Source: Pelodictyon luteolum DSM 273 (GTDB lineage Bacteria; Bacteroidota; Chlorobiia; Chlorobiales; Chlorobiaceae). Taken from it: DNA of 64,000 nt. Shown here piece by piece: positions 1-64,000 of this stretch. The notes below the pieces were generated by a model. That model was not told where the DNA came from. It saw nothing but the letters and a program-made list of their open reading frames with translations, and did not search any database. Within the stretch, counting starts at the first letter, position 1. Every line of letters begins with the position of its first letter. The stretch spans positions 1,821,501-1,885,500 of the forward strand of contig NC_007512.1 in NCBI RefSeq assembly GCF_000012485.1, written 5' to 3'. The translations under genes were made by a program, and so were the position numbers.

Positions 1-537
1 TTTCAGCAGTCGTTCGATAGAAAGCAGGATCGGCAGGAGGTTTACCCGTTCGTATAGCACATCGGCGGCCAGAAGCATGTCGAAGCGCTCTTCCTGCCGG
101 ACATTACGCCAGTCGAGCTGTTCGATGTCGATCCGGGCAGCGTTCTTCAGTGCGTTGCAGCGGATGAAGCGAAGCGCCTCTGTAGAGTAGTCGGTAGCGA
201 GCACTTTCGCGCCGAGAGAAGCCGCAACGACCGAAACGAGACCGGTGCCCGCACCGATCTCGATGACACGGGCTCCCTTGAGCGGCACTGATTCGGAAAG
301 GAACTCTGAAAGGGCCAGGGCAGAGGGCCATATTTCGGCCCAGTAGGGCATCTGTTCATCACGGATGAACTCTTCAGGCGAAATCCTGTCGAGCAGGGCA
401 TAGCTGTCGCTGACGCTTGTAAAACTGAACGAACGTCCCCCAATCTGGCAATGGGTATCGAGCAGATCGTACTCCCGGGCAAGCTCACTGTTGAGGCGGC
501 TGGCGTCAGCGGGAATCTCTTCAGCTGAATGGATCAT
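1..537 (-). CDS. Class I SAM-dependent methyltransferase (partial, C-terminus off window)
   Basis: The frame is open from an ATG at 537 to base 1, giving 179 residues with no stop, so the C-terminal part lies outside the window. After about 60 residues the protein has a YWAEIWPSALAL stretch and then the SAM-binding glycine motif VIEIGAGTGLVS, a later acidic TDY and an AADVLYE segment. This arrangement is typical of the METTL21/Nnt1-like methyltransferase_16 group, many of which modify protein lysines. The substrate cannot be told from sequence. It is divergent from queF and the start has no strong Shine-Dalgarno site. Confidence 0.8.
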   Translation of the reverse strand, partial: MIHSAEEIPADASRLNSELAREYDLLDTHCQIGGRSFSFTSVSDSYALLDRISPEEFIRDEQMPYWAEIWPSALALSEFLSESVPLKGARVIEIGAGTGLVSVVAASLGAKVLATDYSTEALRFIRCNALKNAARIDIEQLDWRNVRQEERFDMLLAADVLYERVNLLPILLSIERLLK

Positions 538-685
538 AAGCGGCAGTCTTGAGGGTCTTTTAGGGCATGAGGATCATAAAAAAATCAAACTGAATGTACT
601 GAAAATCACTCTGGATTTCTATTTTTGAGCGTTCAGGAGAACAGGGCGCAGCTCGCCCGAAACAACCCGATAAACAACCGGCCCC

Positions 686-1036
686 ATGAAACAAGAGATT
701 CTGGAAGTCTTCGACAATACCTACCCCGATCGCGACTACACGATCGAAATCGTCAATCCGGAGTTCACCTCGGTCTGCCCCAAAACGGGCCTTCCGGACT
801 TCGGAACCATCACCGTGAGCTATATCCCCGATAAAACCTGCATCGAACTCAAATCGCTCAAATACTATTTCCTCGAGTTCCGCAACGCCGGCATCTTCTA
901 TGAAAATGTCACCAACCGCATCCTCGACGACCTCGTCGCCGTCTCAAGCCCCCGCAGCATGACCGTCAGAACGGAGTGGAAAGCCCGCGGTGGCATCACC
1001 GAAACCGTCACCGTCAGCCACAACGCTTCGGCCTGA
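686..1036 (+). CDS. queF: NADPH-dependent 7-cyano-7-deazaguanine (preQ0) reductase, QueF type I
   Basis: QueF reduces the nitrile of preQ0 to the amine of preQ1 in queuosine tRNA modification. The 116-residue length fits the short unimodular type I enzyme. Cys31 in FTSVCPKTG is the expected thioimide nucleophile, Asp38 the general acid, and the family motif ELKSLKYY lies at residues 54-61. The gene stands alone between a divergent methyltransferase and convergent pscC. A small hairpin sits in the leader but no preQ1 riboswitch consensus is visible. Confidence 0.95.
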   Translation: MKQEILEVFDNTYPDRDYTIEIVNPEFTSVCPKTGLPDFGTITVSYIPDKTCIELKSLKYYFLEFRNAGIFYENVTNRILDDLVAVSSPRSMTVRTEWKARGGITETVTVSHNASA

Positions 1037-1042
1037 ACGCCA

Positions 1043-1073
1043 GAAAGCCCCGGAGGAACACTTCGGGGCTTTC
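1043..1073. terminator. Bidirectional terminator between queF and pscC
   Basis: A perfect 10-bp inverted repeat (arm gaaagccccg at 1043-1052, complement at 1064-1073) with an 11-base loop lies between the convergent queF and pscC stops. The AAA and TTT tracts at the ends would serve either direction, although there is no long T run. Confidence 0.7.
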
Positions 1074-1114
1074 AACGCTAATCTATGGGTATGGAGCAGA
1101 AACTCCGCCTGCCC

Positions 1115-1756
1115 TCAGAACTTTTCGGTCAGGTAGATCATGATGTCGGCTGCATCGCTGTCGGAAATGCCTGAACCGGGATAGGACTGCATCCGCTTGA
1201 CAATGATATCGACCTTGCCGGTCTTCTTGTACTTGGTCCGCAGGGCATCTTCAACCGAGCCGAGAGTATGGCACTTGTTGCAGCGATTGTCGGCCAAATC
1301 CTTTGCAGCAGCGAAATCGAACCCTTCAGGTGCGGGAGGCACATTGGTGGTGGCGGCCGGCTGGTTGAGGAAGGCATTCAGGTCGTCAACCGTGCGGATA
1401 TAATCGCCCTGAAGCGTCGTGGTACGGCCGGTGGTGGAAAGAAGGATGCCCGAAGGCCTCAGCCAGAGAATGGCGAACATCACGGCAACAATGGCGATGA
1501 TGGTAAGCGGAAGGCTTAGGAACCACTTGTCGCTGACCTTGCCGGAGATTTTGCCGAAACCCCTGATTATGAGCGAAGCACACAGGATGAGCAGGAACCA
1601 TCCGGTGAATGAACGAAGAGGAGTCAGGACCGAGGAGATGTTCTCCGCCGGAACCTTGAAACCGGTCAGAAACGACACTCCGAAAAACAAAGCTCCCATA
1701 AGGGCCGCTCCACCAAAAGCAAGGGCGATAAGCTTACCGTTTGATTTGTTGTCCAT
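1115..1756 (-). CDS. pscC: P840 photosynthetic reaction centre cytochrome c-551 (PscC)
   Basis: In green sulfur bacteria PscC carries electrons from the periplasm to the P840 special pair of the homodimeric type I reaction centre. The 213-residue protein has three hydrophobic segments (about residues 8-30, 50-66 and 79-99), then a proline-rich linker and a C-terminal c-type domain with one CNKCH haem site (159-163) and Met189 as the likely sixth ligand. Three helices followed by one haem domain is the known PscC layout. It is divergent from ppc, and a good promoter lies upstream. A generic membrane cytochrome c is the alternative, but length and topology favour PscC. Confidence 0.9.
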   Translation of the reverse strand: MDNKSNGKLIALAFGGAALMGALFFGVSFLTGFKVPAENISSVLTPLRSFTGWFLLILCASLIIRGFGKISGKVSDKWFLSLPLTIIAIVAVMFAILWLRPSGILLSTTGRTTTLQGDYIRTVDDLNAFLNQPAATTNVPPAPEGFDFAAAKDLADNRCNKCHTLGSVEDALRTKYKKTGKVDIIVKRMQSYPGSGISDSDAADIMIYLTEKF

Positions 1757-1804
1757 GACTGGTAATGAGTTAGGAGTTAGTGGCTTACCATAAAATTATT
1801 GAGT

Positions 1805-1833
1805 AAGATAAACATAAATCACAAAGGCGGCAA
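1805..1833 (-). promoter_or_regulatory. Putative sigma-70-type promoter of pscC
   Basis: On the minus strand a TTGCCG -35 (1828-1833) and TATCTT -10 (1805-1810) are separated by exactly 17 bases. Transcription would start near 1798, about 42 bases before the pscC ATG. The region is AT-rich against a GC-rich background. This is a match by eye only. Confidence 0.5.
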
Positions 1834-1930
1834 ACATTAACCTTAAAAAGCCCGATGAGCCGGAAATCCCCGTTCGTTGTTATTTTACGGGCGGCATCGC
1901 CATCACCGAAACCATCCAAGGATCAGTCCC

Positions 1931-4702
1931 ATGATCAGCACGACCAGCACCATCATCGACTTTGAAAAAGCCGAACGGGATGCGGGCTTCCTCATCAGCT
2001 GTTTTCAGGAGATGCTCTGCTGCCTCGGTGAAGAGGCTCTGGCAGCCCGCCTCCCGCGCGGCGGTCGCGGAATCGACCTTGGACACTACCCCGACACGGA
2101 GCGGGCGCTGCAGGCCTATTCCATATTCTTCCAGCTGCTCAACATGGCAGAGGAAAACTCGGCGGCACAGAACCGCCGGACGCTTGAAGCCGAACACGGT
2201 GCCGCTTCTCTGGAGGGGCTCTGGGGCCGGACCCTCCTTCCGGTCCAGCAGCAGGGGCTCTCGGAGGAAGAAGCCCGGATTGTGCTCTCACGGGTGCAGG
2301 TTCATCCCGTACTGACAGCCCATCCGACAGAAGCGAAACGAAAAACCGTGCTGGAACTCCACCGCAACATATACCTGCTCCTGGTCAAACGGGAGAACCA
2401 GATGTGGACCCCCGCCGAGCAGCTCGATATCCGCAGGGAGATTACGTCTGCAATGGAAACGCTGTGGAGGACCGGCGAAATCCTGTTCCAGAAACCATCC
2501 ATCGCCGATGAAAGGGCAAACGTCGCGCACTATCTGGAGAACATCTTTCCCGATGCCATCACAATGATGGACCGCCGGCTCATGAAAGCGTGGGAAGCTG
2601 CAGGGTTTTCCGCCCGCTCATTCAAAGTCCCTGACGACCTCCCCTCTATCCGCTTCAGCAGCTGGGTGGGCGGCGACCGTGACGGCCACCCCCTCGTCAC
2701 CGCAGATGTCACCGCCGAGACGCTCGGCGACATGCGCCTGAAATCCGTCGGACTCATTGATGCCGCCCTCAGGAACCTTGGCTCGAAGCTCAGCCTGTCC
2801 GATCGTCTGCAGGATCCCGGAGAGGAGCTCATTGGGCGCATGGACACCCTCAGAAAAAAACACGGAAAACGCGGCATGGATGCCGTCCGCCGCAATGAGA
2901 GGGAGCCATGGCGGCAGTTCATCAACCTTATGAGAGTATCTCTCCCGCCTGCCATCCGGGGATCGGGATCGGGATCGGGATCGGCATTCCGCTACCACTC
3001 GGCCAGGGAGCTCCTCGGAGATCTTGCCATCCTCACCCGTTCACTTGAAGAAATAGGGGCGGAAAACATCGCCCGGGAGCTCGTGTTCCCTCTCTCACGG
3101 ACAGTGCAGTCATTCGGGTTCCACCTCGCATCGCTCGATATCCGCCAGAACAGCCGGATTCACGATCTGGCTCTCACCGCCCTTATAAGAGCGGCAGGAA
3201 ACGGGGAGCAGGATGAAACCCCATACATCGACATGAGCGAAGAGAAAAAGCGGGAGCTGCTCGACCGTGAACTCCGCTCCCCTCGCCCGTTCACACGCCC
3301 CGACATGCAGGCAGGACCGGAAGCCGAATCGGTGCTCGGCTGCTTCCGGGTACTTTCAGGCCATATCCGATCGTTCGGCACCGAAGGAATCGGGTCGCTC
3401 ATCGTCAGCATGACCCGCAGCGTCTCCGACCTCCTCTCCGTCTATCTCTTTGCGCGTGAAACCGGGCTCATGACTTCGATAAAAGGAAAGAGCGCCTGCA
3501 TCGTTCCGGTCGTCCCTCTCTTTGAAACCATCGGCGACCTGGAAAAAAGTCCCGGGATTCTCGATGCCTTCCTCAGCCACCCTGTCACAGAAAGCAGCCT
3601 CGAGTACCAGCGGCGGCGCGATGGCGCAAAACGAAGGGTGATGGAAGTAATGATCGGCTACAGCGACAGCAACAAGGACGGAGGACTCCTGACCAGCGCC
3701 TGGGCGCTCTACAGGGCAGAGGAAGCAATGCTGGAAGTCGGCCGCCGTCACAACACATGCATCCGCTTCTTCCACGGCAGGGGTGGAAGCATCAGCCGCG
3801 GAGCCGGACCGACGCACCGGTTCATAAGGGCGCAGCCCTACGGAGCATGCAACGGCGGAATGCGCTTCACCGAACAGGGTGAAACCATCGCACAGAAATA
3901 CGCGAACCGCATCAGTGCGGTCTACAATCTTGAGCTCTTCATGGCAGGTGTTGCCGGCTCGCTCATCAGGGAGAGCCGGCACGAAAAAGCGGCGCACCAC
4001 CTCGAACCGGTGATGGACCGCCTCTCCAGCGCATCCTACAGCGCCTATCGGACACTCATTGAAACAGAGGGGTTTGTGACCTTCTTCCGTCAGGCGGCTC
4101 CTGTCGACATCATTGAAGCCAACCGGATCGGCTCACGCCCATCGAGGCGCACCGGTGGAGACAGCCTGGACGACCTGCGGGCCATTCCCTGGGTGTTCAG
4201 CTGGAATCAGGCCCGGTTTTCGCTTTCAGGGTGGTACGGAGTTGGCTCTGCGCTCGAAGCACTCAATGAAAGCGACCCTGAAGCATTCGAGGACATCCGC
4301 ATCCGCTCCCACCAATGGCCTCCCCTGCGCTACATCATCAGCAATGCCGACACCGGACTTGCCGCCGCTGACCTTTCAGTCATGCGCCTGTATGCAGGGC
4401 TCGTTACTGAGGCCGGACTGAGAGACAAGATCATGGGCATGATTGAAGATGAGTATCGGAAAACTAAACGCTTCATCGATATCCTCTACAGCAAGCCATT
4501 GGCTACCCAGCGCCTCAACGTCAACCGATTCATAGAACTCCGGCGCGAAGGACTCGGCCTGCTGCACCGCTGGCAGGTACAGCGCATCGCCGAGTGGAGG
4601 AAGCTGCTGGATGATGGCCGAAAGGAAGAGGCCGACGCCATGCTGCCGGAACTCTTCCTGACCGTAAACGCCATCTCGGGAGGGCTCCGCACGACCGGCT
4701 GA
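1931..4702 (+). CDS. ppc: Phosphoenolpyruvate carboxylase
   Basis: This 923-residue enzyme carboxylates PEP to oxaloacetate and feeds the reductive TCA cycle. Family motifs are intact: TAHPTE with the catalytic His131, SNKDGG at about 580-585, and FHGRGGSISRG at about 614-624, which binds bicarbonate and PEP. The C-terminus AISGGLRTTG matches the conserved end that reaches the active site. I chose the ATG at 1931; an in-frame start at 1877 would add 18 basic residues with no homology. A (Gly-Ser)4 stretch at residues 344-351 is unusual. Confidence 0.96.
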   Translation: MISTTSTIIDFEKAERDAGFLISCFQEMLCCLGEEALAARLPRGGRGIDLGHYPDTERALQAYSIFFQLLNMAEENSAAQNRRTLEAEHGAASLEGLWGRTLLPVQQQGLSEEEARIVLSRVQVHPVLTAHPTEAKRKTVLELHRNIYLLLVKRENQMWTPAEQLDIRREITSAMETLWRTGEILFQKPSIADERANVAHYLENIFPDAITMMDRRLMKAWEAAGFSARSFKVPDDLPSIRFSSWVGGDRDGHPLVTADVTAETLGDMRLKSVGLIDAALRNLGSKLSLSDRLQDPGEELIGRMDTLRKKHGKRGMDAVRRNEREPWRQFINLMRVSLPPAIRGSGSGSGSAFRYHSARELLGDLAILTRSLEEIGAENIARELVFPLSRTVQSFGFHLASLDIRQNSRIHDLALTALIRAAGNGEQDETPYIDMSEEKKRELLDRELRSPRPFTRPDMQAGPEAESVLGCFRVLSGHIRSFGTEGIGSLIVSMTRSVSDLLSVYLFARETGLMTSIKGKSACIVPVVPLFETIGDLEKSPGILDAFLSHPVTESSLEYQRRRDGAKRRVMEVMIGYSDSNKDGGLLTSAWALYRAEEAMLEVGRRHNTCIRFFHGRGGSISRGAGPTHRFIRAQPYGACNGGMRFTEQGETIAQKYANRISAVYNLELFMAGVAGSLIRESRHEKAAHHLEPVMDRLSSASYSAYRTLIETEGFVTFFRQAAPVDIIEANRIGSRPSRRTGGDSLDDLRAIPWVFSWNQARFSLSGWYGVGSALEALNESDPEAFEDIRIRSHQWPPLRYIISNADTGLAAADLSVMRLYAGLVTEAGLRDKIMGMIEDEYRKTKRFIDILYSKPLATQRLNVNRFIELRREGLGLLHRWQVQRIAEWRKLLDDGRKEEADAMLPELFLTVNAISGGLRTTG
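2960..2983 (+). repeat. Hexanucleotide repeat (GGATCG)4 inside ppc
   Basis: Four exact tandem copies of GGATCG lie in frame within ppc and encode Gly-Ser-Gly-Ser-Gly-Ser-Gly-Ser, residues 344-351. Copy changes would keep the frame, so the tract could vary in length without harm. It looks like a flexible surface loop. Confidence 0.9.
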
Positions 4703-4814
4703 AAGGGCCCCTGCCGCAATCAAGGTGGAGGCGGGGGGATTTCACAATTGCAGGGGGATGGCTATATTACGGACTTTATCCCGACTATTCCATGCAACAG
4801 CAACACCCGACCTC

Positions 4815-6110
4815 ATGACACTGAAGCATACCCTCACACCGCTGCTCCTTGCCGCAATACTCTTCATGTCGGCAGCTCCGTCGCCCGCAAGGGCTGAAGG
4901 AAGCCTCGAGGAGCGCATCGTCCGCCTTGAGGGCGAACTGGCCGAGCTCAAGGCGCTCCTGCAGGCACGACCGGCCGCCACGACCACATCCCCCGTGCCT
5001 TCTCCAGCCTCACCGCAGACAGCAAAACCGGCCGTCACAGCCGCACCGGGCGTCAATGTGCGCCTGTACGGATTCGCACGGTTCGACGGGTCCTACGACA
5101 CCGGCCGGCTCACCCCCGGAAACATCGCACTCTATGCAGCACCGGGCAGCGATGGCGATGCCGAATGGAACCTCACGGGCAATGCAACACGTATCGGCAT
5201 GGACCTCTCCGGACCCGACACGGAAGCAATGAAGCTTTCGGCAAAAATCGAGTTCGACTTCTTCGGCGGCGGCACTGAAAACGCCGCGAACCCCCGCCTT
5301 CGCCACGGCTACCTCAAAGCATACTGGCCCAAGTCCGACCTCAGCATCATAGCCGGACAGACCTGGGACCTGAACTCCTCACTGATTCCATTCGTCGACG
5401 ATGCAGGACTCATGTGGGATGCCGGAAACATAGGCGGGCGTCATCCTCAGGTACGGTTCACCAAAGGGTTCAAGGCCGGCGACAAAGAGCGCGTGGAAGT
5501 AGCGGTAGCCGCGGCACGGACTATCGGGGAATTATATCCAACCACCGACACAGGAAAAGACGCGGACATCCCGACATTCCAGGGGCGTGTGGCATGGACG
5601 GGACCGGTCCTTGTAGCCGACAAGCCGGCCACTATAGCTGCCTCTGGTCATTACGGCCAGGAGCAGTGGGATCTGGACGCATCGAACACCCACATAACCG
5701 CTGACACCTGGTCAGCCTGCCTTGAACTCTCCATGCCGCTTAGCCAGAAACTGCTGTTTGCAGGCGAGTGCTTCACCGGATCAAACCTTGAGAACTATTG
5801 GGGAGGCATTGGGCAGAGCCTCGGCTCAACAGGCAATGAAACGCGGGCGCAGGGTGGCTGGGCAGCATTGCGCTACAGCCTCTCGCCCTCCACAGCGGTC
5901 GCGCTCGGAGCCGGTGTCGACGATCCCGAAAACAGCGATCTTACCGCAGGCAGCCGCTCCTTCAACCGCACCATCTTCGCCAACGTGATAGAGAGCATCA
6001 CGCCGAACTTCATCCTCGGTCTCCAGCTCTCGCAGTGGAAAACCGGGTACATCGGCTCCAGCGACAGCGACGTCTGGAGAACCCAGACATCCCTCACCTA
6101 TACATTCTGA
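4815..6110 (+). CDS. DcaP-like outer-membrane porin
   Basis: The 431-residue protein starts with a clear signal peptide (MTLKHTLTPLLLAAILF, then cleavage after ARA) and a short heptad segment LEERIVRLEGELAELKALL typical of trimeric porins with an N-terminal coiled coil. The VNVRLYGFARFDGSYD stretch, the alternating beta pattern and the terminal Phe (LTYTF) fit DcaP-type 16-strand channels. The substrate is unknown. The ATG at 4815 was chosen because it gives the signal peptide directly; the frame stays open further upstream. The gene follows ppc by about 110 bases and is convergent with sppA. Confidence 0.82.
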   Translation: MTLKHTLTPLLLAAILFMSAAPSPARAEGSLEERIVRLEGELAELKALLQARPAATTTSPVPSPASPQTAKPAVTAAPGVNVRLYGFARFDGSYDTGRLTPGNIALYAAPGSDGDAEWNLTGNATRIGMDLSGPDTEAMKLSAKIEFDFFGGGTENAANPRLRHGYLKAYWPKSDLSIIAGQTWDLNSSLIPFVDDAGLMWDAGNIGGRHPQVRFTKGFKAGDKERVEVAVAAARTIGELYPTTDTGKDADIPTFQGRVAWTGPVLVADKPATIAASGHYGQEQWDLDASNTHITADTWSACLELSMPLSQKLLFAGECFTGSNLENYWGGIGQSLGSTGNETRAQGGWAALRYSLSPSTAVALGAGVDDPENSDLTAGSRSFNRTIFANVIESITPNFILGLQLSQWKTGYIGSSDSDVWRTQTSLTYTF

Positions 6111-6128
6111 CGAGAAGCAGACATGACA

Positions 6129-6156
6129 CGGGCCCCGGTTTCAACGCCGGGGCCCG
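6129..6156. terminator. Terminator hairpin between the porin and sppA
   Basis: A 10-bp perfect GC-rich stem (cgggccccgg at 6129-6138 with its complement at 6147-6156) and an 8-base loop lie between the convergent stops of the porin and sppA. There is no T run, so it may act as an mRNA 3' end or a weak bidirectional terminator. Confidence 0.6.
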
Positions 6157-6186
6157 TAGTGTTTCAACGCCAAGCCTGCCCGGGTT

Positions 6187-7989
6187 TCAGCGGATAATGA
6201 TGTCACAGGGCATCACCGTCAGCACCTCACCGCCATGATCTCCCGACAACAGTGGATACAAGGCAGCCGGCACCGGTCCTATGCCTGGCATGAGCCTGCC
6301 GATGACACGCCCTGCAAGGGCGCTTTCCACCCTTGAGCCAATTGCGGAGAAGTCGCCCCGGACAAGCAGCTCCAGCCAGCTCTTCTCTCTGGGATAACAG
6401 ACGATTTCCGGCTGGCGGGTACTGTCGATGCCCCCGAGCCGCTGAGCCTCACCCAGTGCATCGAACAGTCCTCCGGAGCGGTCGACGAGGCCGACTTCAA
6501 GCGCCCGGCGTCCAGTCCACACACGGCCGCCGGCAAGCGAATCGACACGGCCGGGACTCATCTTCCGGGCCCGGGCAACCTTCCCCACGAAATCCCGGTA
6601 CACCTCGCCCGAAGCCTCCACGAACTTCCGGTACGCCTCCCCGTCAAGCGGTTTATAGATTGAGTTCGCATCGGCATTGCGGCCTCTGGTGACGATGCTG
6701 CGACCGAGACCGATCTTCTGTACGAGACCGCTGATTTCGGGCTTCAGGGCGTAGACGCCTATTGAGCCGGTGATGGAGAGCGGTTCAGCATAAATGGAAC
6801 GCCCCGAGAGAGCGGCCATGTAACCTCCGGAAGCGGCAACCCCTGACATGGAGACCACGAGGGGTTTGCAAACGGCGGCCGAATCGAGCATTTCAAGCAT
6901 CTCGGCCGAAGCCAGAGCGTCCCCGCCGGGGCTGTCGATGCGCAGCACCATGGCCTTCACCCGCCGGTCCTTGAGCGCTCCTTCAATCGAGCGCCGCACC
7001 GCCGCAACGTCCACTCCGGAACCAAGACCTAGCGCCTCCTCACCCGTCGTGCGTACAATGGGGCCGGACAGGGTTATGAGGGCGATCCGGTCTTTCGTGT
7101 CTGCCTTCATGGGCCACTCCATCGAGTCCCGGTACCGGTCCGCGCCGACAAAGAATCCGCTTTCAGGATCAGGCTCTTTACCGGTCAAGCGCCGCTCCAG
7201 CTCGCGATGGAAACGCCAGGAAGAAGCAACACCGTCGGCAAGACCCAGCCGCACGGCCTCCGGAGAGGTCATGAGCGTCACATTGTCAATGATCGAGCGG
7301 AGGGAATCGGGGCTGAGATGGCGCCGCCGGGATACATAGCCGATATAATCCCGATAGACCTCGTCGAGCAGCACCGACACCTCTTCCTCTGCCTCGGGGC
7401 TCGGTCCGGTGCGTACGAACGGCTCGATGCCGCTCTTGTACCGCTTCCACTGCGCGGCCTGGAACGACACACCGATTTTCCTGAGCGGGGTCGCAAAGTA
7501 AAGGGTCTCGGCACGCAGACCGTCGAGCAGCATGAATCCCCCCTCCTCGACAATGACGGAATCGCATGCTGCGCCGAGCATGCAGTCGCTGTCCTCCGGA
7601 CTATGGAGGAATGCAATAACACGTTTTCCGCTTGCGCGCGTCCGCTCGATTGCACGGCGGAGCTCCGAAATCTTAGACGGCGTCGTACGCACTCCATCGA
7701 TGTCGAGAAGCACGGCATCCACCCTCGGGTCAGAGGATGCATGGTGGAGGGTGAAAAGCAGGTCCTGCAGGGAAAGAGGACCTTCAGCTGAGGAAAAAGG
7801 CAGCCCGGAAGCCGATGGCGCCCGTTCATCAAGGGATCCGCTGAGGGGCACTGAAAGCACGAAGCGATCAGGCAGGGAACGGCCCCCGTGGTTCAGCCAC
7901 AGAATGAGGGCAAGGCCGGCGAGCGGCAGGAGCACCATAAAGAGGCAACCCCGCTTGAGGCAGCCGGTTTTCGAACGGATCTGTTTCAT
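6187..7989 (-). CDS. sppA: Signal peptide peptidase SppA, long (67K) form
   Basis: SppA is a membrane serine protease that degrades cleaved signal peptides. The 600-residue length is the two-domain form. An N-terminal membrane anchor spans about residues 15-32. The catalytic Lys is in YKSGIEPF (Lys185, N-domain) and the nucleophile Ser387 is in AASGGYM (C-domain), the split dyad seen in E. coli SppA. The gene lies 21 bases after the ABC ATPase gene on the same strand and is probably co-transcribed with it. Confidence 0.95.
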   Translation of the reverse strand: MKQIRSKTGCLKRGCLFMVLLPLAGLALILWLNHGGRSLPDRFVLSVPLSGSLDERAPSASGLPFSSAEGPLSLQDLLFTLHHASSDPRVDAVLLDIDGVRTTPSKISELRRAIERTRASGKRVIAFLHSPEDSDCMLGAACDSVIVEEGGFMLLDGLRAETLYFATPLRKIGVSFQAAQWKRYKSGIEPFVRTGPSPEAEEEVSVLLDEVYRDYIGYVSRRRHLSPDSLRSIIDNVTLMTSPEAVRLGLADGVASSWRFHRELERRLTGKEPDPESGFFVGADRYRDSMEWPMKADTKDRIALITLSGPIVRTTGEEALGLGSGVDVAAVRRSIEGALKDRRVKAMVLRIDSPGGDALASAEMLEMLDSAAVCKPLVVSMSGVAASGGYMAALSGRSIYAEPLSITGSIGVYALKPEISGLVQKIGLGRSIVTRGRNADANSIYKPLDGEAYRKFVEASGEVYRDFVGKVARARKMSPGRVDSLAGGRVWTGRRALEVGLVDRSGGLFDALGEAQRLGGIDSTRQPEIVCYPREKSWLELLVRGDFSAIGSRVESALAGRVIGRLMPGIGPVPAALYPLLSGDHGGEVLTVMPCDIIIR

Positions 7990-8010
7990 TGGACAGGAAT
8001 CGTTGGTTCA

Positions 8011-8994
8011 CTAACTGTTGAGCAGGCAGCTCACCCGGTGCCCGGGGTTTTCCCCGAGCGGTCGCAGGGCCGGTGCTGTCACGGCGCACTCCGGCATGGC
8101 CGAAGGGCAGCGGGGATGGAATCCGCAGCCCGGAGGAATGTTCATGGGACCGGGCTGGTCACCTCCGAGAATGATGCGCTCACGCTTCCGGCCGGGCTCC
8201 GGGTTGGGAATGGCCGAGAGGAGCGCTTTGGTGTAGGGGTGGGTGGGGTTCGTATAGAGATCCCGGGAACTGGCTATCTCGACGATCCTGCCGAGATACA
8301 TCACGGCAACGCGGTCGGAAATATGCTCAACCACGGAAAGGTCATGCGCAATGAAGAGATAGGTCAGCTGAAAATCGCGCTGCAGGTCCTTAAGGAGGTT
8401 GATGATCTGCGACTGGATGGAGACGTCGAGCGCCGAGACCGGCTCGTCGCAGATGATGAAGCGTGGGTTGAGGGCCAGGGCGCGGGCAATGCCGACCCGC
8501 TGGCGCTGACCGCCTGAAAACTCATGGGGATAGCGGTGATGGTACTCGCGAGGAAGCCCCACCACGTCCAGCAGCTCCGCGATGCGCCGACGGGCATCGG
8601 GCCCTTTGCCGAGGCCGTGCACCAGAAGAACTTCCGAGAGCATCTCCCCGACGGTGAGGCGGGGGTTGAGCGAGCCGAACGGATCCTGGAAGATCATCTG
8701 CATCCGGCTGCGCAGCTGTCGGAAATCACGTGCACCGAGCGCGGTGATTTCACGTCCCTCAAACTCGATCGAGCCGTGGATTGAACCATGACCAAGGCGG
8801 ATCAGCGCACGACCCAGCGTGGTCTTGCCGCAGCCGGACTCCCCGACGAGGCCGAGGGTCTCTCCCTCCGCAATGCTGAACGACACGCCGTCGACCACCC
8901 TGAGGGGCACCGGGCGGCCGAAGCCGCCGCCCTTCTTCACATTGAATTCCACCCGCAGGTCCTGGACCCGGAGCAGTGGTCGCGCTTCAGCCAT
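8011..8994 (-). CDS. Oligopeptide/dipeptide-type ABC transporter ATPase (OppF/DppF-like)
   Basis: The 327-residue protein has Walker A GESGCGKTT (51-59), the ABC signature FSGGQRQRVGIARAL, a Walker B ending in CDEPVSALD, and the C-terminal oligopeptide-transporter extension (NPTHPYTKALLSAIP and a CGFHPRCPSAMPEC cysteine segment). These place it with the second ATPase of peptide or nickel importers. No permease, binding protein or partner ATPase is nearby, so the rest of the system must be elsewhere. It lies upstream of sppA on the same strand, which loosely fits peptide handling. Confidence 0.9.
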   Translation of the reverse strand: MAEARPLLRVQDLRVEFNVKKGGGFGRPVPLRVVDGVSFSIAEGETLGLVGESGCGKTTLGRALIRLGHGSIHGSIEFEGREITALGARDFRQLRSRMQMIFQDPFGSLNPRLTVGEMLSEVLLVHGLGKGPDARRRIAELLDVVGLPREYHHRYPHEFSGGQRQRVGIARALALNPRFIICDEPVSALDVSIQSQIINLLKDLQRDFQLTYLFIAHDLSVVEHISDRVAVMYLGRIVEIASSRDLYTNPTHPYTKALLSAIPNPEPGRKRERIILGGDQPGPMNIPPGCGFHPRCPSAMPECAVTAPALRPLGENPGHRVSCLLNS

Positions 8995-9105
8995 CGCAAT
9001 CCTGCATGTTTTTTTTGGGGGTGCCCTTTCTGTTATTTTGACTATATACTAAAAGCATTCTGAATCTACCACAACAAAGCCGTCCCCAGGGAGACCCTCC
9101 GGCCC

Positions 9106-9843
9106 TTGAGCACCGAATCGCACCATACCGGCACCCTCTACGTCGTCGCCACCCCGCTCGGAAACCTCGGAGACATTACCCTGAGGGCAATTGACGTTCT
9201 GCGTCAGTCGGATGCCGTCGCCTGCGAAGATACCCGCCGCGCCTCCATCCTCCTCCGCCATCTCGGCATAGAAGGCAAAAAGCTGATCAGCTACCACAAC
9301 TTCAACGAAGAGCAGGCCATCAACCGTGTTGCCTCGCTGCTCGAAGAGGGCCGGAATGTAGCGCTCATCACCGATGCCGGTACCCCGGTCATCAGTGATC
9401 CCGGCTACGGCATGATCCGCGCACTCCACCAGCGGGGCATCGGAGCCGTACCGGTGCCGGGACCATCGGCACTCACCGCGGCCCTTTCCGTCTGCCCCCT
9501 TCCGGCAAACAGCTTTTATTTCGGAGGGTTCCTGCCGCACAAGAAGGGAAGGAAGAGCCGGCTCGAGGAACTTGCGGCGATGGAGTCGACCTTCGTCCTC
9601 TATGAATCACCCTTCCGCATCCACAAACTCCTCGACGAACTCGAAGCCCTCCTCCCCGAAGCGGAAGTGTTCATCGGCAGGGAGATGACCAAGCTCCACG
9701 AAGAGTACCTTACCGGCAGCATTGGCGAACTGCGCGCCGCACTCCCCGAAGGAAAGACACGGGGGGAGTTCGTCGTTGCCGTACACCCTCCCGCACGCAA
9801 AAAGAACGCCAAAACCGGAGACCGATATGCAGATCGTCACTGA
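9106..9843 (+). CDS. rsmI: 16S rRNA (cytidine-1402 2'-O)-methyltransferase
   Basis: RsmI 2'-O-methylates C1402 in the ribosomal P site. Family motifs run in order: [13 protein letters not shown] (16-28), CEDTR (40-44), [14 protein letters not shown] (88-101) and LYESPFR. The start is a TTG; no usable ATG gives the conserved N-terminus, and an AGGGAG lies about 12 bases upstream. The last 17 bases overlap panC, implying translational coupling. Confidence 0.94.
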
Positions 9844-10678
9844 TCCCGCTGAAATGCAGGCCACCGCGGACAAACTCCGCGCCGGGCGTCAGCTCATCGG
9901 AGTCGTCATGACCATGGGCGCCCTGCACGAAGGACACCTCAGCCTGGTGAATCTGGCCCGGGAGCATGCCGGCACCATCATCATGACCCTCTTCGTCAAC
10001 CCCTCGCAGTTCGGACCCGGAGAGGATTTCCAACGCTACCCCCGCCCTTTTGAAAAGGACGCCGCCATGGCCCGCTCCGCCGGTGTAGACTACCTGTTCG
10101 CCCCGACGCCGGAAGCCATGTACCCCGAAGGATTCCAGACAACGGTTTCCTGCTCAGGCATCACAAGGCGATTTGAAGGCGAGCGGCGCCCCGGGCATTT
10201 CGACGGGGTGGCGACCATCGTCTCGAAGCTTTTGAACATTACCCGACCGCATGTCGCCGTGTTCGGCGAAAAGGATGCCCAGCAGCTCGCCCTGATCCGG
10301 CGCATAAACCGGGACCTCGACATGGGCGTCCAGATTGTTGCCGCCCCGACCGTACGGGAAAACGATGGCCTGGCCGTCAGCTCCCGCAACATCTACCTCA
10401 CAGGCGATGAACGGCAGAAGGCACCGGCCATCCACCGCGCAATCCAGCATGCCGGAGAGATGCTGGCCGCCGGAGAGAATGACCTCAAAGCGGTAGCGGC
10501 CGAAGTCGCCGGGATGATCACCGAAAACACGCAATTCAAGCTTGAATACGCGGCATTCGTCGATGAAGAGAGCTTCGAGCCCGCAGAAACAGTCGTGAAA
10601 GAGCACGAGTACCGCCTGCTCATCGCTGCCGCAGCAGAGCGGGTCCGCTTGATCGACAACCAAAAATTCCGTGTGTGA
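9827..10678 (+). CDS. panC: Pantothenate synthetase
   Basis: PanC joins pantoate and beta-alanine using ATP in coenzyme A synthesis. The 283-residue protein has the nucleotidyltransferase motif MGALHEGH (30-37), [17 protein letters not shown], and FGEKDAQQ, all near-invariant in the family. The ATG at 9827 lies inside the end of rsmI with a GGAG a few bases upstream. The frame is open further upstream but the extension is rsmI sequence in another frame. Confidence 0.96.
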
Positions 10679-10690
10679 AGGGGGTTCCGG

Positions 10691-10719
10691 TCGATACCGT
10701 AATCAACTTTTTTTATAGT
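10691..10719 (+). promoter_or_regulatory. Possible promoter upstream of pnp
   Basis: TCGATA (10691-10696) and TATAGT (10714-10719) are 17 bases apart in an AT-rich patch between panC and pnp. The -35 match is weak. It would give a leader of about 100 bases for pnp. Confidence 0.3.
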
Positions 10720-10828
10720 ATATTCAAAGACAGGCTGCAGTACTGTCCCTCATCAAGGAAAGTCAGCCACCGGAAGGGAGAACCCCGACCGGACACCGTT
10801 TTTCCATCACCAATCACAAGCGATTTTT

Positions 10829-13027
10829 ATGATTATCACGAAAGAAATCAATCTCGGACAGGGCAAAACGATCTCGATCGAAACCGGCAGGATGGCCAAA
10901 CAGGCCGACGGTGCCACCGTGGTCCGCATGGGCGACACCATGGTCATCGCCACCGTCGTATCCAGCCGCAAAACACCTTCTGTCAATCAGGACTTCTTTC
11001 CGCTCCAGGTTGAATACCGCGAGAAATACTATGCCGCAGGCAAGTTCCCCGGCGGATTCTTCAAGCGTGAAGCCCGTCCCTCGGAAAAAGAGATCCTTTC
11101 GGCACGCCTTATCGACCGCGCACTCCGCCCGCTCTTCCCGACCGGCTACTACCACGAGACCCAGGTCATCATCAACGTCATCTCCAGCGACCAGCAGAAC
11201 GATGCCGACGTGCTCGGCGGACTGGCCGCATCGGCAGCCATCATGGTCTCCGACATCCCCTTCGAAAACGCCATGTCAGAGGTCCGCGTCGGCAGGGTGA
11301 ACGGCCTGTTCATCATCAACCCGACCATCGACGAGCTTGAGGGCAGCGATATCGACATCAGCATCGGCGGCACCGCCGACACCATCTGCATGCTCGAGGG
11401 CGAGATGAAGGAGATTTCCGAAGCCGAGATGCTCGACGCCATCAAATTCGGCCATGAAGCCATCAAGAAGCTCTGCCAGCTCCAGAATGAACTCGCAGGT
11501 GAGGTAGCCAAAGCCAAACGCCCCTTCACCCCGCTCCAGGTTCCTGCAGAACTCTCGGAGTATGTGAAGAACGCCTGCGAAAGCAGCCTGAAAGAGCTGG
11601 CCTACAAGCCGCTTGCAAAGGAAGTGCGCGCAGATGAGACGAAGGCGATCTACAGCGAGACCGTCAAAAAGGCCATCGAGCATTTCAGTGCCGCCTTCGG
11701 TCCTGAAGCACTCGCTGCCGACCCGTCCAAAGCGCTCTGCCTGAACGAGCACATCATTGAAGAAGAGATCCACTCCTTTGAAAAGAACGTCATGCGCCGC
11801 ATGATCCTCGACGACGGCAAACGACTTGACGGCAGGAACCTTGAGCAGGTCCGGCCCATCACGATTGAACTCGGCGTCATCCCGAGAGCCCACGGCTCCG
11901 CTCTTTTCACCAGAGGCGAAACCCAGGCGCTTGTCGCCGTCACCCTCGGAACCAAGAAAGACGCGCAGTCTGTCGACACCCTCACCAACAGCGCCGACAA
12001 GCGCTTCATGCTCCACTACAACTTCCCGCCTTTCTCAGTCGGTGAAGTCGGCAGACTCGGTTCCACCGGACGCCGCGAAATCGGACACGGCAACCTTGCC
12101 GAGCGCTCCATCAAGATGGTCGCCCCCGGCGAGCAGGAGTTCCCATACACTGTCCGCATCGTCTCCGAAATCCTTGAGTCGAATGGTTCATCCAGCATGG
12201 CTTCGGTCTGCGGCGGCACCCTCGCACTGATGGACGGTGGCGTTCCGCTGAAGAAGCCGGTCTCCGGCATCGCAATGGGCCTCATCAAAGACGGCGAAGA
12301 GTACGCAGTCCTCTCCGACATCCTCGGCAACGAGGACCATCTCGGCGACATGGACTTCAAGGTAGCCGGCACCCGGGACGGCATCACCGCATGCCAGATG
12401 GACATCAAGATCGACGGACTCGACTACCACATCCTCGAGAACGCGCTGGCACAGGCCCGTCGCGGCCGCTTCCACATCCTTGACAAGATGGAGGAAGCCA
12501 TTCCTGCATCGCGTGAGGAACTGGCCCAGTACGCTCCCCGACTCACCGCCATCCAGGTTCCTGTTGAGTCCATCGGGCTCATCATCGGCAAGGGCGGCGA
12601 AACCATACGCAGCATCACCGAAGAGACCGGTGCGGAGATCAACATCGAGGATGACGGCACTGTCACCATCGCATGCTCCAGCAACGAAGGCACCAAGGCT
12701 GCCGTCGAAATCATCAAGGCGCTCATCGCCAAACCTGAAGTCGGCACCATCTATGTCGGCAAGGTTCGCGACGTTCGCGACGAGCTTGGCGCATTCGTCG
12801 AGTTCATCCCGAAGACCGACGGCCTCGTCCACATCTCAGAGATCTCCAGGGAGCGGGTCACCAAAGTCAGCGACCACCTGAAGGTCGGTGACCGCATCAA
12901 GGTCAAGCTTGTCGATATCCGCAAGGATCCGAGGACCGGCAAAACCCGCTTCGCCCTCTCAATGAAGGCGGTGGATGAAGAGCCGGTCAACGGCACAGAG
13001 GCCGGCGCCGCCCCTGAAAACAACTGA
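10829..13027 (+). CDS. pnp: Polyribonucleotide nucleotidyltransferase (PNPase)
   Basis: PNPase is the 3'-5' phosphorolytic exoribonuclease of mRNA turnover. The 732-residue protein has two RNase PH-like domains joined by a helical domain, with the core [14 protein letters not shown] in the second half. A KH domain follows ([20 protein letters not shown]), then an S1 domain ([17 protein letters not shown]). Start and length fit the family. The common partner rpsO is not upstream here; panC is. A strong terminator follows the stop. Confidence 0.98.
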
Positions 13028-13045
13028 GCTCACTGAACAAGTAAA

Positions 13046-13077
13046 AGCAGTGCAGAAACCCTGCACTGCTTTTTTTA
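13046..13077 (+). terminator. Rho-independent terminator of pnp
   Basis: A 10-bp perfect stem (agcagtgcag at 13046-13055, complement 13061-13070) with loop aaacc is followed directly by a run of T to 13077, about 20 bases after the pnp stop. Confidence 0.93.
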
Positions 13078-13079
13078 TT

Positions 13080-13117
13080 CCCGTTATTCCCGTTATTACT
13101 CCTTATTACCCGTTATT
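13080..13117 (+). repeat. Short tandem cccgttatt repeats upstream of leuS
   Basis: Three exact copies of the 9-mer cccgttatt start at 13080, 13089 and 13109, with a degenerate copy (ctccttatt) at 13099. They fill the space between the pnp terminator and leuS, 50 bases before its ATG. This may be a leader element or a small replication-slippage repeat. Confidence 0.75.
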
Positions 13118-13167
13118 CCCGAAACCCGATACTACCCCGCAACCAGACCGAACCCGACAGCCCCACG

Positions 13168-15585
13168 ATGAAGTACGATTTTTCGCATACCGAAAAGAAA
13201 TGGCAGGCATACTGGCAGGAACATGGAACCTTCCAGGCTGAAGAGGGCCAGGAGAAGCCAAAATACTACGTCCTCGACATGTTCCCCTACCCCAGCGGAT
13301 CGGGGCTGCACGTCGGCCACCTCGAAGGCTACACCGCCTCTGACATTGTCGCCCGCTACCGCCGCAGCCGCGGCAATAACGTCCTCCACCCTATGGGATG
13401 GGACGCCTTCGGCCTTCCGGCCGAACAGTACGCAATCAAGACCGGAACCCACCCGAGTCTGACGACAGAAAACAACATCCGGAGCTTCCGCGAAACCCTG
13501 CAGGCGATGGGGTTCTCCTACGACTGGTCAAGAGAGATCAACACCACCGACCCCGGCTACTTCCGCTGGACACAGTGGATCTTCCTGAAGCTGTATGAAA
13601 TGGGGCTTGCCTATCAGTCGGAGGTTGACGTCAACTGGTGTGTCGAGCTCCGCGCCGTCCTTGCCAATGAAGAGGTGGAGGAGAAGATTGCCGAAGGGCT
13701 CACGGTCGTCCGCCGTCCGCTGCGCCAGTGGGTGCTGAAAATCACCGCCTACGCCGAGCGCCTCCTCCTGGACCTCGACGGGCTCGACTGGCCTGAAAAC
13801 GTCAAGCAGATGCAGCGAAACTGGATCGGCCGCTCGGAGGGCGTCGAAGTCGACTTCGAACTCCGCTGCCACCGGAAGATGCTCCGGGTCTACACCACCC
13901 GCCCCGACACCCTGTTCGGCGCGACCTACCTCGTCATATCTCCCGAACACCCCATGGCCGAGAAGCTGGCCACAGCACCGCAGCTGGTTGAGGTAAAAAA
14001 CTACATATCGAAAGCAAAGCTGAAAACCGAGCTCGAGCGGACAGGCCTGCAGAAAGATAAAACCGGGGTATTCACCGGCTCCTACGCCATCAACCCTGCA
14101 AACGGCGAAGCGCTTCCGGTATGGATTTCCGATTTCGTGCTCACCAGCTACGGCACAGGGGCAATCATGTCTGTCCCTGCGCACGACAGCCGCGACTGGG
14201 AGTTCGCAAAGAAGTTCGGGCTCCCGATCGTTGAAGTCGTCAAAAGCCCCCACGACGTTCAGGATGCGGTTTATGAGGGCAAGGACAGCACGGCTGTCAA
14301 CTCCAGCAACAGCGAAATCAGCCTCGACGGGCTCGCCTTCCCTGAAGCGTTCGAGCGGATGGCCTCATGGCTTGAGTTGAAAAAGTGCGGAGAGAGGAAG
14401 GTGAACTACCGCCTCCGCGACTGGATCTTCAGCCGCCAGCGCTACTGGGGCGAACCCATTCCCGTCAAGCACTATGAAGACGGCTCGCTCGGCACCGAAA
14501 CAGACCTGCCGCTCCGTCTTCCCGAAGTCGAGGCCTACCAGCCGACCGAAACCGGCGAGTCACCTCTGGCCAACATCCCCGAGTGGCTCTACGGAACAGA
14601 CGGGAAGGGTGCGTTCCGCCGCGAAACCAACACGATGCCGCAATGGGCCGGCAGCTGCTGGTACTACCTCCGATTCATCGACCCCCGGAACAGCGAGCAC
14701 CTCGTCGATGCTGAAAAGGAGCACTACTGGATGAATGTCGACCTCTACATCGGAGGCGCCGAACATGCCGTCCTGCACCTGCTCTATGCACGCTTCTGGC
14801 ACAAGGTGCTCTATGACCTCAAGGTCGTCAGTACGAAGGAGCCGTTCCAGAAGCTGTTCAACCAGGGCATGATCCTCGGCGAAGACGGTGAGAAGATGTC
14901 GAAGTCGCGCGGCAACGTCATCCCCGCCGACCATGTCCTTGAGAAATACGGGGCCGACGCCGTCCGGCTCTATGAAATGTTCCTCGGACCGCTCGAGCAG
15001 GTCAAACCGTGGAACACCAATGGGATTGAAGGCGTCAGCCGCTTCCTCAACCGCGTCTGGCGGCTGGTCCACCCCGATACTGAAGGCCCGGCGGCCGTCC
15101 TGGACGAAGCAGCCATGCCCGGGGAGCTCCTGCGCCGCATGCATAAGACGGTCAAGAAGGTCCGGGAAGACACCGAGTGTTTGAAGTTCAACACCGCCAT
15201 CGCCGAGATGATGGTCTTTGTCAATGACCTGCACCGCACCGGCAACCGCAACAGAGAGGCAATCGAAACCCTCGTGCTGCTCCTCGCCCCCTATGCACCG
15301 CACATCTCGGAAGAACTCTGGGAAGCACTTGGCCACCCCGAATCAATAGCCCGTGCGCCCTTCCCCACCTTTGACCCGGCTCTGGCAGCGAACGACGTCC
15401 TCACCATCGCCGTCCAGGTCAACGGAAAACTGAGGGGCACGTTCGAGGCCGCAAAAGACGCATCGAAGGAAGAGATGCTCGAAGCGGCAAGAGCGGTAGA
15501 ATCCGTCAGAAAGTTCATTGAGGGCTCAACGGTCGTAAAAGAAATCGTCGTTCCGGGAAAACTCATCAACTTTGCCGTAAAATAA
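13168..15585 (+). CDS. leuS: Leucyl-tRNA synthetase
   Basis: LeuS charges tRNA-Leu. The 805-residue class Ia enzyme has the HIGH-type motif HVGH at 48-51, the CP1 editing domain with [12 protein letters not shown], a tRNA-contact RNWIGRSEG, and KMSKS at 576-580. In the zinc-ribbon region of E. coli LeuS the metal-binding cysteines are absent ([19 protein letters not shown]), as in Bacteroidetes-type enzymes from memory. The ATG at 13168 gives a normal N-terminus. It has its own leader after the pnp terminator. Confidence 0.97.
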
Positions 15586-15628
15586 TGCAATCAATCCGGC
15601 AACGTTCCAGACATAGGGAGACGGACAA

Positions 15629-15657
15629 TTGCCAAGAATATTTTTTTTATGTAAAAT
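15629..15657 (+). promoter_or_regulatory. Putative sigma-70-type promoter of acs
   Basis: TTGCCA (15629-15634) and TAAAAT (15652-15657) are separated by 17 bases that include a run of eight T. Transcription would start near 15664, about 78 bases before the acs ATG. Confidence 0.55.
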
Positions 15658-15741
15658 TCGTATTCGACTTCTCAGGCGATGACGAGGCGGCATAGGTGCC
15701 GCACAAGGGACTTTTTTTCAACACCTTTAAATCCGGGATCA

Positions 15742-17745
<2,004 letters not shown>

Positions 17746-17778
17746 GGCTCTCCCCCCACTCCTTTAGCATAACAAGAA

Positions 17779-17814
17779 TGAGAAAGCCCGGGCAACCCCG
17801 GGCTTTCTCATTTT
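17779..17814. terminator. Strong bidirectional terminator between acs and tspO
   Basis: A perfect 14-bp stem (17779-17792 with 17797-17810; arm tgagaaagcccggg) and a caac loop are followed by TTTT. It lies between convergent acs and tspO and can serve both. Confidence 0.9.
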
Positions 17815-17858
17815 CCATCAACTCCACGCTATCCAACGCTCAGCAAGGCCTGAGACCC

Positions 17859-18341
17859 TCAGTTCAGCTGCCAGATCGTGAAGTTCAGGTAGGCGGCAAA
17901 ACTCACCCAGAGGAGATAGGGCACGAGCAGACGGGAGGAGAGCGGAACGATCCCCCGGAACTGCACCATCGTCGAGACGATCATCAACCAGAGCAGGATG
18001 ATGACAAAGAATGCGAGCCGGGGCGAATGCAGGCCGAAGAAGGATGCTGACCAGGCCAGATTCAGGATAAGCTGGGCCACAAACACAGAGATGGCACCCC
18101 ACGGGAGCCGGCCGCTCGTCGTGCGGGCGCTGAGCACCAGTGCAAAGGCGACAGCCATCATGAGAAACAGGAGACTCCATACCGGAGGAAAGAGCCAGTC
18201 GGGCGGGTTCCAGGAAGGCCGCTGGAGGGTCTGGTAGTACCACTCTGAACCGGGAACGGGAGTGAACAGACTGCCGCCGTAGGCGAAGAGAAAACAGAGG
18301 ATGATGCTGAACGCCGTCTTTGCCGGATTAAGCTGCTTCAT
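17859..18341 (-). CDS. tspO: TspO/MBR family tryptophan-rich sensory protein
   Basis: TspO proteins are five-helix membrane proteins that bind porphyrins; in phototrophs such as Rhodobacter they affect pigment gene expression and tetrapyrrole export. The 160-residue protein has about five hydrophobic segments and the family signatures WYYQTLQRPSWNPPDWLFPPVW, LNLAWSASFFGL and PYLLWVSFAAYLNFTIW. The gene is alone between acs (convergent) and an inositol-phosphatase-family gene (divergent). A link to bacteriochlorophyll intermediates is inference. Confidence 0.93.
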   Translation of the reverse strand: MKQLNPAKTAFSIILCFLFAYGGSLFTPVPGSEWYYQTLQRPSWNPPDWLFPPVWSLLFLMMAVAFALVLSARTTSGRLPWGAISVFVAQLILNLAWSASFFGLHSPRLAFFVIILLWLMIVSTMVQFRGIVPLSSRLLVPYLLWVSFAAYLNFTIWQLN

Positions 18342-18441
18342 TGCAAGGGGTTTCTAGGTTATGGTGACTGTAGATCGAACGACAACACTAACATACACAC
18401 CCCCGCGATAATTCCTTCCCGAAAAGGAGGTTGGCCTATGC

Positions 18442-18470
18442 TTGCAGTGAAGTCGGCATTGAAGTACTAT
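18442..18470 (+). promoter_or_regulatory. Putative promoter of the IMPase-family gene
   Basis: TTGCAG (18442-18447) and TACTAT (18465-18470) are 17 bases apart. Transcription would begin near 18477, leaving a 36-base leader before the ATG at 18513. The element lies downstream of a competing start codon at 18438, so both cannot describe the same transcript. Confidence 0.45.
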
Positions 18471-18512
18471 ATTGGACACGCCCGTAACCCGCAACATCTT
18501 CCCCGATTCGAC

Positions 18513-19319
18513 ATGGAAAAGCCATCAACAGAACTGCTGGTTGCCGAAGAGGCCGCCCGCGCCGCAGGAGCCATCACCCGGAAGAAATTTGGTGAACTTT
18601 CCGGTAAAGAGATCCACCCGAAAGAGTTCAGGGACTTCGTCACAGAAACAGACAAAGCGTGTGAAGCCGAAATCGAAAGGATCATCAAGGCTGCATTCCC
18701 CAGGGACGGCATGCTCTGCGAAGAGGGCACCACTGCCCCGCCCCTGTCGGGAAGGACATGGATCGTCGATCCGCTCGACGGCACCCTCAACTTCATCCAC
18801 TCCTTCCCTGTCTTCTCCATCAGCATCGCCCTGAAAGATGAAGCAGAGGGACTCACACACGGTGTTGTTTACCAGCCGGTGCTCGACGAACTCTTCACCG
18901 CCCGGAAGGGCCGGGGGGCATACCTCAACGGCCGCAGGATCAATGTCGCCGACCGGAGGGAAGATGACGGGTGGCTCATCGCCACGGGACTTCCCTTCAA
19001 GGAATACCATTACATGGATGCCTACATGGCCATGCTGAAAGATGTCGTCAAGGTGTCGGCCGGCATACGGCGAGCCGGATCTGCGGCAATCGATCTGGCC
19101 TACACGGCATGCGGGAGGTTCGACGCATTCTGGGAATACGTCCTGTTTCCGTGGGACTTCTCCGCAGGCGTCCTCCTCGTGCGGGAGGCCGGCGGCACGG
19201 TCACCGACTTCACGGGAGAGGATGATGTCTTCAGGCGCCGGAGCATCATCGCCGGCAACCCCGAAACCCATCCACTTCTGCTTACCATGGCGCGGAAGCA
19301 TTTCCCTGAAGCCGAATAA
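18513..19319 (+). CDS. Inositol monophosphatase family protein (SuhB-like)
   Basis: The 268-residue protein has the Mg-binding motifs of the IMPase fold: CEEGT, DPLDGTLNFIHSFP, and WDFSAGVLLVREAGG near the C-terminus. Substrate within the family (inositol, histidinol, PAPS or other phosphates) is not settled by sequence. I chose ATG 18513, which fits family length and follows a promoter-like pair. An in-frame ATG at 18438 has an ideal aaaggagg seven bases upstream and would add 25 residues; those codons look less G/C-biased and have no family match. Confidence 0.85.
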   Translation: MEKPSTELLVAEEAARAAGAITRKKFGELSGKEIHPKEFRDFVTETDKACEAEIERIIKAAFPRDGMLCEEGTTAPPLSGRTWIVDPLDGTLNFIHSFPVFSISIALKDEAEGLTHGVVYQPVLDELFTARKGRGAYLNGRRINVADRREDDGWLIATGLPFKEYHYMDAYMAMLKDVVKVSAGIRRAGSAAIDLAYTACGRFDAFWEYVLFPWDFSAGVLLVREAGGTVTDFTGEDDVFRRRSIIAGNPETHPLLLTMARKHFPEAE

Positions 19320-19334
19320 TGGCCCGGCGATGAT

Positions 19335-19363
19335 TTGAAGAGGACCCGCTACTTTATTATCTT
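19335..19363 (+). promoter_or_regulatory. Putative promoter of lpxC/fabZ
   Basis: TTGAAG (19335-19340) and TATCTT (19358-19363) are 17 bases apart, just after the preceding stop. Transcription would begin near 19370, giving a leader of about 75 bases. Confidence 0.45.
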
Positions 19364-19444
19364 GAAAATCTGAAAATTCTCTCCCCCTGCCCGATGGGGA
19401 TTCATTTCCTGACGCTCTTCGGCGACAGGAGCAACTGCCACACT

Positions 19445-20857
19445 ATGCTCATTCATCAGCGCACTCTCGACAAAGAGGTTTCACTCTGGGGTACAGGCCT
19501 CCACACCGGCAAGGAATGCATGATCACCTTCAAGCCCGCCCCGGTGAACTACGGCTACCGGTTCATCCGCACCGATATTGCCGAAAGCCCTGAGATCCCG
19601 GCGCTGATCGACAACGTGGTTGACGTCCTTCGCGGCACGACCATCGCCGTCGGAGAAGTGAAGGTGCACACGACCGAACATGTGCTCGCAGCCCTCTACG
19701 GGCTCCAGATCGACAACTGCCGCATTGAAATGAGCGGCCCCGAACCTCCGGTCATGGACGGAAGTTCCCAGCCCTTTGGCGAAGCCCTCCAGGGAGCAGG
19801 CTTCAAGGAACAGGACGAGCCTAAAAACTACCTCGTCATCGACGAAACCATCGAATACCATGATACCCTTAACAGCGTCGACATCGTCGCGCTGCCGCTC
19901 GACGACTTCCGGGCCACCGTCATGGTCGACTACAAGAACCCCGCACTCGGTTCCCAGCACTCCGGACTCTTCAACCTCGAGAAAGAGTTCATGACGGAAT
20001 TCTCCCCCTCCCGCACATTCTGCTTCCTCAGCGAAGTCGAAACGCTGGCCAATCAGGGGATCATCAAGGGCGGAGACGTCGACAACGCCGTCGTCATCAT
20101 CGACAAGCAGATGGAGAAAACCGAGCTGCTGACGCTGGGAGAAAAACTCGGACTTGAAAGCGACCACCTCGTCCTCGGCAAGAACGGCATCCTCAACAAC
20201 CGCGAGCTGCGATTCGCAAACGAGCCAGCGCGCCACAAGCTGCTGGACCTGCTCGGAGACATTGCTCTGCTCGGCATGCCGGTAAAAGCGCAGGTGCTGG
20301 CCGCACGCCCCGGACATGCTTCAAACGTGGAGTTCGTCCGCCAGCTCAAGAAATACGCCGACCGCAACAAGCTCGCCCGCCAGTATCAGCACGAAAAGAA
20401 AGCCGGCGTAATCTTCGACATCAATGCGATCCAGAATATCCTGCCGCACCGCTACCCGTTCCTGCTCATAGACAAGATCGTCGAGTTCAAGCTTGATGAA
20501 AAGATTGTCTCGATCAAGAACGTCACGATGAACGAACCCTTCTTCCAGGGCCACTTCCCCGGCAACCCGGTCATGCCGGGCGTACTCATCATCGAAGCAA
20601 TGGCCCAGACCGGCGGCATCATGATGCTCAACGGCAAAAACAACACCAAGGAGAGCGTGGTCTACTTCATGGCGATCGACAAGGCCCGGTTCCGCAAACC
20701 GGTGCTGCCCGGCGACACTCTCGTCATTGAAGCCGTCATGACCAACATGCGCAGAAGCGTCTGCCAGTTCGACGCCAAGGCGTTCGTCCGCGGCGAACTT
20801 GTCTGCGAAGCCTCGCTGATGGCTACGGTCATGGACAAGCCTGCAGAGAAGAAATGA
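19445..20857 (+). CDS. lpxC/fabZ: Bifunctional UDP-3-O-acyl-N-acetylglucosamine deacetylase / 3-hydroxyacyl-ACP dehydratase
   Basis: The 470-residue protein fuses two enzymes. Residues 1 to about 290 are LpxC, the committed zinc deacetylase of lipid A synthesis, with [10 protein letters not shown] and [15 protein letters not shown] metal-site motifs. From about 320 it is FabZ, the fatty-acid dehydratase, with [13 protein letters not shown] and the active-site [23 protein letters not shown]. This fusion is known in Bacteroidetes and Chlorobi and ties lipid A and fatty-acid flux together. The ATG at 19445 places the LpxC N-terminus correctly; upstream in-frame codons add 17 unrelated residues. 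Confidence 0.95.
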
Positions 20858-20893
20858 GGAGAGGAACTGCAACCCTTCGTCAGTAAAGAAAAT

Positions 20894-20924
20894 GGCCTCC
20901 GTTCAGCACGGGGGCCTTTTTTTT
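20894..20924. terminator. Terminator between lpxC/fabZ and pgsA
   Basis: A GC-rich stem of eight pairs with one G-T wobble (20894-20901 with 20909-20916) is followed by T8 (20917-20924). Flanking A-rich bases before the stem pair with the T run, so it can work in both directions for the convergent genes. Confidence 0.9.
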
Positions 20925-20944
20925 ACTGACTGAAGAACTCCGCC

Positions 20945-21499
20945 TCAGGCCTTGTACTCAAGGCCGTGGTGGATACGGTAAAAGCGGATGCAGTAGAGGA
21001 TAAAGGAGTAGAGAAGCATGAGGGTGGAGAGATAGAGGAAAAACTCCCTGACAGGCCAGAGCTCAAAGACCGGATGCGGCCATACCATCGAAATGAAAAG
21101 CATCGAAACGAACCCCACCGCCCACTTCCCGGGCCAGAGCGAGGTCGTCACCACCTGATGGTGGTGACGCACCCAGGCGGCGCCGGCGAAGATAAAGAGG
21201 TCACGGAGCACGGCAAACAGAACGAACCATAGGGGCAGTTCGCCGACCCAGAGGAAATAGAGCGCCACGCTGGCCAGACAGAGTTTATCGGCCAGAGGAT
21301 CAAGGATCTTTCCCATCTCCGAGACCTCATTGGTCCATCGGGCGGCCTGGCCGTCGAACCAGTCGGACAGCACGGCGACGATCATGATGACAATGGCGAT
21401 GTCGGTCCGCCCTGTGTGGAAGAACCAGAGAAACCAGGGGATCAGAAGGATCCTCAGGAAACTCAACGCATTGGGTATGTTGAAGATATGCCCCTGCAC
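20945..21499 (-). CDS. pgsA: CDP-alcohol phosphatidyltransferase (phosphatidylglycerophosphate synthase-like)
   Basis: The 184-residue membrane protein has the CDP-alcohol phosphotransferase signature (SDWFDGQAARWTNEVSEMG, then ILDPLADK) and about five hydrophobic helices. PgsA makes phosphatidylglycerophosphate from CDP-diacylglycerol, and its small size and neighbours fit that role. It starts two bases after the ruvC stop and is the last gene of a yebC-ruvC-pgsA unit. Another CDP-alcohol transferase cannot be fully excluded. Confidence 0.85.
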   Translation of the reverse strand: MQGHIFNIPNALSFLRILLIPWFLWFFHTGRTDIAIVIMIVAVLSDWFDGQAARWTNEVSEMGKILDPLADKLCLASVALYFLWVGELPLWFVLFAVLRDLFIFAGAAWVRHHHQVVTTSLWPGKWAVGFVSMLFISMVWPHPVFELWPVREFFLYLSTLMLLYSFILYCIRFYRIHHGLEYKA

Positions 21500-21501
21500 G
21501 G

Positions 21502-22077
21502 CTAATGCTTTAATGGTTCAACAACCAGATCGGGACTGGCTTTGACGAATTCCGCCCAGCCGTTCCCCCTTCGGGATGAGCCCTTTGCCTTCGGCAGCGA
21601 TACGTTGCCCTCGTTGCGAAGCATGTCGCAGAGCGCCAGAGCGATGGCATCGGTTACATCAAGCGGCTTCGGCACGGAGCCGAGCCCGAGCATGGCGGTG
21701 ACCATGCCGGCAACCTGTTCCTTGGAGGCTCCGCCGCGACCGGTAACGGCCAGCTTCACCTCACGTGGGGCATACTCATGGAGCATAAGGCCGCGATGCA
21801 CTCCAAGAGCGATGACCGCCCCCCTGACCTGGCCGAGCTTTAGGGCTGACTGTACGTTCCTGCCGACGAACGCCGTCTCGATCGACAATCGTCCGGGCTG
21901 AACCCGGCTGATGAGGCAGTCAAGCGCCTCGAAAATCTCTCCGATCCGTGCCGGGTGGCTTTTTCCGGGATTGAGGCGCAGAACGCCGCATTCGAGCAGT
22001 CGGTACCGCCCGTCATCCGTGGACACCACCCCGTAACCGGTGCTGAGGCTCCCCGGATCAATCCCCAGCACGATCAT
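21502..22077 (-). CDS. ruvC: Holliday junction resolvase RuvC
   Basis: RuvC cuts Holliday junctions after RuvAB branch migration. The 191-residue protein has the four catalytic acids in the expected positions: Asp7 (GIDPGS), Glu67 (SIETAF), Asp140 and Asp143 ([12 protein letters not shown]). A C-terminal tail of about 40 residues rich in Lys, Arg and Ser follows. It begins two bases after the yebC stop. Confidence 0.96.
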
Positions 22078-22079
22078 AC

Positions 22080-22832
22080 TCAGTCTTCCAGACTGTTCAT
22101 TGCACTCTCACTGATCTCCATATTGCTGTAGACGGCCTGAACGTCATCGTTCTCCTCCAGCGCATCGATCAGCTTGATGACCTTGCGGGCGTCTTCGGCC
22201 TCGAGCTCAATGTAGTTCTCCGGAATGAGATCCATTTTTGCGTTTTCGAAGGCTATCGCCTGCTCCTCGAGCGCCTTTTTAGCTGCCTCAAGGTCGCGCA
22301 CGTCGGTAATGACCGTATAAGTCTCGCCGCCGTCGTTGCTGAGGTCCTCGAGACCCGCCTCGAGCAGTGCTTCCATCAGCGCCTCTTCGCTGGCCGCCGA
22401 CACGGGGACCTCAAGGCTTCCCTTGCGCTGGAACATCCAGCTCACACTGCCGCTTTCACCGAGAGAGCCGTTGTTGCGGCTCATGATGTGGCGTAGGTCG
22501 GCGACCGTCCTGTTGCGGTTGTCCGTCGCGGTCTCTATGATGAGGGCGATGCCTGCAGGGCCATATCCTTCATAGGTTATTTCGTCGTAGATGACCCCCT
22601 CAAGCTCGCCGGTTCCTTTCTTGACGGCCCGCTGGATGTTGTCCATCGGCATGGAGTTCGAGCGTGCCGTATCGATGGCAAGGCGCAGCCGGGGGTTGCC
22701 CGACGGATCCCCTCCGCCCATCTTGGCCGCTATGGTGATTTCCTTGACCAGCTTGGTGAACAGGCTCCCCCGTTTCTGGTCGGTGACCGCCTTTTTTCTC
22801 TTGATGGTCGCCCATTTACTGTGTCCTGACAT
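22080..22832 (-). CDS. yebC: YebC/PmpR family transcription or translation factor
   Basis: The 250-residue protein begins [20 protein letters not shown], the near-universal YebC N-terminus, and continues with the [21 protein letters not shown] and [14 protein letters not shown] motifs. YebC proteins have been described as DNA-binding regulators and more recently as factors that relieve ribosome stalling at proline runs. Placement directly before ruvC is common across bacteria. The AT-rich spacer of 179 bases to pheA is the only place for its promoter. Confidence 0.96.
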
Positions 22833-23011
22833 AATGCAAACTGCTGTAGTGGTTGTTCCTGAAGACTGGTTCGGCCGCGGAGGGTATGCGCCCGCCTCTC
22901 GGATGGGCAGCCGGGGCGGCTTCTGGCGCCCGTCCTATGATAATAGATTTATTTTCTTTAAATAAAACCAAATCTGCCCGCTTACGTGCAAGTTAATCAC
23001 TAGAAAAATCA

Positions 23012-23854
23012 ATGACAAACCTGATGATCGCCTATCAGGGTGAGCCCGGGGCCTATAGTGAAATCGCCGCGCTCCGCCTTGGCCGACCCTATCCATGCAA
23101 CTCCTTTGAGGAGGTGTTCTCGGCCGTCGAGGACCGCCGTGCGGATTTCGCAGTCATTCCCATGGAAAACTCGCTCGGGGGAAGCATCCACCGCAATTAC
23201 GACCTCCTGCTCGAGCATCCGGTCGTGATTGCCGCCGAAACCTTCGTAAAAGTGGAGCACTGCCTGCTCGGCCTTCCGGGCTCGTCAGCCGAAACAGCCC
23301 GCCGGGTCCTTTCCCACCCGCAGGCACTGGCGCAGTGCAGGAACTTCTTCAAGACGCACCCGAACCTCCAGGAAGAGGTCGCCTACGATACCGCCGGCAG
23401 CGCCAAGCTTATTGCCGGAGAACAAGACCCCTCGAAACTGGCCATCGCCTCGAAACGGGCGGGCGAGCTCTACGGGCTTGAGATCCTGCAGGAAAATCTG
23501 GCCGATGAGGAGTGGAATATCACCCGCTTCTTCTGCATCACCCATGCCGAGCACCCGAAATCGCTCGAACACCTTGCTGGATACGAAACGGGCCAGTACA
23601 AGACATCCATCGCGTTCACGCTGCCGAACGAACAGGGTTCACTTTTCAAGGCGCTCGCCACGATGGCGCTGCGCGACATCGACCTCACGAAAATCGAGTC
23701 CCGACCATTCCGCAAGAAGGCCTTCGAGTACCTCTTCCATGTCGATGTCATCGGCCACCGCGACGACCCCGCCATAGAGCACGCCCTCTCGCACCTCCGG
23801 GAGTTCGCCACCATGGTCAGGGTGTTCGGCAGCTACGGGGTGGTGGAAGCATGA
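23012..23854 (+). CDS. pheA: Prephenate dehydratase
   Basis: This monofunctional enzyme converts prephenate to phenylpyruvate in phenylalanine synthesis. The 280-residue protein has the catalytic TRF at 171-173 and a C-terminal ACT domain (about 198-275) with the ESRP motif (229-232) that binds phenylalanine for feedback inhibition. No chorismate mutase domain is fused. The stop TGA overlaps the polA ATG (ATGA). Confidence 0.96.
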   Translation: MTNLMIAYQGEPGAYSEIAALRLGRPYPCNSFEEVFSAVEDRRADFAVIPMENSLGGSIHRNYDLLLEHPVVIAAETFVKVEHCLLGLPGSSAETARRVLSHPQALAQCRNFFKTHPNLQEEVAYDTAGSAKLIAGEQDPSKLAIASKRAGELYGLEILQENLADEEWNITRFFCITHAEHPKSLEHLAGYETGQYKTSIAFTLPNEQGSLFKALATMALRDIDLTKIESRPFRKKAFEYLFHVDVIGHRDDPAIEHALSHLREFATMVRVFGSYGVVEA

Positions 23855-26688
23855 ACGAGAGGCAGCTTGGCGTGTTCGACGACGGCGCAGGAATGGAGCT
23901 GCACGACCAGCCGGCAGCGGCTGCCGGAGCAAAACCCGATCTCTTCATCATCGACGGCATGGCCCTGCTCTACCGGGCCTACTTCGCACTTCTCCGTGCC
24001 GGCATGAAAACCCGGGACGGCAGGCCGACCGGAGCCCTGTACGGGTTCATGTCGACCCTGCTCAGGATATTCGAATCCTATCACCCGCGGTATCTGGCCG
24101 CCGCGTTTGACAGCCGGGAAAAGACCTTCCGCCATGACATTTTTCCCGAATACAAAGCAAACCGGACTGCACCTCCCGAAGAGATGACCGGCCAGATCGA
24201 ACCGCTCTTCGAACTGCTCCGGGCGCTCGGCATTCCCATTCTCCGCACGCCGGGCTTTGAGGCCGATGATCTCATCGGCACGGCAGCAAAAGAGTTCGAA
24301 GATGCCTGCAGCATCTACATCGTCACCCCGGACAAGGACCTCGCCCAGCTGGTACACGATGGCGTCAAGCTCCTCAGGCCCTCAAAGAACCAGAATGAGC
24401 TGCAGCTGATGGGACCGCGGGAAGTAGAGGAGCAGTTCGGCGTCCCGCCGGAACAGTTCACAGCCTTCCTCACCCTCACCGGCGACACCTCCGACAACAT
24501 CCCCGGAGCAGAGGGCATCGGCCCCAAAACCGCGACCTCGCTGCTCGCACGGTTCGGATCTCTGGAGGAAGTCTACCGCCATATCGAAGAACTCACGCCG
24601 AAAGTCAGGAAAAGCCTCGAAGCGTTCCGGCCCCGCCTCCAGCTCATTACCGATCTCGTCACCATCCGCACCGATCTGGCACTCCATGTCACCCTTGAAG
24701 AGCTTCGCTGTACCACTCCCGACCGGCATGAACTGCTCGAACTCCTCGGAAAGCTTGAGCTGAGGAGCATCGCATCGCGTCTCCCGGCAGCCTTCCCGGG
24801 TCTGGCCGTCGAATCACCGGCCGGAGATCCGGCCAGAACGGCAGGAGCGGAAAAAACTGCAGCCGAAACGGAGGAGCTCGGCGACCCGCGCCTTGGTGCA
24901 GACTACGGAATGATTGCGACAGAGGACCTTCTCCGGGAATTCGTCAGGGAGATGTTGCAGACCGATAAAATCGCCGTCGACACGGAAACCACCTCGCTCG
25001 ACACCTTCGAGGCCGAACTTGCAGGCATTTCCATCTCGGCTGAACCGGCCAAAGCACGTTTTATTTCATTTGCAGGCACCGGACTCGACCGGGGGCGCTC
25101 AATCGAGATCCTGCGGCCGCTGCTCGAGAATCCGGCCATACCAAAAACCGGCCAGAACCTCAAATACGACATCCTCGTCCTGAAGAACTACGGCCTGGAA
25201 CTCGGGCCCGTCGGCTTCGACACGATGCTGGCCAGCTACGTGCTCGACCCCGACGGCAAACACAACCTCGACGACATGGCCGCGCTGCACCTCCGGCTCA
25301 AAACCACAAAATATGACGAGCTCACCGGCACAGGAAAGAACAGGCTGCACATTTACGATGTCGAACCCGCAAAACTGACAGACTACGCCTGCCAGGACGC
25401 CGACCTCGCCCTGCAGCTTGAAGGGGCATTCACCAGAAACCTTGAAGCCGAACCCCGCCTCATGGAGCTTTGCCAAACGATCGAGTTCCCGCTCGTCAGT
25501 GTGCTCGCAAAGATGGAGCATCAGGGCATAAGCATCGACAGCAAGCACTTGGAGGAAACGTCGATGGCTGTCGGTCACCAGCTTGAATCGCTGAGGGAAA
25601 CGATCCATGCCGCCGCAGGCACCGACTTCAACATCGATTCCCCGAAGCAGCTCTCCCACATCCTCTTCAACGTGCTTGGCCTTCCGACGAAAAAAACAAC
25701 CAAAACGGGTTTCTCGACCAACGTGGAGGTGCTTGAGGAACTCGCTCCGCTTCACCCCGTAGTCAGTGATCTGCTTCTGTACCGAAGCCTCCAGAAGCTC
25801 AAGACCACCTACATCGATGCGCTCCCGAAGATGGTGAACCCCCGCACCGGCAGGGTGCACACATCCTTCAACCAGCACGTCACGGCCACCGGACGGCTCT
25901 CCTCGTCAAACCCGAACCTGCAGAACATCCCCATCCGAACCCCGCTGGGGCGCGAGATCCGCAAGGCGTTCATCCCCACAAACCCCGCGAACTGGCTCCT
26001 CTCGGCCGACTACTCCCAGATCGAGCTCCGCATCGCTGCAGAGATCTCCGGGGACCCGAAGCTCATCGAGGCATTCCGTAACGGCCTGGACATCCACGCC
26101 GAAACGGCAAGGGTCATTTTCGACACGGAAGACATCACCGCCGACATGCGCCGCAAGGCTAAGGAGGTCAACTTCGGCGTCCTCTACGGCATCCAGCCAT
26201 TCGGACTCTCCAAGCGCCTGAACATTCCCAGAAACGAGGCCAGGGAGATCATCGACACCTACCGTGAGAAGTACCCCGGGCTCTTCAGCTCCCTTGAGGG
26301 AGTCATCGAAGAGGGCAGAAAGAACGGCTTCGTCACGACACTGCTCGGCCGCCGGCGGTACCTCAGAGACCTCACGAGCCGGAACTCAAATGTGCAGAAA
26401 GCCGCCGAGCGGGCTGCCATGAACACCCCAATCCAGGGCACCGCGGCCGACATCATCAAATGCGCCATGAATCTCTGCAGCCGACGGATCGATGCGGCTT
26501 CCATGCAGTCAGTCATGCTCCTTCAGGTACACGATGAACTGGTCTTTGAAACCACCGAAGATGAAAAAGAAGGCCTCAAGTCACTCGTCGAGGAAGCCAT
26601 GATCGAGGCGGCGGCACTCTGCGGCCTGAAAAATGTCCCGGTCGCTGTCGATACCGGAATTGGGAAGAACTGGCTCGAAGCCCACTGA
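23851..26688 (+). CDS. polA: DNA polymerase I
   Basis: The 945-residue protein has all three Pol I domains. The 5'-3' exonuclease runs to about 310 (LFIIDGMALLYRAYF). The 3'-5' proofreading domain keeps its acids (VDTETTSLD, GQNLKYDIL, YACQDADLA), so it should be active. The polymerase domain has motif A SADYSQIELR, motif B RRKAKEVNFGVLYGI and motif C LQVHDELVFE. The ATG at 23851 overlaps the pheA stop by four bases; longer in-frame readings upstream only run through pheA. Confidence 0.97.
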   Translation: MNERQLGVFDDGAGMELHDQPAAAAGAKPDLFIIDGMALLYRAYFALLRAGMKTRDGRPTGALYGFMSTLLRIFESYHPRYLAAAFDSREKTFRHDIFPEYKANRTAPPEEMTGQIEPLFELLRALGIPILRTPGFEADDLIGTAAKEFEDACSIYIVTPDKDLAQLVHDGVKLLRPSKNQNELQLMGPREVEEQFGVPPEQFTAFLTLTGDTSDNIPGAEGIGPKTATSLLARFGSLEEVYRHIEELTPKVRKSLEAFRPRLQLITDLVTIRTDLALHVTLEELRCTTPDRHELLELLGKLELRSIASRLPAAFPGLAVESPAGDPARTAGAEKTAAETEELGDPRLGADYGMIATEDLLREFVREMLQTDKIAVDTETTSLDTFEAELAGISISAEPAKARFISFAGTGLDRGRSIEILRPLLENPAIPKTGQNLKYDILVLKNYGLELGPVGFDTMLASYVLDPDGKHNLDDMAALHLRLKTTKYDELTGTGKNRLHIYDVEPAKLTDYACQDADLALQLEGAFTRNLEAEPRLMELCQTIEFPLVSVLAKMEHQGISIDSKHLEETSMAVGHQLESLRETIHAAAGTDFNIDSPKQLSHILFNVLGLPTKKTTKTGFSTNVEVLEELAPLHPVVSDLLLYRSLQKLKTTYIDALPKMVNPRTGRVHTSFNQHVTATGRLSSSNPNLQNIPIRTPLGREIRKAFIPTNPANWLLSADYSQIELRIAAEISGDPKLIEAFRNGLDIHAETARVIFDTEDITADMRRKAKEVNFGVLYGIQPFGLSKRLNIPRNEAREIIDTYREKYPGLFSSLEGVIEEGRKNGFVTTLLGRRRYLRDLTSRNSNVQKAAERAAMNTPIQGTAADIIKCAMNLCSRRIDAASMQSVMLLQVHDELVFETTEDEKEGLKSLVEEAMIEAAALCGLKNVPVAVDTGIGKNWLEAH

Positions 26689-26796
26689 AGCGGGCGTTCA
26701 TTTACCAGAAGAGGGCGTTCTGTTATACAGAAAAAAATTTTATATTCCAGAAAACGTGTTGTACATCCCGCTTGAAACACCGTATCCAGACACCGC

Positions 26797-27543
26797 ATGT
26801 TCGTGAACAAACGGCCAAATGTCCCCAGGGGACACAGGAGAAACCTGCAGGCGTTCCAGCTGCGGGTACCGTCGTTCACCGATGCAGCTCTGGCGCTCTT
26901 CATCATATGCTGTGTTCTCTTCCCCTCTGCATCACTGCTCCACGCTGAAACCCCGGCTCCCGGAGGACTTCTGACGGGAACTGAGCTGATGATCGAACAG
27001 ATGATCCGCCAGATGGACGGTACTGAACCGGCAGCAACGGGCTCGGGATCCACTGAACCTGAAGGCGAGGGATCGCCGTTCCTCGCATGCATCCCGAACA
27101 TCCGTCCCGTCAACGGATCGGTGACCAGCGAGTTCGGGTACCGGAAACACCCGATCTACAAATCAAGAATGTTCCACTCGGGGGTTGATTTTTCAGCAAC
27201 TGAAGGCTCCCGCGTTGAGGCCACAGGCAACGGCACCGTGATGTTTTCCGGATACGAGAAAGGCTACGGCCAGAAAGTGCTCATCAACCACGGGTTCGGC
27301 TTCATGACCGCCTACGCGCATCTCTCCAAGTCCCTGGTACGACAGGGACAGAAGATCCGCCGCGGTGAAGTCATTGCACTTTCGGGAAACACCGGCATCT
27401 CCACCGGCCCGCATCTCCACTATGAGGTCTACAAAGACCGCGTCAGGGTCGACCCGGCGGCTTACTTCTTCGATGCATCGAACCCTGACAGGTTCATCAC
27501 CATACAGCAGCCTTCGGAGGACGGACCCGACTCAAACTCCTAA
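26797..27543 (+). CDS. M23 (LytM-type) peptidoglycan metallopeptidase
   Basis: The 248-residue protein has an N-terminal hydrophobic segment (about 29-50) ending in LLHA, which is a signal peptide or anchor after a basic 25-residue lead. The catalytic domain starts near 105 and has His127 and Asp131 (HSGVDFS), His175, and HLH at 206-208, the full lysostaphin-type zinc site. It is therefore predicted to be an active endopeptidase, not a degenerate activator. It leads a run with a DUF2795 gene (24-base gap) and an Omp85 gene. Confidence 0.9.
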   Translation: MFVNKRPNVPRGHRRNLQAFQLRVPSFTDAALALFIICCVLFPSASLLHAETPAPGGLLTGTELMIEQMIRQMDGTEPAATGSGSTEPEGEGSPFLACIPNIRPVNGSVTSEFGYRKHPIYKSRMFHSGVDFSATEGSRVEATGNGTVMFSGYEKGYGQKVLINHGFGFMTAYAHLSKSLVRQGQKIRRGEVIALSGNTGISTGPHLHYEVYKDRVRVDPAAYFFDASNPDRFITIQQPSEDGPDSNS

Positions 27544-27567
27544 CACGAACAACACAAAAGACTGAGT

Positions 27568-27795
27568 ATGTACTGGAATCTGGATCTTGCCCGTTACATC
27601 GCTGATGCGCCATGGCCGGTGACGAAAGACGAACTGATCAATTATGCAAACAGAACCGGCGCCCCGCAGCAGGTCATAGACAATCTGCAGGACCTGCCCG
27701 AAAGTGACGAAATGTACGAGAGCATCGATGAAATCTGGCCCGACTACCCGACCGATGAAGACTTCTGTTACGGAGACGAAGAACTGCTCACCTAG
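27568..27795 (+). CDS. DUF2795 small acidic protein
   Basis: The 75-residue protein (LARYIADAPWPVTKDELINYANRTGAPQQVIDNLQDLP) fits the DUF2795 fold, small helical proteins of unknown role. The C-terminal third is strongly acidic (DEIWPDYPTDEDF). Its TAG stop is followed after one base by the ATG at 27797, which begins the apparent signal peptide of the Omp85 gene, suggesting translational coupling. Confidence 0.85.
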   Translation: MYWNLDLARYIADAPWPVTKDELINYANRTGAPQQVIDNLQDLPESDEMYESIDEIWPDYPTDEDFCYGDEELLT

Positions 27796-27796
27796 G

Positions 27797-27861
27797 ATGA
27801 AACGCCGCCCATCATTTTTTTTTTAGCCCGCCCCCCCTTTCTGACGGCGGCCGTATGCCTC
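27797..27861 (+). other. Displaced signal-peptide start of the Omp85 gene with a T10 slippery run
   Basis: The ATG at 27797 opens a reading frame that codes MKRRPS and three Phe, then stops at TAG (27824-27826). The run of ten T at 27815-27824 runs straight into this stop. A shift of -1, or one extra T, joins it to the Omp85 frame and gives MKRRPSFFFLARPPFLT followed by a hydrophobic core and cleavage at LHA. That is a complete signal peptide, whereas the first in-frame ATG of the Omp85 frame (27862) gives a leader without a basic start. A 5-bp GC stem (27828-27832 with 27846-27850) begins three bases after the T run. Confidence 0.7.
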
Positions 27862-30039
27862 ATGACGCTCGTCATGCTGGCATCGGCCCGGAGTCCGCTT
27901 CACGCTGAAGCATCCAACTCCTCACCAGCTCCGGCTGAAACAGCGCCCTTTGTAGGAGAAGTGGACTTTACCGGCAACCGCGCCGTAAGCGACCAGGAAC
28001 TGCAGCAGGTCATCATGACCACTCCGGAAAAATCACTTCTGGGCCTCGGCATCCTCGCCCGGAGACGGCATCCGTTCAACATGGAGGATTTTGAGAAGGA
28101 TCTGACCCTCCTCAGAAAACTCTATACCTACAAAGGTTATTTTTTTGCCGAGCTCGATCCGCGATTCAGCTATAAAAGCGGCGGCAGGCAAGTCAACATC
28201 GACATCCATGTCAAGGAAAACGAACCGACAAGGATCGACTCCCTGGCCTACAGTGGAATCAGCGCAGCCCCCGATTCGCTCCGGAAGGAGTTCCTGCAGG
28301 GAAAAATCCTCCACACAGGCGATATTTTTTCCGTCGAGCGCCTCATTGACGAGCGGGACCGCAGCCTCTCCTTCTTCCGCGAACACGGCTACGCGTTCTT
28401 CAACGAAGACAGCCTCAGAATCAGGATCGACACCGTCGGAACCCGTGCTGGGGTCCTAATGCAGCTCAGCCTGCCCCGGCGCCTCCACTACGGAGGAGTG
28501 ACTGCCGTCGTCCACACCCCCCTGCCGCGAAAATCCTCACAAGAAGGCAGAATCATTGCACGGGACTCCCTCAGCATAAGGATTGCCGGGGGGCAGAACA
28601 TCTCGCCAATCCTCATCACCTCAGCAATCGACTTCCGACCAGGCATGCTCACACGCCAGAGCCGCGAGCAGAAAACCCTGCAGAACTTCGGCGCCACAAA
28701 CATCTTCTCGTCGATCTACATCCAGCAGGACTCCGTGAAGAACGGCAAGCTTTACAACACCATCCATCTCGAACCGGCCCCCAAGCACCAGCTCGAACCG
28801 AAAATTCTGGCTGACAACCGCTATGGATCGCTTTTTCTCGGCGGTGCTCTGGCCTATGAGAACAAAAACCTCTTCGGTGGTGCCGAGCAGCTCCGCACCA
28901 CTACGGAATACGGTACGCAGATCGGCTCGAGCAACACGCTGCTCAGCAACCTTGAGCCGGGCGACTACGATCCTGTGGTCCCCTATGAACTGCGGCTGAG
29001 AAATACCCTGCTCCTGCCGGTCCTTAAAAAGCCAGGCAACTTCTACAGTGCGTCGGCGGAATATTCCCAAAGCCGCCTGCCTGTCCTGCTCACTAACACC
29101 AATGCCCTCGTCAGGGGCAGCTACAGCGCCGCAAGCGGTGAAAAGGGACGCATCGATTTCGACTTCTTCGACATCGAGTGGGTAGAGAAAGACGACCTCA
29201 GGGGGTTTGAGAAACTGTTCAGAACTGATCTGGCCGACAACATCGGCATCGACCCCTCAAATGAAGCTGCTGTAAGCGCAGGGTTGGACAGCCTGCTCGA
29301 CGCACATGTCAACCAGACCTTCCGCCTTCGCTACAACCATACCAACCGGGACCCCCTGCGGCCGGATAAAACGATCTGGAAAACCAACATCCTCCTCGAG
29401 CATGCCGGCGCCATACCCTGGCTGATTGACGAATACATAGATACCCGTCCCTACAACGGCTTTACCGACACCGATCCCCAGATCTTCGGCACCACCTATT
29501 CGCAGTACGTCAAAGCCGACACCCGGGTAACCTTCGACAAACGGCTCACAGACAAAAGCAGGCTTGCTGGAAAGGTCGACCTTGGGTGGATGGCACCATA
29601 CGGAAAGGCCGAAGACACGCCCGAGGAACGAAGATTCTATTCCGGCGGCTCGAACAGCATGCGGGGGTGGCTCTTCAACACCCTCGGTCCGGGCAACAGT
29701 TCAAGTGAGGCCGTTGCCAACTTCGGTGCGGACATCAAGGTAGAACTCGCCCTGGAATACCGGCTTAAATTCTTCCGGCTCTTCGGTCAGGAGTCCGGCG
29801 TCACCGCTTTCAGCGATCTCGGCAACATCTGGAACCGAAACGGCCCCTATGCATTCAGCCTCAACTCGCTGACCCGCGACTTTGCATGGGACTGTGGCCT
29901 CGGGCTCAGGGTCGGCTCGCCGATCGGCCCCTTCCGCTTCGACTTCGCATGGAGGCTGCACGACCCGGCAAAAGCCGACCCGTGGGTCTTTGGCAACGGT
30001 GGCCTTACCTTCAACTTTGGCATTGGCGAAGCGTTTTGA
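27862..30039 (+). CDS. Omp85 family outer-membrane protein (BamA/TamA-like)
   Basis: Omp85 proteins insert or export proteins at the outer membrane. The 725 residues in this frame show POTRA-like repeats in the first third (FVGEVDFTGNRAVSDQEL and later beta-alpha units) and a C-terminal beta-barrel with the RRFYSGGSNSMRGW motif (VRGF/Y equivalent of the L6 loop) and a terminal Phe. Whether it is BamA or a TamA-like paralogue is not decided here. The ATG at 27862 is the first in this frame but truncates the signal peptide; translation probably begins at 27797 with a frame change at T10. Confidence 0.85.
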   Translation: MTLVMLASARSPLHAEASNSSPAPAETAPFVGEVDFTGNRAVSDQELQQVIMTTPEKSLLGLGILARRRHPFNMEDFEKDLTLLRKLYTYKGYFFAELDPRFSYKSGGRQVNIDIHVKENEPTRIDSLAYSGISAAPDSLRKEFLQGKILHTGDIFSVERLIDERDRSLSFFREHGYAFFNEDSLRIRIDTVGTRAGVLMQLSLPRRLHYGGVTAVVHTPLPRKSSQEGRIIARDSLSIRIAGGQNISPILITSAIDFRPGMLTRQSREQKTLQNFGATNIFSSIYIQQDSVKNGKLYNTIHLEPAPKHQLEPKILADNRYGSLFLGGALAYENKNLFGGAEQLRTTTEYGTQIGSSNTLLSNLEPGDYDPVVPYELRLRNTLLLPVLKKPGNFYSASAEYSQSRLPVLLTNTNALVRGSYSAASGEKGRIDFDFFDIEWVEKDDLRGFEKLFRTDLADNIGIDPSNEAAVSAGLDSLLDAHVNQTFRLRYNHTNRDPLRPDKTIWKTNILLEHAGAIPWLIDEYIDTRPYNGFTDTDPQIFGTTYSQYVKADTRVTFDKRLTDKSRLAGKVDLGWMAPYGKAEDTPEERRFYSGGSNSMRGWLFNTLGPGNSSSEAVANFGADIKVELALEYRLKFFRLFGQESGVTAFSDLGNIWNRNGPYAFSLNSLTRDFAWDCGLGLRVGSPIGPFRFDFAWRLHDPAKADPWVFGNGGLTFNFGIGEAF

Positions 30040-30080
30040 TTAGTCGACAACTCTTTTCCGTTACCCTAAACATCAGAAAC

Positions 30081-30746
30081 ATGCCCTCACCTTCCACCCT
30101 ACTGGCCCCGTCCATCCTGTCCGCCGACCTCATGCACCTCGGCGAGGCCCTCAAGACTGCAGAAGCTGCCGGTGCCGACTGGATACACTGCGACATCATG
30201 GACGGCAACTTCGTCCCCAACATCACCTTCGGGCCGATCGTCGTCCAGGCCATCGCCAATAACACCACGATGGTCGTCGATACCCATCTCATGATCGCCG
30301 ACCCTGACCGCTACATCGAAGAGTTCGTCAAAGCCGGCTCGCACCAGGTGACCGTCCATCAGGAAACCTGCCCGCACCTGCACCGCACCGTCCAGTTCAT
30401 CAAAAGCCTCGGGGCAAAAGCCGGCGTGTCGGTCAATCCCGCGACCCCTGTCTCGACGCTCGAAGAGATCCTCCCGGATCTCGACCTCGTCCTCATCATG
30501 TCGGTCAACCCCGGCTTCGGCGGACAGAAGTTCATCCCCGCATCTATCGAGAAAATCAAGAAGCTCGACGCCATGCGCCGCAAGCTCAACCCGGAGCTGG
30601 TCATTGCTGTTGACGGGGGAATCACCGAAGAGAATGCAGAAGCAGTGGTACTTGCGGGAGCCGATGCACTCATCGCCGGAACGGCGTTTTTCAGGGCGGC
30701 TGACCCTGCGGCCGCAGCCCGGAAAATCAAGAGCGCATCACGATAG
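30081..30746 (+). CDS. rpe: Ribulose-phosphate 3-epimerase
   Basis: Rpe interconverts ribulose 5-phosphate and xylulose 5-phosphate in the pentose phosphate pathway. The 221-residue TIM barrel has [48 protein letters not shown] and AVDGGI with the metal-binding His/Asp residues. The ATG at 30081 matches the family N-terminus; an upstream in-frame stretch comes from the other frame of the Omp85 gene. Its last nine bases overlap the 3' end of convergent trpC. Confidence 0.96.
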
Positions 30747-31526
30747 GGAGTGGCTGACGGGCCAGGTAAGGCCCGTCAGTTCTTTGCTCGTCTGGAGGCC
30801 TTCTCCGATGAGCACAGCATGGAAACCGGCATCGCGCAAATGAGCGATGTCGCCAGCCGTTTTCAGGCCGCTCTCCGACACCGCGATAGTGTCAGGTGGG
30901 AAAAAGGGACGAAGGTCAGAAGATGTGGCGGGATCCACGCTGAAGTCCTTCAGGTTGCGGTTGTTGACGCCAATCATTGTGGCACCCTCTTCGGCCGCCG
31001 TGTCGAGTTCCCGCCGGTCATGCACCTCAACGAGCACATCGAGCCCCGTTTCAGAGGCCGTCTGGAGGTAGTCGCGAAGTTGCCGGGGCTCGAGGGCCGC
31101 AACAATCAGAAGGATGGCGTCAGCACCCATAAGGCGCGACTCGAAAATCTGCGATTCATCGACAATGAAATCCTTGCGGAGCACGGGAAGCCGTACAGCA
31201 GCCGAGACCGCCCGGAGATAGTCCGGGGAGCCCTGGAAGAACTGCCTGTCGGTCAAAACCGACAGTGCAGAAGCGCCGATCTCCTCGTAGTGGAGGGCGA
31301 TCCGGACCGGATCGAAATCATGGACAATGACTCCCCTTGAGGGAGAGGCTTTCTTGACTTCAGCAATGAGGCGGAGCCTGCCGTCCTCTCCCCGAAGCGC
31401 TTCCTGAAAGCCTCTGGCCGGAGCAAGCGAACTGCGAAGCTCAAGGTAACGGGCAAGAGGGCGCTCAGCCTTTATGGCCGCGACCTCACGACGCTTCTCT
31501 TTCAGGATCTTTGCAAGATAGGTCAT
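30738..31526 (-). CDS. trpC: Indole-3-glycerol phosphate synthase
   Basis: TrpC closes the indole ring in tryptophan synthesis. The 262-residue protein has the N-terminal ILKEKRREV motif, the catalytic lysines and acids in [10 protein letters not shown] and [13 protein letters not shown], and [12 protein letters not shown] and VSESGL. No other trp gene is nearby. It follows carB by 15 bases on the same strand. The final codons contain a 10-bp inverted repeat that can serve as the rpe terminator on the other strand. Confidence 0.96.
30754..30779 (+). terminator. rpe terminator hairpin inside the 3' end of trpC
   Basis: Eight bases after the rpe stop lies a perfect 10-bp stem (ctgacgggcc at 30754-30763, complement 30770-30779) with a 6-base loop and then TTCTTT. 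The whole element is within the coding end of the opposite-strand trpC. Confidence 0.65.
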
Positions 31527-31541
31527 CCAGGCTTCCCCCGC

Positions 31542-33020
<1,479 letters not shown>

Positions 33021-33154
33021 TGGTATCAGGGGTTAGGATCTTCGAAAGCTTCAATGGTCGGTAATGTACTAAATTTCCCTCACTCCTCCACGAAGGCAAC
33101 ACACTTCAGCGCCGCCTCCAGTCTACCCCGCCTACTCATAGGGCGCCCGCTGTT

Positions 33155-33310
33155 AATTCGTTCACCAGACTCCGGCTGTTCACCCATTCACCGGACTCCG
33201 GCTGCTCATCCATTCATCAGACCCAGGCTGCTCATCCTTTCACCGGACTCCAGCTGTTCACCCATTCACCGGACCCCGGCTGCTCATCCATTCACCGGAC
33301 CCCGGCTGCT
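33155..33310. repeat. 26-bp minisatellite, about six tandem copies
   Basis: Units of exactly 26 bp begin at 33155 (degenerate), 33181, 33207, 33233, 33259 and 33285, and the array ends at 33310. The core is ttcaccggactccggctg with a few substitutions between copies; unit 2 contains a dyad ccgga-c-tccgg. The units abut with no unique spacers, so this is not CRISPR. The array fills the 297-base gap between the JAMM gene stop and the carB GTG, on the likely carB leader. The remaining bases, 33021-33154, show no gene. Confidence 0.92.
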
Positions 33311-33317
33311 CTACCAA

Positions 33318-33749
33318 TCATTCCACAACGCGGATCTGCTCCTGATGGAAACCGCCGGACTCGCGGCGGAGCCATGCGGTGACCTCTTTCGGACGACCTT
33401 CCGAGAAAGAGATGATGAGCATGGTGTGACCGGGCTTTGCGAAATCGACATCGTGCAGCGAAGGTACTGCGGGAGAGTTGATGTGGGAGTGATAGGAACC
33501 TACGATGGAGAATCCGAGACCTTTAGCCTCCCGCTCCACGTCGGAGTATTCCTGATGGGAGATCTCGAAGCCGTTCTCACGGCCATGGTAGAGGCAGTTG
33601 CGACAGGGTGCCACCTCATGGATGATGTTCTCGACATTGCCACGATGATCGACGTTTTTTATTCCGGCAAACAGCCCGCAGCACTCCTGAGGAAGTTCAC
33701 GGAACGCCTGTTCCTGGATGATTTCAAAAGCTCGGCGGGGTATTTTCAT
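33318..33749 (-). CDS. JAMM/MPN+ (M67 family) metallopeptidase
   Basis: The 143-residue protein has an intact JAMM zinc site: Glu22 (ELPQECCG), His87 and His89 (SYHSHINSPAVPS), Ser97 and Asp100. Bacterial homologues cleave ubiquitin-like sulfur-carrier proteins or release sulfur groups in cysteine and cofactor synthesis; no such carrier gene is adjacent, so the substrate is unknown. I used ATG 33749; the open frame extends about 120 codons upstream but reads into purD in a different frame. It lies 52 bases after purD on the same strand. Confidence 0.88.
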   Translation of the reverse strand: MKIPRRAFEIIQEQAFRELPQECCGLFAGIKNVDHRGNVENIIHEVAPCRNCLYHGRENGFEISHQEYSDVEREAKGLGFSIVGSYHSHINSPAVPSLHDVDFAKPGHTMLIISFSEGRPKEVTAWLRRESGGFHQEQIRVVE

Positions 33750-33801
33750 ACGGCGACAGCAGCAGCGGCGGTTGAATTGGTATGGTGAATGGCTACGATG
33801 G

Positions 33802-35085
33802 TTAAAGGGCCCGGGCTCCGATGTCCCGGCGGAAACAGGCTCCCGCGAAACTGATCGTTCCAAGAGCCCGGTAAGCCGAGTCGAGACTTTCACGGAGGGT
33901 GGGGCCGAGCGCGGTAACGGAAAAGACCCTGCCACCGGCCGTGGTAAGCCGGCCGTCGAGGTATGCCGTACCGGCGTGGAACAGCATGCACTCATCCATC
34001 CCGGAAAGGGCGCTGTCGATCTGCACAGCAATACCCGTAGGAAAACTGTCGGGATAGCCCCCGGAAGCCATGACGACGGTGGCTGCAGATCCGGGGTGCA
34101 TGTCGAACGCAATTTCTTCGAGCCCTCCCGAAACGCTGGCCATAAGAGCGTCGATAAAATCGCTTTTCAGCAGCGGAAGCACCACCTGGGTCTCCGGATC
34201 GCCGAGCCTGGCGTTGTATTCGACAACCGACGGCTCGCCGCCATCGATCATCAGGCCGACATAGAGGAACCCCGTAAACGGGTACCCTTCAGCCTTCATG
34301 CCCTCGAGGGTCGGGCGGATGACCCTTTCCTCTACTTTCCGCATCACCTCAGCAGTGACCAGCGGGGCCGGAGCATAGGCACCCATGCCGCCGGTGTTCT
34401 TTCCGGTATCACCATCTCCGATCCGTTTATGGTCCTGAGCGGGAAGGAAGAGGCGGTAGGAGGTGCCGTCTGTCAGTGCGAACACACTGGCCTCCTCTCC
34501 TTTGAGGAAATCTTCTATAACAACCTCATCGGCAGCATTGCCGAACACGCGGTCATCGAACATCTCGAGAATCGCGCTGCGGGCGCTCTGGAGGTCTGTA
34601 GCGATAATAACCCCTTTGCCGCCGCAGAGCCCGCTGGCTTTGAGCACCTGAGGCCATGCCCCTGACGGGAGGCCATCAAGGTAAGAGAGCGCATCTTCCT
34701 TCCTGCCGAACACATGGTACCCTGCGGTGGGGATGCTGTGGCGGCGCATGAAATCTTTTGCAAACACCTTGCTGCTCTCGAGACGTGCGGCATCACGGGT
34801 CGGGCCCACCACCCTCAGACCAGCGTCCCGGAAGAGATCCACGACCCCGGCTTCGAGCGGTTGCTCAGGGCCGACGACTGTCAGATCGATGGCGTTTTCA
34901 AGGGCAAAACGGAGCAGCCCCTGAAGGTCAGTCGCCTTCAAGGGCATATTCTGCACCTTGCCTCCCATCATGGCAGTCCCGCCGTTGCCGGGAGCGGCAT
35001 ACACCATCTCCACCCCGGGGTTCCGTGACGCCGCCCATGCCATAGCATGCTCGCGCGCGCCGCTTCCAATGATGAGTACCTTCAT
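33802..35085 (-). CDS. purD: Phosphoribosylamine-glycine ligase
   Basis: PurD performs the second step of purine synthesis, joining glycine to phosphoribosylamine with ATP. The 427-residue protein begins MKVLIIGSGAREHAMAW and has the ATP-grasp segment VLKASGLCGGKGVIIA, EDFLKGEEASVFA, the DHKRIGDGDTGKNTGGMGAYAP signature and EYNARLGDPETQ. It is divergent from the acyltransferase gene and a promoter-like pair lies upstream. Confidence 0.97.
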   Translation of the reverse strand: MKVLIIGSGAREHAMAWAASRNPGVEMVYAAPGNGGTAMMGGKVQNMPLKATDLQGLLRFALENAIDLTVVGPEQPLEAGVVDLFRDAGLRVVGPTRDAARLESSKVFAKDFMRRHSIPTAGYHVFGRKEDALSYLDGLPSGAWPQVLKASGLCGGKGVIIATDLQSARSAILEMFDDRVFGNAADEVVIEDFLKGEEASVFALTDGTSYRLFLPAQDHKRIGDGDTGKNTGGMGAYAPAPLVTAEVMRKVEERVIRPTLEGMKAEGYPFTGFLYVGLMIDGGEPSVVEYNARLGDPETQVVLPLLKSDFIDALMASVSGGLEEIAFDMHPGSAATVVMASGGYPDSFPTGIAVQIDSALSGMDECMLFHAGTAYLDGRLTTAGGRVFSVTALGPTLRESLDSAYRALGTISFAGACFRRDIGARAL

Positions 35086-35161
35086 GCTGTTCGTGTCTTA
35101 GAGGGCGGTTTATCGGCCGGGGAGTGTTACATTACTTCCAGCCGCGATGCGGATAGCTTGT

Positions 35162-35190
35162 ATATAAAGCAGAGCGGGCAAAAAAAACAA
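35162..35190 (-). promoter_or_regulatory. Putative sigma-70-type promoter of purD
   Basis: On the minus strand TTGTTT (35185-35190) and TTATAT (35162-35167) are separated by 17 bases. The start would be near 35155, about 70 bases before the purD ATG. The surrounding A/T-rich block is the only one in this divergent spacer. Confidence 0.45.
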
Positions 35191-35230
35191 TTAAAAAATT
35201 TCAAGAGGGCGCGCCCCCGGACTTCAGGGG

Positions 35231-35866
35231 ATGGCCCGGCCGACCCACATGGCCCTCCCAGCGATCATTTCCAGCCGCGTCCTGCCCGCTGCCCTCCGCC
35301 TCCTTTACCGTAGCCTCCGGCTGTCGGTCCGGCCCCGCGGCTTCAGCCTGCCGGCACCCGATGAGTCCTGCATTTTCGCATTCTGGCATGGGGATATGGC
35401 CGTGGGATGGCTGTTCGTGCGAAGGCTATGGCCTGACAGAGATGCATCGGCAGTCGTGAGCCTGTCGGAAGACGGAAGCATCCTCTCCCTTGCCCTCAAG
35501 CGCTTCGGGTTCCGGCTCATCCGTGGATCAAGTTCGAAAGGGGGAAGCGAAGTCCGCGCCGCCATGCAGGGTGCCCTGCAACGCGGCAACCTCGTCGTCC
35601 TCACCCCAGACGGCCCGAGAGGCCCCCTGCACCGATTCAAATACGGAACCATCCGCATCGCCTCAGAGTCGGGCGTGCCGATCATCTTCGCCCGCATCGG
35701 CTTTACCGGGGGATGGCAGCTGAAGAGCTGGGACCGCTTCATCATTCCCCACCCGTTCTCGAAGGTCACACTTGAACTGCACCGCCTGGATGTGCCGCGA
35801 TTTGACTCCGAGGAAAAGCTCAGAACATATTCCGAACTGCTTTCCGACCGCCTTGGCCATGCATGA
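35231..35866 (+). CDS. DUF374 / LpxL-like lysophospholipid acyltransferase family protein
   Basis: The 211-residue protein has the DUF374 motifs FAFWHGDMA (His53 as the candidate catalytic residue), SEDGSILSLALKRFGFRLIRGSSSKGG and VVLTPDGPRGPLHRFK, which correspond to the HxxxxD-type acyltransferase core. It overlaps lpxK by 8 bases, which points to lipid A acylation. The donor and acceptor are unknown. An alternative start at 35249 is six codons downstream. Confidence 0.85.
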   Translation: MARPTHMALPAIISSRVLPAALRLLYRSLRLSVRPRGFSLPAPDESCIFAFWHGDMAVGWLFVRRLWPDRDASAVVSLSEDGSILSLALKRFGFRLIRGSSSKGGSEVRAAMQGALQRGNLVVLTPDGPRGPLHRFKYGTIRIASESGVPIIFARIGFTGGWQLKSWDRFIIPHPFSKVTLELHRLDVPRFDSEEKLRTYSELLSDRLGHA

Positions 35867-36926
35867 GCGCAGACTGAACATCCTCCTCCGGCCAGCCGCA
35901 CTGCTCTACGGACTCGTTGCGGCCGTGCGCAACGCCCTCTTCGACAGGGGTATGCTGAAGGCGTGGAAATCGCCGATTCCCGTGGTCTCCATCGGCAACC
36001 TGACTGCCGGAGGAACAGGCAAAACACCGCTTGTCGACTGGGTCCTGAAATACTACCTCTCCATCGGATGCCGGCCGGCCGTCGTCTCCCGGGGCTACGG
36101 GCGCCGCTCGAAAGGGGTACAGCTCGTCTCCGACGGACGGAACATACTCCTCGGGAGCACCCGGTCAGGAGATGAAACCGCCATGCTCGCCGCCAATAAC
36201 CCTGAAGCCGTGGTCGTGGTCGCAGAACAGCGAAGCGAAGGGGTGCAGTTCATCATGGAACGGTTCCGGGGCGAACGGCCCGACGTCATCATCCTTGACG
36301 ATGCATTCCAGCACCGCCAGCTGGCGCGGGATCTCGACATCGTCGTCATCAACTCCCGTGAGCCCTTTGCCGCGGCGAAAATGCTCCCCGAAGGACGGTT
36401 GCGCGAACCGAAAAGCGGCATCGGGAGAGCTGATGTCGCGGTGCTCTCAAAAATCACCGATGAATCGAAGGCGGACGCCATCGAAGCGGAACTGACAGGT
36501 AGCGTGGCCCTCGTTGCAAGAACCCGGGTGGTCATCGGAGAACTCTCCCCCTTCGGCCCTAAAGGCCGGTCAACGGCGCCCCATCCCGATCCCGCAGGAC
36601 TCAAGGCGCTGGCCTTCGCCGGCATCGCATCGCCCGCATCGTTCGTCGAAAGCCTGATGAAAAAGGGAGTGCATGTTGTGGAGCAGCGCTTTTTCCGGGA
36701 CCATGAGCCCTACACGCTGAACAACTTCCTGCCGCTTGTAGAGGAGGCCCGCCGGAAGGGGCTCACGCTCGTCACGACGGAAAAAGACCGCTACCGCCTG
36801 GAGGGGGAACCCGGTCTGCTCGAAAAAACGGAAGGGGTTGGGTGCTGCTGCCTGAACATTGCGACCGGCTTCACAAGGGGAGCGGAGAAACTGCAGGAAA
36901 TGCTCAAGGCCGTAGTCCGGGATTGA
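35859..36926 (+). CDS. lpxK: Tetraacyldisaccharide 4'-kinase
   Basis: LpxK phosphorylates the 4' position of the lipid A disaccharide at the inner membrane. The 355-residue protein has an N-terminal hydrophobic segment (about 9-26) and the P-loop SIGNLTAGGTGKTP (44-57), then VVSRGYGRRSKG and DDAFQHRQLARDLDIVVI. The ATG at 35859 overlaps the acyltransferase stop. It is convergent with the isochorismatase-family gene. Confidence 0.95.
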   Translation: MHERRLNILLRPAALLYGLVAAVRNALFDRGMLKAWKSPIPVVSIGNLTAGGTGKTPLVDWVLKYYLSIGCRPAVVSRGYGRRSKGVQLVSDGRNILLGSTRSGDETAMLAANNPEAVVVVAEQRSEGVQFIMERFRGERPDVIILDDAFQHRQLARDLDIVVINSREPFAAAKMLPEGRLREPKSGIGRADVAVLSKITDESKADAIEAELTGSVALVARTRVVIGELSPFGPKGRSTAPHPDPAGLKALAFAGIASPASFVESLMKKGVHVVEQRFFRDHEPYTLNNFLPLVEEARRKGLTLVTTEKDRYRLEGEPGLLEKTEGVGCCCLNIATGFTRGAEKLQEMLKAVVRD

Positions 36927-36949
36927 GCTCTTCCCCCGGAAGAAGAATC

Positions 36950-37495
36950 CTACGCCTCTTTCAGGATGGCGGAAACCGCCTTGAAACGGTCGGTGCCGGC
37001 TTCACGCAGGAGCTCGAACATGGCCATTTCAGTGCTGGAGAGCGCACCGCCAGCCTTTTCGATGCATCGGATGCCAAGCGCCCGGTTCTCTTCGGTCCTC
37101 GATGAGACCGCATCGGTCAGGAGATGGACATTATAGCCGAAATCAAGCAGTTCAACCGCCGTCTGGTACACGCACACATGTGTCTCCATGCCGGCAAGCA
37201 GGATGTCGTTGCGGCCGAACGCCCGAAGGCGCTCCATGAACCCTTCATTGCCGCAGCAGCTGAAGGAGAGCTTCTCGACCGGTTGCGCTCCGGGCAGCAG
37301 TTCCATGAGGGCGTCCACCGTACGGCCCAGACCCTTGGGATACTGCTCCGTGACCAGCACGGGCACCTCAAGAATCCGGGATGCGCGGATCATGCGCCCG
37401 ATGGCAGCGACAACGCCGTCGGAACCGTGTACGCTCTGGGCAAGCCGACCCTGCACATCAATGACAAGCAGAAGGGTTTCTTCAGGAGTAATCAT
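36950..37495 (-). CDS. Isochorismatase-like cysteine hydrolase
   Basis: The 181-residue protein keeps the family catalytic triad: Asp13 (LLVIDVQ), Lys75 (VEKLSFSCC) and Cys108 (GMETHVCVYQTA). The pattern resembles the YcaC/ISOC1 group, whose physiological substrates are mostly unknown. It stands alone between convergent lpxK and a divergent methyltransferase-like gene 59 bases away. Confidence 0.88.
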   Translation of the reverse strand: MITPEETLLLVIDVQGRLAQSVHGSDGVVAAIGRMIRASRILEVPVLVTEQYPKGLGRTVDALMELLPGAQPVEKLSFSCCGNEGFMERLRAFGRNDILLAGMETHVCVYQTAVELLDFGYNVHLLTDAVSSRTEENRALGIRCIEKAGGALSSTEMAMFELLREAGTDRFKAVSAILKEA

Positions 37496-37554
37496 GACTG
37501 ATGGGACATTGAAACTGGATAAAATACCTTTTCGTAACTTTCAAGATACGGTTA

Positions 37555-38052
37555 ATGTCGAACGAAATCAGAACAAAAAATACACTGCCAAAAGGAAAAC
37601 GCGGAGAGCATCTCGTCGCTATCCAGTTCCTCCTGATCTTCACCTTCATCCTCCTTCCCGATTGGCCGCTGGCGGCCATGGCAGGGACGCCGCCGCTTTT
37701 CAGGTGGGCGGCACTCATCCTCTTCTGGAGCACGGCCGCAACCTTCGGGGGGCTCGGCTCACATACTCTGAAGGAGGTCCTCACCCCGCTCCCCTATCCA
37801 GTTGAGCACAGCCGTCTCATCACCACCGGGATCTATGGCCTCGTCCGCCACCCGCTTTACTCGAGCCAGCTATTTCTCGCTGCAGGCTGGACCATCTTCA
37901 CCATGAGTGCCTCACACCTTCTCTTCACCGGCCTCGGGTTCCTCTTTTTCAGCTACAAGGCCTCACGTGAAGAGCGCTGGCTGACAGCGCGGCACCCGGA
38001 CTACACCGCCTATGCCAAACGGGTAAAGAAATTCATCCCCTTCATCTACTGA
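37555..38052 (+). CDS. Isoprenylcysteine carboxyl methyltransferase (ICMT/PEMT)-like membrane protein
   Basis: The 165-residue protein has about four hydrophobic segments and the C-terminal SAM-binding signature of the ICMT/PEMT fold: TTGIYGLVRHPLYSSQLF, then KASREERWLTARHPDYTAYAKRVKKFIP. These bacterial proteins methylate lipids or small molecules; no substrate is evident. Its stop overlaps the stop of the opposite-strand lipoprotein gene by 7 bases. Confidence 0.85.
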   Translation: MSNEIRTKNTLPKGKRGEHLVAIQFLLIFTFILLPDWPLAAMAGTPPLFRWAALILFWSTAATFGGLGSHTLKEVLTPLPYPVEHSRLITTGIYGLVRHPLYSSQLFLAAGWTIFTMSASHLLFTGLGFLFFSYKASREERWLTARHPDYTAYAKRVKKFIPFIY

Positions 38053-38654
38053 GCCGGCCGGTCCCGAACGCAGCGCACCGATAAGCCGAGACTCCGGGCG
38101 ACGCTGACCCTGACCAGCCGCTCCGGATCCCGGGAGGCAACCTCTCTGTCCCATGCCTCGAATGCACCCGAAGAGTCCGCAGTCCAGAAACAGGCTGAAA
38201 CCCCGTGCCCGTAAAACGCGCCCAGGCAGTTTCTTATTCCAGTGGAAAGAATGCCGAGTGAACGAAGGCCTCCAGGCACCAGGGCAAGCCGGTCCCACTC
38301 ATCCTCCGTCGCGACATGCCACCCGGCCGGTGCAAGTCCGCGGGGGTCATGGACCGTATGCCAGTTGTAGAGCCGCCCGCACCCGACAGCCCCCCCCTCT
38401 TCGCCTTCGTAACGGCACCATGCACCGTCGCCCCTGCTGGCTGCCTCGTGCCACTCCGCCTCAGTCCGGGCTTCCGGGACCGGGTCCCCGTTCCGGTACC
38501 TCTCAATGTCCAGATTGGAGGCACTCCACTCCATGCCGCCGAGCGGCACACCCTGCAACTCCCCGCCCCTCTTTTCCACGCAACCGGCGACAAAGAAGAG
38601 AGCCGCGAGGAAAACCCTCATCCATATCCGTCTGCCCTGCCGTGCTATCCGCAT
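38046..38654 (-). CDS. Lipoprotein with Fibrobacter-succinogenes-type paralogous (FISUMP) domain
   Basis: The 202-residue protein has a lipobox (FLAALFFVAGC) giving a lipidated Cys at about residue 25. The rest matches the FISUMP pattern: MEWSASNLDIERYRNGDPVP, GAWCRYE, GRLYNWHTVHDPRGLAPAGWHVATEDEW and the end LSVRCVRD. The function of this surface domain is unknown. An internal ATG at 38621 would give a shorter signal. The gene overlaps the ICMT-like gene tail to tail. Confidence 0.82.
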   Translation of the reverse strand: MRIARQGRRIWMRVFLAALFFVAGCVEKRGGELQGVPLGGMEWSASNLDIERYRNGDPVPEARTEAEWHEAASRGDGAWCRYEGEEGGAVGCGRLYNWHTVHDPRGLAPAGWHVATEDEWDRLALVPGGLRSLGILSTGIRNCLGAFYGHGVSACFWTADSSGAFEAWDREVASRDPERLVRVSVARSLGLSVRCVRDRPAQ

Positions 38655-38756
38655 AGACTCCGCGTTATATCAATGCAACTTAATGATGAAACCCTTACCT
38701 TTTCTGTACTGTCCCCGTTTCCGCCCTCCGCGGGCAAACAATACAACACATCCGCC

Positions 38757-39416
38757 ATGAAAAAACGAATTGGCGTCATCCTCTCCGGATGCGGACACCT
38801 TGACGGATCGGAAATCCAGGAAGCCGTCCTCACACTTCTGGCAATCGATCGGGCGGGAGCCGAAGCGGTCTGTCTTGCCCCCGATATTCCCCAGCACCAT
38901 GTCGTCAACCACCGGACCGGCAAGGAAGAGGAGGGAGCAGTGCGCAACGTGCTCGACGAATCCGCCCGCATCGCCCGTGGAGAGATCACCGACCTCAAAC
39001 GTTTCGACACCCTCCATCTCGATGCACTCGTGATCCCCGGAGGATACGGTGCAGCCAAAAACCTCTCGACCTACGCCGTCAAGGGCCCGGAGTGCACCAT
39101 CGATCCCGGTGTCGAGCACGCCGTGCGAAGCTTCCATGATGAGGGCAAACCCCTCGGCTTCATCTGCATCGCTCCGGCCATCGCCGCATGCGTGCTCGGC
39201 AGCCGGAAACCGGAACTCACCATTGGCAACGATCCTGCCACTGCGGCCGACCTTGAATCGATGGGGGCACGGCACGTCGAATGCACGGTCAATAACGCCC
39301 ATGTCTGGCACGAGGGCAAGGTGGTGAGCACCCCCGCCTACATGCTCGGGCCCTCGATCTCGGAAGTAGCCAAAGGCATCGACCGGCTGATCCAGGCGGT
39401 GCTTGAGCTAGCTTGA
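38757..39416 (+). CDS. elbB: ElbB (DJ-1/PfpI superfamily glyoxalase-like protein)
   Basis: The 219-residue protein follows E. coli ElbB closely: KKRIGVILSGCGHLDGSEIQEAV, NHRTGKE, ALVIPGGYGAAKNLS, GFICIAPA with the nucleophile-elbow Cys, and TTPAYML-like VSTPAYMLGPSI. ElbB has been linked to isoprenoid synthesis and has low glyoxalase activity. The ATG at 38757 gives the family N-terminus. Its 3' end overlaps the opposite-strand permease gene by 9 bases. Confidence 0.94.
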   Translation: MKKRIGVILSGCGHLDGSEIQEAVLTLLAIDRAGAEAVCLAPDIPQHHVVNHRTGKEEEGAVRNVLDESARIARGEITDLKRFDTLHLDALVIPGGYGAAKNLSTYAVKGPECTIDPGVEHAVRSFHDEGKPLGFICIAPAIAACVLGSRKPELTIGNDPATAADLESMGARHVECTVNNAHVWHEGKVVSTPAYMLGPSISEVAKGIDRLIQAVLELA

Positions 39417-40289
39417 AGCCCCGCCTTTCCTGAACGGCACGCCAACCTCACGCGGAGGGCGGGAATGTTTGCCGAACCCGGCAAGCACCAGGAGGGTGAG
39501 CGCATAGGGCATGGACTGCACCACCTGTGAGGGCAGCCAGCCGCCCTGGGTCCAGATTTCCATGGATTCGGCCGAAGCGAAAAAGAGGCTCGCCAGGGCC
39601 GCGCCAAGAGGATTCCACCGCCCGATGATCATGGCTGCAAGCGCCATGTACCCGCGCCCCGCCGACATGGAATCGGTGAAAGTATGCTGCTGGAAGACAA
39701 GAAACGCCCCGCCGAGTGCCGCAAAGACACCAGATATCAGCACCCCTGAATACCGCATAACCGGCACGCTTACCCCTGCGCTGTCCGTTGCGGCAGCGTC
39801 CTCACCGGCCGCACGCAGCCGGAGGCCGTAGGGAGTATGGAACAGCAGATACTGTGCTGCTGGAACCACGGCGACTGCCGTGAGGAAAAGGGGGTCAAGG
39901 AGGACGGAAGCGGCACCGAACCCGGCGATGCGTTCGGAGTTCATGGCGCTGCCGTAAAGCAGCACGAGTCCGAAGCGGGTCCCGCCCATCATGAGGATGT
40001 TCAAGGCGATGCCGGAAACGATCTGATCCGCCCCGAGGGTTACGGTAAGGAAAGCAAAAAACAGGGCAACGGCAAGGCCTGCCAGAATGGCTGCCGCAAC
40101 CCCGGCAGCAGCCGAACCGGTAAGGTGCATGCCGGCCGAAGCCGCAAACGCACCGGCCAGAATCAGCCCTTCAAGAGCCAGATTCACCACCCCGCCACGC
40201 TCCGAAAATACCGCCCCGACGGAGGTCAGAACATAGGGCACGGCAATGCGCAGGATTTGAAAAAATATGACGGCTAACTCGATATCCAT
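39408..40289 (-). CDS. Nucleoside/simple-sugar-type ABC transporter permease (YufQ/NupQ-like)
   Basis: The 293-residue protein has eight or more hydrophobic segments and the branched permease motif region FSERGGVVNLALEGLILAGAF, with GADQIVSGIALN and LRAAGEDAAATDSAGVSV, typical of the second permease of BmpA-type nucleoside importers. No ATPase, first permease or binding protein is next to it in the window; upstream is divergent ppdK. The rest of the transporter must be elsewhere, or this is an orphan. Confidence 0.87.
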   Translation of the reverse strand: MDIELAVIFFQILRIAVPYVLTSVGAVFSERGGVVNLALEGLILAGAFAASAGMHLTGSAAAGVAAAILAGLAVALFFAFLTVTLGADQIVSGIALNILMMGGTRFGLVLLYGSAMNSERIAGFGAASVLLDPLFLTAVAVVPAAQYLLFHTPYGLRLRAAGEDAAATDSAGVSVPVMRYSGVLISGVFAALGGAFLVFQQHTFTDSMSAGRGYMALAAMIIGRWNPLGAALASLFFASAESMEIWTQGGWLPSQVVQSMPYALTLLVLAGFGKHSRPPREVGVPFRKGGASS

Positions 40290-40360
40290 AGGTGAAAAAC
40301 GGCGAGAGGTAGATGGCGGCCGGAGAAGCCGCTGTTTTTTCCCGATTGGGGTTTCTTCTC

Positions 40361-40389
40361 TTGAAAATAGTCATTCCCGTTCATAATCC
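40361..40389 (+). promoter_or_regulatory. Putative promoter of ppdK
   Basis: TTGAAA (40361-40366) and TAATCC (40384-40389) are separated by 17 bases. Transcription would start near 40396, leaving only about 12 bases before the ATG, so the mRNA may be nearly leaderless. Confidence 0.45.
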
Positions 40390-40407
40390 ACCAACCAGCA
40401 TTACACC

Positions 40408-43158
<2,751 letters not shown>

Positions 43159-43183
43159 GGAAGGCTGGAGAATGAACTGGTGG

Positions 43184-43207
43184 AAAGGCGGCTCCGGCCG
43201 CCTTTTT
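43184..43207 (+). terminator. Rho-independent terminator of ppdK
   Basis: A 9-bp perfect stem (aaaggcggc at 43184-43192, complement 43197-43205) with loop tccg runs into TTTTT, 25 bases after the ppdK stop. Confidence 0.92.
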
Positions 43208-43257
43208 CCATTGTCCGCCCGCCAACAAGGAAGAGGGCTGAAACGCTGAAGCGGAAA

Positions 43258-43284
43258 CACCTGTTGAAATAGCACCTGTTGAAA
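43258..43284. repeat. Direct repeat of cacctgttgaaa upstream of uvrA
   Basis: Two exact 12-mers cacctgttgaaa lie at 43258-43269 and 43273-43284, three bases apart (15-bp period), about 87 bases before the uvrA ATG. The spacing is near one and a half DNA turns and the location suits an operator. No match to the E. coli LexA box. Confidence 0.7.
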
Positions 43285-43370
43285 GGTTGCCGTTTCACGG
43301 AACATTCATAGATTTAGGAACAGAATTTTTTTAGGGCCGTCACCGCCGACCTTCAAGACAGAGCAACCGC

Positions 43371-46247
43371 ATGGACTTCAGTCATATCACCATCAGGGGG
43401 GCAAGGGTCCACAACCTGAAAAACATCTCCCTCAAGATACCCCGCAACCGGTTCGTCGTCATCACGGGTCTGTCCGGTTCGGGAAAATCCAGCCTCGCCT
43501 TCGACACCATATACGCCGAAGGGCAGCGGCGGTTCATGGAAACCCTCTCCCCCTATGCGCGCCAGTACATCGGCAACATCGAACGACCCGACGTCGACTT
43601 CATCGAAGGGCTGTCGCCGGTCATCGCAATCGACCAGAAAAGCACCAACCGCTCGCCCCGTTCCACAGTAGGAACCATCACTGAAATCCATGATTTCGTC
43701 CGCCTGCTCTATGCAAAAGCCGGGCGGAGGTACGATCCTGTAACGGGCCATATGCTCCAGAAACAGAGCGAAGAGGACATCACGGCAGCCATAGCGGCCC
43801 TCCCTGCAGGCACGAAAATCCAGATTCTCTCCCCGCTCGTCACCGGACGCAAGGGCCATTACCGCGAACTCTTCGAACGCCTCATGCTGAAGGGGTGGGT
43901 GCGGGTCAGGGTTGAGGGAGAGTACCGTGAGCTGGTAAAGGACATGCAGCTCGAACGCTACCGGACCCATACCATTGAACTCGTGGTCGATCGGCTCGTA
44001 ACGGGCCCCGACTCCCTTGAACGCATCACGAAGGCTGTGCATCTGGCCGTCTCCCTCTCCGAGCACCGCTCGAGCGTCATCTGCGACCCCGTCGAAGCGG
44101 AGGGCGGTGCTGGAAAACAGCTTACGTTCAGCACGCGCTACGCCTATTCCGACGGATCCGTGCCGGTCGACACCCTGGCCCCTAACCACTTCAGCTTCAA
44201 CTCCCCCTTCGGCGCATGCCCGGTATGCAACGGGCTCGGCGAGCAGATGCAGCTCTCCACAGCGCTGATGGTACCCGACCGATCCCGTTCGCTCACGGAA
44301 GGCGCCATCGACCCCTTCGGCAAGCCCGGCAAGCGGAACCTCTGGCAGGTCATCCGGGCCATCGCACGGGACTTCAACTTCACCCTCGACACCCCGGCCT
44401 CAGCCATCCCCGATGAGGCCATGGACATCCTGCTCCAGGGATCCGGCAGCAGGACCTTCGACGTCAGCTATACCTACTCCGGGCAGGACACATCCTATCC
44501 ACAGACATTCCCGGGGGCACTCCCCTACGTCGATGAGATCAGAAGCAATGCCTCGTCGCCGAAAGTCCGCGAGTGGGCGGAAAGCTACATGGTCCGCCAG
44601 CCCTGCCCCGAATGCGGCGGAGCGCGCCTGAAGCGTGAAAGCCTGCTCGTGAAGGTAGGCGGACTGAACATCGCCGAAGCAGAAGCACTTCCCCTCCCCG
44701 AAGCCCTCAACTTTTTCAGTACACTGGGTCCGGACCTCAGCCAGAAAGAAAAGCTGGTTGCCGAACCGGTGCTGCATGAGATCACCAAACGGCTCGAGTT
44801 CCTCCTGAACGTGGGCCTCAGCTACCTTTCTCTCGACCGCGGATCGCAGACACTCTCCGGAGGGGAGGCCCAGCGCATACGCCTCGCCTCGCAGCTCGGC
44901 TCGCAGCTCAGCGGCGTACTCTACGTGCTCGACGAACCAAGCATCGGGCTCCACCAGCGCGACAACCACAAGCTCATCGGCTCCCTGCTCCGCCTCCGTG
45001 ATCTCGGCAACACCGTACTTGTGGTCGAGCACGACCGCGACACCATGCTGGAAGCCGACGAAATCATCGACATGGGTCCCGGCGCCGGCGAATACGGCGG
45101 CCAGATCGTCACCCAGGGTCCGGCCGCATCGCTCGACCCCCGCTCACTGACGGCAGGCTACCTTACCGGCATACTCAGGGTAGCATGCAGGCCCGAACCC
45201 AAAGAGCCCGGAGAGCAGGCCGAAGAACGCAAGTTCCTGCATCTCAGGGAGTGCAGCGGAAACAACCTCAAAGGGGTCAACGTCTCCATCCCGCTCGGCG
45301 CCCTCGTCAGCATCACCGGGGTCAGCGGGTCCGGCAAATCGACCCTCATCAACGAAACCCTCTACCCCATCCTGGCACGACACTTCTACCGCTCAAAAAT
45401 CCCCGCATACCCCTCGCGTGGACTCGAAGGGCTGCAGCACATCGACAAGGTCGTCGCCGTCGACCAGTCGCCGATCGGACGTACGCCGCGCTCCAATCCG
45501 GCAACCTACACGGGCGCGTTCACCTTCATCCGCGACTTCTTCAGCCGGCTTCCCGAAGCGCAGATCCGCGGCTACAAGGCAGGCCGGTTCAGCTTCAATG
45601 TCAAGGGCGGACGTTGCGAGGCCTGCCAGGGGGCCGGCACGCGTAAAATCGAGATGAACTTCCTGCCCGATGTATACGTGCAGTGCGAAAACTGCAAGGG
45701 CGAACGCTACAACCGCGAAACACTGCTCGTCAAATATCGGGGTAAATCGATTGCCGATGTGCTTGAAATGACCATCGAAGAGGCGGCGGAGTTTTTCGTG
45801 GACTTCCCCCGCATAAAGAGGATCCTCTCCACCATGCAGAGCGTCGGGCTCGGCTACCTCAAGCTCGGCCAGCCCTCGCCACTGCTCTCGGGAGGCGAGG
45901 CCCAGCGCATCAAGCTCTCCGCGGAACTCGCGAAAATACAGACCGGAAAAACGCTCTATATCCTCGATGAGCCCACCACAGGCCTGCACTTCCAGGACAT
46001 CCAGCACCTGCTTGAGGTACTCCGACGCCTTGTCGACAAGGGCAACACCGTCATCATCATCGAGCACAACCTCGACATCATCCAGAGCAGCGACTGGATC
46101 ATCGACCTCGGCCCCGAAGGCGGGCATGAAGGGGGATACATCGTCGGCGAAGGAACGCCTGAAGAGCTGGCTCGCGGCGGAGCCTCACACACCGCCCGGT
46201 TCCTCTCGGAAGAGCTGAAACGGGTTGAGGCCTGCACGGCAGGCTGA
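43371..46247 (+). CDS. uvrA: Excinuclease ABC subunit A
   Basis: UvrA recognises damage in nucleotide excision repair. The 958-residue protein has two ABC ATPase halves: Walker [11 protein letters not shown] (33-42) and [10 protein letters not shown] (about 645), each with a signature ([35 protein letters not shown]). Zinc motifs CPVCNG, CPECGG and CEACQG...CENCKG are intact. The start at 43371 gives the normal N-terminus. A 12-bp direct repeat lies in the leader. Confidence 0.98.
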
Positions 46248-46274
46248 GGACAGCAAACCAATAAAACAGTCACT

Positions 46275-46724
46275 ATGGCAATACGGCAGGCCGTTGAAGG
46301 GCAGCGCCGCATCATGGGGCGGCTGGAGAAGGGAGCGGATATCCTTGAGGGGCTCAGTGCCGTCTGCAGGGAGGAAAACGTGAGCATGGGGCGCATTGAG
46401 GCGATCGGTGCCGTCACCGGGGCCCGGATAGGCTACTACGACCAGCATGCGGGAACGTACCGCTACAGCAGCATCCACGGAGGCAGGGAGATCGTCTCGC
46501 TGACGGGCAACATCTCCCTTTCAGAAGGGAACCCGATGATCCACGCCCACATTGCGCTGGCCGACCGGGAGGGAAGGATGAACGGAGGCCATCTGGCGCC
46601 CGGCACCACGGTGTTCGCCTGCGAATACCTCATTGAGGAGTTCAGCTCCGTCGGAGGCACACCGCTTAGCCGATCTCCGGACCGGGAAACGGGACTGCTG
46701 CTCTGGGGAGGAGAAGAACGGTGA
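46275..46724 (+). CDS. PPC-domain (DUF296) protein
   Basis: The 149-residue protein is a stand-alone PPC/DUF296 domain with the conserved metal or ligand histidines in MIHAHIALADREGRMNGGHL and the GRIEAIGAVTGARIGYYD segment. In plants this domain is attached to AT-hook DNA-binding proteins; bacterial single-domain forms are trimeric and of unknown function. It follows uvrA by 27 bases and its TGA overlaps the GTG of the DUF1003 gene. Confidence 0.88.
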   Translation: MAIRQAVEGQRRIMGRLEKGADILEGLSAVCREENVSMGRIEAIGAVTGARIGYYDQHAGTYRYSSIHGGREIVSLTGNISLSEGNPMIHAHIALADREGRMNGGHLAPGTTVFACEYLIEEFSSVGGTPLSRSPDRETGLLLWGGEER

Positions 46725-47434
46725 GCGGGACGGGGGAAGAGCCGGAACAGCATGAGGCGGCCTGCCAGATATGCGGAAAGACAGAGAAATCCGCACTCCG
46801 CAGGGCCATGACCGTCCGACCGGCGATATCACGCATGATCGAGCAGCAGTGGGGCGGTTGGGATGAAAACGGATGGATATGCCTCGACGACCTGCATGAC
46901 TATCAGCATCGCTATGTGCAGAAACTGTTAGAGGAGGAGCGGGGAGAGATCAGCTCGCTCGACAAAGAGGTGCTGCAGGCGCTTGAGGAGCAGGAGCTGC
47001 TCTCACGCAACCCCGACATCGACTTTGAAGCAGGACTGAGCACCGGCCAGCGGCTTGCCGACAGGATTGCAACATTCGGCGGCAGCTGGACCTTCATTAT
47101 CGCCTTCGGCATCTTCATCCTGCTCTGGATGGGGCTGAACACCTGGCTCATCACAACCCGGCCTTTCGACCCATTTCCCTATATCCTCCTCAACCTCGTC
47201 CTCTCCTCTCTGGCCGCCCTGCAGGCACCGGTCATCATGATGAGCCAGAACCGCCAGGAGGCGCGAGACAGGGCGCGCGCCATCAATGACTACCAGGTCA
47301 ACCTCAAGGCTGAACTGGAAATCCGCCAACTCCACCAGAAGATCGACCACCTGCTCTCCCGCCAGTGGGAACGCCTGATGGAAATCCAGGAGATCCAGAT
47401 TGAATTGATCAACGAAATAAAGAAAGAGCGGTAG
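46721..47434 (+). CDS. DUF1003 membrane protein with N-terminal zinc-ribbon-like segment
   Basis: The 237-residue protein starts at GTG, overlapping the PPC gene by four bases. An N-terminal CQICGKTEKSALRRAMTVRP and a later ICLDD look like part of a treble-clef or degenerate zinc ribbon. Two helices follow (SWTFIIAFGIFILLWMGL and YILLNLVLSSLAALQAPVIM), then the DUF1003 signature MMSQNRQEARDRARAINDYQVNLKAELEI and a C-terminal coiled coil. The function is unknown. It is convergent with the NusG paralogue. Confidence 0.87.
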   Translation: MSGTGEEPEQHEAACQICGKTEKSALRRAMTVRPAISRMIEQQWGGWDENGWICLDDLHDYQHRYVQKLLEEERGEISSLDKEVLQALEEQELLSRNPDIDFEAGLSTGQRLADRIATFGGSWTFIIAFGIFILLWMGLNTWLITTRPFDPFPYILLNLVLSSLAALQAPVIMMSQNRQEARDRARAINDYQVNLKAELEIRQLHQKIDHLLSRQWERLMEIQEIQIELINEIKKER

Positions 47435-47449
47435 GGAGGGAACGGGACT

Positions 47450-47962
47450 TCACTTCAGCTGCAGGAGAAGGTCGGGGCTGATCGACACTTCGATGCCCTG
47501 CATGATGCTCTCGAAAAACACCACCAGCCGCTCTTCGCGGCCCTCTTTGACCACCACTCCCTCAAGGTCCTTGAAGGGGCCGGCCAGCACGCGGACCTTT
47601 TTGCCGTAAGGGATCGATGAAACGGTCTGGTGCAGCGCGTCGGGCTCACGGACCAGCGTTTTGAGCCACTCGATGTCACGCGGGCTGATCACTGAAGGGT
47701 TCCGGCCGATGCCGATGAACTTCACTACCCCTTCGGTTTCAAGCACCTTCACGTGTTCGTGCTTCATGTCTATCTGGACGAACACATAACCCCGGAACAG
47801 GGGTTCGTAGACTTTTTTCTTCCGGTCGCTCCACTGACGGACCGTCTCCAAAAGGGGAAGGAAACTGTTCAGCTCCTTTTCCAGCATCCACTGATGAACC
47901 TTTTTTTCGTACCGCGACCGGACATATACCGCATACCAGTGCGGATCCAAACCTTCAATCAT
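47450..47962 (-). CDS. NusG-like transcription antitermination protein (UpxY/RfaH type paralogue)
   Basis: The 170-residue protein has an N-terminal NGN domain (HWYAVYVRSRYEKKVHQWMLEKEL, PLFRGYVFVQID) and a C-terminal KOW motif (KKVRVLAGPFKDLEGVVV). The core nusG normally sits beside secE and rplK; this copy does not, and its sequence resembles specialised paralogues such as UpxY that act on long polysaccharide operons. No such operon is in the window. The 177-base spacer upstream (47963-48139) holds no gene I can support. Confidence 0.85.
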   Translation of the reverse strand: MIEGLDPHWYAVYVRSRYEKKVHQWMLEKELNSFLPLLETVRQWSDRKKKVYEPLFRGYVFVQIDMKHEHVKVLETEGVVKFIGIGRNPSVISPRDIEWLKTLVREPDALHQTVSSIPYGKKVRVLAGPFKDLEGVVVKEGREERLVVFFESIMQGIEVSISPDLLLQLK

Positions 47963-48139
47963 ACACTAACAGCCTAAAATTTACAGTCTCCCCCTCCGGC
48001 GGACGGAAACTCCCCGCAATTCCGGCGGCTCACTGCGTAAAACCATGCGCAACAAGGGGGGGGCAAAGTAATCACTGCCGGGCTAAATACAGCACTGTAC
48101 ATCAAAATAATCGCAAAAATCGCGAACACAGTCAAGTTC

Positions 48140-48873
48140 TCACAGCGAAAGCACACGGTACCATACAATTCCCATAATCTCCCGCAACGCTATGAACGAC
48201 TGCTGGAGCGCTTCAGGGTCCGGCATGAATGAAAGAACAGTCATCCGTTCAGCAGGCTGGACCCTGTAATCAACCCGGCAGGGCACCACGCTGAACCCCG
48301 CACGATGGAACAGCAGAATCGAACGGGGCATGTGGAACGCACTGGTGACGAGGATGATCTTTTTTGACGGGCCAAGCAGTTCAGCTGCAGCACCGGCTTC
48401 ATCCGAAGTATTGCCGGCAATGCCTGTGACCAGGACCGAAGCGCGGGGGATGTCCAATTGAAGGGCACGCAGGGCGAGAAGCTCACCCTCAGGCACGAAA
48501 TTCTCCCGCCAGGGAAGACGGCCGCCGGTGAAGACCAGAAGCGGAGCCTTTCCTTCGCGGTACAGATCGATGCCCGCCTCGAAGCGGTCGGCAGCCTCAC
48601 CCCACTCGCCAAGGGGGGCTCCGGGAAGCTGCATTGTCATCCCGCCGAGCACCACGATGGCATCGGCATGCGCCACAGAAGCTGCCGGCACCCTTCTGGC
48701 GGGGCCTTCGAGGATCCCAATGAGCGAATTACCCACGACAGGCATGGAGGCAATCAAGAGCATCGCCACTCCTGCCCATGCCAGCATGCGGCGACGCAGC
48801 AGCAGGCCGAGAGAGACAAGCACCACGGAGAGGCCCGGAGGCAGAAGCAGAAACGGCAGGATCTTGTGCAGCA

Positions 48874-48880
<7 letters not shown>
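48140..48880 (-). CDS. YdcF/ElyC family (DUF218) membrane protein
   Basis: The 246-residue protein has two N-terminal membrane segments and a DUF218 domain with DAIVVLGGMTMQ, VFTGG, TSDEA and VTSAFHMPRSILLFHRAG. ElyC and relatives affect envelope and undecaprenyl-carrier metabolism in E. coli. The start overlaps the recQ stop by seven bases, so the two are likely co-transcribed. Confidence 0.88.
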
Positions 48881-50721
<1,841 letters not shown>

Positions 50722-50844
50722 GGCATTCAAACCTGAAAAATTTGATCGCTCCGGAACCGTCCGGCAAAACCCGCAGGACCCGAAAAAAAATGCAGAACCT
50801 TTATATACGCAGATCACGCCGGAAAGCAAAGGGAGAGAGAAGCC

Positions 50845-52683
50845 TCACCCCTTTTCGGCAGGCATTCGGAGCGCACCGGGGAGAAGCCGGAGGAGTCGCG
50901 AAGCGGAACCGAGCAGAACGGGGTCAAAAAAGAAAGGCAGGAACCTCCGGGCAACCTCTCCGCCATGACCGTGGTTGTTGCGCATCCACTCCCCCTGATA
51001 GAGCACCGACATCAGGCGGTCCATTGAAAGCGAAAACACGAAACGCACCAGCCCGTCAAGCCGAAGGCCGGAAGCGCCGCGGGAGCCATCAGCAACCGAT
51101 GGAGTCATGAAAAGCCACCGGCGGCCGTCACCCTCTTCCAGCCGGAAATCAATAGCTCTCCCGCGGTTCAAGAGCAGGCGGAACCCGAGAGGCTGCAGCG
51201 GCTTTGCTTCGGTACCAGTCTGCCATTCCCTGCTGATGGAACCCCCCTCACGCTCTGCAAACTCAAGCAGTGCCTCCGAAACGGCATCTTCAACATCACC
51301 CGGAGAGAGACTTTTATTGACCCGCAGGAGCAAACAGACATGCAGCAGCTCCGACATGCAGCTGATAATGAGGCTGATGAGGTCCTTTCTCTTAAGGAGC
51401 GGCATGAAGCTGTTGAAGGCAAGATCGCAATAGGCCAGAAGCTCCACCAGCTCCTGCCGGTCCATCCCCCCGGCAGAGACCACCGGGCTGAAATTGTTGT
51501 AGAGGTCCCAGTCATGGGAGTGGATCCGGTTCTCGCGCAGATATGCGCCGTAGACCTCAGTGCCGGGATAGGGCGTCATCACCATGAAAAGCGCCTGCTG
51601 GAGGCCGATCGAGCGGGCATAGGCGGGATAGGTCCGGCTCTCACTGGCCGTTTCGTTCAGGCTGCCGAGGATGAAGTACCCCTCGGTCCCGATGCCGTAT
51701 TTCCGGCAGAGTGCGATAGCTTTTTCGACATCGTCCGCCGTGTTCTGCTTGTTGAGCAGCCGGAGGGTCTCGGGGTTCGGGCTCTCGATGCCGATGCCGA
51801 CTTTATTGAGCCCCACCGCCTTCAGTTTCGGCAGGATCCGTTCCGCCCGCACAAGATCGGCAGCACGTGTTTCGGTCATGATCCGGAAGTTCGTCAGCCC
51901 GCGCTCGATCATGAGATCGCAGATCCGTTCGGCCCGCTTGATGCTGGTCAGGAAATTGGCATCCCAGATCTTCAGCAGTTTCTTCATCTTCTGATCGTGG
52001 AGGAGTGCGATCTCCTCCACCACATTCTCGGCTGAGCGGGCACGCCACTTTCCGTGCATCTGGCCGTTGGCGCAGAACGAACAGGACCACGGGCACCCGC
52101 GCGACGTATAGATGGTGTCAATGGAATAAGCGGAACCATGTTCCCCGTACCGACCCGGACGAAGGCTCCGGAGCGGAAAGGCAATGGAATCGATATCCCG
52201 GATGACCGGCCGCGGAGCGTTCTCGACAACGGTTCCGCCATCCCTGAACGCCAGCCCGGCAATACGCTCTGAAGGGCCATGGAGCACCAGTTCCCGGAAC
52301 GTTTCCTCCCCCTCACCCTTCACCACCGCATCAATGTCGGGCTCCCGGAGCACCTCCGTTGCGAGGGCTGTCGGGTGGAAGCCTCCGACGACCACGAACG
52401 CGCCCGCTTCACGGGCAATGCGCGCGAGGCGAAGCGCCTGGCTCCAGGCACCGGTCATAGAAGAAATGGCAACGAGATCGCAGGGGCTTTTCCTGAGAAG
52501 GCCGCGAAGGCTCTCGAAGAGTCTTTCATCATAATAGTGTTCCGGCATGACGATGCTCTCCACCGCATCCTTCACCGCCGCGGCAAGGTAACAGACACCG
52601 ATGCAGTCGGAAATGTAGCGGGGAAACGGAGTAATGACCGCCTGCGGAGCCTCGATGAGGCACAGGTTCCTGAAATATGCCAT
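50845..52683 (-). CDS. B12-binding-domain radical SAM protein
   Basis: The 612-residue protein has an N-terminal Rossmann B12-binding-like domain (about 1-150, VVVGGFHPTALATEVL, VKGEGEETF) and a radical SAM barrel with the cluster cysteines Cys197, Cys201 and Cys204 in RGCPWSCSFC. This architecture includes BchE and the bacteriochlorophyll methylases BchQ and BchR of green sulfur bacteria as well as many lipid and natural-product methylases; sequence alone does not choose. Roughly residues 440-612 match no domain I recognise. It stands alone upstream of recQ on the same strand, with a 123-base gap. Confidence 0.85.
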   Translation of the reverse strand: MAYFRNLCLIEAPQAVITPFPRYISDCIGVCYLAAAVKDAVESIVMPEHYYDERLFESLRGLLRKSPCDLVAISSMTGAWSQALRLARIAREAGAFVVVGGFHPTALATEVLREPDIDAVVKGEGEETFRELVLHGPSERIAGLAFRDGGTVVENAPRPVIRDIDSIAFPLRSLRPGRYGEHGSAYSIDTIYTSRGCPWSCSFCANGQMHGKWRARSAENVVEEIALLHDQKMKKLLKIWDANFLTSIKRAERICDLMIERGLTNFRIMTETRAADLVRAERILPKLKAVGLNKVGIGIESPNPETLRLLNKQNTADDVEKAIALCRKYGIGTEGYFILGSLNETASESRTYPAYARSIGLQQALFMVMTPYPGTEVYGAYLRENRIHSHDWDLYNNFSPVVSAGGMDRQELVELLAYCDLAFNSFMPLLKRKDLISLIISCMSELLHVCLLLRVNKSLSPGDVEDAVSEALLEFAEREGGSISREWQTGTEAKPLQPLGFRLLLNRGRAIDFRLEEGDGRRWLFMTPSVADGSRGASGLRLDGLVRFVFSLSMDRLMSVLYQGEWMRNNHGHGGEVARRFLPFFFDPVLLGSASRLLRLLPGALRMPAEKG

Positions 52684-52832
52684 ACAGCCTTACGGCTAAT
52701 GATCCTGAAAAACCTGCAAGGAAGACTGCCTCTTCACTTGCCCGCCCATCTGAAACACGGCACTGTGGGGATGCCAGGGAGCGGCTGAACGAGAGATGTG
52801 TGTAGGGTAATGTACGTAAACTCGGCGCAGAT

Positions 52833-52866
52833 AAAAAAAAGCCGCCCTGGAAATACTCCGGGCGGC
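52833..52866 (-). terminator. Rho-independent terminator of the hcp operon
   Basis: Read on the minus strand, a 7-bp GC stem (52860-52866 with 52841-52847) with a 12-base loop that can pair further is followed by T8 (52833-52840). It lies about 38 bases after the hcp stop. Confidence 0.9.
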
Positions 52867-52903
52867 CCAGAAAATACTGCAGAAGAGAACGAGGCACAGC
52901 CGC

Positions 52904-54532
52904 TCAGGCGCCGGCCATCATGGCCTCGACATCGGCTCCCACCGTTCCGATAGGCTTGATGCCGAACTTCTCCACCAGGACGGCGGCGACGTTCGGGGTC
53001 AGGAATTCGGGAAGTGTCGGTCCGAGGCGGATGCCTTTCACGCCAAGATAGAGGAGCGCAAGGAGCACGGTGACAGCTTTCTGCTCATACCATGCGATAT
53101 CAAAAGAGATCGGCAGGTCGTTGATGTCCTCAAGCCCGAATACTTCTTTGAGCTTCAGGGCAATGACCGCCAGCGAATAGGAGTCGTTGCACTGGCCTGC
53201 GTCAAGCACCCTCGGGATGCCGCCGATGTCACCGAGCTGAAGCTTGTTGTAGCGGTACTTGGCGCATCCGGCCGTCATGATCACCGTATCCTCCGGCAGC
53301 GCTTCGGCAACCCCTGTATAGTACTTCCGTGACGCATGCCGTCCGTCGCATCCGGCCATCACCACGAAACGCTTGATGGCACCAGACTTTACGGCATCGA
53401 CCACCTTGTCGGCAAGGGCAAGCACCTGGTTGTGGGCGAAGCCGCCCGTGATCTCCCCGGTCTCGATTTCAACCGGCGGCTGGCAGGTCTGTGCAAGCTC
53501 AACCAGTGCCGAAAAGTCCTTGCTCCCGCCCTCGGGGCGTGCAGAAATATGCTGAAGCCCGGGGTAGCCGGCCATGCCGGTGGTGAACATCCGCTGGCGG
53601 TAAGACTCCCGGACCGGCACGATGCAATTCGTCGTCATGAGGATCGGGCCGTTGAACGACTCGAACTCACGGTCCTGCTTCCACCATGATCCACCGTAGT
53701 TGCCGACGAAATGCGGGTACTTGCGGAATGCGGGATAGTAGTGCGCCGGCAGCATCTCGCAGTGGGTGTACACGTCCACCCCGGTCCCCTCGGTCTGCTT
53801 CAGGAGGTCCTCCATATCGCGGAGGTCGTGACCCGAAATCAGGATGCCGGGCTTCATGCCTACACCGATGTTGACCTTCGTGATCTCAGGGTTTCCGTAA
53901 GTCGAGGTGTTGGCACGATCGAGCAGCGCCATCGCTTTGACCGCAGTAGCACCGGTCTGAATGACGAGTGCGGTCAGCTCATCGGCGGAAAGATCCTGGA
54001 CCATCGCTTCGAGGCCCCTGGCATAGAATGCGTAAATCTCATCGTCCTCGAAGCCCAGCACCGAAGCGTGGTCGGTATAGGCGGCAAGCCCCTTGAGACC
54101 GTAGAGAACAAGGCTTTTAAGCGAGCGGAGATCCTCATTGATGTCATAGGACTCCACGCCCGCAGTAAGCGCCTTCTGCAGGAACTCGTCCCTGGTGCTG
54201 CCTGTCCAGCTGGACGCGTCATGCTCCGGAACCGATGGAAGAAGCGCGTTGAGCTGGTCGCGCATGGCGAGGGTTTTACCGATCTCCTCCACAATGGCAA
54301 CATCGTCGAAATTGGTGTTGGTGACGGTGACGAACAGCGACTCGCTGATCCGGCGGCCCGCATCCCGCGGTACGCCTCCCTGCTGACGGCCCGCCGCAAT
54401 GGCAAGCCCCACGCTGGCGTATACAAGCGCATCCTGCAGCTTTGCCGTCATCTCGTCCTTGCCGCAGACTCCTCTTGCGGTGCATCCTGTTCCATGGATA
54501 CTCTCCTGACACTGGTCACAATACATTCCCAT
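52904..54532 (-). CDS. hcp: Hydroxylamine reductase / hybrid cluster protein
   Basis: Hcp reduces hydroxylamine in vitro and acts on nitric oxide in vivo, protecting anaerobes from nitrosative stress. The 542-residue protein has an N-terminal cysteine set C5-x2-C8-x8-C17-x5-C23, the spacing of [4Fe-4S]-type Hcp from strict anaerobes. Hybrid-cluster ligand motifs follow ([43 protein letters not shown]). It has a good AAGGAG nine bases upstream. It is the last gene of an rrf2-ferredoxin-TPR-hcp operon. Confidence 0.96.
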
Positions 54533-54552
54533 GATCGTCTTCTCCTTTGCGT

Positions 54553-54969
54553 TTATGTTGTCGTCTGTTCGGCCGGAAGCAGGTCGGCCAGTTTCCTGTC
54601 GGCCTTCGCCCCCTCCCTGTCGCCTTTCCTCTCTTTCATCTCCGCCCGGCTCCTCAGCGCCGCCCGAAGCAGCCGCCGGTTGTTCGGATGTTTCTCAACG
54701 ATGGCGCTGAAATCACCGATCGCCCCGTCGATGTCGCCGAGTTTCGCTCTTGCAACGCCCCGGTTCCCGAGGGCGATGATGCTTTCACGGAACCTCAGGC
54801 CCGTTTTCATCGCCATGGTGTAGTCAAGGGCAGCACCCTCCCAGTCACAGGAACTGCTTCGGGCATTACCGCGATCAAACCAGGCCATGGGGTCCGTAGG
54901 CCGCTCCTTGATCGTCCGGCTGATCTCCTCGACACTTCCCCGGTAGAGACCCATCGCATCTTTCAGCAT
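54553..54969 (-). CDS. Small TPR-repeat protein
   Basis: The 138-residue soluble protein has about two to three tetratricopeptide units ([61 protein letters not shown]). Such repeats mediate protein contacts. It lies between the ferredoxin-like gene and hcp with gaps of about 20 bases and its own AGGAGG, so it may assist Hcp or its electron donor; that is inference. Confidence 0.82.
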
Positions 54970-54988
54970 GCTTCCTCCTGCATCCCGT

Positions 54989-55843
54989 TCACCCTACCCA
55001 CTCCTCACCGAGCACCTCTCCCTGCACCGACACCACCACCTTCTTCACCCTCACCCAGCGCGAAGCCCTCCTGCAGGCTTCCTGCACTGCGCCCATGAGT
55101 CCGCCGCAGCAAGGCACCTCCATCAAGAGCACCGTGATGGTGTTGATGCCGCCCATATCAATCATGGCGATCAGTTTCTGTACATAGACATCCATACCCG
55201 AGTCTAGTTTGGGACAGGCGATTGCCAGACTCTTGCCCGGAAGGTGGCGGGTGTGGAAATCGCCCATCGCAAAGGCCGTACAGTCGGCAGCGAGCAGGAG
55301 ATCGGAACCCCGGTAACAGGGAGCCTCCGGAGAGACGAGGTGCAGCTGCACCGGCCACTGCCGGAGCGCGCTTTCGGGCGCGTCGCTCCCGCCATGCGCT
55401 CTTGGTGCCGCAGCGCCGAATGCCATCGGCCGGCTCCCCGGGCACCCGCCGCCCTCATGATGCCCGCCAGCTGAGGGAGCGGCGGAATGCAGCGGGTTTT
55501 CGATGCCATGTTCCTGCATGTAGAGCAGCGCTTCCCGGAGATATTCAACCGCTCCGTGGTCCTTGAGATGGCGGAGGTGAGCCGCAAGCACATTGGGTCC
55601 CTTCGGCACGATGCTCTCTGCCAGTACCCGCCGTTCGTCATACGGCCCGGCTTCACGGGTCTCGACCCGCATCGCTCCGGTCGGACAGTGCCCGACACAG
55701 GCCCCGAGGCCGTCGCAGAAAAGATCGCTGACGAGCCGCGCCTTGCCATCGATCACCCGGAGCGCCCCTTCCGGACATCCGGGAATGCACTGGGCACACC
55801 CGGTGCAGAGCTGTTCGTCAATCTGTATCACCTGTCGCTGCAT
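54989..55843 (-). CDS. 4Fe-4S ferredoxin-like protein, probable Hcp partner
   Basis: The 284-residue protein has a first cluster motif Cys13-x2-Cys16-x2-Cys19-x3-Cys23-Pro and a second set with Cys43, Cys49 and Cys53-Pro (CDGLGACVGHCPTG). A Gly/His-rich linker (SAGGHHEGGGCPGSR) separates these from a larger C-terminal domain with further cysteines (AADC, ACPKLDSG, VPCCGG). Similar proteins accompany hcp in many anaerobes and probably pass electrons to it. I chose ATG 55843, which has AAAGGGG six bases upstream; ATGs at 55849 and 55873 are alternatives. Confidence 0.85.
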   Translation of the reverse strand: MQRQVIQIDEQLCTGCAQCIPGCPEGALRVIDGKARLVSDLFCDGLGACVGHCPTGAMRVETREAGPYDERRVLAESIVPKGPNVLAAHLRHLKDHGAVEYLREALLYMQEHGIENPLHSAAPSAGGHHEGGGCPGSRPMAFGAAAPRAHGGSDAPESALRQWPVQLHLVSPEAPCYRGSDLLLAADCTAFAMGDFHTRHLPGKSLAIACPKLDSGMDVYVQKLIAMIDMGGINTITVLLMEVPCCGGLMGAVQEACRRASRWVRVKKVVVSVQGEVLGEEWVG

Positions 55844-55857
55844 ATGCATCCCCTTTG

Positions 55858-56331
55858 TCAATGGTTTAAACACTCCGCCGGCACCGCACCGTTCACCGGC
55901 GTGGAGCCATCCGCCCTTCCTGCCGCCGCAAGGTCGCCAAGCAGGCTTCCGATTGTGATGTTTTCGAATTCAGCACGCACCACCTGTTCGATGCGCAGGA
56001 TCTGGTGTCGCAGCACGCACCGCGCACGGTTCCCGCAAAGCTTCTTGCGGAACAGGCACTCCGACACCTGCACCGGTCCCTGAAATATCTCGATCAGCTC
56101 CCGGAGCGCGATACCGTCCGGGTCACGATCAAGCTTAAAGCCGCCCGATGCACCCTCGCGCGACACCACCAGTCGATGGCGGATCAGCTCCTGCAGGAGG
56201 CGGCGCAGGAACTGGTAGGGTATGTCCTGCTCGGTGGCAATGGTCTTTGCCGACAAATAAACGCCCTGCGACCCTGCCAGGGAGAGGAGTGCGCGTACGG
56301 CGTAATCGGTATTTTTGTTCAGCACTTTCAT
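55858..56331 (-). CDS. Rrf2 family iron-sulfur transcription regulator (NsrR/IscR-like)
   Basis: The 157-residue protein has the Rrf2 winged helix (NKNTDYAVRALLSLA, IATEQDIPYQFLRRLLQEL, SREGASGGFKL) and three cysteines at 92, 99 and 105. This spacing is close to IscR and NsrR, which bind an Fe-S cluster there. As first gene of the hcp operon it is probably a nitric-oxide or redox-sensing repressor of its own operon. ATG 56331 gives the family N-terminus. The likely operator lies 15 bases upstream. Confidence 0.92.
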   Translation of the reverse strand: MKVLNKNTDYAVRALLSLAGSQGVYLSAKTIATEQDIPYQFLRRLLQELIRHRLVVSREGASGGFKLDRDPDGIALRELIEIFQGPVQVSECLFRKKLCGNRARCVLRHQILRIEQVVRAEFENITIGSLLGDLAAAGRADGSTPVNGAVPAECLNH

Positions 56332-56346
56332 TGTCAGGCGTTTAAT

Positions 56347-56365
56347 TGATACTAGTTTAGTATCA
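56347..56365. promoter_or_regulatory. Palindromic operator of the rrf2-hcp operon
   Basis: A perfect 8-bp inverted repeat with a 3-base centre, TGATACTAgttTAGTATCA, lies between the predicted -10 and the rrf2 ATG. The length and symmetry suit an Rrf2 dimer, and it covers the expected transcription start, which would allow repression. Assignment to this regulator is by position. Confidence 0.75.
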
Positions 56366-56368
56366 GTT

Positions 56369-56397
56369 AGAATAAGGAGAATCGATTCCATCCCCAA
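56369..56397 (-). promoter_or_regulatory. Putative promoter of the rrf2-hcp operon
   Basis: On the minus strand TTGGGG (56392-56397) and TATTCT (56369-56374) are 17 bases apart. The start would be near 56362, inside the palindrome. The -35 is weak, as often in regulated promoters. Confidence 0.45.
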
Positions 56398-56557
56398 ATA
56401 ATTTCGCGGGCGATGATTTTTTCAAAAAAGAATTCCGCATCCCCAGTTCGGGCGTCCGTGGCGCAAGTTCGTGAAATAATGGGCAGGTATGTATATTGAG
56501 GACTACGGCTGCAGGACCGTTCATCCCGTTGCAGCTTGAAACGCCCTCCAGGGAGCC

Positions 56558-57502
56558 ATGTCCATGCTGCAACAGAAAACCGCCGCCTACGAGGCAATCG
56601 ACACGCTCCGGCGCGAAGGCAGGTTCCCGTCGTGCAACGTAGACCCCGGTCAGCTCGAAAAAGCGACTGATGGTTTCATGGCCGACATGCGCCGTCTCCA
56701 GAGTGAAGCCGCATGGAAACTCGGCGGGCTCTACCTGCTTCCGGAACTCATCCAGAGCGTGCTCAGAACCGATGCCGGAGAACTCATGGATGACCCATCC
56801 CTTCCGGCCGGCCAGAAACTCCGGATGACCCGGGCACTTGGCCGCCAGAGCGGCATGCTCCAGCTCACGGAGAGCTTTGTCGATCTCCTTTCCCCCATCA
56901 TCACCGAACTGTCCGAACGAAACGGACGCGACACACGGGTGCTTGAACTGGCCGCGGGTGCCGGCAGCCTCTCGCTCGCACTCGGCCGTGCTGCAATGGA
57001 CGGCCAGCTGGCGTGCCGGGTAACCGGTACGGACATCGTCGAAGCCTACACTCTGGCAGCACAGCAAGACGCCATGCAGGAAGGGATCCCGGCAGAGTTC
57101 CGGACGCTGGACGCATGCAGGATGGACACGCTCGAACAGGGATCGGCCGACCTCGTCGTCATCGCCCAGAGTCTCCACCATTTCAGTCCGGGACAGCTTG
57201 CTCTCATGATCCACGGCGCAAAGGAGGCAGGAGCCTCCGCATTCATCGGGCTGGACGGTTACCGCAGTCTCCTCCTTGCCGCCGGGGTGCCGCTTGTCGC
57301 CGCCATGCAGGGTATATGGGAGTTCGCCCTCGACGGCCTCACCTCGGCAAGGAAATTCTATACGGAGCCGGAACTTGATGCTGTGGCCGAAATCGCCACG
57401 GCCGGAAGAAACCATCTTGTCCTCACCCGCTGGCCGCTCACGCTGCTTTTCGTCCGCTTCGACGGCATTCGGGCAACGGAAGCAAGCCTGGAATATGCAT
57501 GA
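56558..57502 (+). CDS. Class I SAM-dependent methyltransferase
   Basis: The 314-residue protein has a helical N-terminal half (1-120) and a Rossmann methyltransferase core with [25 protein letters not shown] and [16 protein letters not shown]. The HHF segment after the fourth strand is common in small-molecule and lipid methylases. The substrate is unknown. Its stop lies 43 bases before the haem-binding gene on the same strand. A TATATT at 56492-56497 may be its -10. Confidence 0.82.
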
Positions 57503-57545
57503 AACAGAAGAATATCAAACCCAAGCTGAAGAGGAGTACCCGCCA

Positions 57546-57998
57546 ATGAAACCATTGAAAATTGTTGCCATCTCGGCTGCCGCTCTCATCGCCATCCAGT
57601 TCGTGCCCTTCGGCAGAGGCCACCTGAATCCTCCGGTAACGGGCGAGCCTGCATGGGACCGCCCTGAAACCCGCGAGCTCTTTTTCCGCGGATGCCGCGA
57701 CTGCCACTCCAATGAAACCATCTGGCCCTGGTACAGCAACGTCGCCCCCCTCTCCTGGCTCACGGCGCTCGATGTCTCTATAGGACGGGAGAAGTTCAAT
57801 GTCTCGGAATGGGGCAGAAAAAGCCGGAACGAAGGCGATGAAGCCGCTGAAGAGGTCCGTGAGGGCAAAATGCCGCCATGGTTCTACTTGCCGGCACACC
57901 CGGAGGCAAAGCTTTCCATAGAGGAAAAAGAATCCCTCGCCAAAGGCCTCGAGGCGACCTTCGGCACCAAAGGAGGCCATGAAGAAAACGGTCACTAA
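57546..57998 (+). CDS. Haem-binding domain protein (single CxxCH, membrane-anchored)
   Basis: The 150-residue protein has an N-terminal hydrophobic anchor or signal (about 4-21) and a haem site [22 protein letters not shown], the signature of the haem_bd family (PF14376 by memory), whose members are periplasmic. A MPPWFY segment follows, another family feature. I chose ATG 57546 with GAGGAG nine bases upstream; an in-frame ATG at 57495 overlaps the methyltransferase stop and would put 17 acidic residues before the signal. It is followed by an M50 protease gene 15 bases on. Confidence 0.87.
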
Positions 57999-58013
57999 GA
58001 GAGAGGACGGACA

Positions 58014-58967
58014 ATGAAGCGGACCGGCATCCTCCTGCTCCATATCGGACTCTTCCTTCTTACCCTCATCACCACCCTCTGGGCCGGGGTCACCTGGCAG
58101 GGGGGCGTGGTGCACCTTGAGAGCCTGGGAGCGCTTGCCCGCTCGCTCACGGCAGGCGCTCCCTACGCCTTCGGCCTCATCATATTCCTCAGCGTCCATG
58201 AGTTCGGGCACTACTTCGCTTCAATGCGCCACGGGGTGCAGGCATCACTCCCCTTCTATATCCCGGTACCGCCTCTTCCGTTCCTCCTGAGCCTCGGCAC
58301 CATGGGCGCCGTCATAAAGATCCGGGACAGGATGCCCGGTACCCGTGCGCTGTTCGACATTGGTGCGGCAGGTCCGCTCTCCGGCTTTGCGGTCTCTCTC
58401 GTGCTTCTTGCATGGGGGTTCGGGGGCCTCCCCCCGGAACCCGCCGTGACAGCGCCCATCCCCCTGCAAGCCGCCGGGGATGGACGCCTCGTTTTCGGGA
58501 AAAACCTGATCTGGATCCTGATGGAGCGGGCCATCGCGCCGGAGAGCCATCTTTTGATGAGCGACCTCCCTCAGTACCCGCTGCTCTTCACCGGATGGAT
58601 CGGCACCTTCGTCACCGCGCTGAACCTCCTGCCGGCAGGCCAGCTCGACGGCGGCCATGTCACCTATTCAATGTTCGGCCGCCGGGGACACACCCTTGGG
58701 GCCCGGGCAACCCTTGTCGCCATCCTGCTCCTCGGCCTGCCCTCCTCGCTCGACATGCTGCTCCCCGCCATGCTCCCTCACACCCTCACCGCATGGTCCT
58801 GGCCCGGCTGGATGCTGTGGGCCGCCATCCTCTGGAAGATCATCGGCACCGGCCACCCGCCGACCATGTACGACCAACCGCTCGACACCGGACGGCATGC
58901 CCTCGGGTGGCTGACCATCCTGCTCTTCCTGATCTCGTTTACTCCCGTCCCGTTCACCCTAACCTGA
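58014..58967 (+). CDS. Site-2 protease family (M50) membrane metalloprotease
   Basis: The 317-residue integral membrane protein has the zinc motif HEFGH (62-66) in one helix and the third ligand in NLLPAGQLDGGH (about 206-217) in another, the S2P pattern. Six or more hydrophobic segments are visible. No PDZ domain is present, unlike RseP. The substrate is unknown. The gene follows the haem-binding protein by 15 bases and precedes folP by 13. Confidence 0.9.
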   Translation: MKRTGILLLHIGLFLLTLITTLWAGVTWQGGVVHLESLGALARSLTAGAPYAFGLIIFLSVHEFGHYFASMRHGVQASLPFYIPVPPLPFLLSLGTMGAVIKIRDRMPGTRALFDIGAAGPLSGFAVSLVLLAWGFGGLPPEPAVTAPIPLQAAGDGRLVFGKNLIWILMERAIAPESHLLMSDLPQYPLLFTGWIGTFVTALNLLPAGQLDGGHVTYSMFGRRGHTLGARATLVAILLLGLPSSLDMLLPAMLPHTLTAWSWPGWMLWAAILWKIIGTGHPPTMYDQPLDTGRHALGWLTILLFLISFTPVPFTLT

Positions 58968-58980
58968 CAGAGCCGCCATC

Positions 58981-59892
58981 ATGAGCCCTCATCGCCCAGC
59001 CGGCACCACCCCGCCGCTCAAGTGCCGAACGAGAACGCTTGATTTTTCCGAAGGGCCGAAAGTCATGGGCATCCTCAACACCACCCCCGACTCGTTCCAC
59101 GACGGCGGGACCCTCACCGGCCCAGAGGGAGAACTCGACCTCGGCCTTGCCCTCGAACGCGCCCGCAGGATGCTCAGTGAAGGAGCGGACATCATCGACA
59201 TCGGCGGCGAATCCTCCCGGCCCGGCGCCAGGGTAATCAGCACCGATGAAGAGATCCAGCGCACCGCGCCACTCATCGAGCTCGTGCGCAGGGAGAGCGA
59301 TGCCCCGATCTCAATTGACACCTATAAAGCGGCGGTGGCCGAGGCGGCACTGCAGGCCGGAGCCGATATCGTCAACGACATCTCCGGGTTCTCGTTCGAC
59401 AGCGCCATGCCCTCCGTCTGCAACAGCTACGGGGCTGCAGCGGTCCTCATGCACACGCCGGCAAGGCCTGCAGACATGCAGTGGAGCACCCGGACACCGA
59501 ACGGCAGTGAAGACATCACCGCCACCGTCATGCACTATCTCGAAGAGGCCGTGCGGCGCGCCGAAGCAGCAGGGGTACAGGACATCATCATCGACCCCGG
59601 GTTCGGGTTCGGCAAAAGCGTAGAAGAGAACTTCAGGCTTCTCAAGCGGCTCGGGGAGTTCCGCTCGACAAAGAGACCGGTGCTTGCAGGGCTCTCAAAT
59701 AAATCTTTCCTCGCTCATATTGCCGCGTCCGGGGGAAAGCCGGTACGGCCGACAGCTGAACGGCTCAGCGCAACCCTTGCCGCCGAAACCCTCGCCGTCC
59801 TTAACGGCGCAGATATCATCCGGACCCACGACGCAGGTGGTGCGAAAACCTGCATCAGGGTAGTGCAGGCTATGGTGGGTCTGCATGGGTAG
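58981..59892 (+). CDS. folP: Dihydropteroate synthase
   Basis: FolP condenses pterin pyrophosphate and p-aminobenzoate in folate synthesis. The 303-residue TIM barrel has KVMGILNTTPDSFHDGG, DIIDIGGESSRPGA, ISIDTYKAAVAE, DIVNDISGF and a late IIRTHDAGG equivalent to the IRVHDV motif. The N-terminus has about 20 extra residues. It may be co-transcribed with the upstream protease gene. A G/C-rich repeat patch (ggcggaggcgcggagg) follows the stop. Confidence 0.95.
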   Translation: MSPHRPAGTTPPLKCRTRTLDFSEGPKVMGILNTTPDSFHDGGTLTGPEGELDLGLALERARRMLSEGADIIDIGGESSRPGARVISTDEEIQRTAPLIELVRRESDAPISIDTYKAAVAEAALQAGADIVNDISGFSFDSAMPSVCNSYGAAAVLMHTPARPADMQWSTRTPNGSEDITATVMHYLEEAVRRAEAAGVQDIIIDPGFGFGKSVEENFRLLKRLGEFRSTKRPVLAGLSNKSFLAHIAASGGKPVRPTAERLSATLAAETLAVLNGADIIRTHDAGGAKTCIRVVQAMVGLHG

Positions 59893-60017
59893 GCGGAGGC
59901 GCGGAGGCGCGGAGCCCCCGCCTTGCATACGGTTTTTTTTCTTACCTTACAGGCTACGGCAGAGAAATCCGGAACAAGGCCCCATGGCGGCCCCCGACTG
60001 AAAAAAGCACCGTCAGG

Positions 60018-63000
60018 ATGTACCTCTCCAAAATTGAGATTTTCGGCTTCAAAAGCTTCGCGCACCGCGTCAGGATAAGCTTTGACAAAGGATTGACTGC
60101 CATCGTCGGTCCGAACGGCTGCGGCAAGACGAACGTCGTCGATGCCATCAGGTGGGTTCTCGGCGAGCAGAAATCCTCGCTCCTGCGCTCGGCCAAGATG
60201 GAGAACATCATCTTCAACGGCTCGAAAAACCTCAAGCCGCTCAGTTTCACCGAGGTCTCCCTCACCATAGAAAACACCCGGAACGTGCTCCCCACGGAGT
60301 ACACCGAGGTCACCATCACCCGCCGGATATACCGCAACGGCGAAAGCGGCTTTCTCCTCAACCAGGTACCCTGCCGCCTCAAAGACATCCTCGACCTCTT
60401 CACCGACACCGGCATGGGAAGCGACGCCTACTCGGTGATTGAACTCAAGATGATCGAAGAGATCATCAGCAACAAAAGCGAGGAGCGTATGAAGCTCTTC
60501 GAAGAGGCCGCAGGCATCACCCGCTACAAACAGCGCCGCAAACAGACCTTCCGCCAGCTCGAAAGCGCATCGCGCGACCTCTCACGCGTCGACGATCTTC
60601 TCTCCGAGGTAGAAAAAAAAGTCCGCAGCCTGAAGATCCAGGTCCGCAAGGCCGAGAAGCTTAAAGAGCTGAAAACTGAGTTGCGCGGACTCGACCTCGG
60701 GCTCTCATGGCGAAAAATGGAGGAGCTGCAGGAAAAAGTCGATCCCCTTGAGGGAAGGATCCGCCAGGAAGAGATGCAGAACCATGAACTCGCAGCCAGG
60801 ATGGCCTGCGAAGACAGCGCCATCCAGGAGGCGGAGGTACGGCAGCTTCAGGAGGAAGAGAAGCTTTCCGACAGCCAGAAGAGGCTGAACGCCTGCAACG
60901 AAGCGGTGCACGAACTTGAAAAACGCATCCTCCAGCAGACCGAACAGGAGAAAAAGCTCACCGCCGACATCCAGCGAGTCACCACCCTCGCCGCCGAAAA
61001 AGCCCGGCAGATTGAGCGGGAAGACGCCCTCTCCGGAGAGCTGGAAGCCCGAAGGCCGGGAACTGAAGAGAAGTGCAGCGAACTCGAAGAGCGCTATAAC
61101 GCCCTTGCACGGGAGCACGACCAGCTGAACGCCACGCTCCGAGAGCAGCGAAACAGCCTCGCCCGTGAGCGATCGGCGAGTGCAGAACAGCAGAAAGAGG
61201 CCAACCGCCTGGCCATGCAGCGCCAGTCGCTCGAAGCCAGAAAAGAGCACCTCCAGAGCACACTTGCGCGTCTGGCGGCAAGAAAGCGGACAGCAGAGGA
61301 AAAACTCGAAGCCGCCAGCCCTCTCGGCCTGAAACTTCAGGAGGAACTCGGCACAAAAAAAGAGCGGCTCAAACAGGCAAAAAAAGACGAAGCCGCACAG
61401 CAGGAGCAGCGCGAGAAAATCCGCACAGCACTTGAGTCACTCAAGGAGGGGATCCTTTCCCTTCGCTCAGCCGAAGGCCGGCTGCAAAACAGCATTCTTT
61501 TGGCCAACTCGGTGCTCGACAGCTTTGAGGGCATGCCGGAGGGAATCGGGTTCCTGGAAAAGCAGAAAGAGGGCAGGACCGGCATGGGATGCATGACAGA
61601 CCTCATCTCGCTTGAAGAGGAACACCGCAGAGCGCTTAACGCAGCTCTCGGCGAGGGGATGAACTACTATGTCTCACGCACGCTGGAAGATGCCCGCAAT
61701 GGCGCCGCCTCGCTCCGCCACGCCGGCAGGGGCAAGGTGCACTTCCTCGTACTCGACATGTTCAAAGCCTCGCCGCCGGGGCCGCGTGAAATCGAAGGCG
61801 CCCGCCCTGCCCTCGACCTCCTCAGTGCCCCCGGGGAGCTGCAGCCGGCCCTTACGGCCATGCTCTCCGGCTGCTACGTCGTCGACACCCTCGACGAGGC
61901 GGAAACCCTTGCGTTCAAACACCCCGACATCACCCTCGTCACCCGCGAAGGCGAAAAGTTTTCCGCGCGGGGAACCCTTCTCGGCGGCAGCCCCAAAGAG
62001 AGCGAAGGGTTGCGGCTCGGAAAGAAAACGGAACGGGACCGCCTCCAGAAAGAGCTCGCCCTCCTGCAGCAGTCGATCAGCAAAGAGGATGAACGAAAAA
62101 GGGAACTCGAAGGGGAGCTGCAGAAGCTGCAAAGTGATGCTCTTCGCCGCAGCATCTCGGAACTCGAATCCTCAGCGGCCGCCATTGAGCGCCAGATCGC
62201 CCGCCATGAAGCCGAAGGAAACTCCCTGAAGCAGGAACTCGCCGGAGCGGACGCTGAAACCCGCTCGACAGCGGAGGCCGAAGCCGAGGCTGACCGTTCA
62301 CTGAAGGAACTCATTCCCGCGCTCGAACAGGGGGAATCCGGAACCCTGCGCATCCGCAAAGCCATTCAGGCCATGCAGACCGAACTCACCCGGCTCGAGG
62401 AACGCCACCATGAGATGGGCCGGGAAGTACAGGCCCGCCAGAGCGGCTGGCGCGATGCCCTTCTCGAACTCGAAAAGCTCCGGATAAGCATCGAGGGATG
62501 CCGCAAAAACCGCACCGCCTTCAAGGAGGAGACTGCACGGCTCCTGGAGGAGGAACGCTTAGCCCGCGAAGCACTCAAGGGAGGTGCGGGGATCATCCGG
62601 GAACTGCAGAATGAACTTGAAACCCTCATCATGCGCGCCGCAGCCGAACAGAAAAGCCTCAATGAACGCGAATCGGCCTATCGCCAGGAGCAGGTCCGCC
62701 ATCAGGACGCACGCACGGAGGTACGGGAGATGAGCCGCAAGCTCGAGGTCGGACGGCAGCTGCAGGGCGCCCTGCAGGAGGAGCGGGCCGCAGTCAACCG
62801 CGCCCTCGACCACCTCTTCACCGAAGTGCGGCTGAAGCACGGCTGCGACCTCGCCACCATGGACCGGCCCCCGATGGAGGGCACCGAAGACCCTGAAGCG
62901 GCAGGGAGAAGACTTGAAGAACTCGAAAAACAGCGTGAACAGTTCGGGGCCGTCAATGAACTGGCCCTGGAGGAGTACGACACGGAAAAAGAGCGCTTCC

Positions 63001-63551
63001 TGTTCCTCACCGAACAGAAGAACGACCTCAGCACGGCTGAAACCCAGCTGCGCGAAACAATCGAAGAGATCAACCGCACTGCGCTCAAGAAGTTCGATGA
63101 GACCTTCCGTGCAGTGCGAAAGAACTTTACTGCCATTTTCCAGGAACTCTTTGACCCGGAGGACGAAGCCGACCTCCTCATCCACACCGGCGAAGACCCG
63201 CTTGAAGCACACATTGAAATCATCGCCAAGCCGAAAGGCAAAAAGCCCCTCTCCATCGAGCAGCTGAGCGGAGGAGAGAAGGCGCTGACGGCCCTATCAC
63301 TCCTCTTCTCAATCTACCTCGTCAAGCCGAGCCCGTTCTGCATTCTTGATGAAGTCGACGCCCCGCTCGATGACGGAAACGTCGGAAGGTTCACGAAGCT
63401 CCTGAAAAAATTTGAGAATAACACCCAATTTATTATTGTTACGCACAACAAGAACACCATGGCATCATGCCAGGCGCTCTATGGCGTCACAATGGAGGAG
63501 GAGGGCGTATCGAAACTGATACCGGTCCGACTCGAAAAAATCAGGCACTGA
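60018..63551 (+). CDS. smc: Chromosome segregation protein SMC
   Basis: SMC forms the ring-shaped condensin that organises the chromosome. The 1177-residue protein has the N-terminal Walker A GPNGCGKTNVVDAIRW (31-46), long coiled coils (about 165-500 and 670-1000), a hinge in the middle (about 510-660, with GMGCMTDLI and GCYVVDTLDEAE), and the C-terminal signature LSGGEKALTALSLLF with Walker B FCILDEVDAPLDD. Length and order are normal. It precedes a HAD phosphatase gene by 18 bases. Confidence 0.97.
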   Translation: MYLSKIEIFGFKSFAHRVRISFDKGLTAIVGPNGCGKTNVVDAIRWVLGEQKSSLLRSAKMENIIFNGSKNLKPLSFTEVSLTIENTRNVLPTEYTEVTITRRIYRNGESGFLLNQVPCRLKDILDLFTDTGMGSDAYSVIELKMIEEIISNKSEERMKLFEEAAGITRYKQRRKQTFRQLESASRDLSRVDDLLSEVEKKVRSLKIQVRKAEKLKELKTELRGLDLGLSWRKMEELQEKVDPLEGRIRQEEMQNHELAARMACEDSAIQEAEVRQLQEEEKLSDSQKRLNACNEAVHELEKRILQQTEQEKKLTADIQRVTTLAAEKARQIEREDALSGELEARRPGTEEKCSELEERYNALAREHDQLNATLREQRNSLARERSASAEQQKEANRLAMQRQSLEARKEHLQSTLARLAARKRTAEEKLEAASPLGLKLQEELGTKKERLKQAKKDEAAQQEQREKIRTALESLKEGILSLRSAEGRLQNSILLANSVLDSFEGMPEGIGFLEKQKEGRTGMGCMTDLISLEEEHRRALNAALGEGMNYYVSRTLEDARNGAASLRHAGRGKVHFLVLDMFKASPPGPREIEGARPALDLLSAPGELQPALTAMLSGCYVVDTLDEAETLAFKHPDITLVTREGEKFSARGTLLGGSPKESEGLRLGKKTERDRLQKELALLQQSISKEDERKRELEGELQKLQSDALRRSISELESSAAAIERQIARHEAEGNSLKQELAGADAETRSTAEAEAEADRSLKELIPALEQGESGTLRIRKAIQAMQTELTRLEERHHEMGREVQARQSGWRDALLELEKLRISIEGCRKNRTAFKEETARLLEEERLAREALKGGAGIIRELQNELETLIMRAAAEQKSLNERESAYRQEQVRHQDARTEVREMSRKLEVGRQLQGALQEERAAVNRALDHLFTEVRLKHGCDLATMDRPPMEGTEDPEAAGRRLEELEKQREQFGAVNELALEEYDTEKERFLFLTEQKNDLSTAETQLRETIEEINRTALKKFDETFRAVRKNFTAIFQELFDPEDEADLLIHTGEDPLEAHIEIIAKPKGKKPLSIEQLSGGEKALTALSLLFSIYLVKPSPFCILDEVDAPLDDGNVGRFTKLLKKFENNTQFIIVTHNKNTMASCQALYGVTMEEEGVSKLIPVRLEKIRH

Positions 63552-63569
63552 AAGGGTGCTGGAGCGTAC

Positions 63570-64000
63570 ATGCCAAGAAAACTTGTGTTGTTTGACATAG
63601 ACGGAACGCTGCTCAATGTAGGCCCCGTCAACCGTCGGGTCATTCAGGACGCACTTCTGGAGGTCTACGGAACCGAAGGAACCGCCGCCACCCACAGCTT
63701 CGCCGGCCGCATGGACAATGTCATCATCCATGAGGTGCTTGAGGACACGGGACTCACCCGAACCGAGATCGAGGCGAAGTTCGAACGTGCCAAACAGACC
63801 TACATCGATCTGTTCAGAAAGCGCGCAACCAAGGACGACATCACCCTCACTCTCGGCATCCACACCCTGCTTGAAAGACTGCAGGCACACTCCGGCATCA
63901 TCGTCGGACTCCTTACCGGCAACTTCGAAGCCTCCGGCCGGCACAAGCTCCAGATTCCCGGCATCAACCATTTCTTCCCCTTCGGTGCTTTTGCCGATGA
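63570..64000 (+). CDS. HAD family hydrolase (phosphoglycolate-phosphatase-like), partial
   Basis: The gene starts at ATG 63570 and runs off the window after about 143 codons. The N-terminus MPRKLVLFDIDGTLLN carries the HAD nucleophile Asp9 and Asp11, and VGLLTGNF is the motif II region. A helical cap lies between (about 20-95). The group contains phosphoglycolate and related phosphatases, but substrate cannot be inferred. It lies 18 bases after smc. Confidence 0.88.
   Translation, partial: MPRKLVLFDIDGTLLNVGPVNRRVIQDALLEVYGTEGTAATHSFAGRMDNVIIHEVLEDTGLTRTEIEAKFERAKQTYIDLFRKRATKDDITLTLGIHTLLERLQAHSGIIVGLLTGNFEASGRHKLQIPGINHFFPFGAFAD

Follow-up and report, generated by a model that had tools for sequence, protein, structure and literature searches.

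A 26-bp minisatellite upstream of carB in Pelodictyon luteolum DSM 273 is probably one locus of a lineage-restricted hairpin repeat family

We considered the array of 26-bp units between the JAMM gene and carB of P. luteolum DSM 273 as, most probably (probability of roughly 0.7), one site of a hairpin repeat family that is confined to a single lineage and in which the 5′ arm seeds minisatellites, and as a passenger at carB. The array reads as spreading, self-multiplying DNA and not as a carB switch, because the same family is also found at gene junctions, near toxin-antitoxin-like genes and inside proteins. Its effect on carB is expected to be little or none.

The array in the JAMM-carB spacer

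Coordinates given as such or as window positions refer to the window, which is the whole stretch of 64,000 nt that was analysed. The features of the spacer are listed below.

33156..33311, minus strand: six abutting 26-bp units, consensus GAGCAGCCGGGGTCCGGTGAATGGAT (minus-strand sense), obtained by TRF, hand cutting and self-match
about 33130..33155, minus strand: probable decayed seventh unit, TAACAGCGGGCGCCCTATGAG..., with 12-14 of 21 compared bases matching other units
33182..33207, minus strand: the single unit with an exact CCGGAGTCCGG dyad
33318..33749, minus strand: JAMM/Prok-JAB gene of 143 aa, directly upstream of the array (PF14464, E 1.5e-16)
31542..33020, minus strand: N-terminal half of carB (carbamoyl-phosphate synthase large chain), with a GTG start and the domains CPSase_L_D1, D2 and D3
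33021..33079, minus strand: carB-proximal block GGGAAATTTAGTACATTAC ... GATACCA, a candidate promoter or leader, from an alignment of six genomes

The minisatellite of about six abutting 26-bp units that an earlier, sequence-only reading of this DNA had described was confirmed by TRF (33161-33311, period 26, 5.8 copies, 84% matches, score 211), by units cut by hand and by a shuffle control, in which the self-match of the spacer at lag 26 was 0.84 and that of 500 dinucleotide-shuffled versions reached at most 0.49. The array made up the three best self-match tiles of the whole window (lags 10-60). The six units, cut by hand, matched each other in 19-25 of 26 positions. TRF also reported a 78-bp row over the array, in which units 1-3 resemble units 4-6, and a duplication of a three-unit (78-bp) block is therefore suggested. 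The units are head-to-tail and within the length of about 10-100 bp that defines minisatellites (VNTRs), and they abut, with none of the unique spacers of a CRISPR between them.

The array had been said to fill the whole carB leader; in fact, it starts 6 nt past the JAMM stop and stops 135 nt before the carB GTG. The CCGGA-n-TCCGG dyad assigned to unit 2 (33182..33207) is exact, and CCGG on both sides, ascribed to the later units in general, is present in two of these four units and absent from the remaining two. The Rfam search of the region returned three matches, every one far below the gathering score, and neither a sigma-70 nor a terminator consensus was seen in the JAMM-carB region. The conserved block before carB (window 33021-33079, GTACATTA ... 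GATACCAGTG) may serve as a promoter or leader and has no match to the sigma-70 consensus.

Two other features of the window were observed. An open frame of 244 aa on the plus strand (33054-33788) runs antisense to the JAMM gene and passes through the array; it is probably spurious. At 13075-13121 a unit of 9 bp (TTATTCCCG) is repeated in tandem about 5 times; it does not have the family core described below.

The carB locus in related genomes

The JAMM gene was matched in 64 of the 65 genus genomes searched, and 30 JAMM loci were fetched for the comparison of the spacers. Counting over all 30, we found the strict core at the carB locus in two, namely in this genome and in a P. luteolum metagenome-assembled genome (MAG). 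The array was absent from 25 of the 27 readable spacers (L143, L144 and L148 were left out); the genomes beyond these loci were covered by the pattern searches described below. Chlorobium sp. N1, the next closest by the JAMM gene (90% identity), has no array in this spacer. As the sequence-only reading had anticipated, the array is not the same in related genomes: this genome has six or seven units of 26 bp, and the MAG has five units, mostly of 27 bp and mostly reading CCGAAGTCCG. The same reading had taken a period that is not a multiple of three to mean that the array is unlikely to be coding. This holds for the 26 bp of the present genome, but the period alone is no argument against coding, because the carB spacer of the nearest relative has mostly 27-bp units.

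The exact dyad of the carB unit is not kept in the MAG units. The block next to carB, from GGAAATTT-nGTACATTA to GATACCAGTG, is conserved in the six aligned genomes, whether or not they carry the array. Neither the alignment with empty carB sites nor the comparison of the Nudix loci described below showed a recognisable target-site duplication. The JAMM-carB spacer takes insertions in another lineage too, since the 339-bp spacer of L155 (genome G041) holds a different one (...GAAATACACGAAAAGGCACG...).

A core shared by seven array loci

Searching the genome (one contig of 2,364,842 bp) with the carB array, we obtained a second array, in a Nudix gene, at E 2.3e-27, plus further short matches. 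Presence of the unit elsewhere in the genome was a check that the sequence-only reading had itself named as counting against it. Pattern searches and TRF gave seven array loci, a modest dispersal, with periods of 15, 16, 17, 24, 26 and 27. Common to all of them is the core AACAGCCG-RR-GTCC, in which G replaces A in some units and which has one extra base in the Nudix units. The loci are the following.

carB spacer: 26 bp
5′ end of the Nudix gene that follows a gene for an OppC-type permease: 6.8 copies of 27 bp
boundary between a methyltransferase-like gene and a glycosyltransferase gene: 6.6 copies of 24 bp
spacer that separates a UDP-glucose/GDP-mannose dehydrogenase gene from the phosphomethylpyrimidine kinase gene convergent with it: 3.5 copies of 17 bp
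three loci at 2.015, 2.018 and 2.082 Mb: 2.5 to 7.1 copies of 15-16 bp

A strict two-core pattern had 14 matches in this genome versus 0 for the reversed control, and 31 matches in 5 genomes versus 3 control matches when run over 86 genomes of the taxonomic family. With a looser pattern there were 46 matches in 10 genomes versus 19 in the control; 40 of these 46 were in this genome and in four relatives that carry the core, where the control gave 0. The relatives are Pelodictyon luteolum MAG CIII (G025, the MAG of the present text), Chlorobium phaeovibrioides BrKhr17 (G028), Chlorobium sp. N1 (G029) and Chlorobium sp. bin.97 (G038); the remaining 81 genomes had stray matches only. By eye, we judged as unrelated one of the two looser matches of G029 (one of the 40), the strict match of G007 and six looser matches of G007, G002, G009, G016 and G042. 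Single cores with at most one mismatch were about twofold more numerous in this genome than in the reversed control (48 versus 21), with the excess largely in arrays. Exact single-core matches were 19, only three of which lay outside arrays and elements, in what appeared by eye to be ordinary coding sequence.

A wider scan of genome contigs with the strict two-core pattern returned 32 stretches, and the eight of Chlorobium/Pelodictyon were counted as members of the repeat family. The 24 others (16 actinobacterial by title) and six viral contigs with two-core matches were rejected, their sequence context being judged unrelated. Among plasmid and phage records no relative of the hairpin element was found, and the carB spacer gave four plasmid records, with a sole match of 25 bp within the JAMM gene (E 0.03). 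We dropped the openness of the core in all six frames as a special property, because 36% of random 17-mers have it.

Arrays inside genes

In this genome about seven copies of NSRKSDECL follow the fourth codon of the Nudix protein; the MAG has two copies, and the six other readable loci have none (30 Nudix loci found, 12 fetched, eight readable). For the methyltransferase-like protein 56 loci were found and 20 fetched. It ends with YEL and 2-11 further residues in 17 of these; in the three of this genome, the MAG and N1 its C-terminus is extended by TAEV or AAEV repeats. In this genome and in the MAG the array spans the TGATG stop/start and its reading in the other frame gives the QQPxS repeats that head the glycosyltransferase. 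Hence this array (GTGTGATGG; L120:2398-2590 and L122:5093-5284) encodes a methyltransferase-like C-terminus and a glycosyltransferase N-terminus in two frames. A reading of the 24-bp array as the glycosyltransferase N-terminus was rejected: most of the array encodes the end of the methyltransferase upstream, and it then runs into the glycosyltransferase.

A POR-domain oxidoreductase gene of the MAG contains an in-frame 18-bp array of 2.6 copies with the family core (L238:1749-1795), and its protein has STAEVQSTAEVQSTA in place of the shorter linker of relatives with 58% identity (comparison of six of 12 loci). In proteins, three or more reading frames of the core are in use, giving TAEV, QQPxS and NSRKS. 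The TRF periods are 18, 24 and 27 in genes and 15, 16, 17, 26 and 27 in non-coding places. That the periods in genes are divisible by three, at three independent gene loci, is suggestive of a selection on frame but does not prove it. Arrays are at a stop/start junction in the permease-Nudix pair (ATGA) and in the methyltransferase-glycosyltransferase pair (TGATG), and not at the carB, 17-bp or POR sites. The Nudix locus of N1, which has no array, already shows a 4-nt stop/start overlap (GTGA).

The hairpin element

The core forms the 5′ arm of an inverted repeat at the three sites at 2.0-2.1 Mb and also at sites of the four relatives. The element is about 65-80 nt long, with approximately the structure 5′ TTACGTAAG-GAACAGCCG-RR-GTCCGGTGRA ... 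GGACCCCGGCTGTTC-TATACGTAAG 3′, and often occurs in tandem pairs. The inverted repeat is sometimes doubled and often flanked by TTACGTAAG-like sequence; CCGCTAA stands ahead of many copies, some copies are partial, and the copy of N1 is weak (E 2.7e-4). The folds of four native copies were more stable than those of their shuffles on average (z -3.7, -2.6, -4.2 and -2.3), and a composite hairpin, typed by hand and not native, had z -8.7. As in MITEs, there are terminal inverted repeats and no coding capacity, the latter read from the short length. In its array form the element is represented by the 5′ arm in tandem, that is, the core AACAGCCGRRGTCC plus a locus-specific tail. The carB unit also carries GTCCGGTGAA, corresponding to element bases beyond the core (21 nt, 95%, E 0.009, a weak match alone).

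Among the neighbours of the element are toxin-antitoxin-like genes, encoding DarT, macro-domain, HipA-like, Xre/MbcA/ParS-type and PIN-domain proteins and AbiEii/AbiEi. One PIN-domain/AbiE stretch adjoins the element in three genomes (L119:11851-15969, L123:6264-10382 and L124:825-3666), and the genes beyond it differ from one to the next, as if it had moved as a cassette.

The copy number differs between related genomes at the carB, Nudix and L118/L264 sites. The last is an orthologous site of this genome (L118) and the MAG (L264), with 98% identity over 600 nt upstream, and has three copies of the 5′ arm here and one in the MAG; another site has seven copies. We considered three copies versus one as the most direct evidence that arrays may grow from the arm. 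At three loci the units were more similar within genomes than between this genome and the MAG (0.84/0.88 versus 0.76, 0.96/0.89 versus 0.79 and 1.00/0.91 versus 0.87), as expected of repeated local homogenisation.

Proposed origin of the arrays

The sequence-only reading gave the cause of the expansion as unknown; a candidate is now available, in which one arm of a dispersed hairpin is amplified. According to this proposal, the hairpin element or just its arm would reach a new site as a copy, the arm would multiply through slipped-strand replication or unequal recombination, and units would then be homogenised separately within each genome. Arrays would last where they are nearly harmless. Such places would be spacers and stop/start junctions, as well as protein tails or linkers when the period is a multiple of three. 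In the JAMM-carB spacer the array would have arisen in the lineage shared by this genome and the P. luteolum MAG, ahead of the conserved carB leader. The array, the core common to the loci, the hairpin, the empty loci of relatives and the changing copy number and period are observed; we infer the direction from arm to array, the slippage or unequal recombination and the neutrality at carB; the opposite order, with arrays first and the hairpin arm later, could also apply.

A bolder version is that a selfish repeat spreads as the tandem array itself, with a hairpin arm of 15 bases from which minisatellites start at new sites. Its period would be any that the site allows, a multiple of three within genes and any length outside them, and one array could cross a stop/start to encode two protein ends in different frames. 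We regard this version as rather doubtful.

Comparison with known repeat systems

MIRUs are repeats that undergo tandem amplification. They insert at start codons (PMC12548453), and the present family resembles them as dispersed, tandemly amplified repeats at stop/start junctions, with insertions at such junctions in the Nudix and the methyltransferase/glycosyltransferase pairs. It differs in its shorter core and in its hairpin form, and the Nudix locus of G029 has a stop/start overlap (GTGA) even without an array.

BrickBuilt of Porphyromonas gingivalis is described as a minisatellite within a MITE, with a 23-nt tandem unit without spacers, and as dispersed, species-specific and present at several loci with small inverted-repeat ends (PMC4596501). 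The likeness is in the short tandem unit within a dispersed element with inverted repeats, at several loci. By its description (PMC4596501), on which the comparison is based, BrickBuilt is always intergenic and has a leader and a tail around the array, whereas here the array is a hairpin arm, the period depends on the locus, several arrays are without the rest of the element and some are coding.

Rickettsia palindromic elements are reported in frame within proteins, with a length of about 150 bp and a conserved peptide each (PMC10969869, PMC3733652). Palindromic dispersed DNA in frame in unrelated proteins is found here too, in the Nudix, methyltransferase and POR-domain proteins; however, it is the arm only, in tandem units of 18-27 bp at protein ends or in a linker, and not a palindrome of about 150 bp. 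PARCELs, palindromic coding tandem repeats with a 25-residue motif and a link to mobile DNA (PMC2996958), are similar in being tandem coding repeats with dyad symmetry tied to mobile DNA, but the present core is read in three or more frames and most of its loci are non-coding.

Like the GTAG/CGTC REPs, of which the CGTC type is listed in Chlorobi (PMC3733652), the elements are small dispersed hairpins, often in pairs. Arms and loop are longer here than in that description, and a GTAG or CGTC tag was not seen by eye. REPs also go with RAYT enzymes: RAYT-type enzymes (PF01797) were matched in one of the five genomes searched and not in this genome, and no core was found in the 2.6 and 3.3 kb around the matches at two RAYT loci. 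The word Chlorobium is absent from the main text of a survey of stem-loop families (PMC2267715). Judging by titles and the start of abstracts, no description of this repeat family was found in the part of the open-licence literature on Chlorobium/Chlorobi repeats that was covered. The family combines traits of known systems, and it does not have every defining feature of any dispersed-repeat family tested.

Alternative explanations

The sequence-only reading had suggested that the array could affect carB expression or act in protein binding. In a regulatory array of this kind, the units would serve as repeated protein-binding sites or as structured RNA, with the copy number as a dial of carB expression. 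The position of the array between two co-directional genes and its retention in both luteolum-type genomes are consistent with this, and the main point left for it is the RNA fold, which is more stable than that of 199 of 200 shuffles (z -2.8; 1/200 equally stable). On the other hand, the core is at only 2 of the 30 fetched JAMM loci, the dyad is lost in the MAG, the carB-proximal block is conserved regardless of the units, and the core is dispersed in unrelated contexts, including the inside of proteins. A regulatory role of the array is therefore not supported, and we hold it unlikely. Slippage is a common origin of bacterial minisatellites, and the unit lengths vary from locus to locus here, so that an unrelated spacer sequence might have expanded in a purely local way, with coincidence or convergence accounting for the likeness to other arrays. 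This is contradicted by the sharing of one core among the arrays, with seven loci, the E-value to the Nudix array, the 14 two-core matches versus 0 given above and the presence of the family in five of 86 genomes, and it seems to us scarcely credible.

The hairpin elements might instead be the attC sites of an integron, with the toxin-antitoxin genes as cassettes and the arrays derived from the sites. Elements do lie near toxin-antitoxin-like genes, one cassette recurs in other contexts, and the CCGCTAA ahead of many copies would fit. However, neither the paired outer core sites of attC nor an integrase of the same genome was found: a crude pattern for CTAAC...GTTAG pairs at 40-140 nt gave 0 in 13 sources, and the best TIGR02249 match of this genome is below the cut-off (80.7 of 265 bits), with matches below the cut-off in 14 of 14 control genomes too. 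An IntI-type integrase above the cut-off occurs in one of the five genomes, Chlorobium sp. N1 (L260:9938-10552; TIGR02249, 293 bits; Phage_integrase in Pfam). It is probably truncated, because only model positions 107-313 of 315 are covered, and the 19.5-kb stretch around it has no core. We consider an integron very unlikely. A core recognised in natural transformation or repair, accumulating by bias as a DNA-uptake or recombination signal, would explain a short clade-restricted sequence in several contexts, but loci are few and clustered in arrays, with 3 of 19 exact single cores outside arrays and elements, which makes such a signal highly improbable.

Conclusions

Bacterial minisatellites tend to be regarded as local accidents that have nothing to do with each other. 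In the family with a hairpin arm as the probable source of its arrays, a single core is common to arrays at unrelated loci, and these can be tied to a dispersed hairpin. The empty loci, the intermediate copy numbers and the genome-specific homogenisation in five related genomes are a natural series for the birth and spread of minisatellites, which also bears on the origin of new protein tails from repeats. As regards carB, a likely false lead is removed.
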